A stretch of 64,000 nt of DNA from positions 1 to 64,000 of the forward strand of contig JAOPGA020001558.1 of NCBI GenBank assembly GCA_026419775.2. Direction: 5' to 3'. The notes beneath the pieces were generated by a model. It was given only the letters and a program-made list of their open reading frames with translations, did no database searches and was not told the DNA's origin. Positions 1 to 64,000 of the stretch are shown here, in pieces (the stretch's first letter is position 1; every line of letters begins with the position of its first letter). The stretch is from Acrasis kona. Taxonomy: Eukaryota; Heterolobosea; Eutetramitea; Acrasida; Acrasidae. The position numbers and the translations under genes were made by a program.

Positions 1-434
1 CAGTAGTTGCTTAATCAATGCTATACGAGAAATGTAGTCAAATTTAGGGTGGATCTGGACTTACTAATAGAGTCGAGTCAGACAACCCAGCTACACCAAC
101 GAGCAAGAACTATGGATCAATAGTTCTTAGCGTTCACCATCCAACCTTTGTAGCTATTTATGGAGTCGTATTAACAAAACAGCAACAGTAGATGGTAAAA
201 CCTTATCCGCGCATCCACTAAATGTTCTTGAGCAAGTATTTTAATTTTTGCTACTAATAATTATTAAGATCACACATGAATGTTTTTCTTGTACTTTTAC
301 GTAATTTTGATGGATCCAAAGACTGCTAGAAATAAATAAAATTAGATGATCTCTTTTGTTGTCTTTTCGACTCTATGTTTCCAAGCAAGAATTTGTGTTC
401 GAATTGTCGTTTATTTACCAAAATTTGCTCAAGT
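1..434. other. Left-edge stretch, no gene recognised
   Basis: No coding region or RNA gene could be supported here. AT-rich sequence near 330-340 contains overlapping AATAAA-like strings that may belong to the 3' end of a transcript running in from the left or from the minus-strand gene that stops at 435. Confidence 0.4.
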
Positions 435-1028
435 CTAAGATCTGAAGTTTTCATAGTTGTTGGTAGGGGAAAGTATGATTGGTTTATCCAAGTTGATACG
501 TGGTGAGAATGTGGCATTTTGAGTTGAGTTGAAGTTGCGTTTCTTGGTATCGCTTTTTGGTGTCTTTTTACCAGGTGTGCTTGGAAGTGTTGGTGTTAAC
601 CTAGACGGTGTGAGTGTAGTGTTTATCTTGTTCGCCTTAGTCTTAATGCTAACATTTGGTCTGTCAGTACCCCTCTGCTCTCGTAGTTGTCTTCGCAGCT
701 CTTCATTCTCTTCCGTCAATTTCTGATTTTCCTCCCGAAATCTTATCACTGTGTGCTTTAATGAGGGGGCACATTCATTTTGTATATGATTGGGCACGTA
801 CATCTCGTTGTTAGTCGTCCAGTTACATCCTTGAGAACGATACGGACACAATATGGTCTCAGATGACTCTAATGACATTTCTTTAAGACTTTGTACAACA
901 TCTGCCTCATGAGACGCCTTATTATTCCTCTGGAGGGATTGTGAATCAATGATCCTACTCGAGTTGATGTTATCATAGCCAATAATTCCACCGTCGTTAT
1001 CGATAGGTGCCGTTACTCTGAAGGACAT
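435..1028 (-). CDS. TRAF/SIAH-like zinc-finger protein with coiled coil
   Basis: A single-exon 197-residue protein. Residues about 61-86 hold a Cys-x4-5-Cys-x-Trp then His-x4-Cys spacing (CPYRSQGCNW ... HIQNEC) typical of a TRAF- or SIAH-type zinc finger. It is followed by a charged stretch at about 97-118 rich in Glu, Arg and Leu that should form a short coiled coil, then a Ser/Thr/Pro/Lys-rich disordered tail. Such fingers usually mediate protein-protein contacts. There is no RING domain or catalytic motif. The function is unknown; the zinc-finger call is by spacing only. It could also be a piece of a FYVE/C2HC family protein. Confidence 0.6.
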   Translation of the reverse strand: MSFRVTAPIDNDGGIIGYDNINSSRIIDSQSLQRNNKASHEADVVQSLKEMSLESSETILCPYRSQGCNWTTNNEMYVPNHIQNECAPSLKHTVIRFREENQKLTEENEELRRQLREQRGTDRPNVSIKTKANKINTTLTPSRLTPTLPSTPGKKTPKSDTKKRNFNSTQNATFSPRINLDKPIILSPTNNYENFRS

Positions 1029-1109
1029 GTTTGTGTTTGAACTGTAAAGACTAATTATAAAATTACCAGAAAAGTAGAAACGATTACAATATGCATTATT
1101 GGAGTTTTA

Positions 1110-1724
1110 TTAGTACAGGTGGGCTTGTTGCTTATTCCTCTCCAAGTACATGTGTATTATAAAGAGTAATGCAGTGCATATTACAGATGTGATCCATGAT
1201 ACAAAAATAAAAGTACTCAAAGTCAAGTAGAATTTGTCGTCTTGCGATTTCTACAATTTAATGAGTAAAAAATAGTAGTATTCTTACACAGTTTCGGGTA
1301 AAAGTTAGCACTGATATGGATATTAATAAAGATATTGATGCAGCGTTGAAGATTATCCTTAAGCACGTGTTAATGTTGAGCGTAGTCATTACGTAGTCGC
1401 AGCTTTTTATAAAATCGGATAGACTATTGTCGGCTTTTTTAAATAAAATCGTCACATTGCTCAGGATCAAAGACGATCCTATTATCAAGTCTATTATTCC
1501 TATTGATATTAATAGTCTGCGTATAATCAAAGTGGGGCATTTGTCTTGATCTCCAATTGTTTGTTCAAGCCTTCCAATGATAATTGCATACACTCCCAAA
1601 GCAGATGATATTATCGCCGAAAATAAATTAAGCCCTACGTTTGTTCTACTGGTTATTGCAATGTGACATTAATTATTTACTTGTCATTGCCAGCATTGGC
1701 ATCCTCGGACCTTGTGTACAACAT
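1110..1724 (-). CDS. Four-pass membrane protein (three exons)
   Basis: Proposed join on the minus strand: 1724..1681, 1648..1288, 1250..1110, giving 181 residues. Intron 1 (1649-1680) is only 32 nt; intron 2 (1251-1287) is 37 nt, the usual size here. Both have GT-AG ends and keep frame. The product has four hydrophobic segments: about 20-42, 55-79, 109-127 and 145-168. The fourth is gained only by splicing the last exon, which supports the model. The layout resembles small tetraspan proteins, but the loop between segments 3 and 4 is short and no tetraspanin CCG motif is visible. The function is unknown. Confidence 0.55.
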
Positions 1725-1818
1725 GCTTGCGTTACAAAGAAAAAACTTGTTAGACAGAACTTTCACAGGCCACAACAATCACAAGAAATAACAACAGTTG
1801 AGGTCAAAATTAAAAACT

Positions 1819-2285
1819 TTAATTGTACCATCCCCACTGCTCTACATAAGTTTGTAGTTGCTGGGCAAACAAAAACCCCTCAATCTTTCCATCTACTTTG
1901 TGCAAAGCATTGGTAGCAGCAAATTCTACAAAAATCTTTTGGTAAATGTGTTTTAAATGATCTGTTAGTTGGGCTACATTCGGGTCGGTAATGATAATAA
2001 ATTTAAACCCTGTGGGTGATTCATAAAAGTGCAGCTTGTACGTGTTTGTCTTGAAAGAATGAAAGCATTCGCTCCTAAATATCATTAATATTGATTGATA
2101 ACGCATGTGGCTTACTCTTTCGGCGCGATTCCAGTGACGAATTGCTTAAGAGAGAAAATCATACCGTACATGAGTTTGTACTCCTCCTCCAATTGTTGTT
2201 CGGTTTTCTTCGCCTTCTGGTTCCATTCACGATGATATATACATGTTCCTTGTCTGTTGAATATATGACAACTATACAAAACCAT
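1819..2285 (-). CDS. TRAPPC1: TRAPP complex subunit 1 (Bet5)
   Basis: Two exons on the minus strand, 2285..2116 and 2074..1819, with a 41-nt GT-AG intron, give 141 residues, the usual length of TRAPPC1. The N-terminal part has the longin-type start (MVLYSCHIFNRQG) and the family block EEEYKLMYGMIFS. After the join the sequence runs into YKLHFYESPTGFKF and HIYQKIFVEF, all characteristic of Bet5/TRAPPC1. The product is a core subunit of the TRAPP tethering complex, which acts as exchange factor for Rab1/Ypt1 in ER-Golgi and Golgi traffic. Its start lies 46 bp from the start of the divergent gene at 2332, so the two probably share a promoter. Confidence 0.93.
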
Positions 2286-2331
2286 TGCCAATATTTGTAA
2301 TGATGGTTGACTTACAGAAACCAAACAAACG

Positions 2332-2730
2332 ATGGATATCACAAAAATCACTAATCAACCCATCACAGTTTATCCTACATACACCGATGTCTTGAAAAAC
2401 CTTAGAGCCGAAGAAGTAGGCGCCACCCTAGCCTGGACTGCACTATCAGGGGTTGTCGGATTTGCGCAAGGTGAAGTAGACTTCTTATAACATTTCATAA
2501 CAAATACAGGTTTTCCATTCCGTAAAGACGTTGCATTATGCGGCGCTGCTTTCTCACTCTTAATGGGTGGAAGTATAATATCATCAAGAACATATCAAAG
2601 ACTTGGAGGATACAGAGAAAATTCAAGAGAATTAAAGAAAAATGGTATTCCCGAACGTAGACTCGTGGAGATTGTAAGAAAAAGAACACTTGTTAACCCT
2701 GCTCGTCAGGAATTTGATTATCGCATTTAA
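2332..2730 (+). CDS. Small two-pass membrane protein, unknown
   Basis: Exons 2332..2470 and 2510..2730 with a 39-nt GT-AG intron encode 119 residues. Two hydrophobic, small-residue-rich segments (about residues 29-46 and 53-71) sit either side of a short PFRKD turn, and the C-terminal half is basic. This is the layout of small organelle inner-membrane proteins, but no family was recognised with confidence. It is divergently arranged with TRAPPC1. Confidence 0.6.
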
Positions 2731-2856
2731 ACATGGAAGTGTACAAGGGATTGAACAAAAAGATAAAAATAACATTACATTTTATACAAACACATTTCCA
2801 GTGACGTGTTAATTTGTGAATTACAAAGGTCATCATTCGACCATCCAATCATTTCA

Positions 2857-5696
2857 TCACACAACATCCTTTGTAGTGCTGCTGTTCCTCCTGCCTGTAC
2901 TTGAACTCCTCCGATTATTTTTAGACCTGGACAATCTCATTTGAGCGAGAATTTCATCTTCGAACGACCTCTCAGGAGCTGTCCATCTGGCGGGTGCTGT
3001 TTGACGTAATTTGTCGACCGCTTCTATTTGACTTTGATTGATCCTCTTTTCTCTCTTTAGTTCCAAATTGATTCTGTCCACGGTCACACTCATTTCCTTC
3101 TTCTCCTTTATTAATTCTCCTTGTTGGCTCATTAATGATTTGATTTGTGACGCCAAGTAGTCGGCTCTTCTTCTCTCGTTAGAGTGTGAAGCTTCTAGGT
3201 TTGTAAGTTGAGATGTGAGTTGGTCCATGGCACGACGTGCATCATCTCTGTGTAAAAGTTAATAATGAGTGTAGATTGATTTGCATACTTTTCTCTTTCC
3301 AAAGTTGACTTTTTTCTTTCCAGGTATTCGTTCCGTTTTTGAAGCTGGTCATTTTCTTGTTTGGTTTCGTAAATGACTTTATCCACATTCTCCTGAAGAG
3401 CCCTCATCTCTGCGCTCCACTTTTCTTTCATCTTGTCGTGACTTTGCGTTGTGCTTGTTAATTTACTTTCTGACCTGGTCAATCTTGCATTGGAATCGTC
3501 TAGTCTACTTTTCAACTCCTCTACTTGCTTGGAATGGAATGATATCACTTCTTGTTGTTTCTCTTTTTGTGTCCTTACTTCGTCTTCCTTATCTGATTGA
3601 ACTTGTTGCAACTAACAAATGTGTTATTAGAGCATAAAAATGTATATTTTACCTGCTTCTGGGCGCGATCTAATTCTCTGGAAATGCGGTCATGTTGTTC
3701 GCGTCTATCTGCTGACTCTCTGTCTAGCCTTATGATCTTTTTCGCTGTCTCGTTTAATTGAACGTTCAACTGCTCTCTTTAAATGTAAGTTAATGATGCA
3801 AGATTGTGCATACCGATCCTGTTCCCATTGTAGCTTATGTCTCCTTAATTTCAACCTCTCTTCCTCATATTTGGATTCTGCTTCATCTCTTTCCACACTT
3901 ACGATGGATAATTTTTTGTTGAGCTCGTTGAGCAGAGATGGTGTTGATTGTTCTGTTTCTGCAGATCTTACAATTTTTTCCATTCTCGACTCTGCATCTC
4001 TAGAAGGTTTACAAACCTAATGAATCGTTTGCTTACTTTTTCTCACGTTGGGCTTTCTCTAAATCGAGTTTTAGTTTTCTATTATCTGATTCCAAAACAC
4101 GCAGCTCTTCCTCGAGCTTTCTTACAGAGTCTTTAGATTTTTCTACAGACACTTCTGCAATCTGTTTACACCTCTCAACATGATTAGCTGAAGTGACTTG
4201 TAGCTTCTCCTCTAATCTATCAACTTCATTCTTTCTAGTCTCTGCCAGAGATTTAATGTTGTCCCTATCAACACGTATGTTTTCTAGCTAAAAAGATGTT
4301 ATGATTTAGTTTTGATTATGTGTGTTACATTCTCTAGAAGATCCTTCGCTCTTTGTATCGCATCAAATTCGCTTTGTTGCTGTGTTGCCAATCTTTGTTC
4401 TAGTTGACTGAGCTCTTTGTACAAGCTCTGCTTTTCTTTTAGGTTTGCATCTAGTTCACTCGTTAGTTGATTGATCTTCATGGTATGCTCTATATAATTT
4501 AGTTGGACAAAACCACATATCGTCCTACCAGATAATTGGTTATCTTTACTAGATATTGTGTTTTCGAGATTACCCATCTTCTTCCGATCCTCTTTGTATT
4601 CCTCCAACAAAATTTTATTGTTATTAAGTTCCCTCACAAGTGCATCGTTGACCTCGTTTATTTTTTCGATATGGGCACACACTTCATCTAGATCCTTCTT
4701 CAGCACCTTGTTCTTGTTGTTTGATTTTTCAAATTGTTTCTTTGAAACTTCAAATTGTGAAGTCATTTGCTCCAGTGCCTTCTTGGCTGTTTCGAAAAGT
4801 TTTTTGGTATTGTCGGAGTCATTATGCGTGGTATTGTCTACAATAGTTATATTGTGTCTACAATAAAAACCTACAATTCTCGTGCATTTGTCTATTTTCC
4901 TCCCTCAATCTATCAATTTCCTTGTTTAATAGTACCTGTTCATCCGATAACAATTTATTCTCCTCAGCTAAAATGACTAATCTCTCTTGCGCCTCCCTCC
5001 ATTCTTGAGTTGGAAAAGCATGCGTTGTCACGTCATCAACACCATAGTCAGCTTGTTGGAGTTTTTGCATAGCCACTTGTTTTTGCTTTTGATGCAAATC
5101 ATCATTTTCTTTGATGATTATTTTCAAGTTAGCTTCAGTAGATTCAAGCTGCTCCCTGCTTAATCTTATTCAATTGAGATAACTAGAAGCCTGAATAATA
5201 AATACCTATTTTCTGTTTCCAACTCTCTGATATGGGCGTCATACGCTACCAACAATGGATTCATAATTTCAGAATCATAAAACCATGGTTGAATATCGTG
5301 ATCTTTCAAATCTAAAAATTCCTTTGCAGTGGTTGGTGTATATTTTGTTTGATATCTGGCTAATTCGTTCGACAATCGCTGTACTGTATTTGTAATTAAT
5401 GTAACTATACTATATTCACACACCTGTATCTTTTAAACTTGATACTTGCTTCTGCAATTCGTTTATTCGCGCTTTGTTGCCTATACCTTCTGTTGATATA
5501 TTATCTTCTGTTGAAAAAACTTCAGTTCTATTCTTTGGGGTCTAACGAGTTAGTACATATCATCACCAATCTATGGAATTACCACCAGATCCACACGTGC
5601 TGATTTTGCTTGTTCACTAACACTCATCCGCATGGTTCTGTCTCTCTGCGGCCCTCCAATGAAGGATGAGCTCACAACGCTATCCCTCAAGTTCAT
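2857..5696 (-). CDS. Long coiled-coil protein, centrosome/basal-body type
   Basis: Eleven exons on the minus strand (5696..5583, 5541..5424, 5383..5206, 5155..4875, 4837..4529, 4489..4329, 4287..4037, 3999..3814, 3776..3653, 3611..3289, 3247..2857) give an 811-residue protein with frame kept throughout. Introns are 37-50 nt. After a short disordered N-terminus almost the whole length is heptad-rich Glu/Lys/Gln/Leu coiled coil. Residues about 100-130 (FYDSEIMNPLLVAYDAHI then RELE) form the only distinctive block and look like centrosomal coiled-coil families such as CEP89/CEP63, but this was not confirmed. The C-terminus is Arg/Ser-rich. It may be a structural protein of basal body or cytoskeleton. 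The acceptor at 5156-5158 is a NAGNAG type, so one residue may vary. Confidence 0.75.
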
Positions 5697-5821
5697 ACTT
5701 TGTTTGGCGCCAAAAAAATACGTTTCGAAATTAAGAAACCCCTAATGAAGCCGTATTATGGGAATAGTGGAGAAACAAAATAAATGATGCAATAGAACGA
5801 CGAGTCTTGGAACATACGATT

Positions 5822-6070
5822 TTATTTTGAGTTTTTCAGCGCATCAGTCTTGCAATTGTTTGCTTTGATATAATTAAAAAATAGAGTTCTGTCCTATTTG
5901 CGTCACATCATCAAAAACACATTGTGCAACAAGACGATAACTTTCTTGGATAGAATGGTTGGAGGAATTTGAATTTGCTGCATATTGGCCCTCCTTAACA
6001 AATTGTTGCCTGCTTGTAACAATTGAACAAATGACTGTGGTGTGACCGATTTACTGCTATTTGTGTTCAT
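5822..6070 (-). CDS. Small protein of 55-66 residues, unknown
   Basis: An ATG at 6070 opens a frame that runs unspliced to 5903 (55 residues). Removing a 48-nt GT-AG segment (5894-5941) instead gives 66 residues ending in a TAA at 5822-5824 that overlaps an AATAAA polyadenylation signal on the minus strand. The spliced version replaces a hydrophobic tail by a Lys/Asn-rich one. The donor (GTTATC) is weak for this genome. No family is recognised. The poly(A) signal directly at the end favours the spliced model. Confidence 0.4.
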
Positions 6071-6232
6071 TCTCTCTTTTAAATTGCTCGCTCTCGTGGC
6101 TTTCTGATATTTTGTTATGTCTATCTCGGAAGCCCACCTGAAATTCCACTATGCGCTGTAGACCACTGTGCACCAATAAAAAAATTTTTACAACCGACCC
6201 TCAAGAGGCCAAATTAAGAATACTGGAACCAG

Positions 6233-9200
6233 ATGCATTCTTGCTTCTCGCATAATGTACTAACTATATGGGCTGTGATTATTACATTCTTGATTCCGGG
6301 TTTATATTCCCATTCGGAAACAAAAGAAATATTCTGCGACAGTCGCTACATACAAAACCAATTAGTAACATGGAGAGGACATTCATGCGATATAGCCGTT
6401 GCTAATGAAGGATTTATAGTCTCGGAAGATAAATCTAGCATGTTCCTCAACTATTATGACTTCTCGGTGGAGAGTTTTGGGGACATTTTATATACAGACT
6501 GTAGTGCTCTGTTAACAAATGAGACCCGTATTGATTATAAATGTTCGCTACACTGTAGGAGAGAGAATAGTTCTGTTTATCGGAAGTGCACCGCTACAGT
6601 TATTTCGTTGAACAAAGAATCAATCCCATTTCGTTCTGTTGTATACAACTTTCATGCTCAAAGAAACTCTAGGTTCGAAATAATAACTTCAGTAAATAGC
6701 CACACCATGAAAGTTCGTGACACAAGATACGTAATCGGACAATGCGAGGATCTTGTTATTAGTGGCACAAATACACTCGATGCGTTTTGGATGTGGAGAG
6801 TAAAATGCGTTCACTTCACACCGGATGAATTATCTTCAATGGTGTCAATAATCAAGGAGGGTACTTTTACCATACAGAGTCACCTTTTATCAGCAGTGGA
6901 TGAATGCGAGTTCACCTCCAACTCTAGGAATAAGAATGGAGTAGTTTTTGTTGATACATTTTCGATGTACAAATCAAAATCTCGATCTCCTGTCGTAACA
7001 ATAATTGGCGGAAATAAACAAATACAACAAAAATCAAAACCAATTATACTATCAGCTACTCTCACAAACGTCTGCAACTTGTCGTTAACTGAATTCAAAT
7101 GGACGAGCAACATTGAAAATCTTGATTTGACAAAATTCCGCAGCAGAGAATTGACTTTGCCAGCTGGTGTTATGCCACTATCAAATAAAGAGGGGCATCA
7201 ATTCACATTAAAAACCACATATAAAGGAGCATCACAATATACAATAATACAGGTCCAAGTAATAGAAGACGAGCAGAGGACGATTTTAGACAATAGCCAA
7301 AGGACTTCTAATCACAAGAGATGGATTCCAACAGTGACACCAGTTGTAGCAGCCACAGTCAACCTAGCCACAACATCGCGTCTACCAACAATTACATTCA
7401 CATTAATTAATGTACCTACTGTTGCAACAACTGTAACTACAACTCCTATAACTACAAATGTACCTACAACTCCTATAACTACAAATGTACATACAGCTAC
7501 TATCACGTCCCCAGCTACCTCGATACCTACTTCACCTCTCACACCTGCACTAACTCCGATACAAACAGTTTCAGTGTCTAACGTGGCTACTTTGGTACAG
7601 TCGAGTGTACCTACCGCTACAGTTCCTATCATATCAACCGTTTTACCGACAGTTACAGTTAATATACCTACATCTATACCTACAGTTGTACTGACAACCG
7701 ATCATTCTACTCAAATAGCTACTCTTCCACAAACGTCGATTCCAACTGATACTATTGCTAATGTAGTTACCGATATACCTACACCTACACCCGTGGTGAC
7801 TTCTGTTCCAACAGAAATACCTACAGTCACGCCTGTAATAACTTCGCTTCCCACTAGTGGGGTGACCAACATACCTACTACTGTGCCAAAAGCTACAGAC
7901 CCATTCGTGGCTACTCTCACCTCTACTGTAACGCCAGTAAATGTACCCACATCGATACCTACAATGACATTAGTAGAGAGCACTTCTACACAAGCTATTG
8001 TTGTCCCACTAACTACAGCTTCGATAAGCACCCCTACTAATGTATTAATCAACGTACCAACTAATATACCAACAATTACACCTATAATAACTCCGGTTCC
8101 AACTATCACACCAGTAGTAACTTCAGTGGTTACTGATATACCAACAATTACACCTGTTATGACTTCGGTTCCAACTATCACACCAGTGGTAACTTCAGTT
8201 CTTACTGATATACCAACAATTACACCTATAATAACTCCGGTTCCAACTATCACACCAGTGGTAACTTCAGTGGTTACTGATATACCAACAATTACACCTA
8301 TAATAACTCCGGTTCCAACTATCACACCAGTAGTAACTTCAGTGGTTACTGATATACCAACAATTACACCTGTTATGACTTCGGTTCATACTAGTATAAT
8401 ATTATCAACAGATACTTCTCATCTAGTTCCAACTGTTGATGCTACTACAAGTGTACCAACAATACCTAGTCTGACGACATCTTTAACAAATATACCTACC
8501 GCAACCCTTCCACATGTCACTACTTCCATACCCACACCAATAATAACCACACCGCAACCATTGACATCCACACTCACGTTAATCCCAACTACAGCTTCAA
8601 TCTCAAATCCATCCACACCCACTCTAATACCAACCAATGCAATAGCTACCTCAATCATCAATACTCCCACAAACATCCCAACAATTACTACTCCATCAAC
8701 TCACACATCGACACCTACAACATCTTATATGATCAATACTCCTACTGCAGTTGTTACAGCTACACCAGCTTCTACACTTGTCACTACCTCTACAACAACG
8801 ATATCATCCACACTTTATCCAGTAGCAACCTCAATAGCGAATACTCCTACGGTCACATCAGTAGCTACAAATCAAACACCTACTCAAACAAGCGCACATT
8901 CATCAACACTCAATCCTACCTCTACTACTCAGTTCAACATTCTGAAAAATGCTAATTGTACAATCACTCCAACAACTGGTGTATCTACAGTTACAGTTTT
9001 CAATATTACATGTCCAGTTTGGAGTAATTCTCCAGTATTATACACCTACGGATATTTAGACCAATTCAATAGAAAAATACAAATTCAAGGCGCTACGGAT
9101 TCTCACTACATAACAACATCTTCTATTCCTATTGGGTATGGCACGGAATATAAATTAAAGATTTTTGTAAGCATATCTACCAATGAAGATAACATTGATG

Positions 9201-12200
9201 TGCTGAATACAATTCAGGCCTTACCATCTGTAAACCTCACCTCTATGACTTCTGTTTCATCATTGGTGAATAATTATACTATCTTAACAGATAATTTAAT
9301 TTCTAATCGAAATTATAGTTCAGCTTTGAATACATTACAAATAATGACGCAGGTAATCAACAGTGTATCTATCACCTCTAGTCCTTGTAATAACAATTGC
9401 TCTATGAGGGGATATTGTGATGCTGTTAAGCAAGTTTGTATTTGCCAAGAAGGATGTGGTGGCTCTGACTGTAGTATATCGAGCGCTTATTCGGATATTT
9501 TGAAGCAAACTCGATATGCAATGCTAAACAGTTTGTCATCCATAGTCAATAATACAAATAACACCAACTCACAAATTGTTTCTCAAAACACATATATATT
9601 GGAGGCTATTACCTCAAGTCCTTCTGAAATTACAAGTAGTAGCAGGCAGATGGCCATTTCTATATCTAAAGAAATCATGTCAGTATTGGTTCAACTGAAG
9701 TCTGTAGATTCAGCAGTTACTACAAGTGTAATTGTAACCACATCTAATGTAGTGACATCTAGTTTTATGAATAACGGTAGCGATGTTGATTATGTATTGG
9801 AGTCTTCATATGATGTAGTGAACAGGGCAGTTGAAGTTATAGAGAAGAACTCTAATGTTAGTAGTACTACAGCTGTGTCCACCAATCAATTTTCAGTAGT
9901 TGTTACAAAAAACAATATGAATGAGTTAAGGGGCAAAACTTTATTGTCTAATCGCATATCATTCAAAATTCCAATTAACTTTACAAGCAGTTCCTCTACG
10001 TTTAATAGTAGTGATGTAATCTCAATTAGTGCTATATTTGCTTTAGAAAATCCATACAGATATAGCGCATCTAGCGGTAACATTACAACATCCGTAGTTG
10101 GGTTGACCTTTAAAAATTCTATTGGGTTGCCATTATTAGTTAAGGATCTTGTCGAACCGATTGCTTTTGTAATTAGTGCGCCTTATGGGATCGACATTGA
10201 TAAGCTGCAGAATAATATTAACAAAACAGTTCCTTCTTGTAAGTTCTGGGATACCAAAAACTCTTCTTGGTCAACTAGAGGATGCTTTGTGTCATCCATC
10301 AACACAAATAACATCACATGCCAATGTAACCACACAACTGATTTTGCAGGATTCATGGATCCGTTTCTTCCAAAGTTCAACATTTTGGATTTGAGTGATT
10401 TGGACAATATAAGGACCATTAATAAGGACAACTACACAACACTTCTCGTCGTTTTGATTTTACTCTCGGTATTTTTAATTGTTGTGTTGTTCTTGATTGT
10501 ATTAGAATCTTGTTGCGTGTACATTAAACCAAAAGTAAAAGAAGATGAGGAACTCATTGGACCGAAAACAAAACCTCGTCGCTTCCGCGAGTTGATTAGT
10601 TCATTTGTGCTGTACAACAATTATTTATCATACATTACGAACGATCAAGAGGGGGCCTATGGTAGAATTCCAAAAGTTACCCTATTATATCTGACAATCC
10701 TCGGCATTATGATGAGTAATGCCCTCTCTTTCCATCAAAACAACAAAAATAATATTATTCAATATATATCCTCCATAGTGATTAGTAGCATGATATTTAC
10801 TCCATTTGTATTGATATTCAACTTTTTATTCACAAAAACTGTACCAAAAATAATCTTTTGTGGTTCTTGTATCAAGAAAAGTTCAACTAAAGATACCAAA
10901 GCTAAGGGGACCGACGTGGAATTAGTGGATGATGATAATTTTGATTACATTTTTAATAAGGATGAGAGGGTAGACGATATGCAACCTCCTCCCATTAAAC
11001 GCCCAAGCCAAATCGCACAAATTATGGAGCAAACTGGGTTTGCAATGAAGAGGAGAGATTCCAGATATCTGGACAATGTCCTCTATGATAATTTGGACAA
11101 TGAGAATAATGAGCCGATAAACAAATTTAAGCATATCATAATAAGAAAAAAGAGGATGGAAATGAATTTACAAAAAAGAGAAGCATTAGAGCTTGGGCCA
11201 CTAGAAATATTCAAGAGCGATCGAGAATTTAAAAAAGACAATAGTCACGTCTTTGAAGTTACAAAAGTACAAGAGTTCGCTTTGACCCCTGATGCACGAA
11301 ACAATGTTCCTTTTGCATTAAGTATCGACGACAAAAACAATACGCCTACACAAGCCGACTCTATAGTGTGTACCTCTCCAGATACTGAATCTGTGGTGTC
11401 TTTATCCAATATTATTATTAAAGAAGACAACAAAGAACCACACACACTTATTGCCAATACACCTACAAAACTATATAGTCAGGAGGACCGAAGGAGATCG
11501 ATAAATATATTCACAATAGCTCTTGACCGCCTGGATCATTTATGTAATGATGCAGTTGATTTTACAACCAAAAAGCTTATGAGAATTACTTGGCAAGGAA
11601 TACTTTTATTTTTCTTGTTTACATTATTCTATTTTTCTTTCATTACAATTTTTATAATTTTACTTCCGATATGTTTTTCGATAACTAGTGTGAGCTTGTT
11701 TATAGTAGGTGGTGTTTTAATATGCGTTTATTTCTGGTTCTTGTATGGAGCATTCTTGTATCTAAGAGGTGCCAGATATAGATACGGCAGGTTGAAAGCA
11801 TGGAGAGCATCAAGGAGAGTGAGGGCCCTGAATTTTGTGTTTGTCTTCTTGCTACTGTCCATAAACATCAGCATAGCAGCACTGTGCTTTATGGTCGTCA
11901 AAGAAGGATCAGATGAATTTTTCTGGTTGATAACTGTTGATGCTTGTACGTTTACCATCACCCTGTGTCAATTGTTCTGCTTCATAGCTCTTAGCATCCA
12001 ATTGAAGGTTGATCTTATTAAAGATGATGATAATTTTGATGTCATTAGCCCAGCCACGCCTGCAGCAACAGAAGAGAGTGTCGCAGTCTCTGTGAATCTA
12101 GATGAAAGCAGCACAACAAGATCCAAATTTGAGATGATAAAAGAAGCCATCTCAAAGTTCTTCGAGAACCCAACTTGGTTTCCGTGGTACTTTATCTTTA

Positions 12201-12487
12201 TATGGTACTCTTTCTGTGCTTGCTATGCTGCAGGCTTCTCATACCTTTTGGTTGTGTATGGAATAAAATTTGACACCGAATCCATTAGTTGGATGAAGGT
12301 GTGTGCGATCTCGTTAGGTCAGGACATTTTTGTAAATTCTCCTGCCATATTTGTTATTAGAAGTATTGTGTTAGTTCTTATATTAAAATTCTTGGAGACT
12401 CTGTTCTTCGGGATCAGGTTAGACTTTTTGAAGAGAACAAAGAAAGCGGAGAACTATGTTTCGGAGGAGCCGTCTATAAAAGAGTAA
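6233..12487 (+). CDS. GPS-domain polycystin-1-like membrane protein with mucin stalk
   Basis: A single 6.25-kb exon encodes 2084 residues. Order: signal peptide (about 1-26); Cys-containing ectodomain to about 370, with segments reminiscent of REJ domains; a Thr/Pro/Ile/Val mucin-like stalk of about 535 residues including a 24-residue tandem repeat; an EGF-like Cys cluster at about 1052-1080; GAIN-like region ending in a GPS motif (CQCNHTTDFAGF, near 1363); then about ten membrane segments. The first is at about 1402-1430, the next two at 1478-1536, a 240-residue charged cytosolic loop follows, and the rest lie between 1785 and 2060. GPS plus about ten or eleven passes is the polycystin-1/PKD1L plan, but the first loop is too short for a PLAT domain. 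Likely a surface sensor or adhesion molecule. Confidence 0.8.
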   Translation: MHSCFSHNVLTIWAVIITFLIPGLYSHSETKEIFCDSRYIQNQLVTWRGHSCDIAVANEGFIVSEDKSSMFLNYYDFSVESFGDILYTDCSALLTNETRIDYKCSLHCRRENSSVYRKCTATVISLNKESIPFRSVVYNFHAQRNSRFEIITSVNSHTMKVRDTRYVIGQCEDLVISGTNTLDAFWMWRVKCVHFTPDELSSMVSIIKEGTFTIQSHLLSAVDECEFTSNSRNKNGVVFVDTFSMYKSKSRSPVVTIIGGNKQIQQKSKPIILSATLTNVCNLSLTEFKWTSNIENLDLTKFRSRELTLPAGVMPLSNKEGHQFTLKTTYKGASQYTIIQVQVIEDEQRTILDNSQRTSNHKRWIPTVTPVVAATVNLATTSRLPTITFTLINVPTVATTVTTTPITTNVPTTPITTNVHTATITSPATSIPTSPLTPALTPIQTVSVSNVATLVQSSVPTATVPIISTVLPTVTVNIPTSIPTVVLTTDHSTQIATLPQTSIPTDTIANVVTDIPTPTPVVTSVPTEIPTVTPVITSLPTSGVTNIPTTVPKATDPFVATLTSTVTPVNVPTSIPTMTLVESTSTQAIVVPLTTASISTPTNVLINVPTNIPTITPIITPVPTITPVVTSVVTDIPTITPVMTSVPTITPVVTSVLTDIPTITPIITPVPTITPVVTSVVTDIPTITPIITPVPTITPVVTSVVTDIPTITPVMTSVHTSIILSTDTSHLVPTVDATTSVPTIPSLTTSLTNIPTATLPHVTTSIPTPIITTPQPLTSTLTLIPTTASISNPSTPTLIPTNAIATSIINTPTNIPTITTPSTHTSTPTTSYMINTPTAVVTATPASTLVTTSTTTISSTLYPVATSIANTPTVTSVATNQTPTQTSAHSSTLNPTSTTQFNILKNANCTITPTTGVSTVTVFNITCPVWSNSPVLYTYGYLDQFNRKIQIQGATDSHYITTSSIPIGYGTEYKLKIFVSISTNEDNIDVLNTIQALPSVNLTSMTSVSSLVNNYTILTDNLISNRNYSSALNTLQIMTQVINSVSITSSPCNNNCSMRGYCDAVKQVCICQEGCGGSDCSISSAYSDILKQTRYAMLNSLSSIVNNTNNTNSQIVSQNTYILEAITSSPSEITSSSRQMAISISKEIMSVLVQLKSVDSAVTTSVIVTTSNVVTSSFMNNGSDVDYVLESSYDVVNRAVEVIEKNSNVSSTTAVSTNQFSVVVTKNNMNELRGKTLLSNRISFKIPINFTSSSSTFNSSDVISISAIFALENPYRYSASSGNITTSVVGLTFKNSIGLPLLVKDLVEPIAFVISAPYGIDIDKLQNNINKTVPSCKFWDTKNSSWSTRGCFVSSINTNNITCQCNHTTDFAGFMDPFLPKFNILDLSDLDNIRTINKDNYTTLLVVLILLSVFLIVVLFLIVLESCCVYIKPKVKEDEELIGPKTKPRRFRELISSFVLYNNYLSYITNDQEGAYGRIPKVTLLYLTILGIMMSNALSFHQNNKNNIIQYISSIVISSMIFTPFVLIFNFLFTKTVPKIIFCGSCIKKSSTKDTKAKGTDVELVDDDNFDYIFNKDERVDDMQPPPIKRPSQIAQIMEQTGFAMKRRDSRYLDNVLYDNLDNENNEPINKFKHIIIRKKRMEMNLQKREALELGPLEIFKSDREFKKDNSHVFEVTKVQEFALTPDARNNVPFALSIDDKNNTPTQADSIVCTSPDTESVVSLSNIIIKEDNKEPHTLIANTPTKLYSQEDRRRSINIFTIALDRLDHLCNDAVDFTTKKLMRITWQGILLFFLFTLFYFSFITIFIILLPICFSITSVSLFIVGGVLICVYFWFLYGAFLYLRGARYRYGRLKAWRASRRVRALNFVFVFLLLSINISIAALCFMVVKEGSDEFFWLITVDACTFTITLCQLFCFIALSIQLKVDLIKDDDNFDVISPATPAATEESVAVSVNLDESSTTRSKFEMIKEAISKFFENPTWFPWYFIFIWYSFCACYAAGFSYLLVVYGIKFDTESISWMKVCAISLGQDIFVNSPAIFVIRSIVLVLILKFLETLFFGIRLDFLKRTKKAENYVSEEPSIKE
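8066..8388 (+). repeat. 72-bp tandem repeat inside the mucin stalk
   Basis: Four complete copies (8066-8137, 8138-8209, 8210-8281, 8282-8353) and part of a fifth code for a 24-residue unit of the form IPTITP-(I/V)-(I/M)-T-(P/S)-V-PTITPVVTSV-(V/L)-TD. Copies differ by only a few bases, so expansion is recent. All copies keep the reading frame of the surrounding protein. Confidence 0.93.
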
Positions 12488-12591
12488 CCAAGACTCGTAA
12501 CGAATAAATATTATTTCCACAACCTCTGTGATTGAAATAACTCTTCATAATAAAGTTTCAATCTAATTTTAGTTGATCAACCAGATAAAAA

Positions 12592-12985
12592 ATGTTCTCC
12601 AAACTATTCATCGTCATCATAGCGTGTATTGTGTGCTTTGTACTCTGTCAAGATACATTCACAAATCTCGGCGGAGCAGATCAGCCTTTCCACGATGAAA
12701 AAGACGTAGCGCGCATCGAAGTATGTACACTTTTAGAATAGCTACTAACATCAAAAGACTTGTGTTGGTCAATGTTTAACGAAATATCCTGGTGTGAAAG
12801 AATTCATTATGCAGAGATCTACAACAATCTCCGGGCTTCAGGTAATGTTCTTAGGAGAAGTCCCCAAGCTAACTATCTACACCAAAACTGGTGACGTTGA
12901 AACCCAATATGATGTGAAAGACATGTCGGCAGACGAAATCGAGAAGTTGGTTGTTCAACATGGTTGCAGAAAGCGTACAATGTAA
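12592..12985 (+). CDS. Secreted SelM/Sep15-family thioredoxin-fold protein (Cys form)
   Basis: Exons 12592..12720 and 12758..12985 (37-nt intron) give 118 residues. A hydrophobic signal peptide (1-19) precedes a Sep15/SelM domain. The join creates ARIETCVGQCLTKYPGV, which aligns with the redox loop of selenoprotein M/F, and the downstream block GLQVMFLGEVPKLTIY matches the family core. In animals the loop is Cys-x-x-Sec or Cys-x-Sec. Here it is C-V-G-Q-C, two cysteines three residues apart, with no in-frame TGA. The family works in the ER as thiol oxidoreductases in protein quality control. No KDEL-type retention signal is seen. Family call is firm; redox activity is inferred. Confidence 0.82.
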
Positions 12986-13207
12986 AGCTATATAAATTAT
13001 TTTAACCTTAAATTTTTCTCATCTTTTATGCTTTCATACAAAACTAAAATATTGCCGCACTTAGAGGGTAACATTCACTATCCATCTATGAACGTACCAG
13101 GAAGAGCGACTATTATATGATGCACTCAGTACGAACAATTGCTCTTATTTATTAATGAACTGGTTCGTGTGGAGTGATATAGAGTACTTCAGCCTTAACC
13201 TAATATA

Positions 13208-13506
13208 ATGAAGAGGATGCTAACGTTGTGTGTTACAATTGTATCTTTACATTCAGAATTGTGGTATGGAATAATTCAGGTTGTCCATTCACAATTTGAA
13301 TACAAAAAGAACGACATTTCTGCTCCATGTATGACCTTGAACATATGTTCCTGCGTAGGTTTTCATTAAGTAATCTTCATGTCCTTAACGTTTCAGATTG
13401 TGCGTTCTGAATGCGTCGAAAGTAAATGATCTGCTTCGTCTAACACATTATTAAAATTACAGATGCATCACTCATTCATATAAAGGAATACATACCCTTG
13501 GCATGA
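13208..13506 (+). CDS. Possible small secreted peptide gene (four exons)
   Basis: Exons 13208..13240, 13280..13354, 13397..13421 and 13463..13506 are separated by three GT-AG introns of 39, 42 and 41 nt, exactly the usual size range. Splicing gives 58 residues: a signal-peptide-like start (MKRMLTLCVTIVVHS) and a short tail with four cysteines. No homologue is recognised, and such chains can arise by chance in AT-rich sequence, so this is a candidate only. The alternative is that the whole 12986-13677 stretch is non-coding. Confidence 0.3.
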
Positions 13507-13677
13507 GTTATGTATTATTTTATTCAAGTGATGTAAATAATAAATACTTCACAAAAACTAGATTGTCTTATTTCTTGTCTTCTAGTCTTTTTATTTGTAG
13601 TGATTATTCAGCTTTTCTTTTTATAATTATCAGACTGGATAGAATGAATGGAACGTCCCATGATACAAAATTGATTT

Positions 13678-14712
13678 TTATTCATGATCATTAGAATTTT
13701 TAGTTAAAACGTCGACACCCTCTTCTGTGATAAGTATCGTGTGCTCCCAAGTAGCAGACGTAAACCTATCCCTGGTAACGATCGTCCAATCATCCTTCCA
13801 TTTATTCCAGTATCGTGCACCAGTCATTACAATCGGTTCTATTGTAAACGTCATACCAGGCACCATACGCCTCATAGGATCCGATGGCTTGAGCAGTCCA
13901 GTGAACGTTTCGTTCATCTCATTGGTTTCCGTGTGGATAATTTGGGGAAATCCATGGAAGTATGAGCCAATACCATGTCCGACAAATTCTTCGGGAATGA
14001 AGTACTTTAACTTTTTAGATTTTATATATTTATTAATGGCCTTCCCAACAACATCAAATGATTTATTTGGACCGCACACACTGATCCCTACATTTACACA
14101 TTCTTGAGCGACGTGAAGAAGATCCTTTAAGCGGTCCCTCTTGCTAGGGTCCAATGTTTCGCCACCTCCCACTAGCACCGTCTCTGAACAGTCACCATGA
14201 AACCCATTGAAAAATACACTAACATCAATGTTGATCACATCTCCATCATGTAAAACCGTATCATCTGGTATTCCGTGTACCATTACTTCATTTACACTTG
14301 TACAAATACTTTTTGGATAATTGTTGTAACGTAGAGGCGATGGATAGGCATTGTTTGAAATTATAAATTCATGCACCTTTCTGTCTATACCATCCGTTGT
14401 GGCTCCTGGCTTAACCAGCGATAGAGCTAACTCAAGTGTCCTTCTCGCCAATAAACATGAGCCCCTCATGCCCTGAATTTGTTCCGGCGTCTTGACCTCA
14501 ATGGGATGTAACGAATCCACTATTCTGGTTTCATAATAAATTGGTTTTTCGATATGCTCAGGAACACTTAATTCAGGCGTCACGTTCCCCTTACGTATTA
14601 TTCTAGGCGTAAAAGATATATTATTAACATCATATGCTTTGCGAACATAATAACGACAATAAGAAGATTTAACACGTAAAGTTGACAAGATCATTTTACA
14701 AAAAGAAATCAT
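13678..14712 (-). CDS. METAP1D: Methionine aminopeptidase type 1, mitochondrial type
   Basis: A single exon of 344 residues with an Arg/Ser/Tyr-rich N-terminus that fits a mitochondrial targeting peptide. The pita-bread metalloprotease core follows. Metal ligands are visible: Asp in NIDVSVFF, Asp in GFHGDCSE, His in GHGIGSYFHG, Glu in FTIEPI and Glu in SATWEHT; the substrate His lies in VMVHGIP. The enzyme removes the initiator methionine from organelle proteins. The first ATG (14712-14710) overlaps the stop codon of the upstream XRN1 gene. A second in-frame ATG lies at 14694 and may be the true start. Confidence 0.93.
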   Translation of the reverse strand: MISFCKMILSTLRVKSSYCRYYVRKAYDVNNISFTPRIIRKGNVTPELSVPEHIEKPIYYETRIVDSLHPIEVKTPEQIQGMRGSCLLARRTLELALSLVKPGATTDGIDRKVHEFIISNNAYPSPLRYNNYPKSICTSVNEVMVHGIPDDTVLHDGDVINIDVSVFFNGFHGDCSETVLVGGGETLDPSKRDRLKDLLHVAQECVNVGISVCGPNKSFDVVGKAINKYIKSKKLKYFIPEEFVGHGIGSYFHGFPQIIHTETNEMNETFTGLLKPSDPMRRMVPGMTFTIEPIVMTGARYWNKWKDDWTIVTRDRFTSATWEHTILITEEGVDVLTKNSNDHE

Positions 14713-17700
14713 TTTTTATTTTCTTGTTGTGGAGGTTGCTGAGGTGGCTGTTGTTGATAACCAAATTGTGGTTGTGGTGGATAATAATAACCATAATAAT
14801 TCTGATAACCAGTAGGTGGCGCATAAAAATGAGAAGCATCAGGTGCTATACCACCGTATTGAGGCGGAGGTACGTAATGATGAGGAGCAGGAGCATTCAC
14901 GTACATTTGCTGTTGTTGAGGCACATTGGATGATTGTACAAACGAAGGAACCAACAATCCACCAGAATTTGTTTCTACATAATCTCCAATCTGTTGTTGC
15001 TGATGCGATCCGTTCGCATTTGTATTTTTGTGATGATTTGCACCTTTGTATTCCTTTTGCTTATTTAATCTAGGTTGTTGTTGTTGGTGATCCGAACGTT
15101 GTTTTTGATATCCTCTACCACCAGTGATGGGCGCACCACCAACGTTCGTCACAGCGTTATTAACCTTTTGTTGTTGTCTGTATCGATCTTGTTTGTTTTT
15201 GAATACTTCCGATGGACTCCATTTCTTTAAATAAGAATCTCCATCAACTACTACAGGTGCAGATGCAACGACAGCATTCTCCACTTGCTTTGGTTGTTGT
15301 TGTTCCGTTTTTTCTACAAATTTACTCGATGATTTCGATTGTTGATCATCTTTAATTTGTAAAGATTTGAATCGATTCGTAACTTGCGTTGATGGTTTTT
15401 CCGTAACATTTCTCCTCGTCGATTCCTTCTTATTCGATCTAGGTTGTTGTTGTTGTTGTTCCGATGGTTGTTGCAATTGAGCATAAGGATCGATCCTAAC
15501 GGGTTCGCTCATCTTTGGAACGCTCGTCACATTTTGATTCGCATGTGCAAATTTGTTAAATCGTTGTTGTTGTTGTTGATTACCAGATGACGTTCGATAC
15601 TTGATGAGGGTGAGATTGAGCAGCTGACATAACGGCACGACGCCACCGCGTCTCGTTTGTAAGGTACGGTCCAATAAAGTACCTCCGATGAATTCATCGT
15701 CGAATACGACTTGTGCAGTTTCTCCTTCGATGGCGACCAACACTCCTTGTTGATTCATCGGCACGCTACCTGATGCTCCGATGCTAATCACTCGATGACC
15801 AATGAACATGTTGCTTCGTTGATTCAAATCGATTGGGAACGGATCGCCTGGTTTGTATAACACTCTTGGAGTATTGACGACGATGGTCGCGGTGGATTCG
15901 TTGTTTTGGAATTGATTCGGGGGCAACGATGATGATGATGCCCATTCGATGGACGCTTGTTCAATTTCTTGAATTATTTTTTTCGGGAACATTTCAATTT
16001 CTGCAGAAACGAACGGAATGTTGCTGTAGGGTTGATTCTTGATCCATTCCGAAATTTCCTTGATTTTTAATTCGTACAATTGTTGTGATTTGCGAGCGTC
16101 CGATTGTAAATCTGCATCGTTGGCTATTCTGGATGCGATGGACGGGAATAATGCTTCGCATTTCAATTTCAAATTACTGGATTGGTCGATGAGCTGTACC
16201 ATCTCTCCGAAGGTGTTCTTGAAATCTTGAATCACTTGAATGGCTTTGTCGGATAGTTCCCACGACGACGAACTGGCCATGTTGAATTTGCTCGAATTGG
16301 GTCGGTCCATTGCCGTTCCCGTTTGGAAATTCAAAAAGTAACTTTCGTCGAGCGTCTGCGCGTTGTATTCGCACCTACAATATCCGACCACTCTCTTGTT
16401 TAATTTCAACGATCTCATTCCTAATCCGATGGCATGTGATAATTTACCATCCGGTAATTCCAATTTGATGCTTCCCACCAACAATCCCAACGTCTTTGAT
16501 TGGATTCCTAATCGATCGGCTGCATTTCTGAAAGAGAACCATTTGGTGCTCGTGTATTGATTGATGCTTTGTGGATAGGGAGGAGATGACATTTGTGATG
16601 GATTGATTTTTAATGTGATGCATGGTCCGGTTGTTTTGTTTTCTGCGATGGATTCCACGGTGACTTGTTTGCCGAAATGTTTTCCTTCGCCCAAATAAAA
16701 CAAGGTTGACCCGAGCGGGAATTCCTGTAAAATGGCGGGAACTCCTCTCTCTACGAATCGAGAATCAATTTGTGGCGAATAATGAGTGGCCAATAATTGT
16801 AATGGATAAGCAAATTCGTCCTGATAGAATTGTCTCACCACGCTTCCGTTGCTCAACTTTTCCATTCCCTTGAATAATTTCACGAACAACAAAACGTCGA
16901 TATCTCCACATTCGACTCCACTTTTTCTTGCCAACGTGGATCGGTGATAATTACATTCCTTTTGGAATTGTTCCTTGTCGGAATTGGAATGTAATTCTTT
17001 GGGCGATCTGGAATCGTAGAAACTACCGTAAGCATCGCATAACGAAGAAACGACGGCTAATCTTGGATATGGATATCCAATGTACACCTTGGTGCCGATC
17101 AAATGGACGAATTGTTCTGCCGATTGTTGATTCGATTTGAAGTGATTGGATTCGATGGCCTCTAATTCTTCTTGAATGCTTTGTTGTTGATTTTTTAATT
17201 TTTGATTGTAACCTTCCACGTCGAGATGTAATACCAAACAAGGTACTTTGCTGGGCATTCCGAATAAATTAACGCCTGCGTATCTAACGTCGCTCACTAC
17301 GGGTCTCGAATGTAATGTTGGAAATCCTTCGGGCGATTGATTTCCAATCTTTACGCCGGGTACTAACGCAGGTATGAATTTGCCGGTGGGCATTTCGAAA
17401 TTAAAAGATTTGCATTTACAATTGATAATGTCCGATAGTTGACCGGGCAATGTGGATGGGTAGGTATATGGATTCATTTGTGCATCGTACTTGAAGATTA
17501 TGTTATGGCCGAATGCATTCCTTTCGCGTTCGTCGTTGGTCAGTAATTGTTGATCGATGCTCTTCACGGCCGATAACAATTTGGTTTCGTCAATGAATGG
17601 TAATTTCACGACTCCCTCCCATTCGTATTTTGTGTTCTCTCGATCGATTTCGATGGCACCCTTTGGATAAAAATCAACGATTGGAGAATTGGGATCGTTC

Positions 17701-19591
17701 ATGAGTTGTCGATAAGGAGCGGGTATCAAGTGGCTCGAACGAGGCGGTAACACTCCGAGTAGTTGCGTCGTAGGGATGGAATGGAGTTCCCAAATGTAAT
17801 TTCACATCTCGACTGACATTTTCGAGATCAATCAGATCGCTTGCGATGGGCGAGTAATGGAACGGATAGAACCAATTCCACGAGCAACATCCCTGATAAT
17901 AGTAATTAAAGACCCACGTGAGCGCCTCTACGTATGCAAGTACGACCTTTCTTCTTTCGACGGCGTCGTCGAAATCAATGTTGAATTTAAAAGTGTAATA
18001 GTTGCGGTGCCACTTGTTGAAATTGAATTGTCCATTTTCTAACGATGCCGATAATCCATAATCGTCTTCTTCTTCTTCTTGCATGTTGGTTGGATCCAAT
18101 TCTTCATCGTCTTCCAAAGTGTCGATGATTGCTTCTCCGTAGAGGTCGCTTAGCGGAATGTCGACTCCGTAATCGAGAGTGGAAGGTGCTTGAAAGTCCA
18201 TTACGCTTCCTACGCCCAATACTGCGCTAATGTCGAGCGGCGCTCCTCCAGAATCATGATTTAATAACTTTTCGTGCATTCGTATTTGTGCTTGTAATTG
18301 ATCGGGTGTGAGGGATGATGTGGAATTGAAAATGGATTGAGTCACGTTCGTTAGGGGCATGGTTGGTCTGGATGATGTCTCTAGTGTGGGAATGACCTTT
18401 CCTCTTCTTTCCTTCTCTGCTGTCCTCTTGTACTTTCCTCTGCTGTTGTTTCCCTTCTTTTCATCCTTGGCTCTTTGGGTGAGGATGGAGTTTTCTCTCT
18501 CTCCTAATTTTCTTACAAAGACTTCGACGCGTGCCCAGTCAATGACACCTTGTGAGGTCAAGTATCCTGGTAAGGTGGGTAGGATCAATTTGTAAGTTTC
18601 GAATAATGTGGTGATGGCTCCTTCCTTAATGTCAAGCGTTGGCATGTGTGGGATGAAATCATTTCCACAAAAGAAGCACATGAACACGTAGTCGTCAATG
18701 ATTCGCTCGAGATCGAAACCAAAAGGAACTTTTAAATCCTTGAACTCTAGTTCCATGTATTCTCTCATGGCGCACAAGTGAAGCAGGTGGAATTTTTCTT
18801 TTAGCGGTTTGACCTCTTCTCTCTTTTCACTCTTCTTGCTGGTAAACTTGTACTGAGAGAATACATCTTCTCTCAAGAGCACAAAATGAGGTTCGTGGGC
18901 AGCCAGACCAAGCATGATGAGATCGGCGTCGAGTCCGTACAGACAATGGGTTTCGTTGGGCTGATAACCAGGTTGTGCCTTGCGGCCTCTAATAAAGTCC
19001 ATGATCTTATGTTCTCCTTCTCCTGGTACGGAGTGGCCTGAGAAAATTACGTTACACCGTTGCCAACGTAAGTCGTCTTGCATTTTTTTGTGTATTAGGT
19101 AATGTAAGTGTCTGGATAATTCCGCCATGAATTCTGTGCCGGGAGTGATCGCGTTGGAATCAAAGCAGTCTTCAAGATCAGGTACGTTAGCTCCCTTCTT
19201 GATGAGATCTTCTCTTAGTTGGGATGCGTCGATACCAGAGCGGAAACGACGTTGCCTTTGTTGGTTCATCTTGGCGCGGGGAGCGACTCCGTCAATCGCC
19301 ATGAAAAAATGTTTGCGGGGTCTTGCTAGATCGAATAATTTGTCAATATATTGAAAAACTCTAAGCACAACTTCCTTAGGGCCTAATTTCATGCGCACTC
19401 CATCCTCGTTTGTATCAGCAGTGCAGTTGTGGATGATACCATTCATATCCAGGTATAAATTATCTGTTGCTATTAGATGATGTTGGAGTATAATTTGTAG
19501 TACCTATTGATGGACAGGAATTTTCTGTCAGGGGGGCGATGGTGCTTGGATACCTCTCTACAAGCCACCTAAAAAAACGTGGTACACCCAT
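14709..19591 (-). CDS. XRN1: 5'-3' exoribonuclease XRN1, with a single-base frame break
   Basis: Exon 1 is 19591..19504 and the main exon runs 19463..14709; the intron is 40 nt. The N-terminus reads MGVPRFFRWLVERYP, the invariant XRN start, and continues with YLDMNGIIHNC, DGVAPRAKMNQQR, YGLDADLIMLGL, CGNDFIPHMP and SWNWFYPFHYSP, the catalytic core that degrades decapped mRNA in the cytoplasm. Near 17767 the frame slips by one base between GTPFHPY and QLLGVLPPRSS, although the two sides are exactly collinear with the family. Counting one extra base there, the protein would be 1613 residues. The C-terminal third is Gln/Asn-rich and disordered, as in other XRN1 proteins. The break is an assembly error or a real lesion. 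Confidence 0.9.
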
Positions 19592-20323
19592 TTGTTTGTT
19601 TAAACTTGAACTAAATAACGGTTAATAACCTTTGAAATGATGTTGTTTCTCTAAACAATTATAAAGTTGAGTGGAACAATTTTCGATCTTCCATATCTTC
19701 GAACTTTGATTGTAATTGATGCGTCTGGCCAATCGCACTTGTTATTTATATTCCTAATAACCATGGGCCTGTATAAGGTTTTGTCGTGTGCATAATCTGT
19801 GCAGATCTGGAGTAAATGCGACGGAGATAGACATAGATATCGTTTGTTATCGTGACATTATATTTTAACAGAGGATGAAACTGCAGTATTGAAAATGATG
19901 AAAATGTTGCCACAAAGAAGGCCATGAGCATCTCCCAAATGCAATGTCATTGATTTATTGGCAGCACAAAAGCCGACTCAAGCGACTATCCCTACAAGCG
20001 ATCTTCACCAACAATGAGCTAATTGGATGATAGCTCCAATTTCTAAAATTTTGAACACTAATTTTACGACATGTTTCATGCTACATTGCTGATGCTATCA
20101 AACGGGAATTAGTTAGAAGTGTTCTTAATTTCAACTTACTTTCATTAAATGTTAAACTTCGAAATGTTCTGACTTGAGTAATTAGTATTATTTTTTTGTT
20201 TAATTCTTTTGTGTAATAGTTTTTGATGTTCAGGACTCAACTTGATACTACTTGTGACCTAAACATCACACTGATCAACTAATATTACAACAAAAAAACT
20301 TCAAAGTTCAAATCATTTGCTTC
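19592..20323. other. Intergenic region between two divergent genes
   Basis: No gene is supported. A 61-codon minus-strand frame at 19746-19931 begins with a hydrophobic stretch, and could be joined to a further open stretch near 19650-19800 only with a weak GTCACG donor; it is left unassigned. The region should contain the promoters of XRN1 and of the helicase-like gene. Confidence 0.35.
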
Positions 20324-21908
20324 ATGTCAAAGACCCACAATAAGAGACCATTGGATTCCATGAGAGAACCCACACACAAAAGGCGAAGGTTCACCGAGGC
20401 CACTCAAGTACACTTATCGAAACGGCTCAAGAAGAAGCTCATAGTGGTGCATAAAAATCAAAACAGAACGGTCGATAAAGCTTTAGAGGCGTTACATATT
20501 CCATGGTCCTTCAAAGAAATTCTTTCGGAAGCCTTTTTGTTCAATGAAATGACCGAAACTCAAGCAACGTTCATTCCAGCCGCACTGGGCAATACTGCAA
20601 GAGACATTATGGTCCAATCAAAGCCAAGCCGCGAAAAAACTCTTTCCTTCTTGATACCCATCATGACCAGCTTGATTAACACTCAATGTCCCACAGGCAA
20701 ATCAAACTTGAGAGCAGTCATCATGGTCCCGGATCAAGACTCGGTCACATTCGTCAAGTCCATCATTAGAAAAATCACACAACAACAACGCTTTAGCGGA
20801 TTTGGAATCAGAGTCGGAGTCTACATGACAACCACCAGTAGAGAACATGAATTCAAGATGCTACAAAAGGGAATCGATTATATTAATTGCTTGTCCATCA
20901 TCACTTCGTTTTGAAAAATGTATTCAGAAAAAGCGGTCCATTTTCAATCAAGTCACCCATCTTGTACTGGACGAAGCAGATCATTTACTCTCTACACGTT
21001 CAGAGCGCACGATCGAAAACGTCATACGAGCACTACCGAAACATTTCACCACGTACATGATCTCCGAAACATTCGACAACAATTTACATCACTTGGCGTC
21101 CACGTACTTGCGTCCCCATCCAATCATGATTGGAATCGATCGCATCAAATCGCTCGAACACACCAACAAGCTCGACGCCATGATCAAGTACATGACTCCT
21201 CATTCTACCATTCCAGACACGATCAACATGGACTCGCTCATTCAATGTTATACCGTTGCCGACACGAGAACAAAAATCGCACACATTCTATCCATATTGA
21301 TTCAAAACAAGGACAAGAAGATTATTCTATTTGCATCCTTTGGTAAGGCTGTGGAGGTCATGTCTAATTTGTTCGTCAAGATGGGAATCAATGTCATCTC
21401 TCTACATGATGGAATGTCAAAAGAACAAAGGGATACCGCATTTATCGTCATGAATAACGCTTTGACTGGTGTTTTGATCGCCACCGATGATGCCGCTTTG
21501 GAATTTGATTTTCAAAATGTCGATCTGATCGTTCAATTTGACATTCCCAGCGACATTTATCGTTATTTGAACCGAGTGGGTAAGACCGCGAAGGAAGGTA
21601 GGGTGGGAACGGCTATTGTGGTGTCTACGCCGAGCGAAATGGACTCGGTCATGTTCACTAGATTAGAAATGAGCGTTAATAAAAAATTATCTTTTTTTCC
21701 ACCTCCCAGTGATGCGGAGATTCAACTGATTCAAATTAAAATTTCAAATCATGTCGTAAATGATGACATGTTGATGAGAGATATTGAATCGATGATTCAT
21801 TTGTATTACGTATCTTTTAGTGCGAATGCAAAACATCTTGGGTTGTCCAATGGTGATTTTGTGGCGGATAGTATGAGGTTGTCTTTTGGTGTATCATCTG
21901 TGTTGTGA
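20324..21908 (+). pseudogene. DEAD-box helicase-like protein, frame break and degenerate motifs
   Basis: Two overlapping frames (20324..about 20878 and about 20880..21908) together cover a complete DEAD-box core of about 527 residues if one extra T at 20878-20879 is ignored; the join reads KGID-ILIACPSSLR, the usual motif Ib region. A basic N-terminus and a Q-motif-like TETQATFIPAAL precede a motif I with no glycines (SKPSREKT instead of AxTGxGKT). Motif II is intact (VLDEAD); motif III is SET rather than SAT; motif VI reads NRVGKTAK instead of HRxGRTGR. Such changes should abolish ATP hydrolysis. It is either an inactive structural paralogue with an assembly indel or a decaying gene. Confidence 0.65.
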
Positions 21909-22102
21909 TGTGGACGCCGCTAGTGATGCGTGGTCCATAAAATTTTACGTCAATCTTGAAGCTCGGCGTAAGATTAACAATAAATATATTTGTAAATATT
22001 GTAGTCATTAGATGCAACGTAGAGTCAGATAATAGAGTTGAATTATTGCCTTCAAATAATAATAACAAAACAGGTTAGTTTAGATCAGACATTTAATGAG
22101 GT

Positions 22103-23254
22103 TTAACATTTTCTTTGTCTGCGTCCGCCACGGCGTCCACCCCTTCTTGAGGATCTACGTCCACGTCTGCCACCTCTTCTTGAGGATCTGCGACCACGGC
22201 GACCACCACGACGGCTGGATCTTCTTACACGACGACCTCCTCTACGTCCACCTCTTCTTGAGGATCTTCTTCCACGTCTACCTCCTCTTCTTGAGGATCT
22301 GCGTCCACGTCTGCCACCTCTTCTTGAGGATCTGCGTCCACGGCGACCACCTCTTCTTGAAGATCTTCTTCCTCTACGTCCACCCCTTCTTGAAGATCTA
22401 CGTCCACGACGTCCACCTCTTCTTGAAGATCTTCTTCCTCTACGTCCACCTCTTCTTGAGGATCTTCTTCCACGTCTACCTCCTCTTCTTGAGGATCTGC
22501 GTCCACGTCTGCCACCTCTTCTTGAGGATCTTCTTCCTCTGCGACCACCACGACGGCTGGATCTGCGTCCACGTCTGCCACCTCTTCTTGAGGATCTGCG
22601 ACCTCCACGACGGTTGGATCTGCGACCACGACGTCCACCTCTTCTTGAGGATCTGCGTCCACCACGGCGGCTGGAACGGCGTCCACGGCGTCCACCTCTT
22701 CTTGATTTTTGACGACGAGCAACGTGTCTTGCTACTCTTCTTGCGAGGCGAGTTGATACTCTCTTAACAAGGCGTGCAAGTCTGGCAAGTCTTCTTCCCT
22801 CGCTTCTTCTTGATCTTTGTCTTCTTGAAGATTTTCTGTTGCCTCTTTGTTGACGACGAGCTCTGCGCTCTTGGCGTCTCTTTCTTTGTTCTCTTACTAA
22901 CTTTCTTGTTACGCGGGCAAGAGCTCTTCTGAGGTAATTACGAATAGTCTTCTTGACTTGTGCAACTTCCTTGGAGTCATTCTTGTTTGCTTGTGACTTG
23001 TTCAGAATGTCGACTAAAACTGCCAATTTGACTTTCAAAACTTGTCTGCGAGAGAATCTTCTTGTCCTCCTTTGATGTTTCTTTTGTGGCTTTGATGATG
23101 GTTTTGCAGTGACTGGCTTGGAGGCACGGAATGGGTTTCCGGAGCTAGTCTTGGTGGAGGTTTGGACAGCAACAACGGCTTGTTTCTGGCTGGTTTGTTG
23201 GGCGAAGGCAAACGCTGCAAGAACTGCCAACAGCACAAAGATGAGGGTCCTCAT
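22103..23254 (-). CDS. Secreted Arg-Gly-Ser repeat protein, extremely basic
   Basis: A single exon of 383 residues. A strong signal peptide (about 1-18, ending AFAFA) is followed by a Ser/Thr/Lys/Gln segment, then a Lys/Arg-rich helical-looking segment (about 60-180), then from about 185 to the end a tandem array of an 11-residue unit RRGGRRGRRSS with some 8-residue variants. The array has no acidic residue and is more than half arginine. The protein ends RQRKC. Likely a secreted or granule polycation; binding to nucleic acid, acidic polysaccharide or membranes is inference. No homologue is recognised. Confidence 0.8.
   Translation of the reverse strand: MRTLIFVLLAVLAAFAFAQQTSQKQAVVAVQTSTKTSSGNPFRASKPVTAKPSSKPQKKHQRRTRRFSRRQVLKVKLAVLVDILNKSQANKNDSKEVAQVKKTIRNYLRRALARVTRKLVREQRKRRQERRARRQQRGNRKSSRRQRSRRSEGRRLARLARLVKRVSTRLARRVARHVARRQKSRRGGRRGRRSSRRGGRRSSRRGGRRGRRSNRRGGRRSSRRGGRRGRRSSRRGGRRGRRSSRRGGRRGRRSSRRGGRRGRRSSRRGGRRGRRSSRRGGRRGRRSSRRGGRRGRRSSRRGGRRGRRSSRRGGRRGRRSSRRGGRRGRRSSRRGGRRGGRRVRRSSRRGGRRGRRSSRRGGRRGRRSSRRGGRRGGRRQRKC
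22106..22702 (-). repeat. 33-bp tandem repeat array
   Basis: About 18 units of a 33-bp sequence (with some 24-bp variants) that codes for RRGGRRGRRSS on the minus strand. Because the unit is a multiple of three and purine/pyrimidine biased, other frames on both strands also stay open over several hundred bases; these are treated as shadows. Confidence 0.9.
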
Positions 23255-23647
23255 GTGTTTTTGTTATTAACTGAATATAAATTGACGGCATGCTGCGTGA
23301 CATCTTATACCTGACACGCGGATATGGAACATACTTTTTAGTACAAAACGAACACACTTTTCATCCATCACCCATCAAGTATTAGGAGTTGGTTTCTCCG
23401 CCGGTCAAATAGTGGACTTTCATAAAGTGTTACAATTCAACCCTGAAATCTTGATTCTTCAAATCCTTCAATATTAAAGATTTAAAAGCAGCACATTAAC
23501 AATATGAATAATAGCAAAGATGTTTAAAAGCACTTCTCTAAACCTCTATTGCAAGGGAGGCTGTGTTATCATCATAACTTGATGAATACCCTTAACAACC
23601 TTAAACAAGTGTAAGTTACTCACATAACCAAAGTTTTTATTAGCCCG

Positions 23648-24308
23648 TTATTTTGTCTTTTGTACTTTTCTCTGCGAGTATATAAAAGTGGTAAACGGAC
23701 CCTCGAACCTCAAAGCAACTCTGTAAACCACAAAAACCTCAAGTGACAACAGAAGACCTGCAGGGCTACACGCGCTACAAATTTAGATAATTTGAAATAA
23801 TTTCATCTTACGCGATCGCTTGACCCAAAAAGCACAAAGATGCGCCGTCGTACATTGGATTATTCATAACATTGAAAGGAAAATCTCTAACCATTTGGTC
23901 CATAAGAATCCCAAAATAATCTCCAAGGTATGTTCCTGTTACACCGAGTCTGTACATGCTTGATAAAACAAACACCCCTCCAATTCCAATCAATCCATGC
24001 CCTAAATAATAGCAAAGGGATTCGTTCTGGAGCATAAGGGAATGTTTCTTTTGACTGTTTACTGCTCTAGTAAACAAAATATCTCTATAAATTGAAAAGC
24101 AGAATATCCACGTTGCGAGCAGATAGCACCCAATATAAGGGTTTCCAAAAGAAATCTTTGTTATAAGTCTTGTATAATACTCAAGCCTTGCTAGTATATT
24201 CCAAATCAGTGGGCATAGCACTATTACTATTGCCGCGTACTGAAGATCTTTGTCGCTAAAATCAACATAATTCCACAACATTCGGGAAGGATTGAGATCT
24301 TTTAACAC
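23648..24308 (-). CDS. PEMT: Phosphatidylethanolamine/phospholipid N-methyltransferase
   Basis: Exons 24308..23812 and 23774..23648 with a 37-nt intron give 207 residues, close to the length of animal PEMT. The signature TGTYLGDYFGILMDQ then FPFNVMNNPMYDGASL lies at the end of exon 1. The second exon continues the family C-terminus (SPAGLLLS ... FTTFIYSQ), which confirms the join. Four membrane segments are expected in the ER. The enzyme methylates phosphatidylethanolamine stepwise, with S-adenosylmethionine as donor, to phosphatidylcholine. Its start is 47 bp from that of the divergent DnaJ gene. Confidence 0.93.
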
Positions 24309-24355
24309 GTCACTGATTGACTGTTACATTTAACTTCAAATAAACCTTCCCACAG
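24309..24355. promoter_or_regulatory. 47-bp divergent start region (PEMT / DNAJB12-like)
   Basis: Only 47 bp separate the start codons of two opposite genes, so the promoters and 5' leaders must overlap here. No TATA box is evident. Confidence 0.5.
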
Positions 24356-25480
24356 ATGAATAAAGACGCCGCAATAGACTATCTCATAGTAGCACACAAT
24401 GCTCTACAATCCAAAGATTATGAAAAATCCAGCCGACTCGTTCGCAAAGCTTTGAGCCTCGATTCTAGTTTATGTCCACGTAAAGAAGATTTGATATCGA
24501 GTCAGTGCCATTTATTCGCTAGATTCAATAGCTGTGAGGAAATTTTAACTTTCATTAATGAAAGTAGCAGTGGAAAGTCAAAATCATCACAGACAAGACA
24601 ACAAACAAAACCAAAAGTTGAAGAGGAACCAGAAGAGATACGATATACAGATGCGGATGTAAAAGAAGTCAAGGAAATGTTAGCAAAGCAAGGCAATCAC
24701 TATAAAGTTCTCGGGTTAGAGAAGAGTGCGACTGCAGATGATGTAAAGCGTGCCTACAGAAAACTAGCACTTAAATTCCATCCGGATCGCAACACAGCCC
24801 CACACTCCGCTGAAGCCTTCAAACTTGTTAGTTCCGCCTACGTTGTTCTGAGCGACGAAGCAAAGAGAAGCAGATATGACAGATTCGGTACCGATGAAGA
24901 ACAGGCCGCCAACATGCAAAGAAATCCATTCGGGCATGGGATGCAAGGAGGCCACTTCCACTTTAATGGTGACGAGGACATGTTTGATTTGTTTTCACAA
25001 ATGTTTGGTCAAGACATCATGTTCCAACGGAGGCCCACCCGCCAGCAGCAAAACGTACAATACAATCGTATGCGCCAGTCACCGCGCGCCAGACAGCAAC
25101 ATCAACGAGAAGAAGAGAGCGGGGGCGGCATTTTCTACATTATCCAAATGATTGTGATTGGTCTCATTATATTCACCAGTATATTTAACGTGGGATTTGG
25201 TAACCGTCCATCTTCCGATTCTTCCACACCATTTTCATATGAAAAAACAGCACAGCACACCATGCAGAGAAGTCTTCAAGTGTCACGGAGCGTTAAAATA
25301 CCATATTGGACGTCAAAAGACATTAACAATTTGATGAACTATAGACCAAGGGATAAACAAACTATAGAGCAAAGCGTTTATCAGAACTATGAACCATATT
25401 TGAGAGAGAAATGTAACGAGGATCAAGATAGCGATGAGTGTACTTTGTTGGAAGATTGGATTAATAGAAGGTATAAATAA
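24356..25480 (+). CDS. ER-membrane DnaJ protein, DNAJB12/DNAJB14 type
   Basis: A single exon of 374 residues. The N-terminal 60 residues are helical, as in the DNAJB12 family. The J domain lies at about 120-185 (HYKVLGLEKSATADDVKRAY; HPD triad intact in KFHPDRN; RYDRFGTDEE). A Gln/Arg-rich segment follows, then one membrane segment at about 259-280 (FYIIQMIVIGLIIF) and a DUF1977-like C-terminal domain. The family anchors Hsp70 on the cytosolic face of the ER for quality control and ER-associated degradation. Confidence 0.88.
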   Translation: MNKDAAIDYLIVAHNALQSKDYEKSSRLVRKALSLDSSLCPRKEDLISSQCHLFARFNSCEEILTFINESSSGKSKSSQTRQQTKPKVEEEPEEIRYTDADVKEVKEMLAKQGNHYKVLGLEKSATADDVKRAYRKLALKFHPDRNTAPHSAEAFKLVSSAYVVLSDEAKRSRYDRFGTDEEQAANMQRNPFGHGMQGGHFHFNGDEDMFDLFSQMFGQDIMFQRRPTRQQQNVQYNRMRQSPRARQQHQREEESGGGIFYIIQMIVIGLIIFTSIFNVGFGNRPSSDSSTPFSYEKTAQHTMQRSLQVSRSVKIPYWTSKDINNLMNYRPRDKQTIEQSVYQNYEPYLREKCNEDQDSDECTLLEDWINRRYK

Positions 25481-25620
25481 ATTTATTAGTTTTACAATGT
25501 TTGTGAGTGCGTGTGATGTTTGTTTCCATTATTCCCTTATATTTTATCATGGTTCAGATGGAAAATGGTGACGTTGTCATTTACAATAAGAAGACCACTT
25601 GCAGTTGACTGACAACAAGA

Positions 25621-26529
25621 ATGCAGTCTTCACCGATGACAATAAGCACACGTCACACCACTTTTGGAAATATTCTACCGACAGAAGACTATTCGCCAAC
25701 GACTTTTAATATACCTGACTCGCCTTTAGGAATTAATAATGCTTATCAAAGATTACATCAACAATATCTTCAACAGTATATAGCGGCGTTGTTTCTGATG
25801 CCCGTAGCGACATTTATCATAACGCTCACATCGATATCAATTATTGGTGAGGGAGTCACTTTTACATCTTATGGAGTATTGGTAACGGCAGCCATAACAA
25901 TAACCGTTCTCCAAGTACTCATGTATATTACCGTGATAATATTACTTGTAGCGGTTATTGTAATTTTAATCCTGGTAACAATACAAATTAATTTAAAGAA
26001 CAGACAGACCGAACAAGACTCTCCATCATCTCCACAATACGACGATGAGGAGATTGAGAGATTTAGGAACACGCGCAGTCGAATATCAGTCATCATTTCA
26101 AGTCTGACTTGTGAATCTTTATTTGTCGGACCAATCATGAGCCGTCTTGAATCACATTTGCATAACAATTTATTTTGTACAATTATAATAATGTTGAGTG
26201 TAATTTTATCTGCTTTTGTGGTTGCTTCAATAACATTAAATGCTCTCATACTGCAGCTCACTGGATGGCTAATCAATGGTTTTGTTGTCAAAAACTTTTT
26301 TTCAGGAATCAAAACATCTCTCCTAATGTTGGTTGTTGCAATTGTTGTGATATTGTGTGGCGCTTGTGTCAGGTTGTTTTGTTGGAAGCCTAGTCAACCA
26401 TCTGCTGGTTATGTCAGCGAAAGCGATAGTTATGCGAGCGAAATGATTAACCATCTAAGACAAAAATTCACACCAATGACAGCCTCTGATGACGATGACA
26501 ATGAAGGTAACGACTCTGATTTTGAATAA
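25621..26529 (+). CDS. Multi-pass membrane protein, unknown
   Basis: A single exon of 302 residues. Hydrophobic segments lie at about 53-78, 84-125 (long, probably two passes), 184-225 (one or two passes) and 236-262. The N-terminus is polar with many Ser/Thr/Pro, and the C-terminus ends in an acidic tail (DDDDNEGNDSDFE). No transporter or channel motif is recognised. Its stop is 8 bp from the stop of the convergent LRR gene, so 3' untranslated regions must overlap. Confidence 0.65.
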   Translation: MQSSPMTISTRHTTFGNILPTEDYSPTTFNIPDSPLGINNAYQRLHQQYLQQYIAALFLMPVATFIITLTSISIIGEGVTFTSYGVLVTAAITITVLQVLMYITVIILLVAVIVILILVTIQINLKNRQTEQDSPSSPQYDDEEIERFRNTRSRISVIISSLTCESLFVGPIMSRLESHLHNNLFCTIIIMLSVILSAFVVASITLNALILQLTGWLINGFVVKNFFSGIKTSLLMLVVAIVVILCGACVRLFCWKPSQPSAGYVSESDSYASEMINHLRQKFTPMTASDDDDNEGNDSDFE

Positions 26530-26537
26530 CAAATAAT

Positions 26538-28212
26538 TTATACAATTACTCTTACATGAGATAAATGCAATTGTTGTATCACTTGAACGTTCTTCTCTCC
26601 TGTTTCATCCTTCTTTCCGTTGACCATACATTGTAAAGACTTTATTAAACCTGGATTGTCTTGCAGATCAACTTCCCTAATCCTTTTCATTTTTAACAGT
26701 GGATCCAAGATGGTAATCTGATTAGAATTCAAAGAAAGTTCCTTCAATCCTTGCATCACCACGATTTGATCAAGATCCGGTATACTGTTCAGATTAAGCC
26801 TAAGAGTACACAAAGATTGTTGAGACTGAAACTTTTCAAGACAGGTCAAATCTTTAATGTGATTACCACTAGCATCTAACTCCTCTAATTCGGTGAGTGA
26901 GCCAAGTGGAGACAAATCTTCAATAAATTTATTATAACTTAAATTCAAGTAACGTAGTTTTGTCATTTGAGATAAAGCAGTTATATTCCCGATACTATTA
27001 AAAGATAAATCAAGAGCAACACAAGTATCGGACAAGGAACCCATTGAATCAGGTAATGTACGGATCAGATTACTAGACAACCAAATTTCTTTGATGAACT
27101 TTAACACACACAGCGAATCAATATTTTTAATATGATGATTTGATATCAAGATCTTTCTTAGATTTATGCATGACTCTAGACCAGCAAGTGAGGTAATGTA
27201 GTGTTTTCTTGGAGCCTGCTGTATTTTCCGCGGCCTACCTCGCTTCTTCTTTTGTAAACTTTCTTTCAATGAACTCTCATCGTCTTCTGGTTGGTTGCTT
27301 TGTATTAATACAATCTTTGATAAGTCGTCGCTGTCGATAATGTTTTTTAAAGCCTTGTCCTGTATAATGTCTTGTTCTTGTTTTTCTATTGGCGCCTCAC
27401 CATCGGTTTGGTTAATGTGCTGATGTGCGTCCGTGTGGAAATAGTGGTGACAAGATGATGTTGTTGGAATTGATGTCGATGAAGGCAGCACCTGATCGTA
27501 CGGTTCGTATTGAGTCAAGAGCGTTTTGTTTGAAAAATCGAAAATGGGAGGAATTGATTCCGTTGTGTGTTCGTCTGCACTGTTGTGTGCCTGAGCTTGC
27601 GCGAGTTTGGCATCATGCCTTCTTTTCAAGTATTTCTTGGGTGTCTTTTTTGTTCTCTTTTTTGGGCGGGAAGATGCATCATGTGATGATGATCGCTTTC
27701 TTGGTGTAGTGGGTTCGCTCAAGCTATCGCATGAATGCTCGTTCGTTCTAAACCGACGTTCGAATGACACTTCTTCATTGACGGTGGGTGTAGATTGTAG
27801 CGTAACATTCCTCTTTCTGGTGTCCGCAGTACGGTTCTAATGCGCTATTAATTAAATCTTTGCTTCATTTTTGCTCACCTCTCCCCCACTGTTTTGTTTA
27901 TGCGAGCTGATTAATGCTTCATAGTCTAATTTAAGTTGTTCGTCGCCCTTTTCGTTAGCCTCCCTTTGCAAGTTACGGTCCAGTTTCGAAGCATCAATCA
28001 TCAACACCCTCGATACAAGCTCATGTCTAGAAATGTTAAGATACAAAAATAAAAGAATCAAACTTTTCTCCCTTGGATGCCTTGTGTCTTCTTTTCAACT
28101 CCCTACTCAACACAAAAGAGGGAAGCATCCATAGCGCTCGTTCATTCCTCCAATCGATACACTTTCGTGTCTCCTCCCACTGCTTAACTTCCTTATCAAC
28201 AGCACTGGGCAT
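26538..28212 (-). CDS. Leucine-rich repeat protein with AT-hook-like segment
   Basis: Exons 28212..28064, 28026..27879 and 27836..26538 (introns 37 and 42 nt) give 531 residues. The first third is charged, with a basic KRTKKTPKKYLKRR nuclear-localisation-like stretch. At about 297-304 there is KKRGRPRK, an AT-hook core. The C-terminal part has seven to eight LRRs of the SDS22 type (LRYLNLSYNKF, LEELDASGNHI, LKELSLNSNQI, IREVDLQDNP). Together these suggest a chromatin-associated protein, perhaps a PP1 or similar scaffold; this is inference. Confidence 0.78.
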
Positions 28213-28258
28213 TTCAAAAGTTGTTCATTACAAACACACAAACGTTCATAAATACAGT

Positions 28259-29861
28259 TTATTTATCAGAATCTATTTGAATTGTCGGCTTGGTCAAGGG
28301 TTTATTCAAATCCCTCTTGATCTCGCTGTCAGTCCTCTTCAATGTCTTGATCTCCGACTGTACCGCAGGTGGAGGACCCGGTGGTAACTTCTCGTTGGCC
28401 AAATCCAACTTTCTCGCAGTGTTAAAGTCCAGCACGGCCTTTTGAATGGCATGAGGACCTTGCGTCAACAATCCCTGTGGCAATTGACCGCCTGCCAATC
28501 CCTTCAACATGACAATGGTCTCGTGCTCCTCTCTCAGCGTTGTGTACATGCGACTGAGACGCGCCACCGCACGAATCTTGCTCTTGATAATGTCGGCGCG
28601 CTCCTTGTCGATCAAGGGCTTCTCCTTCTCCTCCGGCAACATGTCCTCGTCGTCGCTGTCCTCGTCGCCGTCGGCAATGTTCAAGATGACCTGGAACATG
28701 TCCATCATCTTCTCCACGACGAATGGCAACGACCAGTTGAATGCATTCATAAAGTTTGGAAGGTAGTAGGGATGCGTGCTGCAGTTGAATTGTCTAATGT
28801 TCATGAGATTGTTTTGAAATCGAATGATGGCGCCCTTGTTGTTGTAGACGTCGCAATAGTTGGGTGCAGAAAAGATGCAAATCACCGTGGGGAAGCCGGT
28901 CTGATTTCCCTTCTTGTACAATCGATATCCTTCGTCTTGTGCCTCGTGAGCACGAATCACGCTCAACAGGTTGTTGGCCTTCAAGAAATTATTGGCCGCA
29001 GTGTAGCTGAACACGTAGCTACATCCACGTAGGTCGTTGTGTTGGTATTGAGTTTCGTTGCCTCCATCTTCCTCTTCGTCGTCCATGGGATCGCTCCACA
29101 GCAAATCGCACATGGCACCAGAAGATGGAGGTTCCCTGTACCTCACAATGTCATTAATGTCATCTAAAGTCTTGACTTCGGGAGATAAACCTCCGTGTAC
29201 GCACAGGAACCTTCCGTTTAGGAGCGCGCCCAAAGGCAGACAATCAAAACAGCTCATGAACGCATCGTAAATGTCTAAATTATACTTGTACTGGCACTCT
29301 TGTTTGAAATTAAAGTAGGCCGTCAAATGCCTGCATTCGTGATTTCCTCTAATCATGAAGAAGCTCTCTGGGAACCTAATCTTATACGAAAGTAAAAGGA
29401 AGCACACTTCGGTGCCAAAGTATCCACGATCCACATAATCTCCCAAGAATAAATACTTTGTGTCTCCTGGTTCTCCTCCAATTTCAAACAACTTGACCAG
29501 ATCATAGTATTGTCCATGAATATCACCACAAACTGTATCGGGTAAAAAAAACGCGTGGTTGTATGATTTTACCTGTTATGGGATCTTGAAGTTGCAAAAG
29601 ATTAGGTTCGTCTCTTAAAATGTTTGACGCCTGCTGAATGATGTCTATGGCATCCTTAGGATCTACTCTGCCCTCTTTTAACAAATGCTTCCGTAGATTA
29701 TCAATGTGTGGCAGTCCATCGGCGTCAAACAGCTGTTCTCTGGGAATGTAATTCCACACTGGGGCAGAAACTTCCTTGATTGCACGTTGTGTATAATCTG
29801 TTTTATCTTCTTTTGATCCAGGAATAATCTGTTGAGATGGGGATTCACCTGGTGTACTCAT
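28259..29861 (-). CDS. Calcineurin A, Ca2+/calmodulin-dependent phosphatase catalytic subunit
   Basis: Exons 29861..29573 and 29532..28259 (40-nt intron) give 520 residues. The phosphatase core has GDIHG (formed by the splice), LFLGDYVDRGYF, RGNHECRHLT and SAPNYCDVYNN, with the RAHEAQDEGYR loop. A helix for the regulatory B subunit follows (FNWSLPFVVEKMMDM), then a calmodulin-binding region (ARLSRMYTTLREE) and an autoinhibitory-type segment (FNTARKLDLANEKLPPGP). It dephosphorylates Ser/Thr substrates in response to Ca2+. The start is the first true ATG; the open frame extends slightly upstream without one. Confidence 0.95.
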
Positions 29862-30040
29862 TGTTTGATGCGAAAAGTTGCTGGTTAACCCGATCCTCAA
29901 ATCATAACCCTTCTTTGTAATCTGTTCAAACTAGAACTGAGATGTCATTCTTTTGGCAAATATGGTAATGACAAACAGTGTGCAAACTAATCGCAGTAAT
30001 TGCTAAATAATATAACGAAAATTAAGGAATGTTGTCATTT

Positions 30041-30257
30041 TTATTTATTGGAAAGCGTTTTAAAGAGACCACGAAGGGACGCAGTAAAAACTACGCGACC
30101 TGATCTTGGTAGATCTGAACCATAATTTACTTGATCGTATCCTTGCTCTTTTATTAAAAATAACCTATGAAGCTTGGGAACAAGATTATTTAAGTTTCGT
30201 AAACTAACCAGTAGAAACTGGATAAAGTTACTCACCACAAAGCAACGGAACTGGCAT
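30041..30257 (-). CDS. Small protein, about 42 residues, uncertain splice
   Basis: The last exon (30147..30041) encodes a well-formed stretch (EQGYDQVNYGSDLPRSGRVV ... SNK). Joining it to an ATG exon at 30257..30236 needs an 88-nt intron, about twice the usual size, and gives 42 residues. The unspliced frame up to 30238 has no ATG. It may be a small mitochondrial protein, but no family was recognised. Confidence 0.4.
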
Positions 30258-30388
30258 GAAAGCTTCTAAAAGAGACTGATGATGGAGAAAACAATCGTGT
30301 AAATTTTTATTTCTTAGAACACAACATGAACAGATTATTAATATTTAAAATTGACCTATACAAATTTGTTTATATAATACAGTTACAA

Positions 30389-31030
30389 TTATTGTTCAGA
30401 TTCAGAGTCCCTTTCAGTCCTCATTATCCGGAAGGCGAATCTAAAGTTAATCATTCTCTCAAAGACGGGGTCGTCAAGTGAGCTACTATTGTTTTGTACT
30501 TCATATATTACATCACGCAAAAACCACAATAGTGGTAGATGGATGGGTAAGCTTTCAACTTGATGCGTGTAGTTGCGCTCAGGAATGTGTTGTACCTCAG
30601 ATATAACTCCAGATTCAATGCTTTTATTCTTGATAGTGCTGAAGCGTTGTTTGCATACAGGGCAAGCATTACTCTCCTTGCTCCAAGTAGTGATACAATC
30701 TTTACAAAAGGAATGTTGGCAACAGTCCAATAATCCTTGGTCTAGTATGTTCTCATAACAAACGCTGCATTCATCATGTACAATTGGTTCAGCAGCCACT
30801 GGTTCTTGTACTGTTGGAGGCGTATCTTGATGTGCTGCCTTTTTAGTTATCCTCCTTCTCTTCCTTTGTGGTTTATCAACTTCTTCTTCTGGACATTGTG
30901 GGGATGAATTTCTTACCCTCTTCTTATTAGTAGGAACTAATGGTGTTGGTGGAGTATTTGTATCATCAAGTAGTTTTTCTTCTTCTGTTCCTTTTGTCAG
31001 TACCATCCTCTTTGGTTTTTTGTTGTTCAT
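30389..31030 (-). CDS. RING-finger protein, probable E3 ubiquitin ligase
   Basis: A single exon of 213 residues. The N-terminal 80 residues are basic and disordered (KKRVRN, RKRRRI). A complete C3HC4 RING lies at about 92-134: CSVC, CCQHSFCKDC, CPVC. The C-terminal part is an unassigned helical segment. The basic N-terminus suggests a nuclear location. The arrangement recalls the TOPORS/PHRF1 class of RING domains, but there is no PHD or RS domain. Confidence 0.8.
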   Translation of the reverse strand: MNNKKPKRMVLTKGTEEEKLLDDTNTPPTPLVPTNKKRVRNSSPQCPEEEVDKPQRKRRRITKKAAHQDTPPTVQEPVAAEPIVHDECSVCYENILDQGLLDCCQHSFCKDCITTWSKESNACPVCKQRFSTIKNKSIESGVISEVQHIPERNYTHQVESLPIHLPLLWFLRDVIYEVQNNSSSLDDPVFERMINFRFAFRIMRTERDSESEQ

Positions 31031-31941
31031 GGTTGACTATCCGGGTGCTATTATTAATATGACAGTTCCGGCAATGATGACGTGCCATCCACTCTTTTTA
31101 GTACAACATTAGCTTTCGAGGAATTGCAAGTTTGGAATCTGTACACAATGGTATTACTTTCAGTCGAATCTCATTTCAGAGACGAAAACGAAAGGATGAA
31201 AAACCAGTCACTAAAAAGCCAATACAATACAGGAGAAAGAAGTAAAATGGCCAGGTTAACGCCGAAATGAAACTACTCAAGATCATTGATTGGAGCAGTA
31301 AATTAATTCTTCAATCATCAACCGACAAAACTAAATTCACCTGTGTAAATGTTATTGAGGGACAGAACATGAACTAACATGGTACATCTAACAAGCAAAC
31401 TTGTCTTTGATTAATCAATAAACATACTTTTTATAAATTGATTCTATGACCTTACATTGATAGGATGGTGCGAGTGCTATATCAACATTAATAGGGAAAT
31501 CGCAACAATCAGGGTTCGTTGAAAACATTAACAACCCTACCTCCATGCTGATCTGATGATAATTGTTGGCAGATGCACTGGTATTTTTATAAAATGTTTT
31601 TAATATCACAACTACAAGAATCCGAGTACATTGGCTGATGTTCGACTACTTTAAAAAGAAGTGATTTTTATCCGCTAGCTGTAAGAATTTCTGCTGGCAG
31701 TTTTCCACATAAATATTAAATGTTAAAAATTATTCATTGGACTCTAATTTCGCTGGCGCTCGCGATAATGAGGTCGTTGGATCCAAGCGTGGTTGATTGC
31801 AAAGCTCCTTCACGCTCACCGTCTATACTTCTTCTATAAAGTCAAACAATACGTTGTTTTTCGAAACGTCAAGTTGAGTTCATTCAAACAAAATCGAAAA
31901 AGAAGACAGTTCGTATACAACCACCTAAATTTCGAGGATAG
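31031..31941. other. 911-bp stretch without an assigned gene
   Basis: Short open frames exist on both strands (for example minus 31415-31600, which a 46-nt GT-AG segment could join to an open stretch near 31340-31390). None shows a recognisable motif or a clear start, so nothing is called. The right part holds the leader of the TPR-like gene at 31942. Confidence 0.35.
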
Positions 31942-32925
31942 ATGTTTCATCATCCTGCATCTATAAAGAACAAAGCGAATGCTTCCACATTGAGGTCCAA
32001 AAATATCCTTCGAGGGCTATCGGTGAACAAGCCTAGTGTAATACCAGTTGTGGATAAGCAAGACATCAATATCTTCATGAATACAGTAGTCGCAACTAGT
32101 CACGTTATGAACAGTATAAAACTTACTGAAGACATTCAAACCGGCTTTGACGTTTCTGAACTTTTAAATGACAATGAAGTTGTTAGAACAAGTGATGACG
32201 AAGAGGAGAATGTTATCGAACTATATGGGAGCGATAATGAAGAACTTATAGATTATTGTGACGAAGACTGCGTTGTTGATGATTATCAGCAAAAGAGTAA
32301 AGCACGTGTAGAAAAGTGGAAGCAAATGGAACATCATATAAAACGTTCAGGTACGGTCAGTTTGACATTAGCTCCTCATCATCTTGTAGAGTTCAAATTT
32401 GGAGTAGGAAAGTTTATGGATAGTTACAATGACATGAACGAAGCACACAAAATAGCTGAGGAGATTAATGTCGATGACGCCACATTATACAAGTAACATA
32501 AATCAATCACTTTTCTCATTCTTGATAGAATTTTATTACACGAGGGAAGGTCAAAATTCAAGATGGGAGACACACAACAATCATTAGATTACTTGACGAG
32601 AGCAAAGCGAATTGATGCCACGGATGCCAACCTGTTACAGTTGATAAAGGAGGTGGAACACATCATTTACTTCGAAGGCATGATTGACCCACTCAACGCG
32701 CAACATTGTACATCAGCACTAGTTGTAGATAAGAAAAAACCATCCAAGGAAAATGCATTGCACTCCGTGAATTGTATATTCTGCGAAAATGTTAGACATT
32801 GCACACCATATTGTAGTCACTTCATCTCACAGTCACAATACAAATCGGGAAGGACGAGTAACAGTTGGCAGAATTCCTATCTGTTGTACAACAAGAAACA
32901 CTTATATCAAGATGCAAAGTCTTAA
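31942..32925 (+). CDS. TPR-like protein, 3' end uncertain
   Basis: Exons 31942..32492 and 32529..32925 (36-nt intron) give 315 residues. The middle is very acidic (about 75-115). After the splice, residues about 160-225 look like one to two TPR helical hairpins (FMDSYNDMNEAHKIAEE; SLDYLTRAKRIDATDANL). The C-terminal 70 residues are Cys/His-rich (CIFC ... HCTPYCSH) and may be wrong: further GT-AG pairs at about 32792-32833 (42 nt) and 32848-32885 (38 nt) would shift the end into a frame that stays open to 33119. The function is unknown. Confidence 0.5.
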
Positions 32926-33161
32926 GCGTGGGTATTATTTACATGGGTCACTCGGGAGGATGCGGGGTTTTAATAAAGCTTGGTTTGTTTTTTTGTATTT
33001 GCTTCGATACTCAATGTTTTTTGTACTGCACTTACATCAGTTGGGTAATACAAGGTGACACCTGGACAAACCTTGGTCTTGATTTTAACAACGTACAGGT
33101 GATTTGTAGAACTGGTTAGACCGGACAATTAAGTACATTAACAGTTACATTAATTAATAAT

Positions 33162-33476
33162 TTATTTTTGAATTTCGAAATCCTTTGAGTTTTCAGACTC
33201 AACGATAACGATAACCTTCTTGTCCTTGTCTTGATCAACGAATGGTCCGCTGAATGTGTTGTCTCTCTTTTGTCCGTCGTTAACGTTTATTTTAGAGATG
33301 TACATTTGACTGTCGTTATCGGCCTTCTTTGCAGCGAATGAGTGACTTGACTCTGGTTGAATGTTTTGAATCAAGGTAGCAGTGGCATCACCTGTGATGG
33401 CGGCATAGGAGACTTCTACTGTTACTCCTACACGTGTTTTGTTCTCGATCTTGGCACTAAATAGACGTCCAACCAT
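33162..33476 (-). CDS. Small hypothetical protein, probably beta-rich and cytosolic
   Basis: A single exon of 104 residues without signal peptide or membrane segment. Alternating hydrophobic and polar residues suggest a beta-sandwich. A TATA-like box on the minus strand at 33551-33560 and a compact leader point to strong expression. No family is recognised. Confidence 0.65.
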   Translation of the reverse strand: MVGRLFSAKIENKTRVGVTVEVSYAAITGDATATLIQNIQPESSHSFAAKKADNDSQMYISKINVNDGQKRDNTFSGPFVDQDKDKKVIVIVESENSKDFEIQK

Positions 33477-33550
33477 TGTGTTTTTGTATTTTTGTTTATT
33501 TAAAAAACAAACAGATCAGCTTTAAAGGTTGATTGGAATTCTCACACTAA

Positions 33551-33560
33551 AAATATATAA
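33551..33560 (-). promoter_or_regulatory. TATA-like box
   Basis: TTATATATTT on the minus strand, 75 bp upstream of the ATG of the 104-residue protein. Confidence 0.4.
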
Positions 33561-33737
33561 GCTAAAATAGACCGGGTTGTAAAAGAAATCAAAATGATAC
33601 ACCTAAGTAGGACAAAAATTTATGATGCTACCAACTCAGTGGCCACGTCTCAAGGACAGGGTTGTCATTAAATCGATATCACTTCAATCAAAGCATTTCA
33701 AAAATGTTACAAAATCTAATAATACAAAAACCATTTT

Positions 33738-35145
33738 TTATTGTTCAGCGAACAAACTGTCCATGGTGGGTCTTCCCTTCTTCTTTTCTGTTTTGTTGGG
33801 TGCCATGTGCTTGTGGAATGTAAAGTCAGAGTACAATAGTTCCTCATTCTTCTTTGCATTTACCTTCTTGACTACTTGATCGTTGTTGACACCTGAACTT
33901 TCAAACTCATCAAAGTAGGTCGTGTCCAAGTCACCAGACAAATTAGGAACGAATGGAGCAGTGTTGTTACGAACGTTATTAAAGTCGATGCCTTCGAAGA
34001 ATTTGTGCTTTTTGATGTCAACAAAGTCTGTTCCTGGACTTCCAATGCGCTCGCTCGCATCACACAAGAGATTTTTGAGCAAATCAACGGCTGCCTCGCT
34101 AACTTCTACATCTTCTGGGAATTCCAAAAAGTGCTTCCATCTCACAATCTTTTGGCAAGTCTTGATGGGATCGTCTGCGTAGAATGGAGGATATCCATAA
34201 ATCATTTCGTACATGATGACTCCGACGCTCCACCAATCGCACTCAAAGCGGTAACCCTTCTTCAAAAGTACTTCTGGAGCAATGTAACCTGGACTACCTA
34301 CGGTGCTGTACAAAAGTTGTCTTGTGCGATTCTGACCCCAGCTCAACATTTTTTCTTTTCTTGATAGTGTGTTGACTCTATCCTTGTCTAGACCTTCGTT
34401 GCTGACCAACTCTTGTTCGGGCTCCACCTCTTCTTCTTCGAAAGGCTTGCACAAACCAAAATCAGTGAGCTTGATGTGTCCATTCTTGTCCAAGAGGATG
34501 TTATCGGGTTTCAAGTCTCTGTGAACATAGTTCATTTTATGTATGCTTTCTACGGATAGGACCAATTCGGCAATGTAGAACTTGGTTTGCTCTTCGGTGA
34601 AAATTTCCTTGTTGATGAGCCAAGTCATCAAATCTCCACCTGGCAAGAACTCCATGCACAAGTAAAGATGATGATCGTCTTGGAAAGAGTATAAAAGGTC
34701 AACAATCCACTATAATCAATTAGAAAAATGTAAAAAAGTAGTTAAGGCTTACGGGGTTGTCGCTTCTCGCTAAAATGTCTCTCTCAGCGCGGACGTGGAG
34801 AGTTTGCTTTTTCTTTAACATTTCGCTTTTAGTTAACTTCTTCATGGCTACGACTTCTCCGGTATCGGTCTTTTTGGCTAGTAGAACCTCTCCGAAGGCT
34901 CCCTTACCAATGGTCTTTACGATGGTAAAGTCTTGAGTGGAGAGACGGGACTTGATCAATTTTTGATAGTCGCTTGTGCCATCGCTGCACGAATTAGACT
35001 TGAAAGTCGGTTTAATGATATCTTACTTGGTTTCTTCTCTTTCTACAGCCTTACGAACAAGTTTTTGATGCTTATATTTGTCGGCAAGGATGTTCTTGGC
35101 AACCTGAGCCTTTTGTTGGGTGAGTTCTGATGCGTTGTTGGACAT
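33738..35145 (-). CDS. NDR/LATS-family AGC protein kinase
   Basis: Exons 35145..35027, 34984..34753 and 34709..33738 (introns 42 and 43 nt) give 440 residues. The glycine loop GKGAFGEV, catalytic Lys in [23 protein letters not shown] and [10 protein letters not shown] are intact. The insert of about 50 residues between DFG and APE, ending [18 protein letters not shown], is the hallmark of the NDR/LATS group. A basic N-terminal helix for Mob binding precedes the kinase. The C-terminus has an AGC hydrophobic motif (YSDFTFHKH). In the Hippo/MEN-like pathway such kinases control cell division, polarity and cytoskeleton together with a Mob cofactor. Confidence 0.93.
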
Positions 35146-35395
35146 TATTATTAAAATTTATTTTTGGTCATTTATTGCAAAGTTGTCTATTTATTTGGAC
35201 ATATTTTATTTTTACATTCGCTGTTAGAGTTGGCAATTTTGTTGATAGCTGAAAGCAGCGGGCATAGTGTGACACGAACGATAGCGTTTTCGTGTCGTGA
35301 GATTATCTTCTTTCTTTTTGACTCAGGACGCTTAAACAGATAGCAATTCCCTTTCCTTATTGCGCTTAATCTGATCTTTGTCAACCTTACAGAAC

Positions 35396-37511
35396 ATGCA
35401 AAACTTCTTAGATTCTACGAACTTGCCCAAAAACGAAGATGTGGATGATTTTTTGAAGAAGGTAGACAGCATAAGCTCGAAAATTAACGATATTTTTGAA
35501 GGAAAACATGTTCCATATGACGATGATCAAATCGAGGATTCTAAAATTCAATCCCCACCAATTAGAGAACCTGATCAAGTCAAGGAAAATAAAGTAGAAA
35601 GAATCCAGCTGTTAAAAAAACACAAAGCAGCTGGTAATGAGTATTTTTCGAACCAACGCTACGACCAAGCCATCGAGCAATATAACATTGGAATTGCATC
35701 TATTACGAACACACTAAACGATATCGAATCTACACTAATGGTGCAACTATATACGAACGTAGCAATGTGCCACATCAAGAAGAACCAGCTAATTGATGCT
35801 GTAACCTCTTGCGAAAAGGCTCTCGAGCTCGACCCATGTAACATTAAATCATTATACAAGCTGGGGCAGTGCAAGGACAAACTAGGGCTTTTTAATACAG
35901 CTCTTAAAAATTACAAGAAAGCCCTAGCCAATCCCAACATTACTAAACAACAAGAATCGGAGATTAACAAAGCAATATCCCTTTGTAACACAAACCAAGA
36001 AAAGCATCAGATAGAGTCAAATCACAATAATTCGAATTTATCTAATTTTTTGGGTGTGAAGAAATTGTATCTTGAAACAAAACAAGATGTACTGATACAA
36101 AGTATGGTTGTAATACTTTCAAATCGAAAAAATAGTGCACAGGTATGTTTTCAATACAATCACACCTATAACACGATTTGCAGTTGATGACATTGTCTTC
36201 TTTTGTAAAGACAATTTTATATCTTCAATCTCTTCTTCATTTACTAATCAAAGCACACAAATGTGCAAGGATTCAATTATAGATTTACTAACCGTAATAA
36301 TGATTCGTGCACCAATACTAATCAGAGATGTATCAGCCTGCACGAATCTATTCAAAGAATTAAATTTTTCACAATCTAAAGAATTATTGTTCAAATTTAT
36401 TGCAACCGGCAGCTCAAATGGTTTGTGTGTTTTATTATTTTTACTAAAATCCTTTTTAGATTATTTCAACCAATCTTTGTTGACCTCCAACTTGACTTTA
36501 TCGGACATTACTTCTTGTCTTGACTCAAAAGAAACATGTGAAGACTCCTTGTCATTTGTTCGAAATGTCCTATCGACAACTTCAGATGTTGTTCAACTGA
36601 AATGGATAAAAAAGTTGATGAATGACCAAGTAGAATTAAATGTGTTCGTCGACAAACTTGGTTCAATTATTCGGCAGCGTGATGTTGACCAGTCTTCATC
36701 GTCGGCAATCAGTTGTTTGTTGTCCATGACCACTCACAGCCAAATGCAAGAGAAATTGATACATTCAAAATTTTCTAAATGTGTGTTGGATTTAATGGTA
36801 CATGCGAACTTACCAAACAACAGTGATGAATTGTTGGTGGAGGGTTTAGTGTCTACAATCTTCAACATTACATCCTCTGTAAGTATAATGAAGGATCAAG
36901 TAGTGCAGTTGTTATTGAACGATACAACTCTAAGAGATATTTTGTTACGTCTCTCATCTCAACCAAAAAGAGGTGTAGTCTACTCTAGATCACTGAGCAT
37001 TTTAGCAAGACTGTGCCAACGCGATGCAAAATTCTTTGCAGCAACGTCAAGTATGATGCCGGAAATGTTGAATAGTTTACAAAGCAACAAGTTTACAAGC
37101 GATGAGTTGGATAGTGTTATGAGGTGTCTGGCTTCGTGTAGCTCGGTAGATGTATCTTTTATTAATCATAAAATCATAAGTAACGTAGTTATACCATCAT
37201 TAGTGTATACAGATAAGAAGAGTAGAATAGCTGCTGGGAATGCAGCCCTCACATTGTCATACATTTCTGATAACAACAGTACTGATGATAGCACTGTTAA
37301 ATTTATTCATGAAAACAAGGGCACAGAGTATTTAGTGGCATTGTTGAAAAAGACCGAGGTAGACCAAGTGGATATTAGTGTTCAAAAAAATGCAGCCATA
37401 GCATTGGCATCGCTTGCTAAAAGAAATGACTCCTGCAGAATTTACATGAGGGAGCATAACGCTTTCAACATTATTGCTCAAAAGAGCAAATTGTTCAACT
37501 TCCAAAAATAA
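35396..37511 (+). CDS. TTC12: TTC12-like TPR-armadillo protein, dynein arm assembly factor
   Basis: Exons 35396..36101 and 36184..37511 give 677 residues. The N-terminus (DDFLKKVDSISSKINDIF) matches TTC12. Three TPRs follow at about 65-185 (AAGNEYFSNQRYDQAIEQYNIG; LYTNVAMCHIKKNQ; YKLGQCKDKLGLFNTALKNY), then armadillo-like helical repeats to the end. TTC12 acts in the cytoplasm in assembly of axonemal dynein arms. The intron of 82 nt is double the usual size and looks like two abutting 41-nt introns (36102-36142 and 36143-36183); both must be removed to keep frame. UNC-45-like proteins share the TPR-ARM plan, but the N-terminus favours TTC12. Confidence 0.78.
36102..36183 (+). other. 82-nt twin intron in TTC12
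   Basis: Two adjacent 41-nt units, each starting GTATG and ending CAG, with no exon between. Position-by-position comparison gives about 25 of 41 identical bases. Removing only the first or only the second unit gives an early stop. Confidence 0.65.
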
Positions 37512-37964
37512 CATTAACTTTTGTTCTTCATTATTTGTTCTTGTTAATTTATAAATCTCCATACTCACTCATCGCCGAATAATACTGTTCAAATGTACGC
37601 ATTCTCTTCAACAAGATTCACACAATAGTTCCAACTCCCATCTAGTCAACGGAAAATGAGTGTGTTACATGTAAAAGTACCGAAGTTAATGTATTTTTAG
37701 CTTTTTAGAAGGATTTTGACCAGGGTTCTTTAAAACAAGCTTTAGAAAAAACATAAAGGACCAACAAAAATACGTAGAATCCAATTTTCAAGTCAATTCT
37801 TGATTTTATTAAGGATTGATTGTGTATTAGTTGATTTTAGTCTAGTTGCCCCATCCCGATCTAATATTAGGACCGGAGATAATAGTTCGGTACTTTTACA
37901 TGTAACACACTCAAATATTGCCTTCTTGTTTTACAATGTTTTGATTACAAAAAATAATCGTAGC

Positions 37965-40421
37965 ATGAAGGTTCATCAGACGGTCAGTGCCAAGCACAAT
38001 CCCCGTATGTTGAATCACATGCCAGAGTTGAGCCATTTGAACGTACGGTCGTTCGATGCGCTTTATCAGAGCATTGCTCAAAATTCAGAAGTCAATCCAA
38101 ACAAATCGAAAAAGGGCAGCGTGGGCAACGATGTGTCCACGGACCCGTCCCCTCACTTGTTTATGCACATGTACGACAAGAATCAAGTGGTGACGGGGAA
38201 GGAAATTGGTGCTGAATTGGACATGAAGAATGCGATGGAATGGAGTCAAAAAACTGTGAACGCTGCGAACGACACCAAACGATTTAAACACGTAGGAAAT
38301 ACATCCAAGAGGGCTGCCTATCTGGTCACAAATTCGAACACTCAACTACTTGTAAACAATTATTACAAGCATAAATCAAGAGAGGAAGTAGCCAAGCTAC
38401 GCCAAGACAAAGACCATGACGAGCTGATAATCATGTTTGGAGATAAAATCGGAACGTTTGCTAGAGGAGAAGGGCTAGATAATTTTAACAACAAATACTT
38501 GCTTTTGGAAAAAATAATGTTCGAGAGGCATGAAGATTCCGAATTTATAAAGGAAACTCTTCGAATTGCTAGTACAAAAGCAAAACGAAGGCAACCTTCG
38601 GTTGGTAGGCCAGTGCTGGCTCCCATTGGCATCACGGATAACATTATATCTAGCAGTAGAAGTCAACCCAATACTAGTCGTAATACAGCTAGAGGTTCGA
38701 CTTCGCTATTAAATCAAAGTGGACTGCTCACTGGAAGAAATAATACAACCACACAGACTGCAGCTACCATGCCTCCCATCTACCAAATGGTAGAGAAGAG
38801 GTCAAATAAAAGATTTCAATCCATACTCAGGAATGCAAACCCGGCAACTCAAGATCAACAGGCCAACTCATCGTCCAATACTTTCCTGACCGAGGTATCA
38901 GGAGTCACAACACCCTCCAAACCCAATAGATCCATATCACCAAACACTTCCTCTCCAGTCTCCAGAAGAGACAGTACAAGTGGATTCGAACCGATTGTTC
39001 AGGAGGAAGAAGCAGAGTTCGATGGGGCAGACATTAGAAACTTTGAAGCACGCCTAGCGCTACTCAACACCATCAAAAGAAGAGGTCAACAACGTCCCTA
39101 CGAAGGAGCAATTAAATTCCCATTAGAAGAACTCAACGAGAGTACAAAAAGACTAGAAAGAATAAAAACGAGAGGAGAAACCTTGTCATCAGCATTAAAT
39201 ATGGAAGAAAATGAAGACAAGAGAGATTTGGATAAAATCTTCCCAGAGTTCAAAATGAAGAGGTCGAGCAACTTTCATGGAAGAAGAGATAGCGTCATTA
39301 ACGCTAGTTCGGTGAACGCTGTCAACATTGACCAAATCATGAACAAATTGAGTTTTGATCATGTAATCGCTGACGTACAGAGCGCAGTCGGATCGGATAT
39401 GATGGAGAGGGAGAACAAAGCACTGGACGTGTTACAACAAGAAAAGGAAGAGATTGAGCTCCACAAACTGGAATTGATTGATATCGACTTTAAAAACATC
39501 TTCGACAAGCATGCTGCACTAATCGCTCAAAACGTACATTCGGAGGTTCAAATGCAGACCATTATGCCCAGTGATGACGACCACTTGTTGGAGATCCAAA
39601 TAGGTGACACCATGCACAAATCATTAGTTCCGATTAATAAGGACAAAACAAACATGCAGGATGCTTCAGAATCAGGTTCTAATAATGATTTTAAGAAAAA
39701 GAAAAAGAAAATCAAGGCCTTCATTCCATCCGAACACATTCAAAAGGACAATTGGAAAAGGCAATTCATTGCAACTCAGGCTCAGTTACAAAATAATTTG
39801 TTGAACTGTTTAGATGAGAGGAATGACAACAGAAGGGTGGTCTATGCATCCAAACAAAGTTTGGGTAAAGTTAGCTGCGATGCATTAGAATCTGCAAAAG
39901 CATGGGCATTATATAGAATAAACAAGAAGCCGAAAGTCAAGAGTGCAAACGGAGGAGATTTACAGCAGCAACAAATACTCAACGACAATTTATGGGGAAG
40001 ATCAAGGGCCGAATTGAAAAACGAAAATGCAAAGTTCTTGAAGGCCGTCTTATTTTATAGGCGGTTAATTGTGTTTTTGGATTTTTCACATTACCCCACC
40101 AACTCCAATCAAATGAAATTTTTAAATACCATGCGCAGCATGTTGATGGAATCACCAACCACCATGATTCAAAACAAGAGACTACTCCCTGATACTCTAT
40201 TTTCGTTCGGCAATGTGAATTGTTTGTTGGAAAATAAGGAGACTCTCAAGGTGATACAATTCATATGTAGCGAAACTAGCATCAAATGCGATGACTTTTT
40301 CAAATTGGTAAAGGAGAAGGACTGGAAGATTAAAACAAAGGATATGCTAGATCTAAGGACGAAGATGAAGGAAATGGAGGAGTCAACGAGTGATAATGTA
40401 ACGCAGTACTTTATGTGGTAA
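37965..40421 (+). CDS. Large hypothetical protein, largely disordered
   Basis: A single exon of 818 residues from the ATG at 37965 (the open frame begins earlier, at 37800, without an ATG). Residues about 90-220 and 590-800 look folded and helical; the middle is Ser/Asn/Arg/Glu-rich and disordered, with a poly-Lys tract (KKKKKK, about residue 568). No catalytic motif or signal peptide is visible. The neighbour TTC12 invites a guess at a ciliary role, but nothing in the sequence proves it. Confidence 0.6.
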   Translation: MKVHQTVSAKHNPRMLNHMPELSHLNVRSFDALYQSIAQNSEVNPNKSKKGSVGNDVSTDPSPHLFMHMYDKNQVVTGKEIGAELDMKNAMEWSQKTVNAANDTKRFKHVGNTSKRAAYLVTNSNTQLLVNNYYKHKSREEVAKLRQDKDHDELIIMFGDKIGTFARGEGLDNFNNKYLLLEKIMFERHEDSEFIKETLRIASTKAKRRQPSVGRPVLAPIGITDNIISSSRSQPNTSRNTARGSTSLLNQSGLLTGRNNTTTQTAATMPPIYQMVEKRSNKRFQSILRNANPATQDQQANSSSNTFLTEVSGVTTPSKPNRSISPNTSSPVSRRDSTSGFEPIVQEEEAEFDGADIRNFEARLALLNTIKRRGQQRPYEGAIKFPLEELNESTKRLERIKTRGETLSSALNMEENEDKRDLDKIFPEFKMKRSSNFHGRRDSVINASSVNAVNIDQIMNKLSFDHVIADVQSAVGSDMMERENKALDVLQQEKEEIELHKLELIDIDFKNIFDKHAALIAQNVHSEVQMQTIMPSDDDHLLEIQIGDTMHKSLVPINKDKTNMQDASESGSNNDFKKKKKKIKAFIPSEHIQKDNWKRQFIATQAQLQNNLLNCLDERNDNRRVVYASKQSLGKVSCDALESAKAWALYRINKKPKVKSANGGDLQQQQILNDNLWGRSRAELKNENAKFLKAVLFYRRLIVFLDFSHYPTNSNQMKFLNTMRSMLMESPTTMIQNKRLLPDTLFSFGNVNCLLENKETLKVIQFICSETSIKCDDFFKLVKEKDWKIKTKDMLDLRTKMKEMEESTSDNVTQYFMW

Positions 40422-40724
40422 AATATGTAAATATATAGTAAATGTTTTGTTGAAGCACTTCCATTCATTCTGATATTTTGATACGCTATGTACTTGTTGT
40501 GATTAAGATGGATTTTGAGTTTCTTTACATCGAACCTCTAAAAATCTAGGATGCGCCGGCATTGGTGCCCATACATTTTTTATGTTGAAAATTGTATTCT
40601 CATGTAATAGTATGATAGAATATCAAGTTTCAATTAAAGTTACCAATGCGTCACATTACGAGCACTCAAAGAGAAACGTATTGGGGCGTAAAATTGACCT
40701 TGACAACTTTACAAAACATTCAAC

Positions 40725-41690
40725 ATGCTGAGCACCAGATTTTGCACTTTGAAGGGTGTCCGCTTACTTTTTAATGCACCGCGCCTTAGAGTGCCACATG
40801 TCAATCCTCGCTTACGCACATTTAGATTTTACACAACTGAGGCAGAGGAAGAGCAAGATGATGAAGTGCCGGAGTTCGTTGTTGCATCTGAGAACGAGAG
40901 AATCATAGAAAATGAGTTATCGACAATACATAACATACTAAGCCAAGCGAAAAACATTTTAGCCACGGCAAGAATAATTGACCGACACTTTAAAAAAGTT
41001 GAATTGCTCGATAAATCAGTTTTAGAGAACGAAGATCCTGAAGAACTAAAGAACTACGCAGAAGGAGCCGTTTATAATACAATTCACAACGATCTACCCG
41101 CAGTTGCAACAGAGATTGAAAGCTGCGCCGTAAAGCTACCTCAAAAGCAACAACTTGTAAATGGGGATGAGGATGACAACGATCAAGAAAACAATTCGGA
41201 GTTATATAAAGTAGTTAGGGCTACCCTTGTGAGGTTGACAAATGTGGAGAAGAGTAGAAGACCCATTGGAGTGATGATGACCAATGCTTTATATACTGTT
41301 GTGAAGCGCATCCACGACGAGGTCAGAGGCATTGATTTCGACAATCAAAAGTCACTAGAACGGATGTGCCAGCTACATTTCGACATCGATCTCTATAATA
41401 TATTTCTAAGTGCGTCTTCTAGACTCGGGGATAAGGACGGCGTTGTGAATCTTATGAATGACATGAAGGATTATGATGTCAAAGGCGATTCTGAGTCGTT
41501 TCACCACTTTGTCGCTGTAGTACTACGAAATCAAGATCAAAGTGCAGCGGAGAAGGTACTGTCTTACATGCGCTCGAGGGACATTTTTGTACTTCCAAAA
41601 ACTATAGAAGCTATCGAATCAAAAGGGAAAAGCTTATATAAAGAGAATGAGACGGAAGATGATTATGATTTATTTGGGAGTGAGGGTTAA
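40725..41690 (+). CDS. Mitochondrial PPR-like protein
   Basis: A single exon of 321 residues. The N-terminus is Arg/Leu/Phe-rich without acidic residues up to about 38, a typical mitochondrial presequence. The middle is acidic and helical. At about 225-295 there are two pentatricopeptide-like helix pairs (DIDLYNIFLSASSRLGDKDG; ESFHHFVAVVLRNQDQSAAEKV). PPR proteins bind organelle RNA. With only two units seen, the RNA role is tentative. Confidence 0.6.
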   Translation: MLSTRFCTLKGVRLLFNAPRLRVPHVNPRLRTFRFYTTEAEEEQDDEVPEFVVASENERIIENELSTIHNILSQAKNILATARIIDRHFKKVELLDKSVLENEDPEELKNYAEGAVYNTIHNDLPAVATEIESCAVKLPQKQQLVNGDEDDNDQENNSELYKVVRATLVRLTNVEKSRRPIGVMMTNALYTVVKRIHDEVRGIDFDNQKSLERMCQLHFDIDLYNIFLSASSRLGDKDGVVNLMNDMKDYDVKGDSESFHHFVAVVLRNQDQSAAEKVLSYMRSRDIFVLPKTIEAIESKGKSLYKENETEDDYDLFGSEG

Positions 41691-41759
41691 TGTGAAAAAC
41701 ATTCATTAAACAATTATTATTTTAAATATTCTCTTCGGTTATTTGCTAACGCATTGCGT

Positions 41760-41767
41760 GTTACATT
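41760..41767. repeat. Target site duplication, left copy
   Basis: GTTACATT immediately left of the inverted repeat. An identical copy lies at 43812-43819. An 8-bp duplication is typical of the hAT superfamily. Confidence 0.9.
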
Positions 41768-41785
41768 TAGGGCTCCTACTGAAAG
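41768..41785 (+). repeat. Left terminal inverted repeat (18 bp)
   Basis: TAGGGCTCCTACTGAAAG, perfectly inverted at 43794-43811. Confidence 0.93.
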
Positions 41786-41990
41786 AATCTCTTTCGAAAT
41801 TTCTTTCGTTTCGATGCTTTCATTTTCTTTCAACTTTTTGTCGAATAAAATTTACAATTTCATACTTTCATTCCTTTCGTTGGATATCCTTTCGAAAGTT
41901 TCATGATGAATTTTAAAAGTTTTGTTATAATAGCTTTTCACACCGCCCAACCAAACGGTGGTTCTATAATCGGGTTGATTTAAAAACAAA

Positions 41991-42947
41991 ATGAATATAC
42001 TTGCACACTTCAAACATAATGAGGCTTTCCTATCGTTGATGCAACATGGAGAAGATATACGTCAAATCAATTCGTTATCATTTCCTGTCGGTTTGATAAA
42101 ACAAGCAGATACTTTGCAATGCCCAGAACCCAAATATAGGACGCAAATCAAATACACATTCACAATTGAAAAGTCTAGTCTTGAGGATATTCTACTACCA
42201 TTTTTCGACAAAATCTCTGAAGATGTGTACGATGAGATTTTTTACACGGATAAGTTTTGTGAAACTTTTTTCGAAGGGGATTGGTATAAGATAAAATTTC
42301 ACAAATCGAAGTGTCCGTCTGTTTCATTCAAACACATAAATATTGGGAAGATGGAAAATAGTGACCAGGACTGTTTATTGATTAGAGAATTCGTAGCGCC
42401 TTTAGATTCCCACTTAACCAGTATCCTGATACCTTACTGTATGCATCAATCATTTGAAACGATGATTCCTATATACGTCAAAAGAAAAACTTATGGGCTC
42501 AAGAAAAACAAAAATATAATGTTGACTGTCGACACTGCAACGTATCAAAAAGGAGGCGATCCGTACGAAGTTTGCTCCATTTTTGCCGATGTCCTCGACG
42601 ACCAAGTCGAAAACATTTTAAAGCAAGTTCCAGAAGAGGCTCCTATGAAACTCATTATAGACAACAGTAAACACGCACAAAGCAAGATTGTTGAGTATCT
42701 AATAAGACACGATCGCGCAACGTACCATTCACTTGTGTATGAGAACATCATCCAAAATGATGTTATTGCGCCAAAGTATGTTGATTGGGATACTGTTGAA
42801 ACGGTAGAAGAAGACCAGCAGCGTGATTTTGAAGTACGCGTTGATCAAGAATTGCAGGCCCGGCAACATGCGTATGCACCTATGCCTTATATTTTCGATC
42901 CGAAAATTCACAAATATCTGGAATTAGAGGATGACACCAACCAGTAA
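41991..42947 (+). CDS. Passenger gene 1: 318-residue protein, perhaps CYTH-like
   Basis: A single intact exon lying wholly inside the hAT-like element. No RNase-H, zinc-BED or hATC feature of a transposase is seen. The segment at about 50-110 (KYTFTIEKSSLEDILLPFF ... FFEGDWYKIKFHKSK) and the later one at about 180-205 (IMLTVDTATYQKGGDPYEV) recall the alternating pattern of the CYTH/triphosphate tunnel fold; this is weak. Its stop is 3 bp from that of the opposite passenger gene. The upstream 40 bp contain a palindrome (CACCGCCCAACCAAACGGTG). Confidence 0.6.
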   Translation: MNILAHFKHNEAFLSLMQHGEDIRQINSLSFPVGLIKQADTLQCPEPKYRTQIKYTFTIEKSSLEDILLPFFDKISEDVYDEIFYTDKFCETFFEGDWYKIKFHKSKCPSVSFKHINIGKMENSDQDCLLIREFVAPLDSHLTSILIPYCMHQSFETMIPIYVKRKTYGLKKNKNIMLTVDTATYQKGGDPYEVCSIFADVLDDQVENILKQVPEEAPMKLIIDNSKHAQSKIVEYLIRHDRATYHSLVYENIIQNDVIAPKYVDWDTVETVEEDQQRDFEVRVDQELQARQHAYAPMPYIFDPKIHKYLELEDDTNQ

Positions 42948-42950
42948 AAA

Positions 42951-43363
42951 TCAGTAGAATTTATATATTTTGATCTGATGTTGGTACCCATTTCCACCAG
43001 TATTACCATGGTCCACACAATGGAATCTTTCGTATGGTCCAATGGCTTTTCTATTTTCTTCTTGTGCTCTTTTAATACTTTGATCTCTTACTCTCTTAAG
43101 GGTATCGTGGTAGTGTTTATTGTTATGAATAAGTTTTTCCTTGATAGAGTATCGGTGAGGACAGCGCGTAGTCTCGCGGTAAAGAAGAAATCCTGTCACA
43201 CCATCGGCCACCTTTAGATTATTCCCTACACGACTTGTCCAAAGAACATAATTCCTGTCGTGTTTCCAGATCTAACATGTTAATCGTAACAATGATAGAT
43301 ATTTATTCTTACTTTGTTCTGACCGTTTTTTTGGCATTGTTTTATAATAGCGTTCGTTTTCAT
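42951..43363 (-). CDS. Passenger gene 2: 123-residue basic protein, unknown
   Basis: Exons 43363..43313 and 43271..42951, joined over a 41-nt GT-AG intron, give 123 residues. The protein is basic, with conserved-looking aromatic stretches (RNYVLWTSRVGNNLKV; DGVTGFLLYRET) and a helical RVRDQSIKRAQEENRKA segment. The working intron argues against a random frame. It lies inside the hAT-like element, convergent with passenger gene 1. No family is recognised; small mitochondrial ribosomal proteins have a similar look. Confidence 0.55.
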
Positions 43364-43793
43364 TATACGTCAATTCACTGTTAAGTATTATGTAACATGG
43401 TGTAGGAACTTGAGTCTGTGCTTGGATTGATATTTGATCTGGTGTTTGTGTTTGATCACAAATTATTCGATTCTGGTCGTATTATTTAAGGATTTAGACA
43501 TTATTTATCGTCAGAAACACTTGAGTGTTGATGGTGCAAAAGAAATGTTCTGGAATTGATAATGTGTTGTATTTTTATTGTTTAAAATGACACGTTATTT
43601 CCATAAAGTACCAGTTTTCTTGGCTGTTTATGTCGTCTTTTACTTTCAAAACTTTCGATGATGTTTCGAAGGGTCTTTCTTTCACTTTCGTTTCAACAAG
43701 TTGGGTGGAAAAAGTGATAGGTTGACTTTCAAAGTGCTCATTTCAAAAAAGTATTAAAAATGTTTCGAAAGTGTTTCGAAAGCTTTCACTAGC

Positions 43794-43811
43794 CTTTCAG
43801 TAGGAGCCCTA
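43794..43811 (-). repeat. Right terminal inverted repeat (18 bp)
   Basis: Exact inverted copy of 41768-41785. Confidence 0.93.
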
Positions 43812-43819
43812 GTTACATT
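43812..43819. repeat. Target site duplication, right copy
   Basis: GTTACATT immediately right of the element, identical to 41760-41767. Confidence 0.9.
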
Positions 43820-44195
43820 CCGTTTTTCTGCCTCAACACTGTTGGTCTCAATGTCCGCTTTACAATGGATGAACGAATGTTCAATTCTATCACGGAGGTT
43901 GCTAAGTTGATTGATCAACTCCATTAAGTGCTGTTAATACAACATTTATCTTGTTCAGTTGCAGATTCGATGTGAGATATAAATGATCGGAGTTAGAACA
44001 ATAACAAAAAACCATTGTTGATTGGCGAACACTAATAAAATCTAATCAATATTAACATCATTCAAGTGTTTATTCAAATATACGTGCGGCTATTCCCAAA
44101 AGGAAGAGATCGTGCTGAAATTTCCCACTGGTTGACCAACGGGATTGTGATCTTGTTGTTCACAAATTTTTGAAACATAACCACAGGTCGCCATT
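43820..44195. other. Intergenic region between element and V-PPase
   Basis: No gene is seen. The part near 44060-44195 is the leader and promoter of the V-PPase gene. Confidence 0.4.
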
Positions 44196-46604
44196 ATGTC
44201 GTACAACGAACAGATGGATGACGCATCAGAGATGCAAAACGAAGACGTACACGTTGAAGAAGACCTGCAAGAAGAAGAGGACGAACAGTTCCACTTTGTA
44301 GAGCCTAAACCAAAGCCTATCCTATTCTGGGCAATAATCATTACCTTCCTTGGTCTACTTTTAGTCAGCGTATCATTCGCACTTTTATTCGCCCTTGAGG
44401 TGATCCCCAACAATCTAGCAAACATTACAACATCCCCAACTGGAAGAGAAAAGGTAAGGCTATTGACAATAGTTCATTATTTAATACTTTTGTAGTCCTT
44501 CAATCTACCCATGGAAGCCTTGTGCACATCACTCACTGCTGGTTTCTTGGCCCTTTTCGTCATGACATTCTTGATCCTCCGCGTGCTAAACGCACCATGT
44601 GGAGTCAACCAACACAGAGGAGGAAAGATGTACCAGATCTCTTTGTACATTGCAGAGGGAGCCAGAGCATTCTTGGTACGTGAATTCCAGGTCATTACCA
44701 TCTTTGTAGTGGTCGTGTTCGGTCTATTGTTCGCCGTAGACAATAGCGGATACTATGTCGCCACGCCCTTGTGCTTCTTGGGAGGAGCCCTCACTTCAGC
44801 TGCCACCTCCGTGATCGGCATGTACATTGCCACGCGTGCCAACGTTAGAACCGCCAACGCAGCAAGAGAGAGCTTGAACAGCGCCTTGAAGGTAGCCTTC
44901 AACGCCGGTACCGTCATGGGTCTATCCGTAGTTGGTTTGGGATTGGTCATGTTGACCACATTCTACATTATATTTAGAGACTTGAACGCCCTAGCTGGAT
45001 TTGGATTCGGAGCATCAAGCATCGCACTATTCGCACGTGTTGGTGGTGGAATCTTCACCAAGGCAGCCGACGTGGGTGCTGATTTGGTCGGTAAGATCGA
45101 GGCCAACATTCCAGAAGACGATCCACGCAACCCAGCCGTGATTGCCGACAATGTGGGAGACAATGTTGGAGATGTTGCAGGTATGGGTGCCGATCTTTTC
45201 GAATCGTATGTCGGAAGCATCATTGCCGCAGCCACACTAGGAGCTGAATTCTTTGGAAGCGTCGGCGTCGCAGCGCCATTCTACTTGTCTGCATGTGGTA
45301 TCTTGTGCAGCATCGTTGGTAGCGCATTGGTCAGCACCAAGAACGACACCACCGGAGACGTTCAATCACGCTTGCTGTTCGCCATCAGAAAGGGAGTGTT
45401 TGGTGCTGGTGCATTGAACACCGTATTGGGAGGCATTGTGATCTTTTTGCTGTTCGACATTAATCAAGGATGGCCCATCTTTTTGTGCTTCTTGATTGGT
45501 TTGGTTGCTGGCGTGTTGATCGGTCTTGCCACCGAGTACTGCACGTCGTTCGCATACAGACCCACACAAAGTATTGCCGAGGCCGGTTTGACTGGTGCCG
45601 CCACCGTCATCATCAAGGGATTGAGCATTGGTATGGTCAGCACCGTCGCACCCGTCATCATCTTGGTGGTCAGCATCCTATTGAGCGTTCTATTGGGAGA
45701 AATTGCCGCACCGAATCAACAAGGTGCAGGTATCTATGGTATCGCCATTTCCGCAGTCGGAATGTTGAGCACTTTGGGAGTCACCCTGGCAACCGATGCA
45801 TACGGACCCATCGCAGACAATGCAGGAGGTATCGCCGAGATGGCCGAATTACCAGCCGACGTCAGAGACAAGACTGATGCATTGGACGCGCTCGGAAACA
45901 CCACCGCAGCCACAGGAAAGGGATTCGCCATCGGAAGTGCGGTGTTGACCGCATTGGCGCTCATGAACGCATACGCAAGAGCAGCAGGAGTCAACAGCAT
46001 TGATTTGTTGGAGAAGGAAGTGATTGCAGGATTGTTGGTTGGAAGTTGCTTGCCTTACATTTTCGCCGCATTGACCATGACAGCCGTCGGTGATGCCGCC
46101 ATGAGCATCATGTTCGAAGTGCGTCGCCAGTTCAGAGACACCGAAGGATTGTTGGAGGGAAGAAAGGGAGTGGTAGCCGACCACGCCAGATGCGTCGACA
46201 TTGCCACCAAATCATCGCTCAAGAAGATGATCTTGCCAGGTTTGTTGAGCGTGTTGGCACCACCCGCTCTTGGATTCATGGGACCCAGCGGCGTCAAGAT
46301 TTTGGCAGGTATGTTGAGCGGAAGTATTGCCAGCGGATTCTTGTTGGCAGTCACCATGGCCAATGCAGGAGGTGCATGGGACAATGCCAAGAAGTACATT
46401 GAGGCTCAAAAGTTGATCAACAAGGAGACCAACGAACTACAAAAGAAGGGAAGCGAAGCTCACAAGGCTGCAGTCGTCGGTGACACTGTAGGTGATCCAT
46501 TCAAGGATACATCAGGACCTGCTTTGAACATTTTGTTAAAGTTGATGACAATTATTGCCTTGGTGATTGCACCCATGTTGAAGAGTGTATGGGGCACTGC
46601 TTAA
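44196..46604 (+). CDS. K+-dependent membrane H+-translocating pyrophosphatase
   Basis: Exons 44196..44453 and 44496..46604 (42-nt intron) give 788 residues with about 16 membrane segments. An acidic N-terminal tail precedes the first one. The pyrophosphate site is intact: [20 protein letters not shown] and [17 protein letters not shown], and near the C-terminus [14 protein letters not shown]. In [10 protein letters not shown] the Ala and Gly positions are those of the K+-dependent class (Lys/Thr in the K+-independent class). The pump acidifies acidocalcisomes or vacuoles using pyrophosphate. Codon use is noticeably more G/C-biased than in neighbours, as expected for a highly expressed gene. 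Confidence 0.96.
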
Positions 46605-46622
46605 ATAAATTATTTTTACAAC

Positions 46623-47240
46623 ATGTCACGTGTCGTTTGGTACTTGGTATTGCAATTTGTGACGATTGTGGTCTTGTCCGTTTGGATTTTATTTGCTCTC
46701 ACCTTGCTGGAGGAACCAAAAAAAAACAAGTTTGTGAATTGTTTGTTGAATGGTAAACAAGACCGAGGCCAACTTTATTATGCACTTTGCTATGCTTCTT
46801 ACTTGTCCACGCTGCCAGACAATCACCCGGATGTAATTGTTTTTGACACGATATCTGCAAATGATGGCGACGAACAGGCGTCGTCATTTCTTATTCAATG
46901 TGGAGAGAACATGCTTGAGGAGGACAGAGTAAAATATCTACTCAAAGGGTACAACCCTGATGCGTTAAAACAAATTTCGACCGTATGGATTCGGAATTTT
47001 GGGGTGAGCGAATTCGAGAACGTGAAGACACAACTCAATACATATTTGGAAAAAAAGTTGCAGGGGTGGCCGGAATCATCTGTAATTAGAGTCAATAAGC
47101 TCGTGAGATTTGTTACAGCCACAGATCCTGCGCTATTAGTGACATTCAAGAATAGATCAATCGTTGATTTGTTGCGACTGTGGGAGAAGACAGTTCATGA
47201 TTGGTCTTGGCCAATATTTAAGGATGAATTTGACACATAG
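46623..47240 (+). CDS. Membrane-anchored hypothetical protein
   Basis: A single exon of 205 residues with one N-terminal membrane anchor (about 5-27) and a soluble remainder with no recognised domain. The ATG is only 18 bp after the V-PPase stop on the same strand, and the sequence between is an AATAAA-containing AT-rich spacer, so the promoter must lie within the upstream gene or the two are co-transcribed. Confidence 0.6.
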   Translation: MSRVVWYLVLQFVTIVVLSVWILFALTLLEEPKKNKFVNCLLNGKQDRGQLYYALCYASYLSTLPDNHPDVIVFDTISANDGDEQASSFLIQCGENMLEEDRVKYLLKGYNPDALKQISTVWIRNFGVSEFENVKTQLNTYLEKKLQGWPESSVIRVNKLVRFVTATDPALLVTFKNRSIVDLLRLWEKTVHDWSWPIFKDEFDT

Positions 47241-47261
47241 TAAAACTAAAACGTAGAAAAT

Positions 47262-47882
47262 TTATTGTTTTGTTTTTGAGTTTTGAAACTTTGTCCATTC
47301 GTCAACAGGCTCTTCTTCGGATGGTGTGTCGCTCAAATATTTGTTCTTGTGTGTTTCAGAATTTGTATTTATATCGGCACCTCGTGAGCGGTCATTTTTG
47401 ATGCTAGATTTTTCGGCTTGCTTTTCATTTTGTTTAATCTTTTGAATCATGTACTCAAATGATGGTGGTTCGTCGCTTTGAGTTGAAGCACTGCTGTAAT
47501 TAGTTCTTTGATGATGCTCTGATCTTGCTCTTCCTTGCATCTCTTCTCTTTCTAATTGTTGTTTCCTTCTCTCCACGTTGTTGCGAAGTTTATTCAAGAA
47601 TTGTTCGTTATCTTCGATCTCCTCGATTGTTGGTGGATCTTTTCTCTGGTATTGCATCCATCCTCTCCACTCTAAGGGCAGTTTTTGGTCATGTTCCAAT
47701 GGGTTTCCCTTATCATCTGTGACTATTCTGATCACTCTGTTTGATTGATTGTCCACGGCTGTATAGTAATGGTAACCGGATTTATCTACTCCCACCAACT
47801 TTTTTGTTCCATTGTACTCATCATTATACTTTGTAATATTGTCTTTTAATCTCTTTAACAACCTCAACCCTGATTTGAACAT
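47262..47882 (-). CDS. NDUFAF2: NDUFAF2 (B17.2L/mimitin)-like complex I assembly factor
   Basis: A single exon of 206 residues from the ATG at 47882. The N-terminal half has the NDUFA12/NDUFAF2 fold: LVGVDKSGYHYYTA, then LPLEWRGWMQYQRKDPPTIEEI, where the PPT-x-EEI ending is typical of NDUFAF2 rather than NDUFA12. The C-terminal half is charged and disordered. In mitochondria this protein occupies the NDUFA12 site during assembly of NADH:ubiquinone oxidoreductase. It converges on the previous gene with 21 bp between stops. Confidence 0.82.
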   Translation of the reverse strand: MFKSGLRLLKRLKDNITKYNDEYNGTKKLVGVDKSGYHYYTAVDNQSNRVIRIVTDDKGNPLEHDQKLPLEWRGWMQYQRKDPPTIEEIEDNEQFLNKLRNNVERRKQQLEREEMQGRARSEHHQRTNYSSASTQSDEPPSFEYMIQKIKQNEKQAEKSSIKNDRSRGADINTNSETHKNKYLSDTPSEEEPVDEWTKFQNSKTKQ

Positions 47883-47968
47883 GATTGTTTTCTTTGTAAT
47901 CAATATTGTAATGCGAAGAATACTAGTAATAACGAAATTTAAAAAAAATGAAGAAACAAGTGTGTTGT

Positions 47969-49330
47969 TTATTTATCTCTATTGATTTTTGTGTTAAAGA
48001 ACAACACAAGTGATGAAAATGTAGCAGTAACCCCAAAACTAACCCATAAACACAAACTCCTGTTTGTTTTGATAAAAATACCAATCAAGATAGTGGATAG
48101 AACGCCAAAAACTTGGGCCGAGTTAAGCAAATAAGAGGCTGATGTAGCTTCTGGTACGGGGTGTACTGCCATGACCCCGACATTCAAGCTCATGGTCAAA
48201 GTTGCTGTTGACGCAATTCCTAGTATTGCACTGCTAATATACATCAAGATTTTGATATTTGACAAAACCTGTAACTGAAGAACAAGGGTAAAGAAAAGCA
48301 TAGATGCAATAAGAACAATAAAACTTGCCTTCAGTACCAAGACGTACCAACCTGTTCTATCTGCAAAGACACTGAATGGAAATGCACCAACTATTCCTGA
48401 CAAAACCATAACAACACCTACATATCCAGATTCTCTTGAATATGAGTAATCTTGTAAAAGTTGATCAAAGACCGTGTTAATAGCAAAGAACATGCCTTGG
48501 GAGCATCCAAAACCAAAAATTAACAGAACAAAGCTTTTGTTTTTGAGAGGCTTTATAATGGAGGACAAGGTATGAATCCAACTTTTTACATTTTCAGTCT
48601 GCCCACTAATAATAGCTTCTCTCGCAGAAAATGAAGGAGGAGTTGGAGGTTTATTGATTAGACCACAAACAGTAAGAATTCCAGCAACACTGCAAATAAT
48701 AGAATGGATGATGAGTAATTTGACCATGTCTGAACGGTGGGTCACAATGATTGACGACAGAAAGTAGCCAATGGCTATACCAAGTTGATTAAATAAAGAA
48801 CCTATGGCGACAGCTGTAGACTGCTCATTATCGGGAAACCAATTATTGGACAATTGAGGTGGAATGCACAAAATGAAACATTGAGCTGCCGCGCATAACG
48901 TTTGTCCAATAATAACTAACACGAATAGATTATCGCCACCACATCCTATCACGCGAACCCAAGCGCCAACAGCATTAAGAGCAGCCCCAATAACTACACC
49001 AGTTCTCATTCCAAATTTGTCTAAAATGTAACTTCCTATAGGTGAGCCAGGTATGTATACAATCATATATACCATGGACAGTGCATTAATCCAAAACACA
49101 TCAACATTAAAGTACTCCTCTGAGAATGTAGCAATTGGGGAAAAAGTAATCCAAATCATTCCATTAGATAATGATAATAGTGAGAAAACAATAAGTACGA
49201 ACCATCTTCGTTTGTATACAATAAACTCCTCTCCTAACTCAACATCTTCAATCTTATTGATGGCGTGGGCGTCATAAGGCTTTTTTGCTCCATTTGGAAT
49301 CAATAAAGCTTCGGCCTCGGTGGCTGTCAT
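47969..49330 (-). CDS. FLVCR-like (SLC49) major facilitator transporter
   Basis: A single exon of 453 residues with 12 membrane segments. The start of the core (YKRRWFVLIVFSLLSLSNGMIW), the loop DKFGMRTGVVIGAALNAVGAWVRV and the block NQLGIAIGYFLSS are characteristic of FLVCR1/FLVCR2. The animal members move choline and ethanolamine, and were earlier described as haem exporters. The substrate here is unknown. Confidence 0.85.
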   Translation of the reverse strand: MTATEAEALLIPNGAKKPYDAHAINKIEDVELGEEFIVYKRRWFVLIVFSLLSLSNGMIWITFSPIATFSEEYFNVDVFWINALSMVYMIVYIPGSPIGSYILDKFGMRTGVVIGAALNAVGAWVRVIGCGGDNLFVLVIIGQTLCAAAQCFILCIPPQLSNNWFPDNEQSTAVAIGSLFNQLGIAIGYFLSSIIVTHRSDMVKLLIIHSIICSVAGILTVCGLINKPPTPPSFSAREAIISGQTENVKSWIHTLSSIIKPLKNKSFVLLIFGFGCSQGMFFAINTVFDQLLQDYSYSRESGYVGVVMVLSGIVGAFPFSVFADRTGWYVLVLKASFIVLIASMLFFTLVLQLQVLSNIKILMYISSAILGIASTATLTMSLNVGVMAVHPVPEATSASYLLNSAQVFGVLSTILIGIFIKTNRSLCLWVSFGVTATFSSLVLFFNTKINRDK

Positions 49331-49595
49331 CTTTGTCGAAAACTGTGTAAAAAATTATTACAATAAAAAGTCTGGAAAATTAATCATGAACAGCAAGTTT
49401 ATAATAAATGTATGTCCATCAATGCATACTCTCTGTCGTCAGTCATAATCTTTAATCTATTATTACAAGAATAAGTTCTGGATTATTAGTTCGCTCTAGT
49501 TGACGCGCTAAAATAAGATTTCCGCTTTAAAAATAACATTATTTTATCATATATGATCGCGAATCCCGGCGAAGATATATTTACCTTAGATCTTG

Positions 49596-49602
49596 TATAA
49601 AA
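49596..49602 (+). promoter_or_regulatory. TATA box
   Basis: TATAAAA, 55 bp upstream of the ATG of the surface protein at 49657. Confidence 0.5.
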
Positions 49603-49656
49603 TCCAATTCACATCTCCGATTTCAAACATAATAACAAAAAAAACACAACATCACA

Positions 49657-50400
49657 ATGAGATACCTCACGATCGCCGTTCTTTTAATGCTTGCAGCAGC
49701 CTGCTTTGCCACAGACATAAGATTAGTACTTGGTACCACGTTTGCCATCACCGAAGATAATGTTGTAGCACACAGAGGGTCAGTAAACGTCAATGCTGTT
49801 GGTCCTGAGCTTGGTCTAGACGGAACCTATAACGGAAATTATGTATTCACCATCGACAACAAAGATCCCATCTCTATTGAAGCACAAGTTATTAAGTCTG
49901 GGGACAAATTAACATACAAGAGCAGTGACAGAGATGAATTGGATTTGTATGACGAATACAAGTACATTGTCGGAAACGACACCAGATTAGCCAGACTAGC
50001 ATCGGAAGCACGCAACTTACCTTTTGCATCATCCATTGCCTTAATCTCTGCATTCCCAACCGAAATCCAAGTTGAGTTAACAAACAACATTAAGGACATC
50101 ATTGCTGGTCGTAACTTATACGGCTTCAACTACACCATTAACGGCAAGACCATTGATATCCAATCACCAACTGTCGAAGGAGTGTCCATCTTTATTCGTG
50201 CTACTTATGACATATCGTACGTAGTTGCTACTTCAGGAGCACCAACCATTGCACCAACCACATCAATTTCACCTTCCTCTGCACCAGTACCTGGAGGTAA
50301 TGAAAGTGGAGAGAACAACGCAAAAGAATCGAACTCAAGTCCACTTTTGGCCGCAAGTGCATTTGTGTTTGCCATCTGCCTATTTATCACCATGTTCTAA
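49657..50400 (+). CDS. Secreted or GPI-anchored surface protein
   Basis: A single exon of 247 residues. Signal peptide at 1-18 (ending AAACFA), a soluble beta-rich domain of about 180 residues, a Ser/Thr/Pro linker (about 195-230), then a C-terminal hydrophobic tail (LLAASAFVFAICLFITMF) that ends without a cytosolic part, as in GPI-anchor signals. A TATA box lies upstream. No family is recognised. Confidence 0.7.
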   Translation: MRYLTIAVLLMLAAACFATDIRLVLGTTFAITEDNVVAHRGSVNVNAVGPELGLDGTYNGNYVFTIDNKDPISIEAQVIKSGDKLTYKSSDRDELDLYDEYKYIVGNDTRLARLASEARNLPFASSIALISAFPTEIQVELTNNIKDIIAGRNLYGFNYTINGKTIDIQSPTVEGVSIFIRATYDISYVVATSGAPTIAPTTSISPSSAPVPGGNESGENNAKESNSSPLLAASAFVFAICLFITMF

Positions 50401-50720
50401 GTGTAATTAGTTTAGCAATAAAATATTATCATTGATCCAAAGTCGTTTTATGTCTTCTTTAGTTATGTGTTGAACTAAGATATTATACATCTATGCCAGT
50501 ACTCGTAGACATCGTGCAATATAACTTTGAAGATAGTTGTAATACTTGTGACAGTTTTATCCTCAATGCCCAAAATTACAATGTCGATATCAATCAAACT
50601 TGGATGTATTTTATTGGTTGAAAAAAAGAGGGGGAAAAGTTATCGTTTTCGCCTTGAAAGTGAAAAAATTGGCGCCCTGGATGTATTCTGACAAAAAATA
50701 AAATAGATCCAAACACTACC

Positions 50721-51012
50721 ATGCAAGCACAACAGGCCCAACAATCCTATGCAAGCAACATAGTGTATTCAGACAAGTATAACGATGATAAAATGGAATA
50801 CAGGTATAGTTTCGATACTGTTTGAAGCTGTAACAAAGTCTAGACATGTCATCCTTCCTAAAGAGATATCAAAGAAAATCCAAGAGAACAAACTTTTAAG
50901 CGAGATGGAATGGAGAGGTCTTGGCATTCAAATGTCTCGAGGCTGGATTCACTACGGATATCACGCCCCTGAGCCACACATCCTTCTTTTCCGCCGCGTT
51001 CTTACTTTGTAA
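50721..51012 (+). CDS. CKS1: Cyclin-dependent kinase regulatory subunit CKS1
   Basis: Exons 50721..50803 and 50844..51012 (40-nt intron) give 83 residues. After a Gln-rich start the family sequence is complete: [40 protein letters not shown] and [12 protein letters not shown], including the HxPEPH hinge of beta-strand exchange. CKS binds CDK and phosphorylated substrates in cell-cycle control. Confidence 0.96.
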
Positions 51013-51221
51013 AATTATGTCATCATTGAGGAGACGAATACTTTCATCATGAATACAAATTGACTTTTATAAATTGTTTCTTTTTACTTTGACCAGATTT
51101 AATTAACACTACATGGTGGAATGTCTTAGTTACAGCAGAAAATTTATTATTATATAATAATATTAGAATAAGAATACCGAAATGTAGGACGTTATGAAAG
51201 CAATATAGAACAAAAGTTTAA

Positions 51222-53631
51222 CTATTCTTTAAATCCTTTAATTTTCTCTAAAAACTTCTTCTTCATCTCGACAATATCAATTCCTTTCTTGTCTTGTGCG
51301 CCATTCTGACCGTCAGCAGCAGATTGATTCATCTTTTCAAATTGTTCAAGTTCCTTCTTTCTCTTTAGATCCTCAACGTGCTGCTTATGATATTCCTTTC
51401 TCTTCGCGTGATAAAGAACTCGCTCCTCTTCTCTTTTGAAGAATTGATAAGTCACACTCACTTCGTCCTGTGTTGGTCTAATCAATCCCCTCGGCACCTC
51501 CATAATGTGAAGAGTACCAGCAGAGGTGCCAATGGCCAAATACTGTATGCTGTGCTTGGACGAACCAGATCCCACCCTAAACTCCAAGTAACTCAACTCT
51601 GATTGTGTGACATTATTTACAATACTAGGTTCGTGACTCTTATCCAAAAAGTCCCACACCTCAACATTACCATCCTTTCTGGCAATATAAGCCACACTGG
51701 GTCTGGTGGGACTCCACGCACCGCAGGACAAGAATGTATCGTTAGCCATGGGACTGCTCCATATAGGTTTGTCACAGTCGCTCTTCCAAATCTTCCATGA
51801 GTATTGACCAATTGTCAAAAAAATGTCCTCAAAGAAGGGATGTCTGTTGACAACATATGCACAACCAAAGTGGGCACCATTCTTGTTGCTAATTACTACC
51901 TTGCTAATGTTTGTGGTGTTGATGGTGGTGGTGATTGATTGGTTCACGTATGGTGTGAAAGTTGACGCTGCCGCTTTATCCTCGCCGGATGGTGGTGCGG
52001 CAGGAGGCGGGGCAATCGCAGCGGCCGTGGTGCTGGATGAATCCTTTTTTTCGACAGGAGATAAATCTGCAATAACAAACTCTCCATCCTGAGTGGTGCA
52101 GCACACCAGGTATTGGTTGTTGTTTTGATGTGGTTTGTCATCGGAGAGGGGATTGGCCATGATTGTGAGGGAATATACACTGAGCTCGGCGGTCAAGTCC
52201 ACTTGCAAGATTGGGAAAACTATGTACGGTATCCAAGCCTCTTTCATTTTAAGCTCATTCTTCTTTTTTAGTGGAACTCCTTTTCTCAATTTGTCTTTTC
52301 TAACGTCCCAAACCATCAATTTTCCATCAGCAGATACCGTCATGAACTGGTTCGTCTTTTCCGAATTGTTAATCTTTAGTTTTCCATCAGACCCAATTTC
52401 TTGTCCGTTTGGAGCCCATTGCAGATCGTTAACTGGTAGAGAGTGACTCATTTCAATGAGCGATAATTGTCTAAATGATGAGTAATTTCATGCATTAAAA
52501 ACATACTGCCACTTTAGGATCGGTATTTGATCAGTTGGTTTGAGATCTCCATTGATGTCAATTTCCACCTTGTTCATCTCCTTTTCCATTTGATCAATGT
52601 TCCAAAGTATGACTTGTCCATTTACGCATCCTCCAGCGATGATGTTCGGTTCGGTTGGGCTGAACCGAACACAATTTACATCAAACGGAGCCTCAAGGAC
52701 CACTTGAGGATAAATTGGATCATTGAAATTCCAAATTACCACATAACTCGTTCGTGCTTTTCCTAGATTTCTTAAACGCTATTATTTGTTAAATCATAAA
52801 ATAAAGCGTTGTTACCATTTCATAGCTTGCAGGGTCTACGCTGGAAAAAGCCACAATGCCTTTTGCTTTGGGCTGCCAATGTATACTCGATATTCTTCTC
52901 TTCTTACTATATTCTACATGTGTGAAGCTCTGGTGTTCTTTGAGTTGACTTTCGCTCTTCCTTCCAACAAAAGCGTCATCGTTCTGCAGCTCTGCAAAGT
53001 CGTCTTTGAATATTTTAACTGTAATGTTTTGAACGAGGCTATCCACCATATCCTTTTCTACTCTAAGTAGACATTCGGCAAGTTTTTGATCGTTCGGATC
53101 TATTTGTAATTTTAATTGCTCATCCGTTAGTGCATCTGAGGCAGTGACCTGAACCGAGTTATTAACCATTCTAAAGACAGACGTTTGTATGCTCTTGCTA
53201 TTTGTTTCCACTACATTTTGTACTCCAAAATCTCTCTCTCTCCTCATTAAATCTACAGGAAAGCGTGGATCTTTAAATGAAGGAAAGAATTTGTATGTAT
53301 CAATTGTGTCTTCTGGTATCGACTGCAGGTCTTGCCTGAAATACTTTCTTTTCTTTGTGAAAGTGTATACAATGAGTGGTCTAGACGTTTTAACTTTCTC
53401 CGCCGCAATTTCCTTCTCGCTGCCATAGCTTTTCCATTGCTTTTCTCCTGTTATTTTAGAGACTTCCTCTTCTTCAGTAATCAGTTCTGTTGGCTCCTCT
53501 GTCGTTGTATTTTCATTAGTAATCTGCTTTGTACCATCTTCTGTGTTTGTTGCGATGCTGGCACTACTAGATACTCTTGAATGTTGTAAGCTATCAGTTT
53601 CAGCGTTCGTGCTACCATCTGCATCGCTCAT
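51222..53631 (-). CDS. DNAI3: Axonemal dynein intermediate chain DNAI3 (WDR63)
   Basis: Exons 53631..52816, 52778..52507 and 52470..51222 (introns 37 and 36 nt) give 778 residues. Family blocks: RPLIVYTFTKKRKYF, KSESQLKEHQSFTHVEYSKKR, then WD repeats (VVIWNFNDPIYPQVVLEAPF; FSPTEPNIIAGGCVNGQVILWNID; FMTVSADGKLMVWDV; YIARKDGNVEVWDF) and a charged C-terminal coiled coil. An Ala/Pro-rich insert of about 30 residues sits between WD repeats. DNAI3 is an intermediate chain of the double-headed inner dynein arm, so the organism should build motile cilia at some stage. Confidence 0.9.
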
Positions 53632-54160
53632 TTTTGTAAGTCACTTCTGTATTGCGCTAAAAATACTCAACCTTAAGTACAAGTATTTAGGTGAAGTCAC
53701 CGAAATTTGTGATATTAACGCATAGATTATTTAGAGCTATAGCTATGAGTGTCAACTCAATCGCAAAATAGACTTTCTAAACTTCTATTTCGAGTTTAAC
53801 TCATAGTTCGCACATAATTTGTTTGACATGTATCGGGGAGCGGCAGGTATCATTGACCATCACGAGCCCACAAATTATTACCCTTCAACGATGTAACAAA
53901 ACAACCTAGCAAAAAATCAGTAAACAATGATGGAAATAAGCAATCGGGGTTTGTCATTTATGCCAGGTTTGAAAAATAAATTCAACATCACTTGACAGCG
54001 ATTTCGAAGTATTTCATATTATTATTCAGACCTATTGAAAGACAAAATGAAACATTTTCAAAAGATATTGAAAGTCCAGGCAACAGAAAATCATCCCAAT
54101 CGTGAACAAAATTTTCAATCAATACTTTATTCATAAAAAAGATTTAACACAATTATCAAA
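53632..54160. other. Gene-free stretch with an imperfect palindrome
   Basis: No coding region is supported. An imperfect 64-bp palindrome lies at 53743-53806 (arms starting CTATGAGT and ending ACTCATAG). Confidence 0.5.
53743..53806. repeat. Imperfect 64-bp palindrome
   Basis: The arms CTATGAGT...AACTC and GAGTTT...ACTCATAG pair, and an inner pair AAATAGA/TCTATTT adds a second stem. It could be a hairpin in RNA, a protein-binding site or the remnant of a small mobile element. Confidence 0.5.
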
Positions 54161-54322
54161 TTAATCGCTTTCTTCTCCTTCCTGTGCTCGTTCTCCCAGT
54201 ACATAATTAGAACAAAAGTTGTTCATAGTAAGATGTACACAAGATATTCTCAGAAATAGGGAGTCCTGCGTACGGCAAAACAGAATGCTGAGCGCACGTA
54301 CAAATGGAATATTGGGTAGCAT
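54161..54322 (-). CDS. Possible small protein, 53 residues
   Basis: A minus-strand frame from the ATG at 54322 to TAA at 54161 has a basic, hydrophobic N-terminal half and a Gly/Glu-rich end (YVLGERAQEGEESD). A minus-strand AATAAA lies about 30 bp beyond the stop. The open region does not extend clearly upstream. No family is recognised. Confidence 0.3.
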   Translation of the reverse strand: MLPNIPFVRALSILFCRTQDSLFLRISCVHLTMNNFCSNYVLGERAQEGEESD

Positions 54323-54566
54323 CGAACACTTTTCTTATTGATCCAAATCATATAGCATTACCCTATAGTGTTGTGTTGCTACTTATCGCACTAACCAAAC
54401 TTGGTCAGATGGCGACAATAGTTCTATAATTACAAATAAAGTTATTTTTGAAATGTCTTTAAATGGTGATCATACATCATTTATATAGTTAGTTCTTCGA
54501 TCAATTTTTGTATTATTAGGTCCCAAAATAAAAAGCAGAAGGACCCATATCTTACGCTCAAGCACA

Positions 54567-55424
54567 ATGAGAACTAACGGCAAACACCTAGAAAGCGCAA
54601 AGCTCGCTGAGGCCATCAAAAATTGCCCATGGAAAGATCTTAAGTTTATTATCGATAACTATCTCCTGTTAAAGGAGAGTATAGAGATGAGGGTGATAGT
54701 GTTTGCGAAATATGATATACCATTGCCTCCTATCCCCACATTAAATGAAGAAATGCTGAAAGAGACAGTCAATGAGAAGAGCAATGGCCTCAAACTAAAC
54801 ATAAACCCATTAACTGATGAAACGTTGAAGAAGATATTCATGAAGTATAATGAATTTCAGAGTGTCCTACTATCAAGATGCAGGGAGCTCAAGTGGGATT
54901 GGGTAGGAGAACTACCTGGTGTACTCCCTACCAAGAAGTTGTGCTTAGGCGGATCTAATGCTCCTCAACAGATCTGTATTCTACTACGGAAGTTGCCATA
55001 TCTAGAGTATTTGTGTTTAAGGAACGTTGGCATCAATGATGAAGCTATGGAAATAATTGCAGCCTGCACAGAACTCAAGTCGTTACGTCTAGTCAAGTGT
55101 AGCTCCATCACTGATCAGGGGCTCTCTCACTTGAGACGTTTACCAAACCTGGAAACACTCAAGATCACATCTTGCTTTGGAATTACAAATGCTGGCGTCG
55201 AATTCATCAAGCAATATCCCAAGCTTACTCAAGTATGCCTTTCTGGATGTTACATCACAGACGAATGTTTGACCGACCTATTAGAGGGAACAAGCATTAA
55301 AGAAATTTGTCTATGCGACACTAGTGTTTCAAAAGGACTCAAAGAGAGATTAACGGAGAGAGTATATGTAAAGAAATCACGCTTTGATGGTGGACAAATA
55401 AGTAATATGGCCCACAGTATATAA
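54567..55424 (+). CDS. Leucine-rich repeat protein, AMN1/FBXL type
   Basis: A single exon of 285 residues. The N-terminal 110 residues are helical with no F-box consensus. From about 125 on there are five to six cysteine-containing LRRs (LRLVKCSSITDQGLSHL; LKITSCFGITNAGVEFI; VCLSGCYITDECL). This repeat class is found in FBXL substrate adaptors and AMN1. It may be a ubiquitin-ligase adaptor that lost its F-box. Confidence 0.7.
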   Translation: MRTNGKHLESAKLAEAIKNCPWKDLKFIIDNYLLLKESIEMRVIVFAKYDIPLPPIPTLNEEMLKETVNEKSNGLKLNINPLTDETLKKIFMKYNEFQSVLLSRCRELKWDWVGELPGVLPTKKLCLGGSNAPQQICILLRKLPYLEYLCLRNVGINDEAMEIIAACTELKSLRLVKCSSITDQGLSHLRRLPNLETLKITSCFGITNAGVEFIKQYPKLTQVCLSGCYITDECLTDLLEGTSIKEICLCDTSVSKGLKERLTERVYVKKSRFDGGQISNMAHSI

Positions 55425-55861
55425 CTTGTCCAGTTCGAAATGTTCTCGTTTTTAAGATTCTCTGCACTTAATACGTTATTTCTTGCATCCAGCAACCAAC
55501 TTTTGAAATTATGGATATACGGTCAATGTACTCCATTTGATCCTAGGAATGTTGATGTTATACATCGGGTATTGCGTTGTTGCAGATTTTGCTTCTTTTC
55601 AGTAAAGATTATTTTCATCGATATTTGAGCAGACAAGACAGCATTAAGTGGAAAGTTGACTAAAAGTCACATAAGTACGAACTCTGCTTGTTTGGTGTGA
55701 TTTTCAAAGGGTATTTTCTTTGATAACGTTACGGTGGTCAATCATTATCGGGAGAGTTCGTTGGGGTCTTTCCGATTTTTGGGCTGCGGAATAGCGGAGC
55801 CCGACATCCGCTATAAAAACGAAATCTTGTTTGTGTATTTTCATCAAACACAAACAAAAAC
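55425..55861. other. Intergenic region with promoter
   Basis: No gene is supported; a 62-codon plus-strand frame from 55440 has no motif and is treated as chance. The right end contains a TATA box at 55812-55819. Confidence 0.4.
55812..55819 (+). promoter_or_regulatory. TATA box
   Basis: TATAAAAA, 43 bp before the ATG at 55862. Confidence 0.55.
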
Positions 55862-56461
55862 ATGAGCATTGCAATCGTAGCTCCAGATTCACATCACTTT
55901 GAAAAGAGTGCTCACGCCGGTGAAGTCTTCGACCAACAAGATGACAATTCTGGTGTGGGAAGAGCAGGATTCAGAGATGTATACACCATCAATAACGCTG
56001 ACAAGAAAGACTGCTTTGATGTTATAAATAACGTCGAACTATATCCTGAATATCTAAAGGTCTATAGCAAAACACAAGTACTGTCTAGCTCAGTAGATCT
56101 TTACAACCCAAACATTAGCTACAGAATAGCCAGATACGACATTGCCATTCCATTCATTTTAAGACCTTTCTTCAAAAACCTCTACTATGTATTAAAACTT
56201 ACAAGTGTCTTTGATCCAGAGCTAAATAAAATGTCTATGAAGTGGGAGCAAGTTGAAGGACCCTCATTTATAGTAGAGAATGGTGGTTTGTGGGAGGTGA
56301 CTCAACGAGGAGAAGATGTTGATATCGAACTAGAGATGCATCTTGGTTATTCATTCTATTTACCCACCTACTTGAAGAACTACATCACTACAAATATACT
56401 AAAAGACTCCATGAACAATATACACAAACGCGTTTTGCACGTTCTTGGAAGAAAAATGTGA
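55862..56461 (+). CDS. COQ10/START-like (SRPBCC) protein
   Basis: A single exon of 199 residues. The core from about 35 (DVYTINNADKKDCFDVINNVELYPEYLKVYSK) has the YPEY signature of the COQ10/polyketide-cyclase START family. The later YDIAIPFILRPFFKNL and MSMKWEQVEGPSF fit the lipid-binding beta-sheet. COQ10 binds ubiquinone in mitochondria. The N-terminus here is not a clear presequence, so the ligand and location are open. Confidence 0.75.
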   Translation: MSIAIVAPDSHHFEKSAHAGEVFDQQDDNSGVGRAGFRDVYTINNADKKDCFDVINNVELYPEYLKVYSKTQVLSSSVDLYNPNISYRIARYDIAIPFILRPFFKNLYYVLKLTSVFDPELNKMSMKWEQVEGPSFIVENGGLWEVTQRGEDVDIELEMHLGYSFYLPTYLKNYITTNILKDSMNNIHKRVLHVLGRKM

Positions 56462-56807
56462 AGTGAGAGAATTACCATTGTAAATAAAACTATTTTTGAT
56501 GTAATCTTGTATTTAATAGCTTGTGATTGACTTGAGTGTTAGTAAAACAATAATTATTGATATTGTTATCGGGGTTGTAAGCTCATGTTTCAACTTCGCA
56601 AAATTTTTCTATTGTCCCGACCGACAAAGGTGGTGATGATTTGGAGCAAAAAGAAATGTAAAACTGCATAACGGTTTATACAGTTAGGAATGTCTACCTA
56701 CTGACGGAATATTGAAAGATTAGTTGTTTGAAGTGGAAGTATAGAGAGGGAAATGTTCGGGAACTAAAAATACCTGATAACCACACGTCCAAGCATCAAG
56801 AATATAT
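56462..56807. other. Convergent intergenic region
   Basis: 3' ends of two convergent genes; nothing else recognised. Confidence 0.4.
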
Positions 56808-58404
56808 TTATTTATTTACAATGTCCAATATGCTTTGACCTGCAGTGATGTGGTCGTCCAACAAGTATTTTCTGTTGTTAGATTCAATATTGTCCAGATC
56901 GTATTTGTAGTTCACCATCATTCCATAACTCTCCTTGTAGCGCCTACTTGAAGGATCTGCGTTCCAGTTCACCCTAAACAATTGTGCTCCATTTCTAATG
57001 TGAAAGTTTGCAACTGGATCCAATGCCTTCCTCCTCTTCTTTTCTTGATATAGGTACCTAACGCATAATCTCATCATCATTGTCTCTAATTTCTGCAATT
57101 CTTCTGGTCTGTTTGATTCTAAAAGTTCAAGTAAGGCTGACTCTGGGTGACGACCAAGCACATCCTAAACATTTTAGTTGATTGAAAAAGTTTTCGTCTC
57201 ACCTTCTCACTTGGTGTCAATAAGCTGTCATCGTAGAACTTTCCATTCTGAACGTTCATGTGAAGCTTCGAGGTCAGCCACTTTGAGAAGCCAGGAATTG
57301 GGGATAATGTAACAAAAGTCTTGATGTTCTTGGATTCATGTGATAGTTTGTGAACTACTCTCTTGATCAAAAAATTACCAAGTTCTATTCCTCTTAATCC
57401 TTTTTGAGTCGATGATATTGAGTAAAACACTGCAACACTCCCACCGTTGTTGTCGAATATTTGCTTCATAGTATTAGGTACTGTCTCTTGTAATGAGACC
57501 TGTCAGTGTGAGTCAAATCACAGAAGAGTTAGTTACCTGAACAAAGATTAACGGTTCCGTTGGCATCAATGGATGTGAAAAGTAATAGAGTGATCGTGGT
57601 TTCGTTAGCCTTTGTTTCAGAGATTCAAAGTTTGCAATTGGGTGGACCCTTTCATAATGTATGATCTTTTCTAACAGGCTTGAAGGACTGTCCCAAGTCA
57701 ATTCTCTCATTTCGAGAAAACTATAGCTGACCCAGTTTGAGAGTATTTCATGTAGGCTGGAGTCAAGATCGAGCAGTGTCTGAGACTTTTCTTCTGAAAG
57801 TGTGTCAAGTAGATCAGACCTCATGTCGATGACGAATTTCATCCCGTTAGGTTGCTATAACATGATTAACTATCTTGTATGAATTGCATTCATTACCTTT
57901 ATCACGTGTTCTAAAAACTGCTCGTAAGATGGCGTCATTACTTTTTTTAATTTAAGATATGCATTGTACTGGTGCTCAACAGGTGATTCTAGGTATTGGG
58001 TTGCTCTTTCTTTTACTTTATCTAAATTCGGTCCATACGAGCTAGCCATGATGTCAAAAAATCTTCTCTTGCCTTTCTGTTATTGTTGTTTGATCATATT
58101 TAAAGTATGATGTTACCTTGTCGAGGCGGATGAACTCTTCGCATAATGTTCTGACGGACTGGTCGGGTACTTTTTCTAATTCGTTTGATTCCAAAATTGG
58201 GTTTGTTGGTATTGCAGCAGGCTCATATTGGTCAGATCTAATGTAGTTTTGGACTGCAAGCCAATATTGTTTTAATGAATCCGAGTTTGCTGAGGTTTGT
58301 TTTTCACTACTTCCAGAATTCACATTAAACGATAGAACATGAAACGATGTTGATTGCGGTATGCATGGGTAAATGTGTTTCTTTATAACATTGAATCTTC
58401 TCAT
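56808..58404 (-). CDS. MLYCD: Malonyl-CoA decarboxylase
   Basis: Five exons (58404..58117, 58076..57897, 57854..57537, 57499..57203, 57164..56808; introns 37-42 nt, all phase 0) give 479 residues. Family blocks: ERVHPIANFESLKQRL, YYFSHPLMPTEPLIFVQV, GLRGIELGNFLIKRV, FVTLSPIPGF, and near the end DPVANFHIRNGAQLFRVNW with the catalytic His. The C-terminus lacks the SKL peroxisome signal of animal enzymes, and the basic N-terminus suggests mitochondria. The enzyme converts malonyl-CoA to acetyl-CoA and controls fatty-acid oxidation. Confidence 0.95.
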
Positions 58405-58438
58405 TTTAAATGTTGTGTTAGTTGATTATATAATTGTA

Positions 58439-58745
58439 ATGATCAAATGCTATCCACAGCAATCATGTCGAATGAAAGTATTGAGCCTTGGAGCTTTTCA
58501 TCTTAGTTTCGTACAAGTGCTCTTCGTCAGTGAAATCTATTAATGCAATAAGAAATCCTCTCCAAATAATGTGCGGATATTCTTATATCCTAGCTTTGAA
58601 ATCAGTATTGGAAGTTGCTAACGACCTCCATGCCATTAGTAACTCCTTTCTAGTATTAATGTGGGTCAAGGATTCTTGCGAAGCCAAAGAATGCATTAAA
58701 TTGTACCAGATTAATATGGATGTTGGGAGGCGTATCAGTGACTAG
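58439..58745 (+). CDS. Possible small protein, about 88 residues
   Basis: The main exon (58507..58745) is open and protein-like (VLEVANDLHAISNSFLVL, WVKDSCEAKEC) but has no ATG. An ATG at 58439 can be joined by a 40-nt segment with a weak GTCGAA donor; an ATG at 58472 by a 29-nt one. Start and splice are therefore unclear. It lies divergently to MLYCD with about 34 bp between starts. Confidence 0.3.
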
Positions 58746-58850
58746 GTATACCTGAACACAACACATAGCAATAGAAGCTGAATAGTGTAACTTTAAATAA
58801 ATCTATTTATATATTACATTGTGTAACCTTTATAATAGTTTCCATCTAAC

Positions 58851-61800
58851 TCAATAGTCGTCTCCCCTACTGTTCATCGAATAAAAATCATTGCTTCTAC
58901 CAAACGAATTGTCTGAGATGTTGTAAGGATCTCCTCTGATACTTTCAAGTTCTTCCACAAGAGTTTGAAGTGTATCTTGAATGGGTGTGGTGTTTGGAAC
59001 AGAGGAGCTTAAAAATTCTTTTGCACTATTTATAACTGATAATCTTTGTATTTTCGACCTATCCTTCATTGCTCTTTGAAATTTAATATCCATAAAAATG
59101 TAAAATGACTTACTCCACAATTGCTGGCACACCGATGAATTCAATTGCAAGCACTACAGCCTTTAAAACGTAGGCATCCTTATCATTGAGAGCAAGCAAT
59201 AGTGTTCGTATTGTTCTCGGTCCTACATGTCCCAAACCATACGCGGCACTTGCTCTTATTATGTGGTTTGAATCCTTCAGCAGTCCTTCTATCAACAATA
59301 ACTCCCCGTGAGGCCCAGTGCGAGATAGAACTTCTGAAGCCATCATCCTAACGCATAACTCCTTATCTTTCAGGAATCCATAGAGGAAGGGTAAAAATGA
59401 CCTAGTCCGGAGGTAAGTTACACTCTCCTTGGCTCTTGACGCCAGATTCCCCAAAGCGCATAATACTGCTCTTCTCACGAGAGGTACTCTATCCGCAGCA
59501 CTTCTGAACAGTACTTCAACAATTCTATCAATCATCATCGCACTGGCACCTGAATTCTCATCAAATGCCTCGTCATTGGGCATCAGACTAAGACTTAAAC
59601 CATATGCTGCGCTGATTCTGGTCTGGCTGCTTGTTTGTGATTCTTGTCTTACCAGAATCATCAGTTGAGCTATACCTGCTTCTCCCAAACACATCATGGT
59701 CCTTGCAACCTCATTTCTTGTTATGCTTCCATCCTTCAAAACCTTCACCAAAAGAGATAACACTAATTTTAACCTGTCTACATCGAACACGTGCTGAAAT
59801 CTACCAATGGATATGCAAGCTGCCAGCCTAACGTTCCAGTGTTTATCCTTCAACAATGGAATTATTTTGTCGAGATAACAGGGATTTTGTATTTGGTGAG
59901 CCATTCGGCCAAGAGATTCAACAGCCGTAGCACGAACCTTGTTGCTGATATCATTTAAAGTATCTTTAAGAGCATCGAGACACGGACTGCTCTCTGGAAG
60001 ATTAATGTTACCTAATGCCTCTGCAGCAACATTTCTAACAACCTCTTCTTTGTCCTTTAATGCATTTCCCAGACTCAAAACACATTCTGGTATTTTATTA
60101 AAGTAGAATTCCTCCTCGTCTTGCTGGAATGTTTGTTCATGAGATACGTGGTTATCTAAATCCTCATGATATTTTGTTTTCAAAAACTCCAGACTCACGT
60201 CAGGGGTATTCAGACAGGGTGATGAAAACGTAGTAATAAAGTTGGAGTGATACTTTATAATATGGTTCAAGAATAGTTTTGTTAGGCCTGAATCCACAAC
60301 AATATGCTTTGGAACAATAAATGTACTAGATGGGTCATCGTTGCCATAATAGCCTTCGGTCAACGTTCTCCTCACCATAGCAATGAGCTCCCTAGCATCA
60401 AATTGCAACGAATCATCCTCCATATGATGATAAAACATAACTCTAGGCGAAGAGGCGATGGAGGTGGAGAAATCAGTATTTACGATAACTTTCAACTTTG
60501 GCTTACAAGATACCTTTCTGTATTTGATTTTGAGCATGAATTAAAACAAATAAAAAATACCTTCCCATTATAGCTGCTGCACATGCTCTTATTCTGTAAT
60601 TTCTATTGTCCATCAAGAAGATTAATAGTTTTTCTCCTTCTTCACCAGTTGCTTTTATTGCCTCTGCCACTAGTAATCTATCCACTGACCCGTGAATTAG
60701 CGTCGTCAGTAGTGCACTTAGTCCGTGTACGGCTGCATGACCGAGACGCATAATACCCCTTATAGCGCATGTCCTTTTGTCCTGTTCGTAAGATTGTAAC
60801 TCTCTTAATAGAGATGGAAGTATTACAAATTCTTGTACTAAAGGATGGTTGGCCAAATGAGTTCTTATAAATGAGTAAAAATAACAATAACATGAACTTA
60901 CAATATGAAGCTGTCCCATTCTGTTGCAGCATTAGATGCAATGTCGATCAAATTTTCAAAACCCAAGGACCCCATCGACATTGTAATTTGTAGGCACCAT
61001 TCGTATAATGCGAATTGTGACGGTTTGTTCAATATTTCTAATAGAGTCGGAAGGGATGGCCTTGAGAAATCCTTAAGTTCGTATATCAACTAAATTGGAA
61101 TAAATATATATTTTTTTCATCAACGTACTTTTAGAATTTCAATGTTGAGTTTGTCTCCATTGTTTTGATAATTTGATAAATTATTGACAAGAGATGTCAT
61201 GATATAATCTCCCATAGTTGAAAGTACTGCCATTGGAGTTAAATCATCGATCTTCTCTCCTGCCTTGAACTCCAATGCGAGATTGTAAAGTTTGGTAGCC
61301 CCAAAAACTCTTGCTTCCTGTGAATTTGATGAAAGGTAATTTAGATAATGTGTTATTCTTTCATGTGCATCTTGACTGTTACAATCCACAATTTCAACTT
61401 GATCTTCTTGGATGTCTTCTTGCTCCAGCGAGTTGAGATCTAATTTTGTGGGTGAATTGAATTCATATCCAACGTCTACATCATTTTCTAACCTAGTCCG
61501 TAGAACTGATCGTAAAATTTGTGAGGAGGGGGATTTTGCCCTCTATAAAAGTGAGTAAATCGTTTGAAACTTTTTTTCGTACCCTCTGCTCTTGCTGAGG
61601 TAGCTCTTCGAATAAGGATGAATTAGGCAGAACTTCTTTCACTTTCACTCTTTTCAATCTAGGGTCTCTAGCTGGAGAATAATGAAGCTTCTCTAGCACA
61701 ATTGGCTTATCATTTTTGTCAATCTAAAGTTAATGGTCGTTTAGATTGAGTTTGACAAACTGTTGAATTTATCTCGCTTGATAATAAGCTGGAGTTGGTA

Positions 61801-62114
61801 TAAAGCATCTTCATTGTGTGATCATATTGGGATTGCCTTTTCTCGCTCACAGCGCGATTTTTGATTTCTGACTCATTTAAATTGGTTATTATATTTTCCT
61901 TCTCATGTTCGAATAAAGAATTATCTTGAATGTTAAAGCTTTTGGTTTTTTTAGAATTACTTCTTGTGGATGATGAATCTCTTGTAACCTCATGGCTATT
62001 ATCTAGACTGTATTTCTTCGCGATAACATCTGCATTAATCTCCAAACTCTCAAGAAATGAAGAAGATGGATCTTCCTGTTGTGGTGTTGGTGAGATTGGA
62101 AAGGACCTGTGCAT
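58851..62114 (-). CDS. HEAT/armadillo-repeat protein
   Basis: Seven exons (62114..61761, 61723..61583, 61542..61129, 61089..60902, 60863..60561, 60517..59114, 59073..58851; introns 37-43 nt) give 1008 residues with frame kept. The first 260 residues are Ser/Glu/Asn-rich and disordered. From about 300 to 930 there are many HEAT repeats (VRNVAAEALGNI; VRATAVESLGRMA; WNVRLAACISIGRF; VPLVRRAVLCALGNLA; HIIRASAAYGLGHVG). Such a solenoid is a protein scaffold. No enzymatic domain is seen, and the exact family was not identified. Confidence 0.8.
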
Positions 62115-62174
62115 GCCCGCCCAACAACGGTAAAAATTTTTAAAAATTGGAATTTAAAAAATGCGCGCGAACAT

Positions 62175-62606
62175 TTATTTGTCTTGTTCCTTGTCATCAC
62201 GATCGAACCAACTTCTCATGCCAAAAGCTAACCCTAAAAATGCCGCAGATGACAAACCAACTCCTATTCTCACATTTCTTGATTCAAATGGTGCTTTAAA
62301 CGCCATTGCAACGAAAACAGGAGCCAAGGGCATTGCAGAGCCAACCAATGCACCTATCGCGGCATTCCTCCCCTCTGGCGATGCCGCCACACCGTCAGAT
62401 ATACTATTCCCTACACAAGCACCCAGCATAGTTCCGTAACCTTTAACACCAATCCTTCTCGCGAGAAATGCGTCTATTGACATCCCACACATCATAGAAA
62501 ACACAAGTAAACTGTTATCAATTGTTCCAAAGCGAAAAAATCTACGAAAATCATTATCCACTATCTTCGGCGTGGTTGTGGGTACTTCTGGCACTTTGTC
62601 TGTCAT
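62175..62606 (-). CDS. TMEM65-like mitochondrial inner-membrane protein
   Basis: A single exon of 143 residues. The region FFRFGTIDNSLLVFSMMCGMSID ... GVKGYGTMLGACVGNSISDGVA has the order of TMEM65 (FGFLDN then GD/ID motif and GN-x-x-SD). Three hydrophobic segments are seen. TMEM65 is an inner-membrane protein linked to Na+/Ca2+ exchange in animals. The call rests on motif layout. Confidence 0.6.
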   Translation of the reverse strand: MTDKVPEVPTTTPKIVDNDFRRFFRFGTIDNSLLVFSMMCGMSIDAFLARRIGVKGYGTMLGACVGNSISDGVAASPEGRNAAIGALVGSAMPLAPVFVAMAFKAPFESRNVRIGVGLSSAAFLGLAFGMRSWFDRDDKEQDK

Positions 62607-62741
62607 TTTGATTTTGTAACAAAATATGGTAAATCCAAGATCCCTCTGCGCGCATTAGTCTTTTCAAGTTCCTATCGGCTTTATTTTTTATGTCCCTCAG
62701 CAGGATATGTATAATAGAATTGATTATTTTATTGAGTAAAT

Positions 62742-63179
62742 TCAATTGGTAAGCATTAGTTTCACCAATTGACTAAGTTGTACATTACCAAGTTCATCAA
62801 CTCCTGCTTCTTCGATTAAAATATCAACAATGTCATCACTTAATTTGTCTCCCAATGTGGTCAGTACTCTTTTGAACTCCTCTTTCTTTACAAAACCACT
62901 AGCGCTGGTGTCAAAAACACTAAACGCCTCCTTTATGCTCTCTTCCGTCCTCTCATCATCCTTCGCTTTTCTGTTTACGATTTTTAAAAATTCTACGTAC
63001 TCTACATCCATCAACCTAAGCATCTCTGGATCACATGTGCTTAGTTCCTTCGTTAAATCTTCATCTGAAAGGTTATGACCTAAAGACCTAAGTGCCGTCA
63101 CGAGGTCTATTCCACTAATAGATCCATTGTCCTTCTCGAATAATGCAAATGTTTCCTTGTACTCAGATTGCTTGCTCAT
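62742..63179 (-). CDS. Calmodulin-like protein with mostly degenerate EF hands
   Basis: A single exon of 145 residues from the ATG at 63179; an upstream in-frame ATG at 63272 would add 31 residues without EF-hand character. The two-lobe calmodulin plan is clear (KETFALFEKDNG ... ALRSLGHNLSDEDL; KEAFSVFDTSASGFVKKEEFKRVLTTLGDKLSD). Only the third loop is near-canonical for Ca2+ (D at 1, S at 3 and 5, G at 6, E at 12). Loops 1, 2 and 4 lack key ligands. It could be a myosin light chain or other constitutive partner rather than a Ca2+ sensor. Confidence 0.75.
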   Translation of the reverse strand: MSKQSEYKETFALFEKDNGSISGIDLVTALRSLGHNLSDEDLTKELSTCDPEMLRLMDVEYVEFLKIVNRKAKDDERTEESIKEAFSVFDTSASGFVKKEEFKRVLTTLGDKLSDDIVDILIEEAGVDELGNVQLSQLVKLMLTN

Positions 63180-63493
63180 GGTGCATTTATTGGGCGGGAC
63201 ATTTGAGTTAACCAAGAAATCATATGAGGACAAAAGTTCTTTCAAAATCAAGTATACGTTGTGTTGCCACATGGTTCAGGAGCAGTAAGGACATTGCTCA
63301 ATACGATGAACGGATATGGAGAGAAAGCCTATTTGTAATTGAGCGAAAAAAAACCTTAATTCACGGATGCATTGTAGGGTCTAAATAACGCCTATACAGA
63401 GAAATACAAACTACCAGAACTTTTAAAGGCATTATTTGAGCTGGTATGAAGATATTCACCTTTACATTAACAATACCAGACAGAGTGGACAAA

Positions 63494-63500
63494 TATAAAA
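63494..63500 (+). promoter_or_regulatory. TATA box
   Basis: TATAAAA, 25 bp upstream of the ATG at 63525. Confidence 0.45.
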
Positions 63501-63524
63501 GAATCCGATTTAAAAGTGGAGACC

Positions 63525-64000
63525 ATGATAGACATTTATGAAAATGTTCTGAAAAAACCTTTAATGTCGTCAGGAGTTGTTAAGTTGTCCAAGAGCAATA
63601 AATTATATGAAGAGCAGAGGGCTTGGGAGAGTATGGACTTTGTGGTAGACCGAAACTCAAATGAAGCAAAAACGTTAATAAGGAGATATGACTTTATAAA
63701 GTCGCTTTCTTCTTATAATGAATTACTATTGGATAAATTCCCAAGTTACCTCGTTAATTACGAAAAGTCATGTACAAATCTTTCAACGTGGTACTCGGTT
63801 CTACACGAAGAAAGCTCTAATGGAACAAGAATCATGACTGAACTTTTCAATGTTGTGATATACCCACTGAAGTTTAAAGAGGGAGTTGGCCATGAAGAAG
63901 TCCGTTTAATGTGTTTAAATTTTTTCGACTGTTGTAGAGGCTTTATGGATGAGTTTTATTCCGAGTGGATTTTAATCATAATAAACAATAAAATCAAATA
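63525..64000 (+). CDS. Hypothetical protein, cut by the right edge
   Basis: An open frame from ATG at 63525 runs 158 codons to the edge of the window. The product is hydrophilic and helical (IDIYENVLKKPLMSSGVVKL; AWESMDFVVDRNSNEAKTLI). No domain is recognised in the part visible. A TATA box lies just upstream. Confidence 0.55.
   Translation, partial: MIDIYENVLKKPLMSSGVVKLSKSNKLYEEQRAWESMDFVVDRNSNEAKTLIRRYDFIKSLSSYNELLLDKFPSYLVNYEKSCTNLSTWYSVLHEESSNGTRIMTELFNVVIYPLKFKEGVGHEEVRLMCLNFFDCCRGFMDEFYSEWILIIINNKIK

Follow-up and report, generated by a model that had tools for sequence, protein, structure and literature searches.

Non-autonomous hAT elements that carry pieces of host genes have been described in several groups of eukaryotes. 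Pack-TYPE hAT elements are known in rice and maize (PMC8903248), and hAT accounted for 208 of 370 animal Pack-TIRs (PMC8277862), according to the accessible portions of these papers. For the heterolobosean amoeba Acrasis kona, the available text of the genome paper gives an estimated size of 44.02 Mb, introns of 9-95 bp and a repeat content of 16.8%, and the word hAT is absent from its main text (PMC11589745). In the literature on Acrasis kona, heterolobosean hAT and protist hAT cargo, the available portions of the matches listed contained no report of such a capture. Here we describe an insertion in a 64,000-nucleotide stretch of A. kona DNA (the window, meaning the whole stretch that was analysed) and compare it with these systems.

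Results

The insertion is located on contig C814, and its features are listed in Table 1 (el denotes the element coordinate). The initial annotation of the window had reported perfect 18-bp inverted ends, a perfect 8-bp duplication and a 2,044-bp body, and all three were confirmed. With up to 3 mismatches, the terminal inverted repeat (TIR) TAGGGCTCCTACTGAAAG matched 2 sites in the window, both of them the TIRs themselves, where 0.01 were expected. A scan of the window for perfect 18-mer inverted pairs no more than 6 kb apart listed 12 pairs, and only the 41768/43811 pair had identical 8-mers outside; the other 11 were registers of an inverted repeat at 37657-37913. This second perfect inverted repeat has 28-bp arms (37657-37684 and 37886-37913) that lie about 200 bp apart and are flanked by differing 8-mers. 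A chance inverted repeat and 8-mer flanking ordinary host genes, with no transposon involved, is a negligible explanation, given the 0.01 TIR matches expected in the window, the exactness of the flanking duplication, and end homology to a transposase-bearing element, C744, that runs well past the TIRs. The element was apparently inserted recently. The upstream neighbour is a 321-aa frame (40725-41690) whose PPR matches are weak and do not reach the curated cut-offs, and its stop sits 70 bp ahead of the left copy of GTTACATT.

Table 1. Positions of the element, its ends and its passengers in the window.
Feature	Position	Strand	Remarks
Left target-site duplication copy, 8 bp GTTACATT	41760..41767		identical to right copy, 8/8
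Left terminal inverted repeat, 18 bp TAGGGCTCCTACTGAAAG	41768..41785	+	18/18
Left hAT end, el 1-139	41768..41906	+	77.3% identity to transposase-proximal end of C744
Interior block, el 206-1669	41973..43436		homologous to C845:108394-109814, 79.9% over 1,482 columns
Passenger gene 1, 318 aa, single open frame	41991..42947	+	no Pfam match; dN/dS 0.195 vs C845 homologue
Doubtful predicted 123-aa gene	42951..43363	-	exon 1 43313-43363, 41-nt GT-AG intron 43272-43312, exon 2 42951-43271
el 1696-1778	43463..43545		outside C845 match; present at C692 next to fragment of 318-aa gene
Right hAT end, el 1823-2044	43590..43811	-	el 1823-2020 vs C744: 68.9% over 206 columns
Right terminal inverted repeat, 18 bp TAGGGCTCCTACTGAAAG	43794..43811	-	18/18
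Right target-site duplication copy, 8 bp GTTACATT	43812..43819		identical to left copy, 8/8

The assembly scanned for related sequences comprised 37.35 Mb in 1,021 contigs. At C744:18264-21457 it contains a 3,194-bp hAT element with matching TIRs and an exact 8-bp duplication, TGCTGCAA, which encodes an unbroken 702-aa ORF with zf-BED (BED finger) and Dimer_Tnp_hAT domains (73.9 bits, Pfam search). The TTTCGAAA motifs are found at el 25 and 123 in the window element and at 25 and 124 in C744. Because the transposase-bearing C744, in the same genome, has ends of this type and is also flanked by an 8-bp duplication, the window element was assigned to the hAT superfamily, in agreement with the initial annotation; it shows the 8-bp duplication, and its short TIRs and subterminal sequence are common with C744. 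Neither the 318-aa frame nor the minus-strand frame had a Pfam match, so the element shows no hAT transposase of its own, and among the matches listed for the genome (at least 66 to the hAT domain and at least 84 to the transposase) none was on C814. A truncated transposase as cargo was ruled out on these grounds. Taken together, the sequence features indicate that the window element is very probably a non-autonomous, Pack-type hAT transposon. It may move by cut and paste with a C744-type transposase acting in trans. The initial annotation had made further movement depend on a transposase elsewhere, and the unbroken ORF of C744 provides one. Of the nearest relatives of the C744 transposase, those at C499 and C531 contain stops and that at C851 starts at a contig end, and long open frames are also present in more distant hAT families of the genome.

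The genome was scanned for further copies of the TIR, as had been proposed along with the first description, and 68 sites were found with up to 3 mismatches, including 36 with up to 2; the reversed-pattern control gave 37 with up to 3, as a total without breakdown by mismatch. Copies of the ends thus occur elsewhere, which excludes the outcome that there are none, and the ends of the window element differ by 16-23% from every other end found in the genome. Among the extracted loci, most of which were too short for both ends, TIR pairs with at least 6/8 matching flanks were limited to the window element, C744 and a unit on C314. The C314 unit (L049 1175-2022) is 848 bp long, has more distant, TAGGGGTCTTAT-type ends and a perfect ATTGCTCT duplication, and encloses a hAT dimerisation domain; it is a small hAT derivative from another family. 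A candidate at C790, with 1,153 bp between its TIRs, was rejected as a further element, with differing flanking 8-mers and a longest inside frame of 93 aa.

The interior block is homologous to chromosomal DNA at C845, and the identity of aligned positions is 85.9% in gene 1, 82.7% in el 1181-1512 and 76.1% in el 1513-1669. The C845 homologue of the 318-aa gene is intact (313 aa), and the block there is flanked by frames, recognised by eye, that we take to be ABC transporter-like and glucose-6-phosphate isomerase-like. The alignment of the C845 flanks with the hAT ends was shuffle-like, the score being reached by 274/500 shuffles on the left and 446/500 on the right. Since these intergenic flanks scored no better than shuffles, C845 was rejected as an element with worn ends. 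Gene capture, as initially proposed, is supported because the 80% identical block at C845 has flanks without a hAT end. The element therefore has an interior homologous (79.9%) to chromosomal DNA without transposon ends, as in Pack-type elements, and either copy may have come first; C845 could also be an element copy that has lost its ends. The genome search found neither a donor closer than 80% identity nor a second full copy of the element. Moreover, C845 is at best a relative of the donor, because el 1696-1778 falls outside the C845 match and sits at C692. The interior block may derive from a C845-like chromosomal locus. At the left interior junction an overlap, TTCAT(G/C)ATG, was seen by eye, and the joining perhaps took place through template switching at this short overlap.

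Alternatively, the complete element may have come in recently from a different Acrasis strain or species, through introgression or horizontal transfer. This would account for a singleton that has perfect ends but no part with a close relative; the element is present in a single copy, and its ends and interior each lie about 16-23% away from all other sequences found in the genome. However, the third-position GC of gene 1 (0.39) is like that of C845 (0.39), the PPR neighbour (0.40) and the transposase (0.41), and no outside source appeared in the protein searches, whose sets may hold few heterolobosean genomes. We consider such an arrival improbable.

The initial annotation described an intact 318-residue gene, and the corresponding ORF is indeed unbroken. 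Compared with C845 over 311 codons, gene 1 has a dS of 0.484 and a dN of 0.094, and the ratio of 0.195 (bootstrap 0.125-0.301) indicates that it has been constrained. A ratio of about 0.5 or more would be expected if one copy had decayed freely over half the path. In a substitution-only simulation, stop-free copies numbered 3/2000 at 0.24 changes per site, 42/2000 at 0.1 and 267/2000 at 0.05. Relative-rate counts were too small to rank the copies by relaxation: 2 for the window, 5 for C845 and 27 unresolved with C785, and 3, 1 and 14, respectively, with C273. This leaves two explanations: selection acted on gene 1 within the element, or the gene was taken up only recently from a donor under constraint, a donor missing from the assembly.

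The protein encoded by gene 1 had no match in Pfam. When the window protein or a four-sequence profile served as the query in a protein database search, the only match was P0001, which is the C845 copy of gene 1, recorded as Acrasis kona. P0001 matched 0 Pfam families at E up to 5, neither that of the receptor's GTPase nor any other, and its name in the database, 'signal recognition particle receptor subunit beta', therefore appears to be wrong. By eye, a relative of gene 1 at C785 resembles thiamine triphosphatase (ThTPase), and its alignment beat shuffles in 1000/1000 cases with the mouse protein and 998/1000 with the human one; the score of the window protein was reached by 266/1000 (mouse) and 144/1000 (human) shuffles. 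For ThTPase/CYTH likeness, hhalign gave 12.8% for C785 and 0.6% for the gene-1 family, and no hit with an E of 1 or less came from a genome search with the CYTH family. A PDB profile search returned a single match (E 0.44), and AlphaFold2 on a two-sequence input reached a mean pLDDT of 31. A ThTPase/CYTH-like origin of gene 1 is only weakly suggested.

The spliced 123-residue gene that had been annotated as a second passenger fared less well. Its exons and GT-AG intron are readable, but on C845 the counterpart of this minus-strand frame is broken by a frame shift and by stops, and no database match was obtained for exon 2. One further match, at C606, is weak (29%, E 0.0045). The frame was thus rejected as a firm second gene and is kept as a doubtful prediction, the product of which may resemble HNH-type proteins.

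A gene-1 family of 7 counted loci (window, C845, C785, C273, C692, C586 and C540) emerged when the window protein, the DNA of the element and the C785 peptide were used as queries. C504 was left out of the count (E 0.016 over 25 residues). High scores in the shuffle test also arose away from family genes, at L070 4687-4766 (score 47) and L072 1031-1173 (score 49), each with 0/100 shuffles reaching the score and neither beginning at a TIR. For this reason, an end was counted only if it started at the TIR start or within one base of it and was located at the gene. No such end was found at C845, C692, C586 or C540. At C273, the left end is of the hAT type, with scores of 82 and 84 (0/500 shuffles each), and is followed by a decayed relative of gene 1. 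An 18-bp TIR lies five bases past the stop codon of this relative, and inspection by eye suggests a possible 7/8 flanking repeat, T(T/C)AGCGTC, which is separated from the left end by a few bases. At C785, the left end starts at the TIR and is closest to C533 (score 74, 0/100 shuffles). When up to 2 mismatches were allowed, the pattern of this TIR occurred at 9 genome sites, versus 0 for the control. The end is joined to the middle of the gene, which is without its first 80-90 residues or so, and no right end was seen in 5.5 kb of the locus. At the window, C273 and C785 alike, the gene is oriented away from the left end.

Two side observations were made at these loci. A DDE_Tnp_4 transposase fragment at C785 (L070 1540-2160, 26.7 bits), which we take to be PIF/Harbinger-like, meets the truncated gene-1 relative tail to tail. 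Paralogous repeat-rich host genes adjoin both the C273 element (L071 3688-4689) and the weak C504 cargo match (L013 205-1461).

The genes at C273 and C785 share 65% identity over 78 aa, and each is about 30% identical to the window protein. By end type, C273 groups with the window element and C744, and C785 with C533. This disagreement between end type and cargo kinship favours repeated association over a single capture, and we read it as separate captures or as an exchange of ends. Gene capture by a hAT element, as proposed in the initial annotation, is backed by the C845 block, but members of the gene-1 family also follow hAT ends at C273 and C785, which points to more than one capture.

Another explanation is a long-lived hAT-derived lineage, in which gene 1 was acquired once, long ago, and inherited in transposase-less elements, while C845 and the fragments lost their ends and C845 perhaps became a host gene. 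This agrees with the hAT left end directly before the gene in the same orientation at 3/7 family loci (window, C273 and C785), with the scattered and mostly decayed state of the family, of which P0001 is the sole relative in the protein set, and with the low dN/dS of gene 1. On the other hand, the close C273 and C785 genes carry different ends (C744-type and C533-type, respectively), the C785 end meets the middle of the gene, and no remnant of ends is visible in the flanks of C845. An old lineage of this kind is possible but rather unlikely.

Under repeated association, junctions between hAT ends and family members may have formed repeatedly, at the window, C273 and C785. As a tentative extension, to which we give limited credence, hAT ends might repeatedly acquire or keep the gene-1 family and so give rise to transposase-less elements with their own conserved gene, of which at least one copy, C845, has perhaps become a resident host gene.

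Discussion

The window element is a new member of the Pack-type hAT elements, a kind known in plants, animals and fungi, and provides a clean case of hAT gene capture in a heterolobosean amoeba. It is unusual in combining an intact, constrained cargo with one orphan gene family that is found repeatedly with two hAT end types. The constrained frame and its relatives behind two end types make it testable whether such cargo persists because it serves the host, because it serves the element, or through chance alone. Within the same genome, the closest system is the C744 hAT element, which has the TIRs, subterminal sequence and 8-bp duplication in common with it; the 702-aa transposase is present in C744 only.

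The following comparisons refer to the accessible portions of the reports cited. Like the rice and maize Pack-TYPE hAT elements (PMC8903248), the window element has non-autonomous hAT ends, an 8-bp duplication and captured chromosomal coding DNA. It differs from them in being amoebal and single-copy, in its complete constrained frame, and in a cargo whose gene family also follows hAT ends at two other loci. As in the animal Pack-TIRs, hAT ends flank a duplicated block and a parental-type copy exists without ends, and microhomology was seen at many of the animal breakpoints (PMC8277862). However, that survey concerned young cases with clear parental copies, whereas the nearest copy of the window element is only 80% identical. 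A host-type gene inside a hAT element is also known from Pseudocercospora fijiensis, where histone H3 was captured without introns and is present in hundreds of RIP-inactivated copies (PMC6710886), in contrast to the one intact copy found here. Turmoil-1 of C. elegans is likewise a DNA transposon that has taken up two protein-coding sequences (PMC2572040), but these are located inside its inverted terminal repeats, whereas the coding sequence of the window element lies between the ends.
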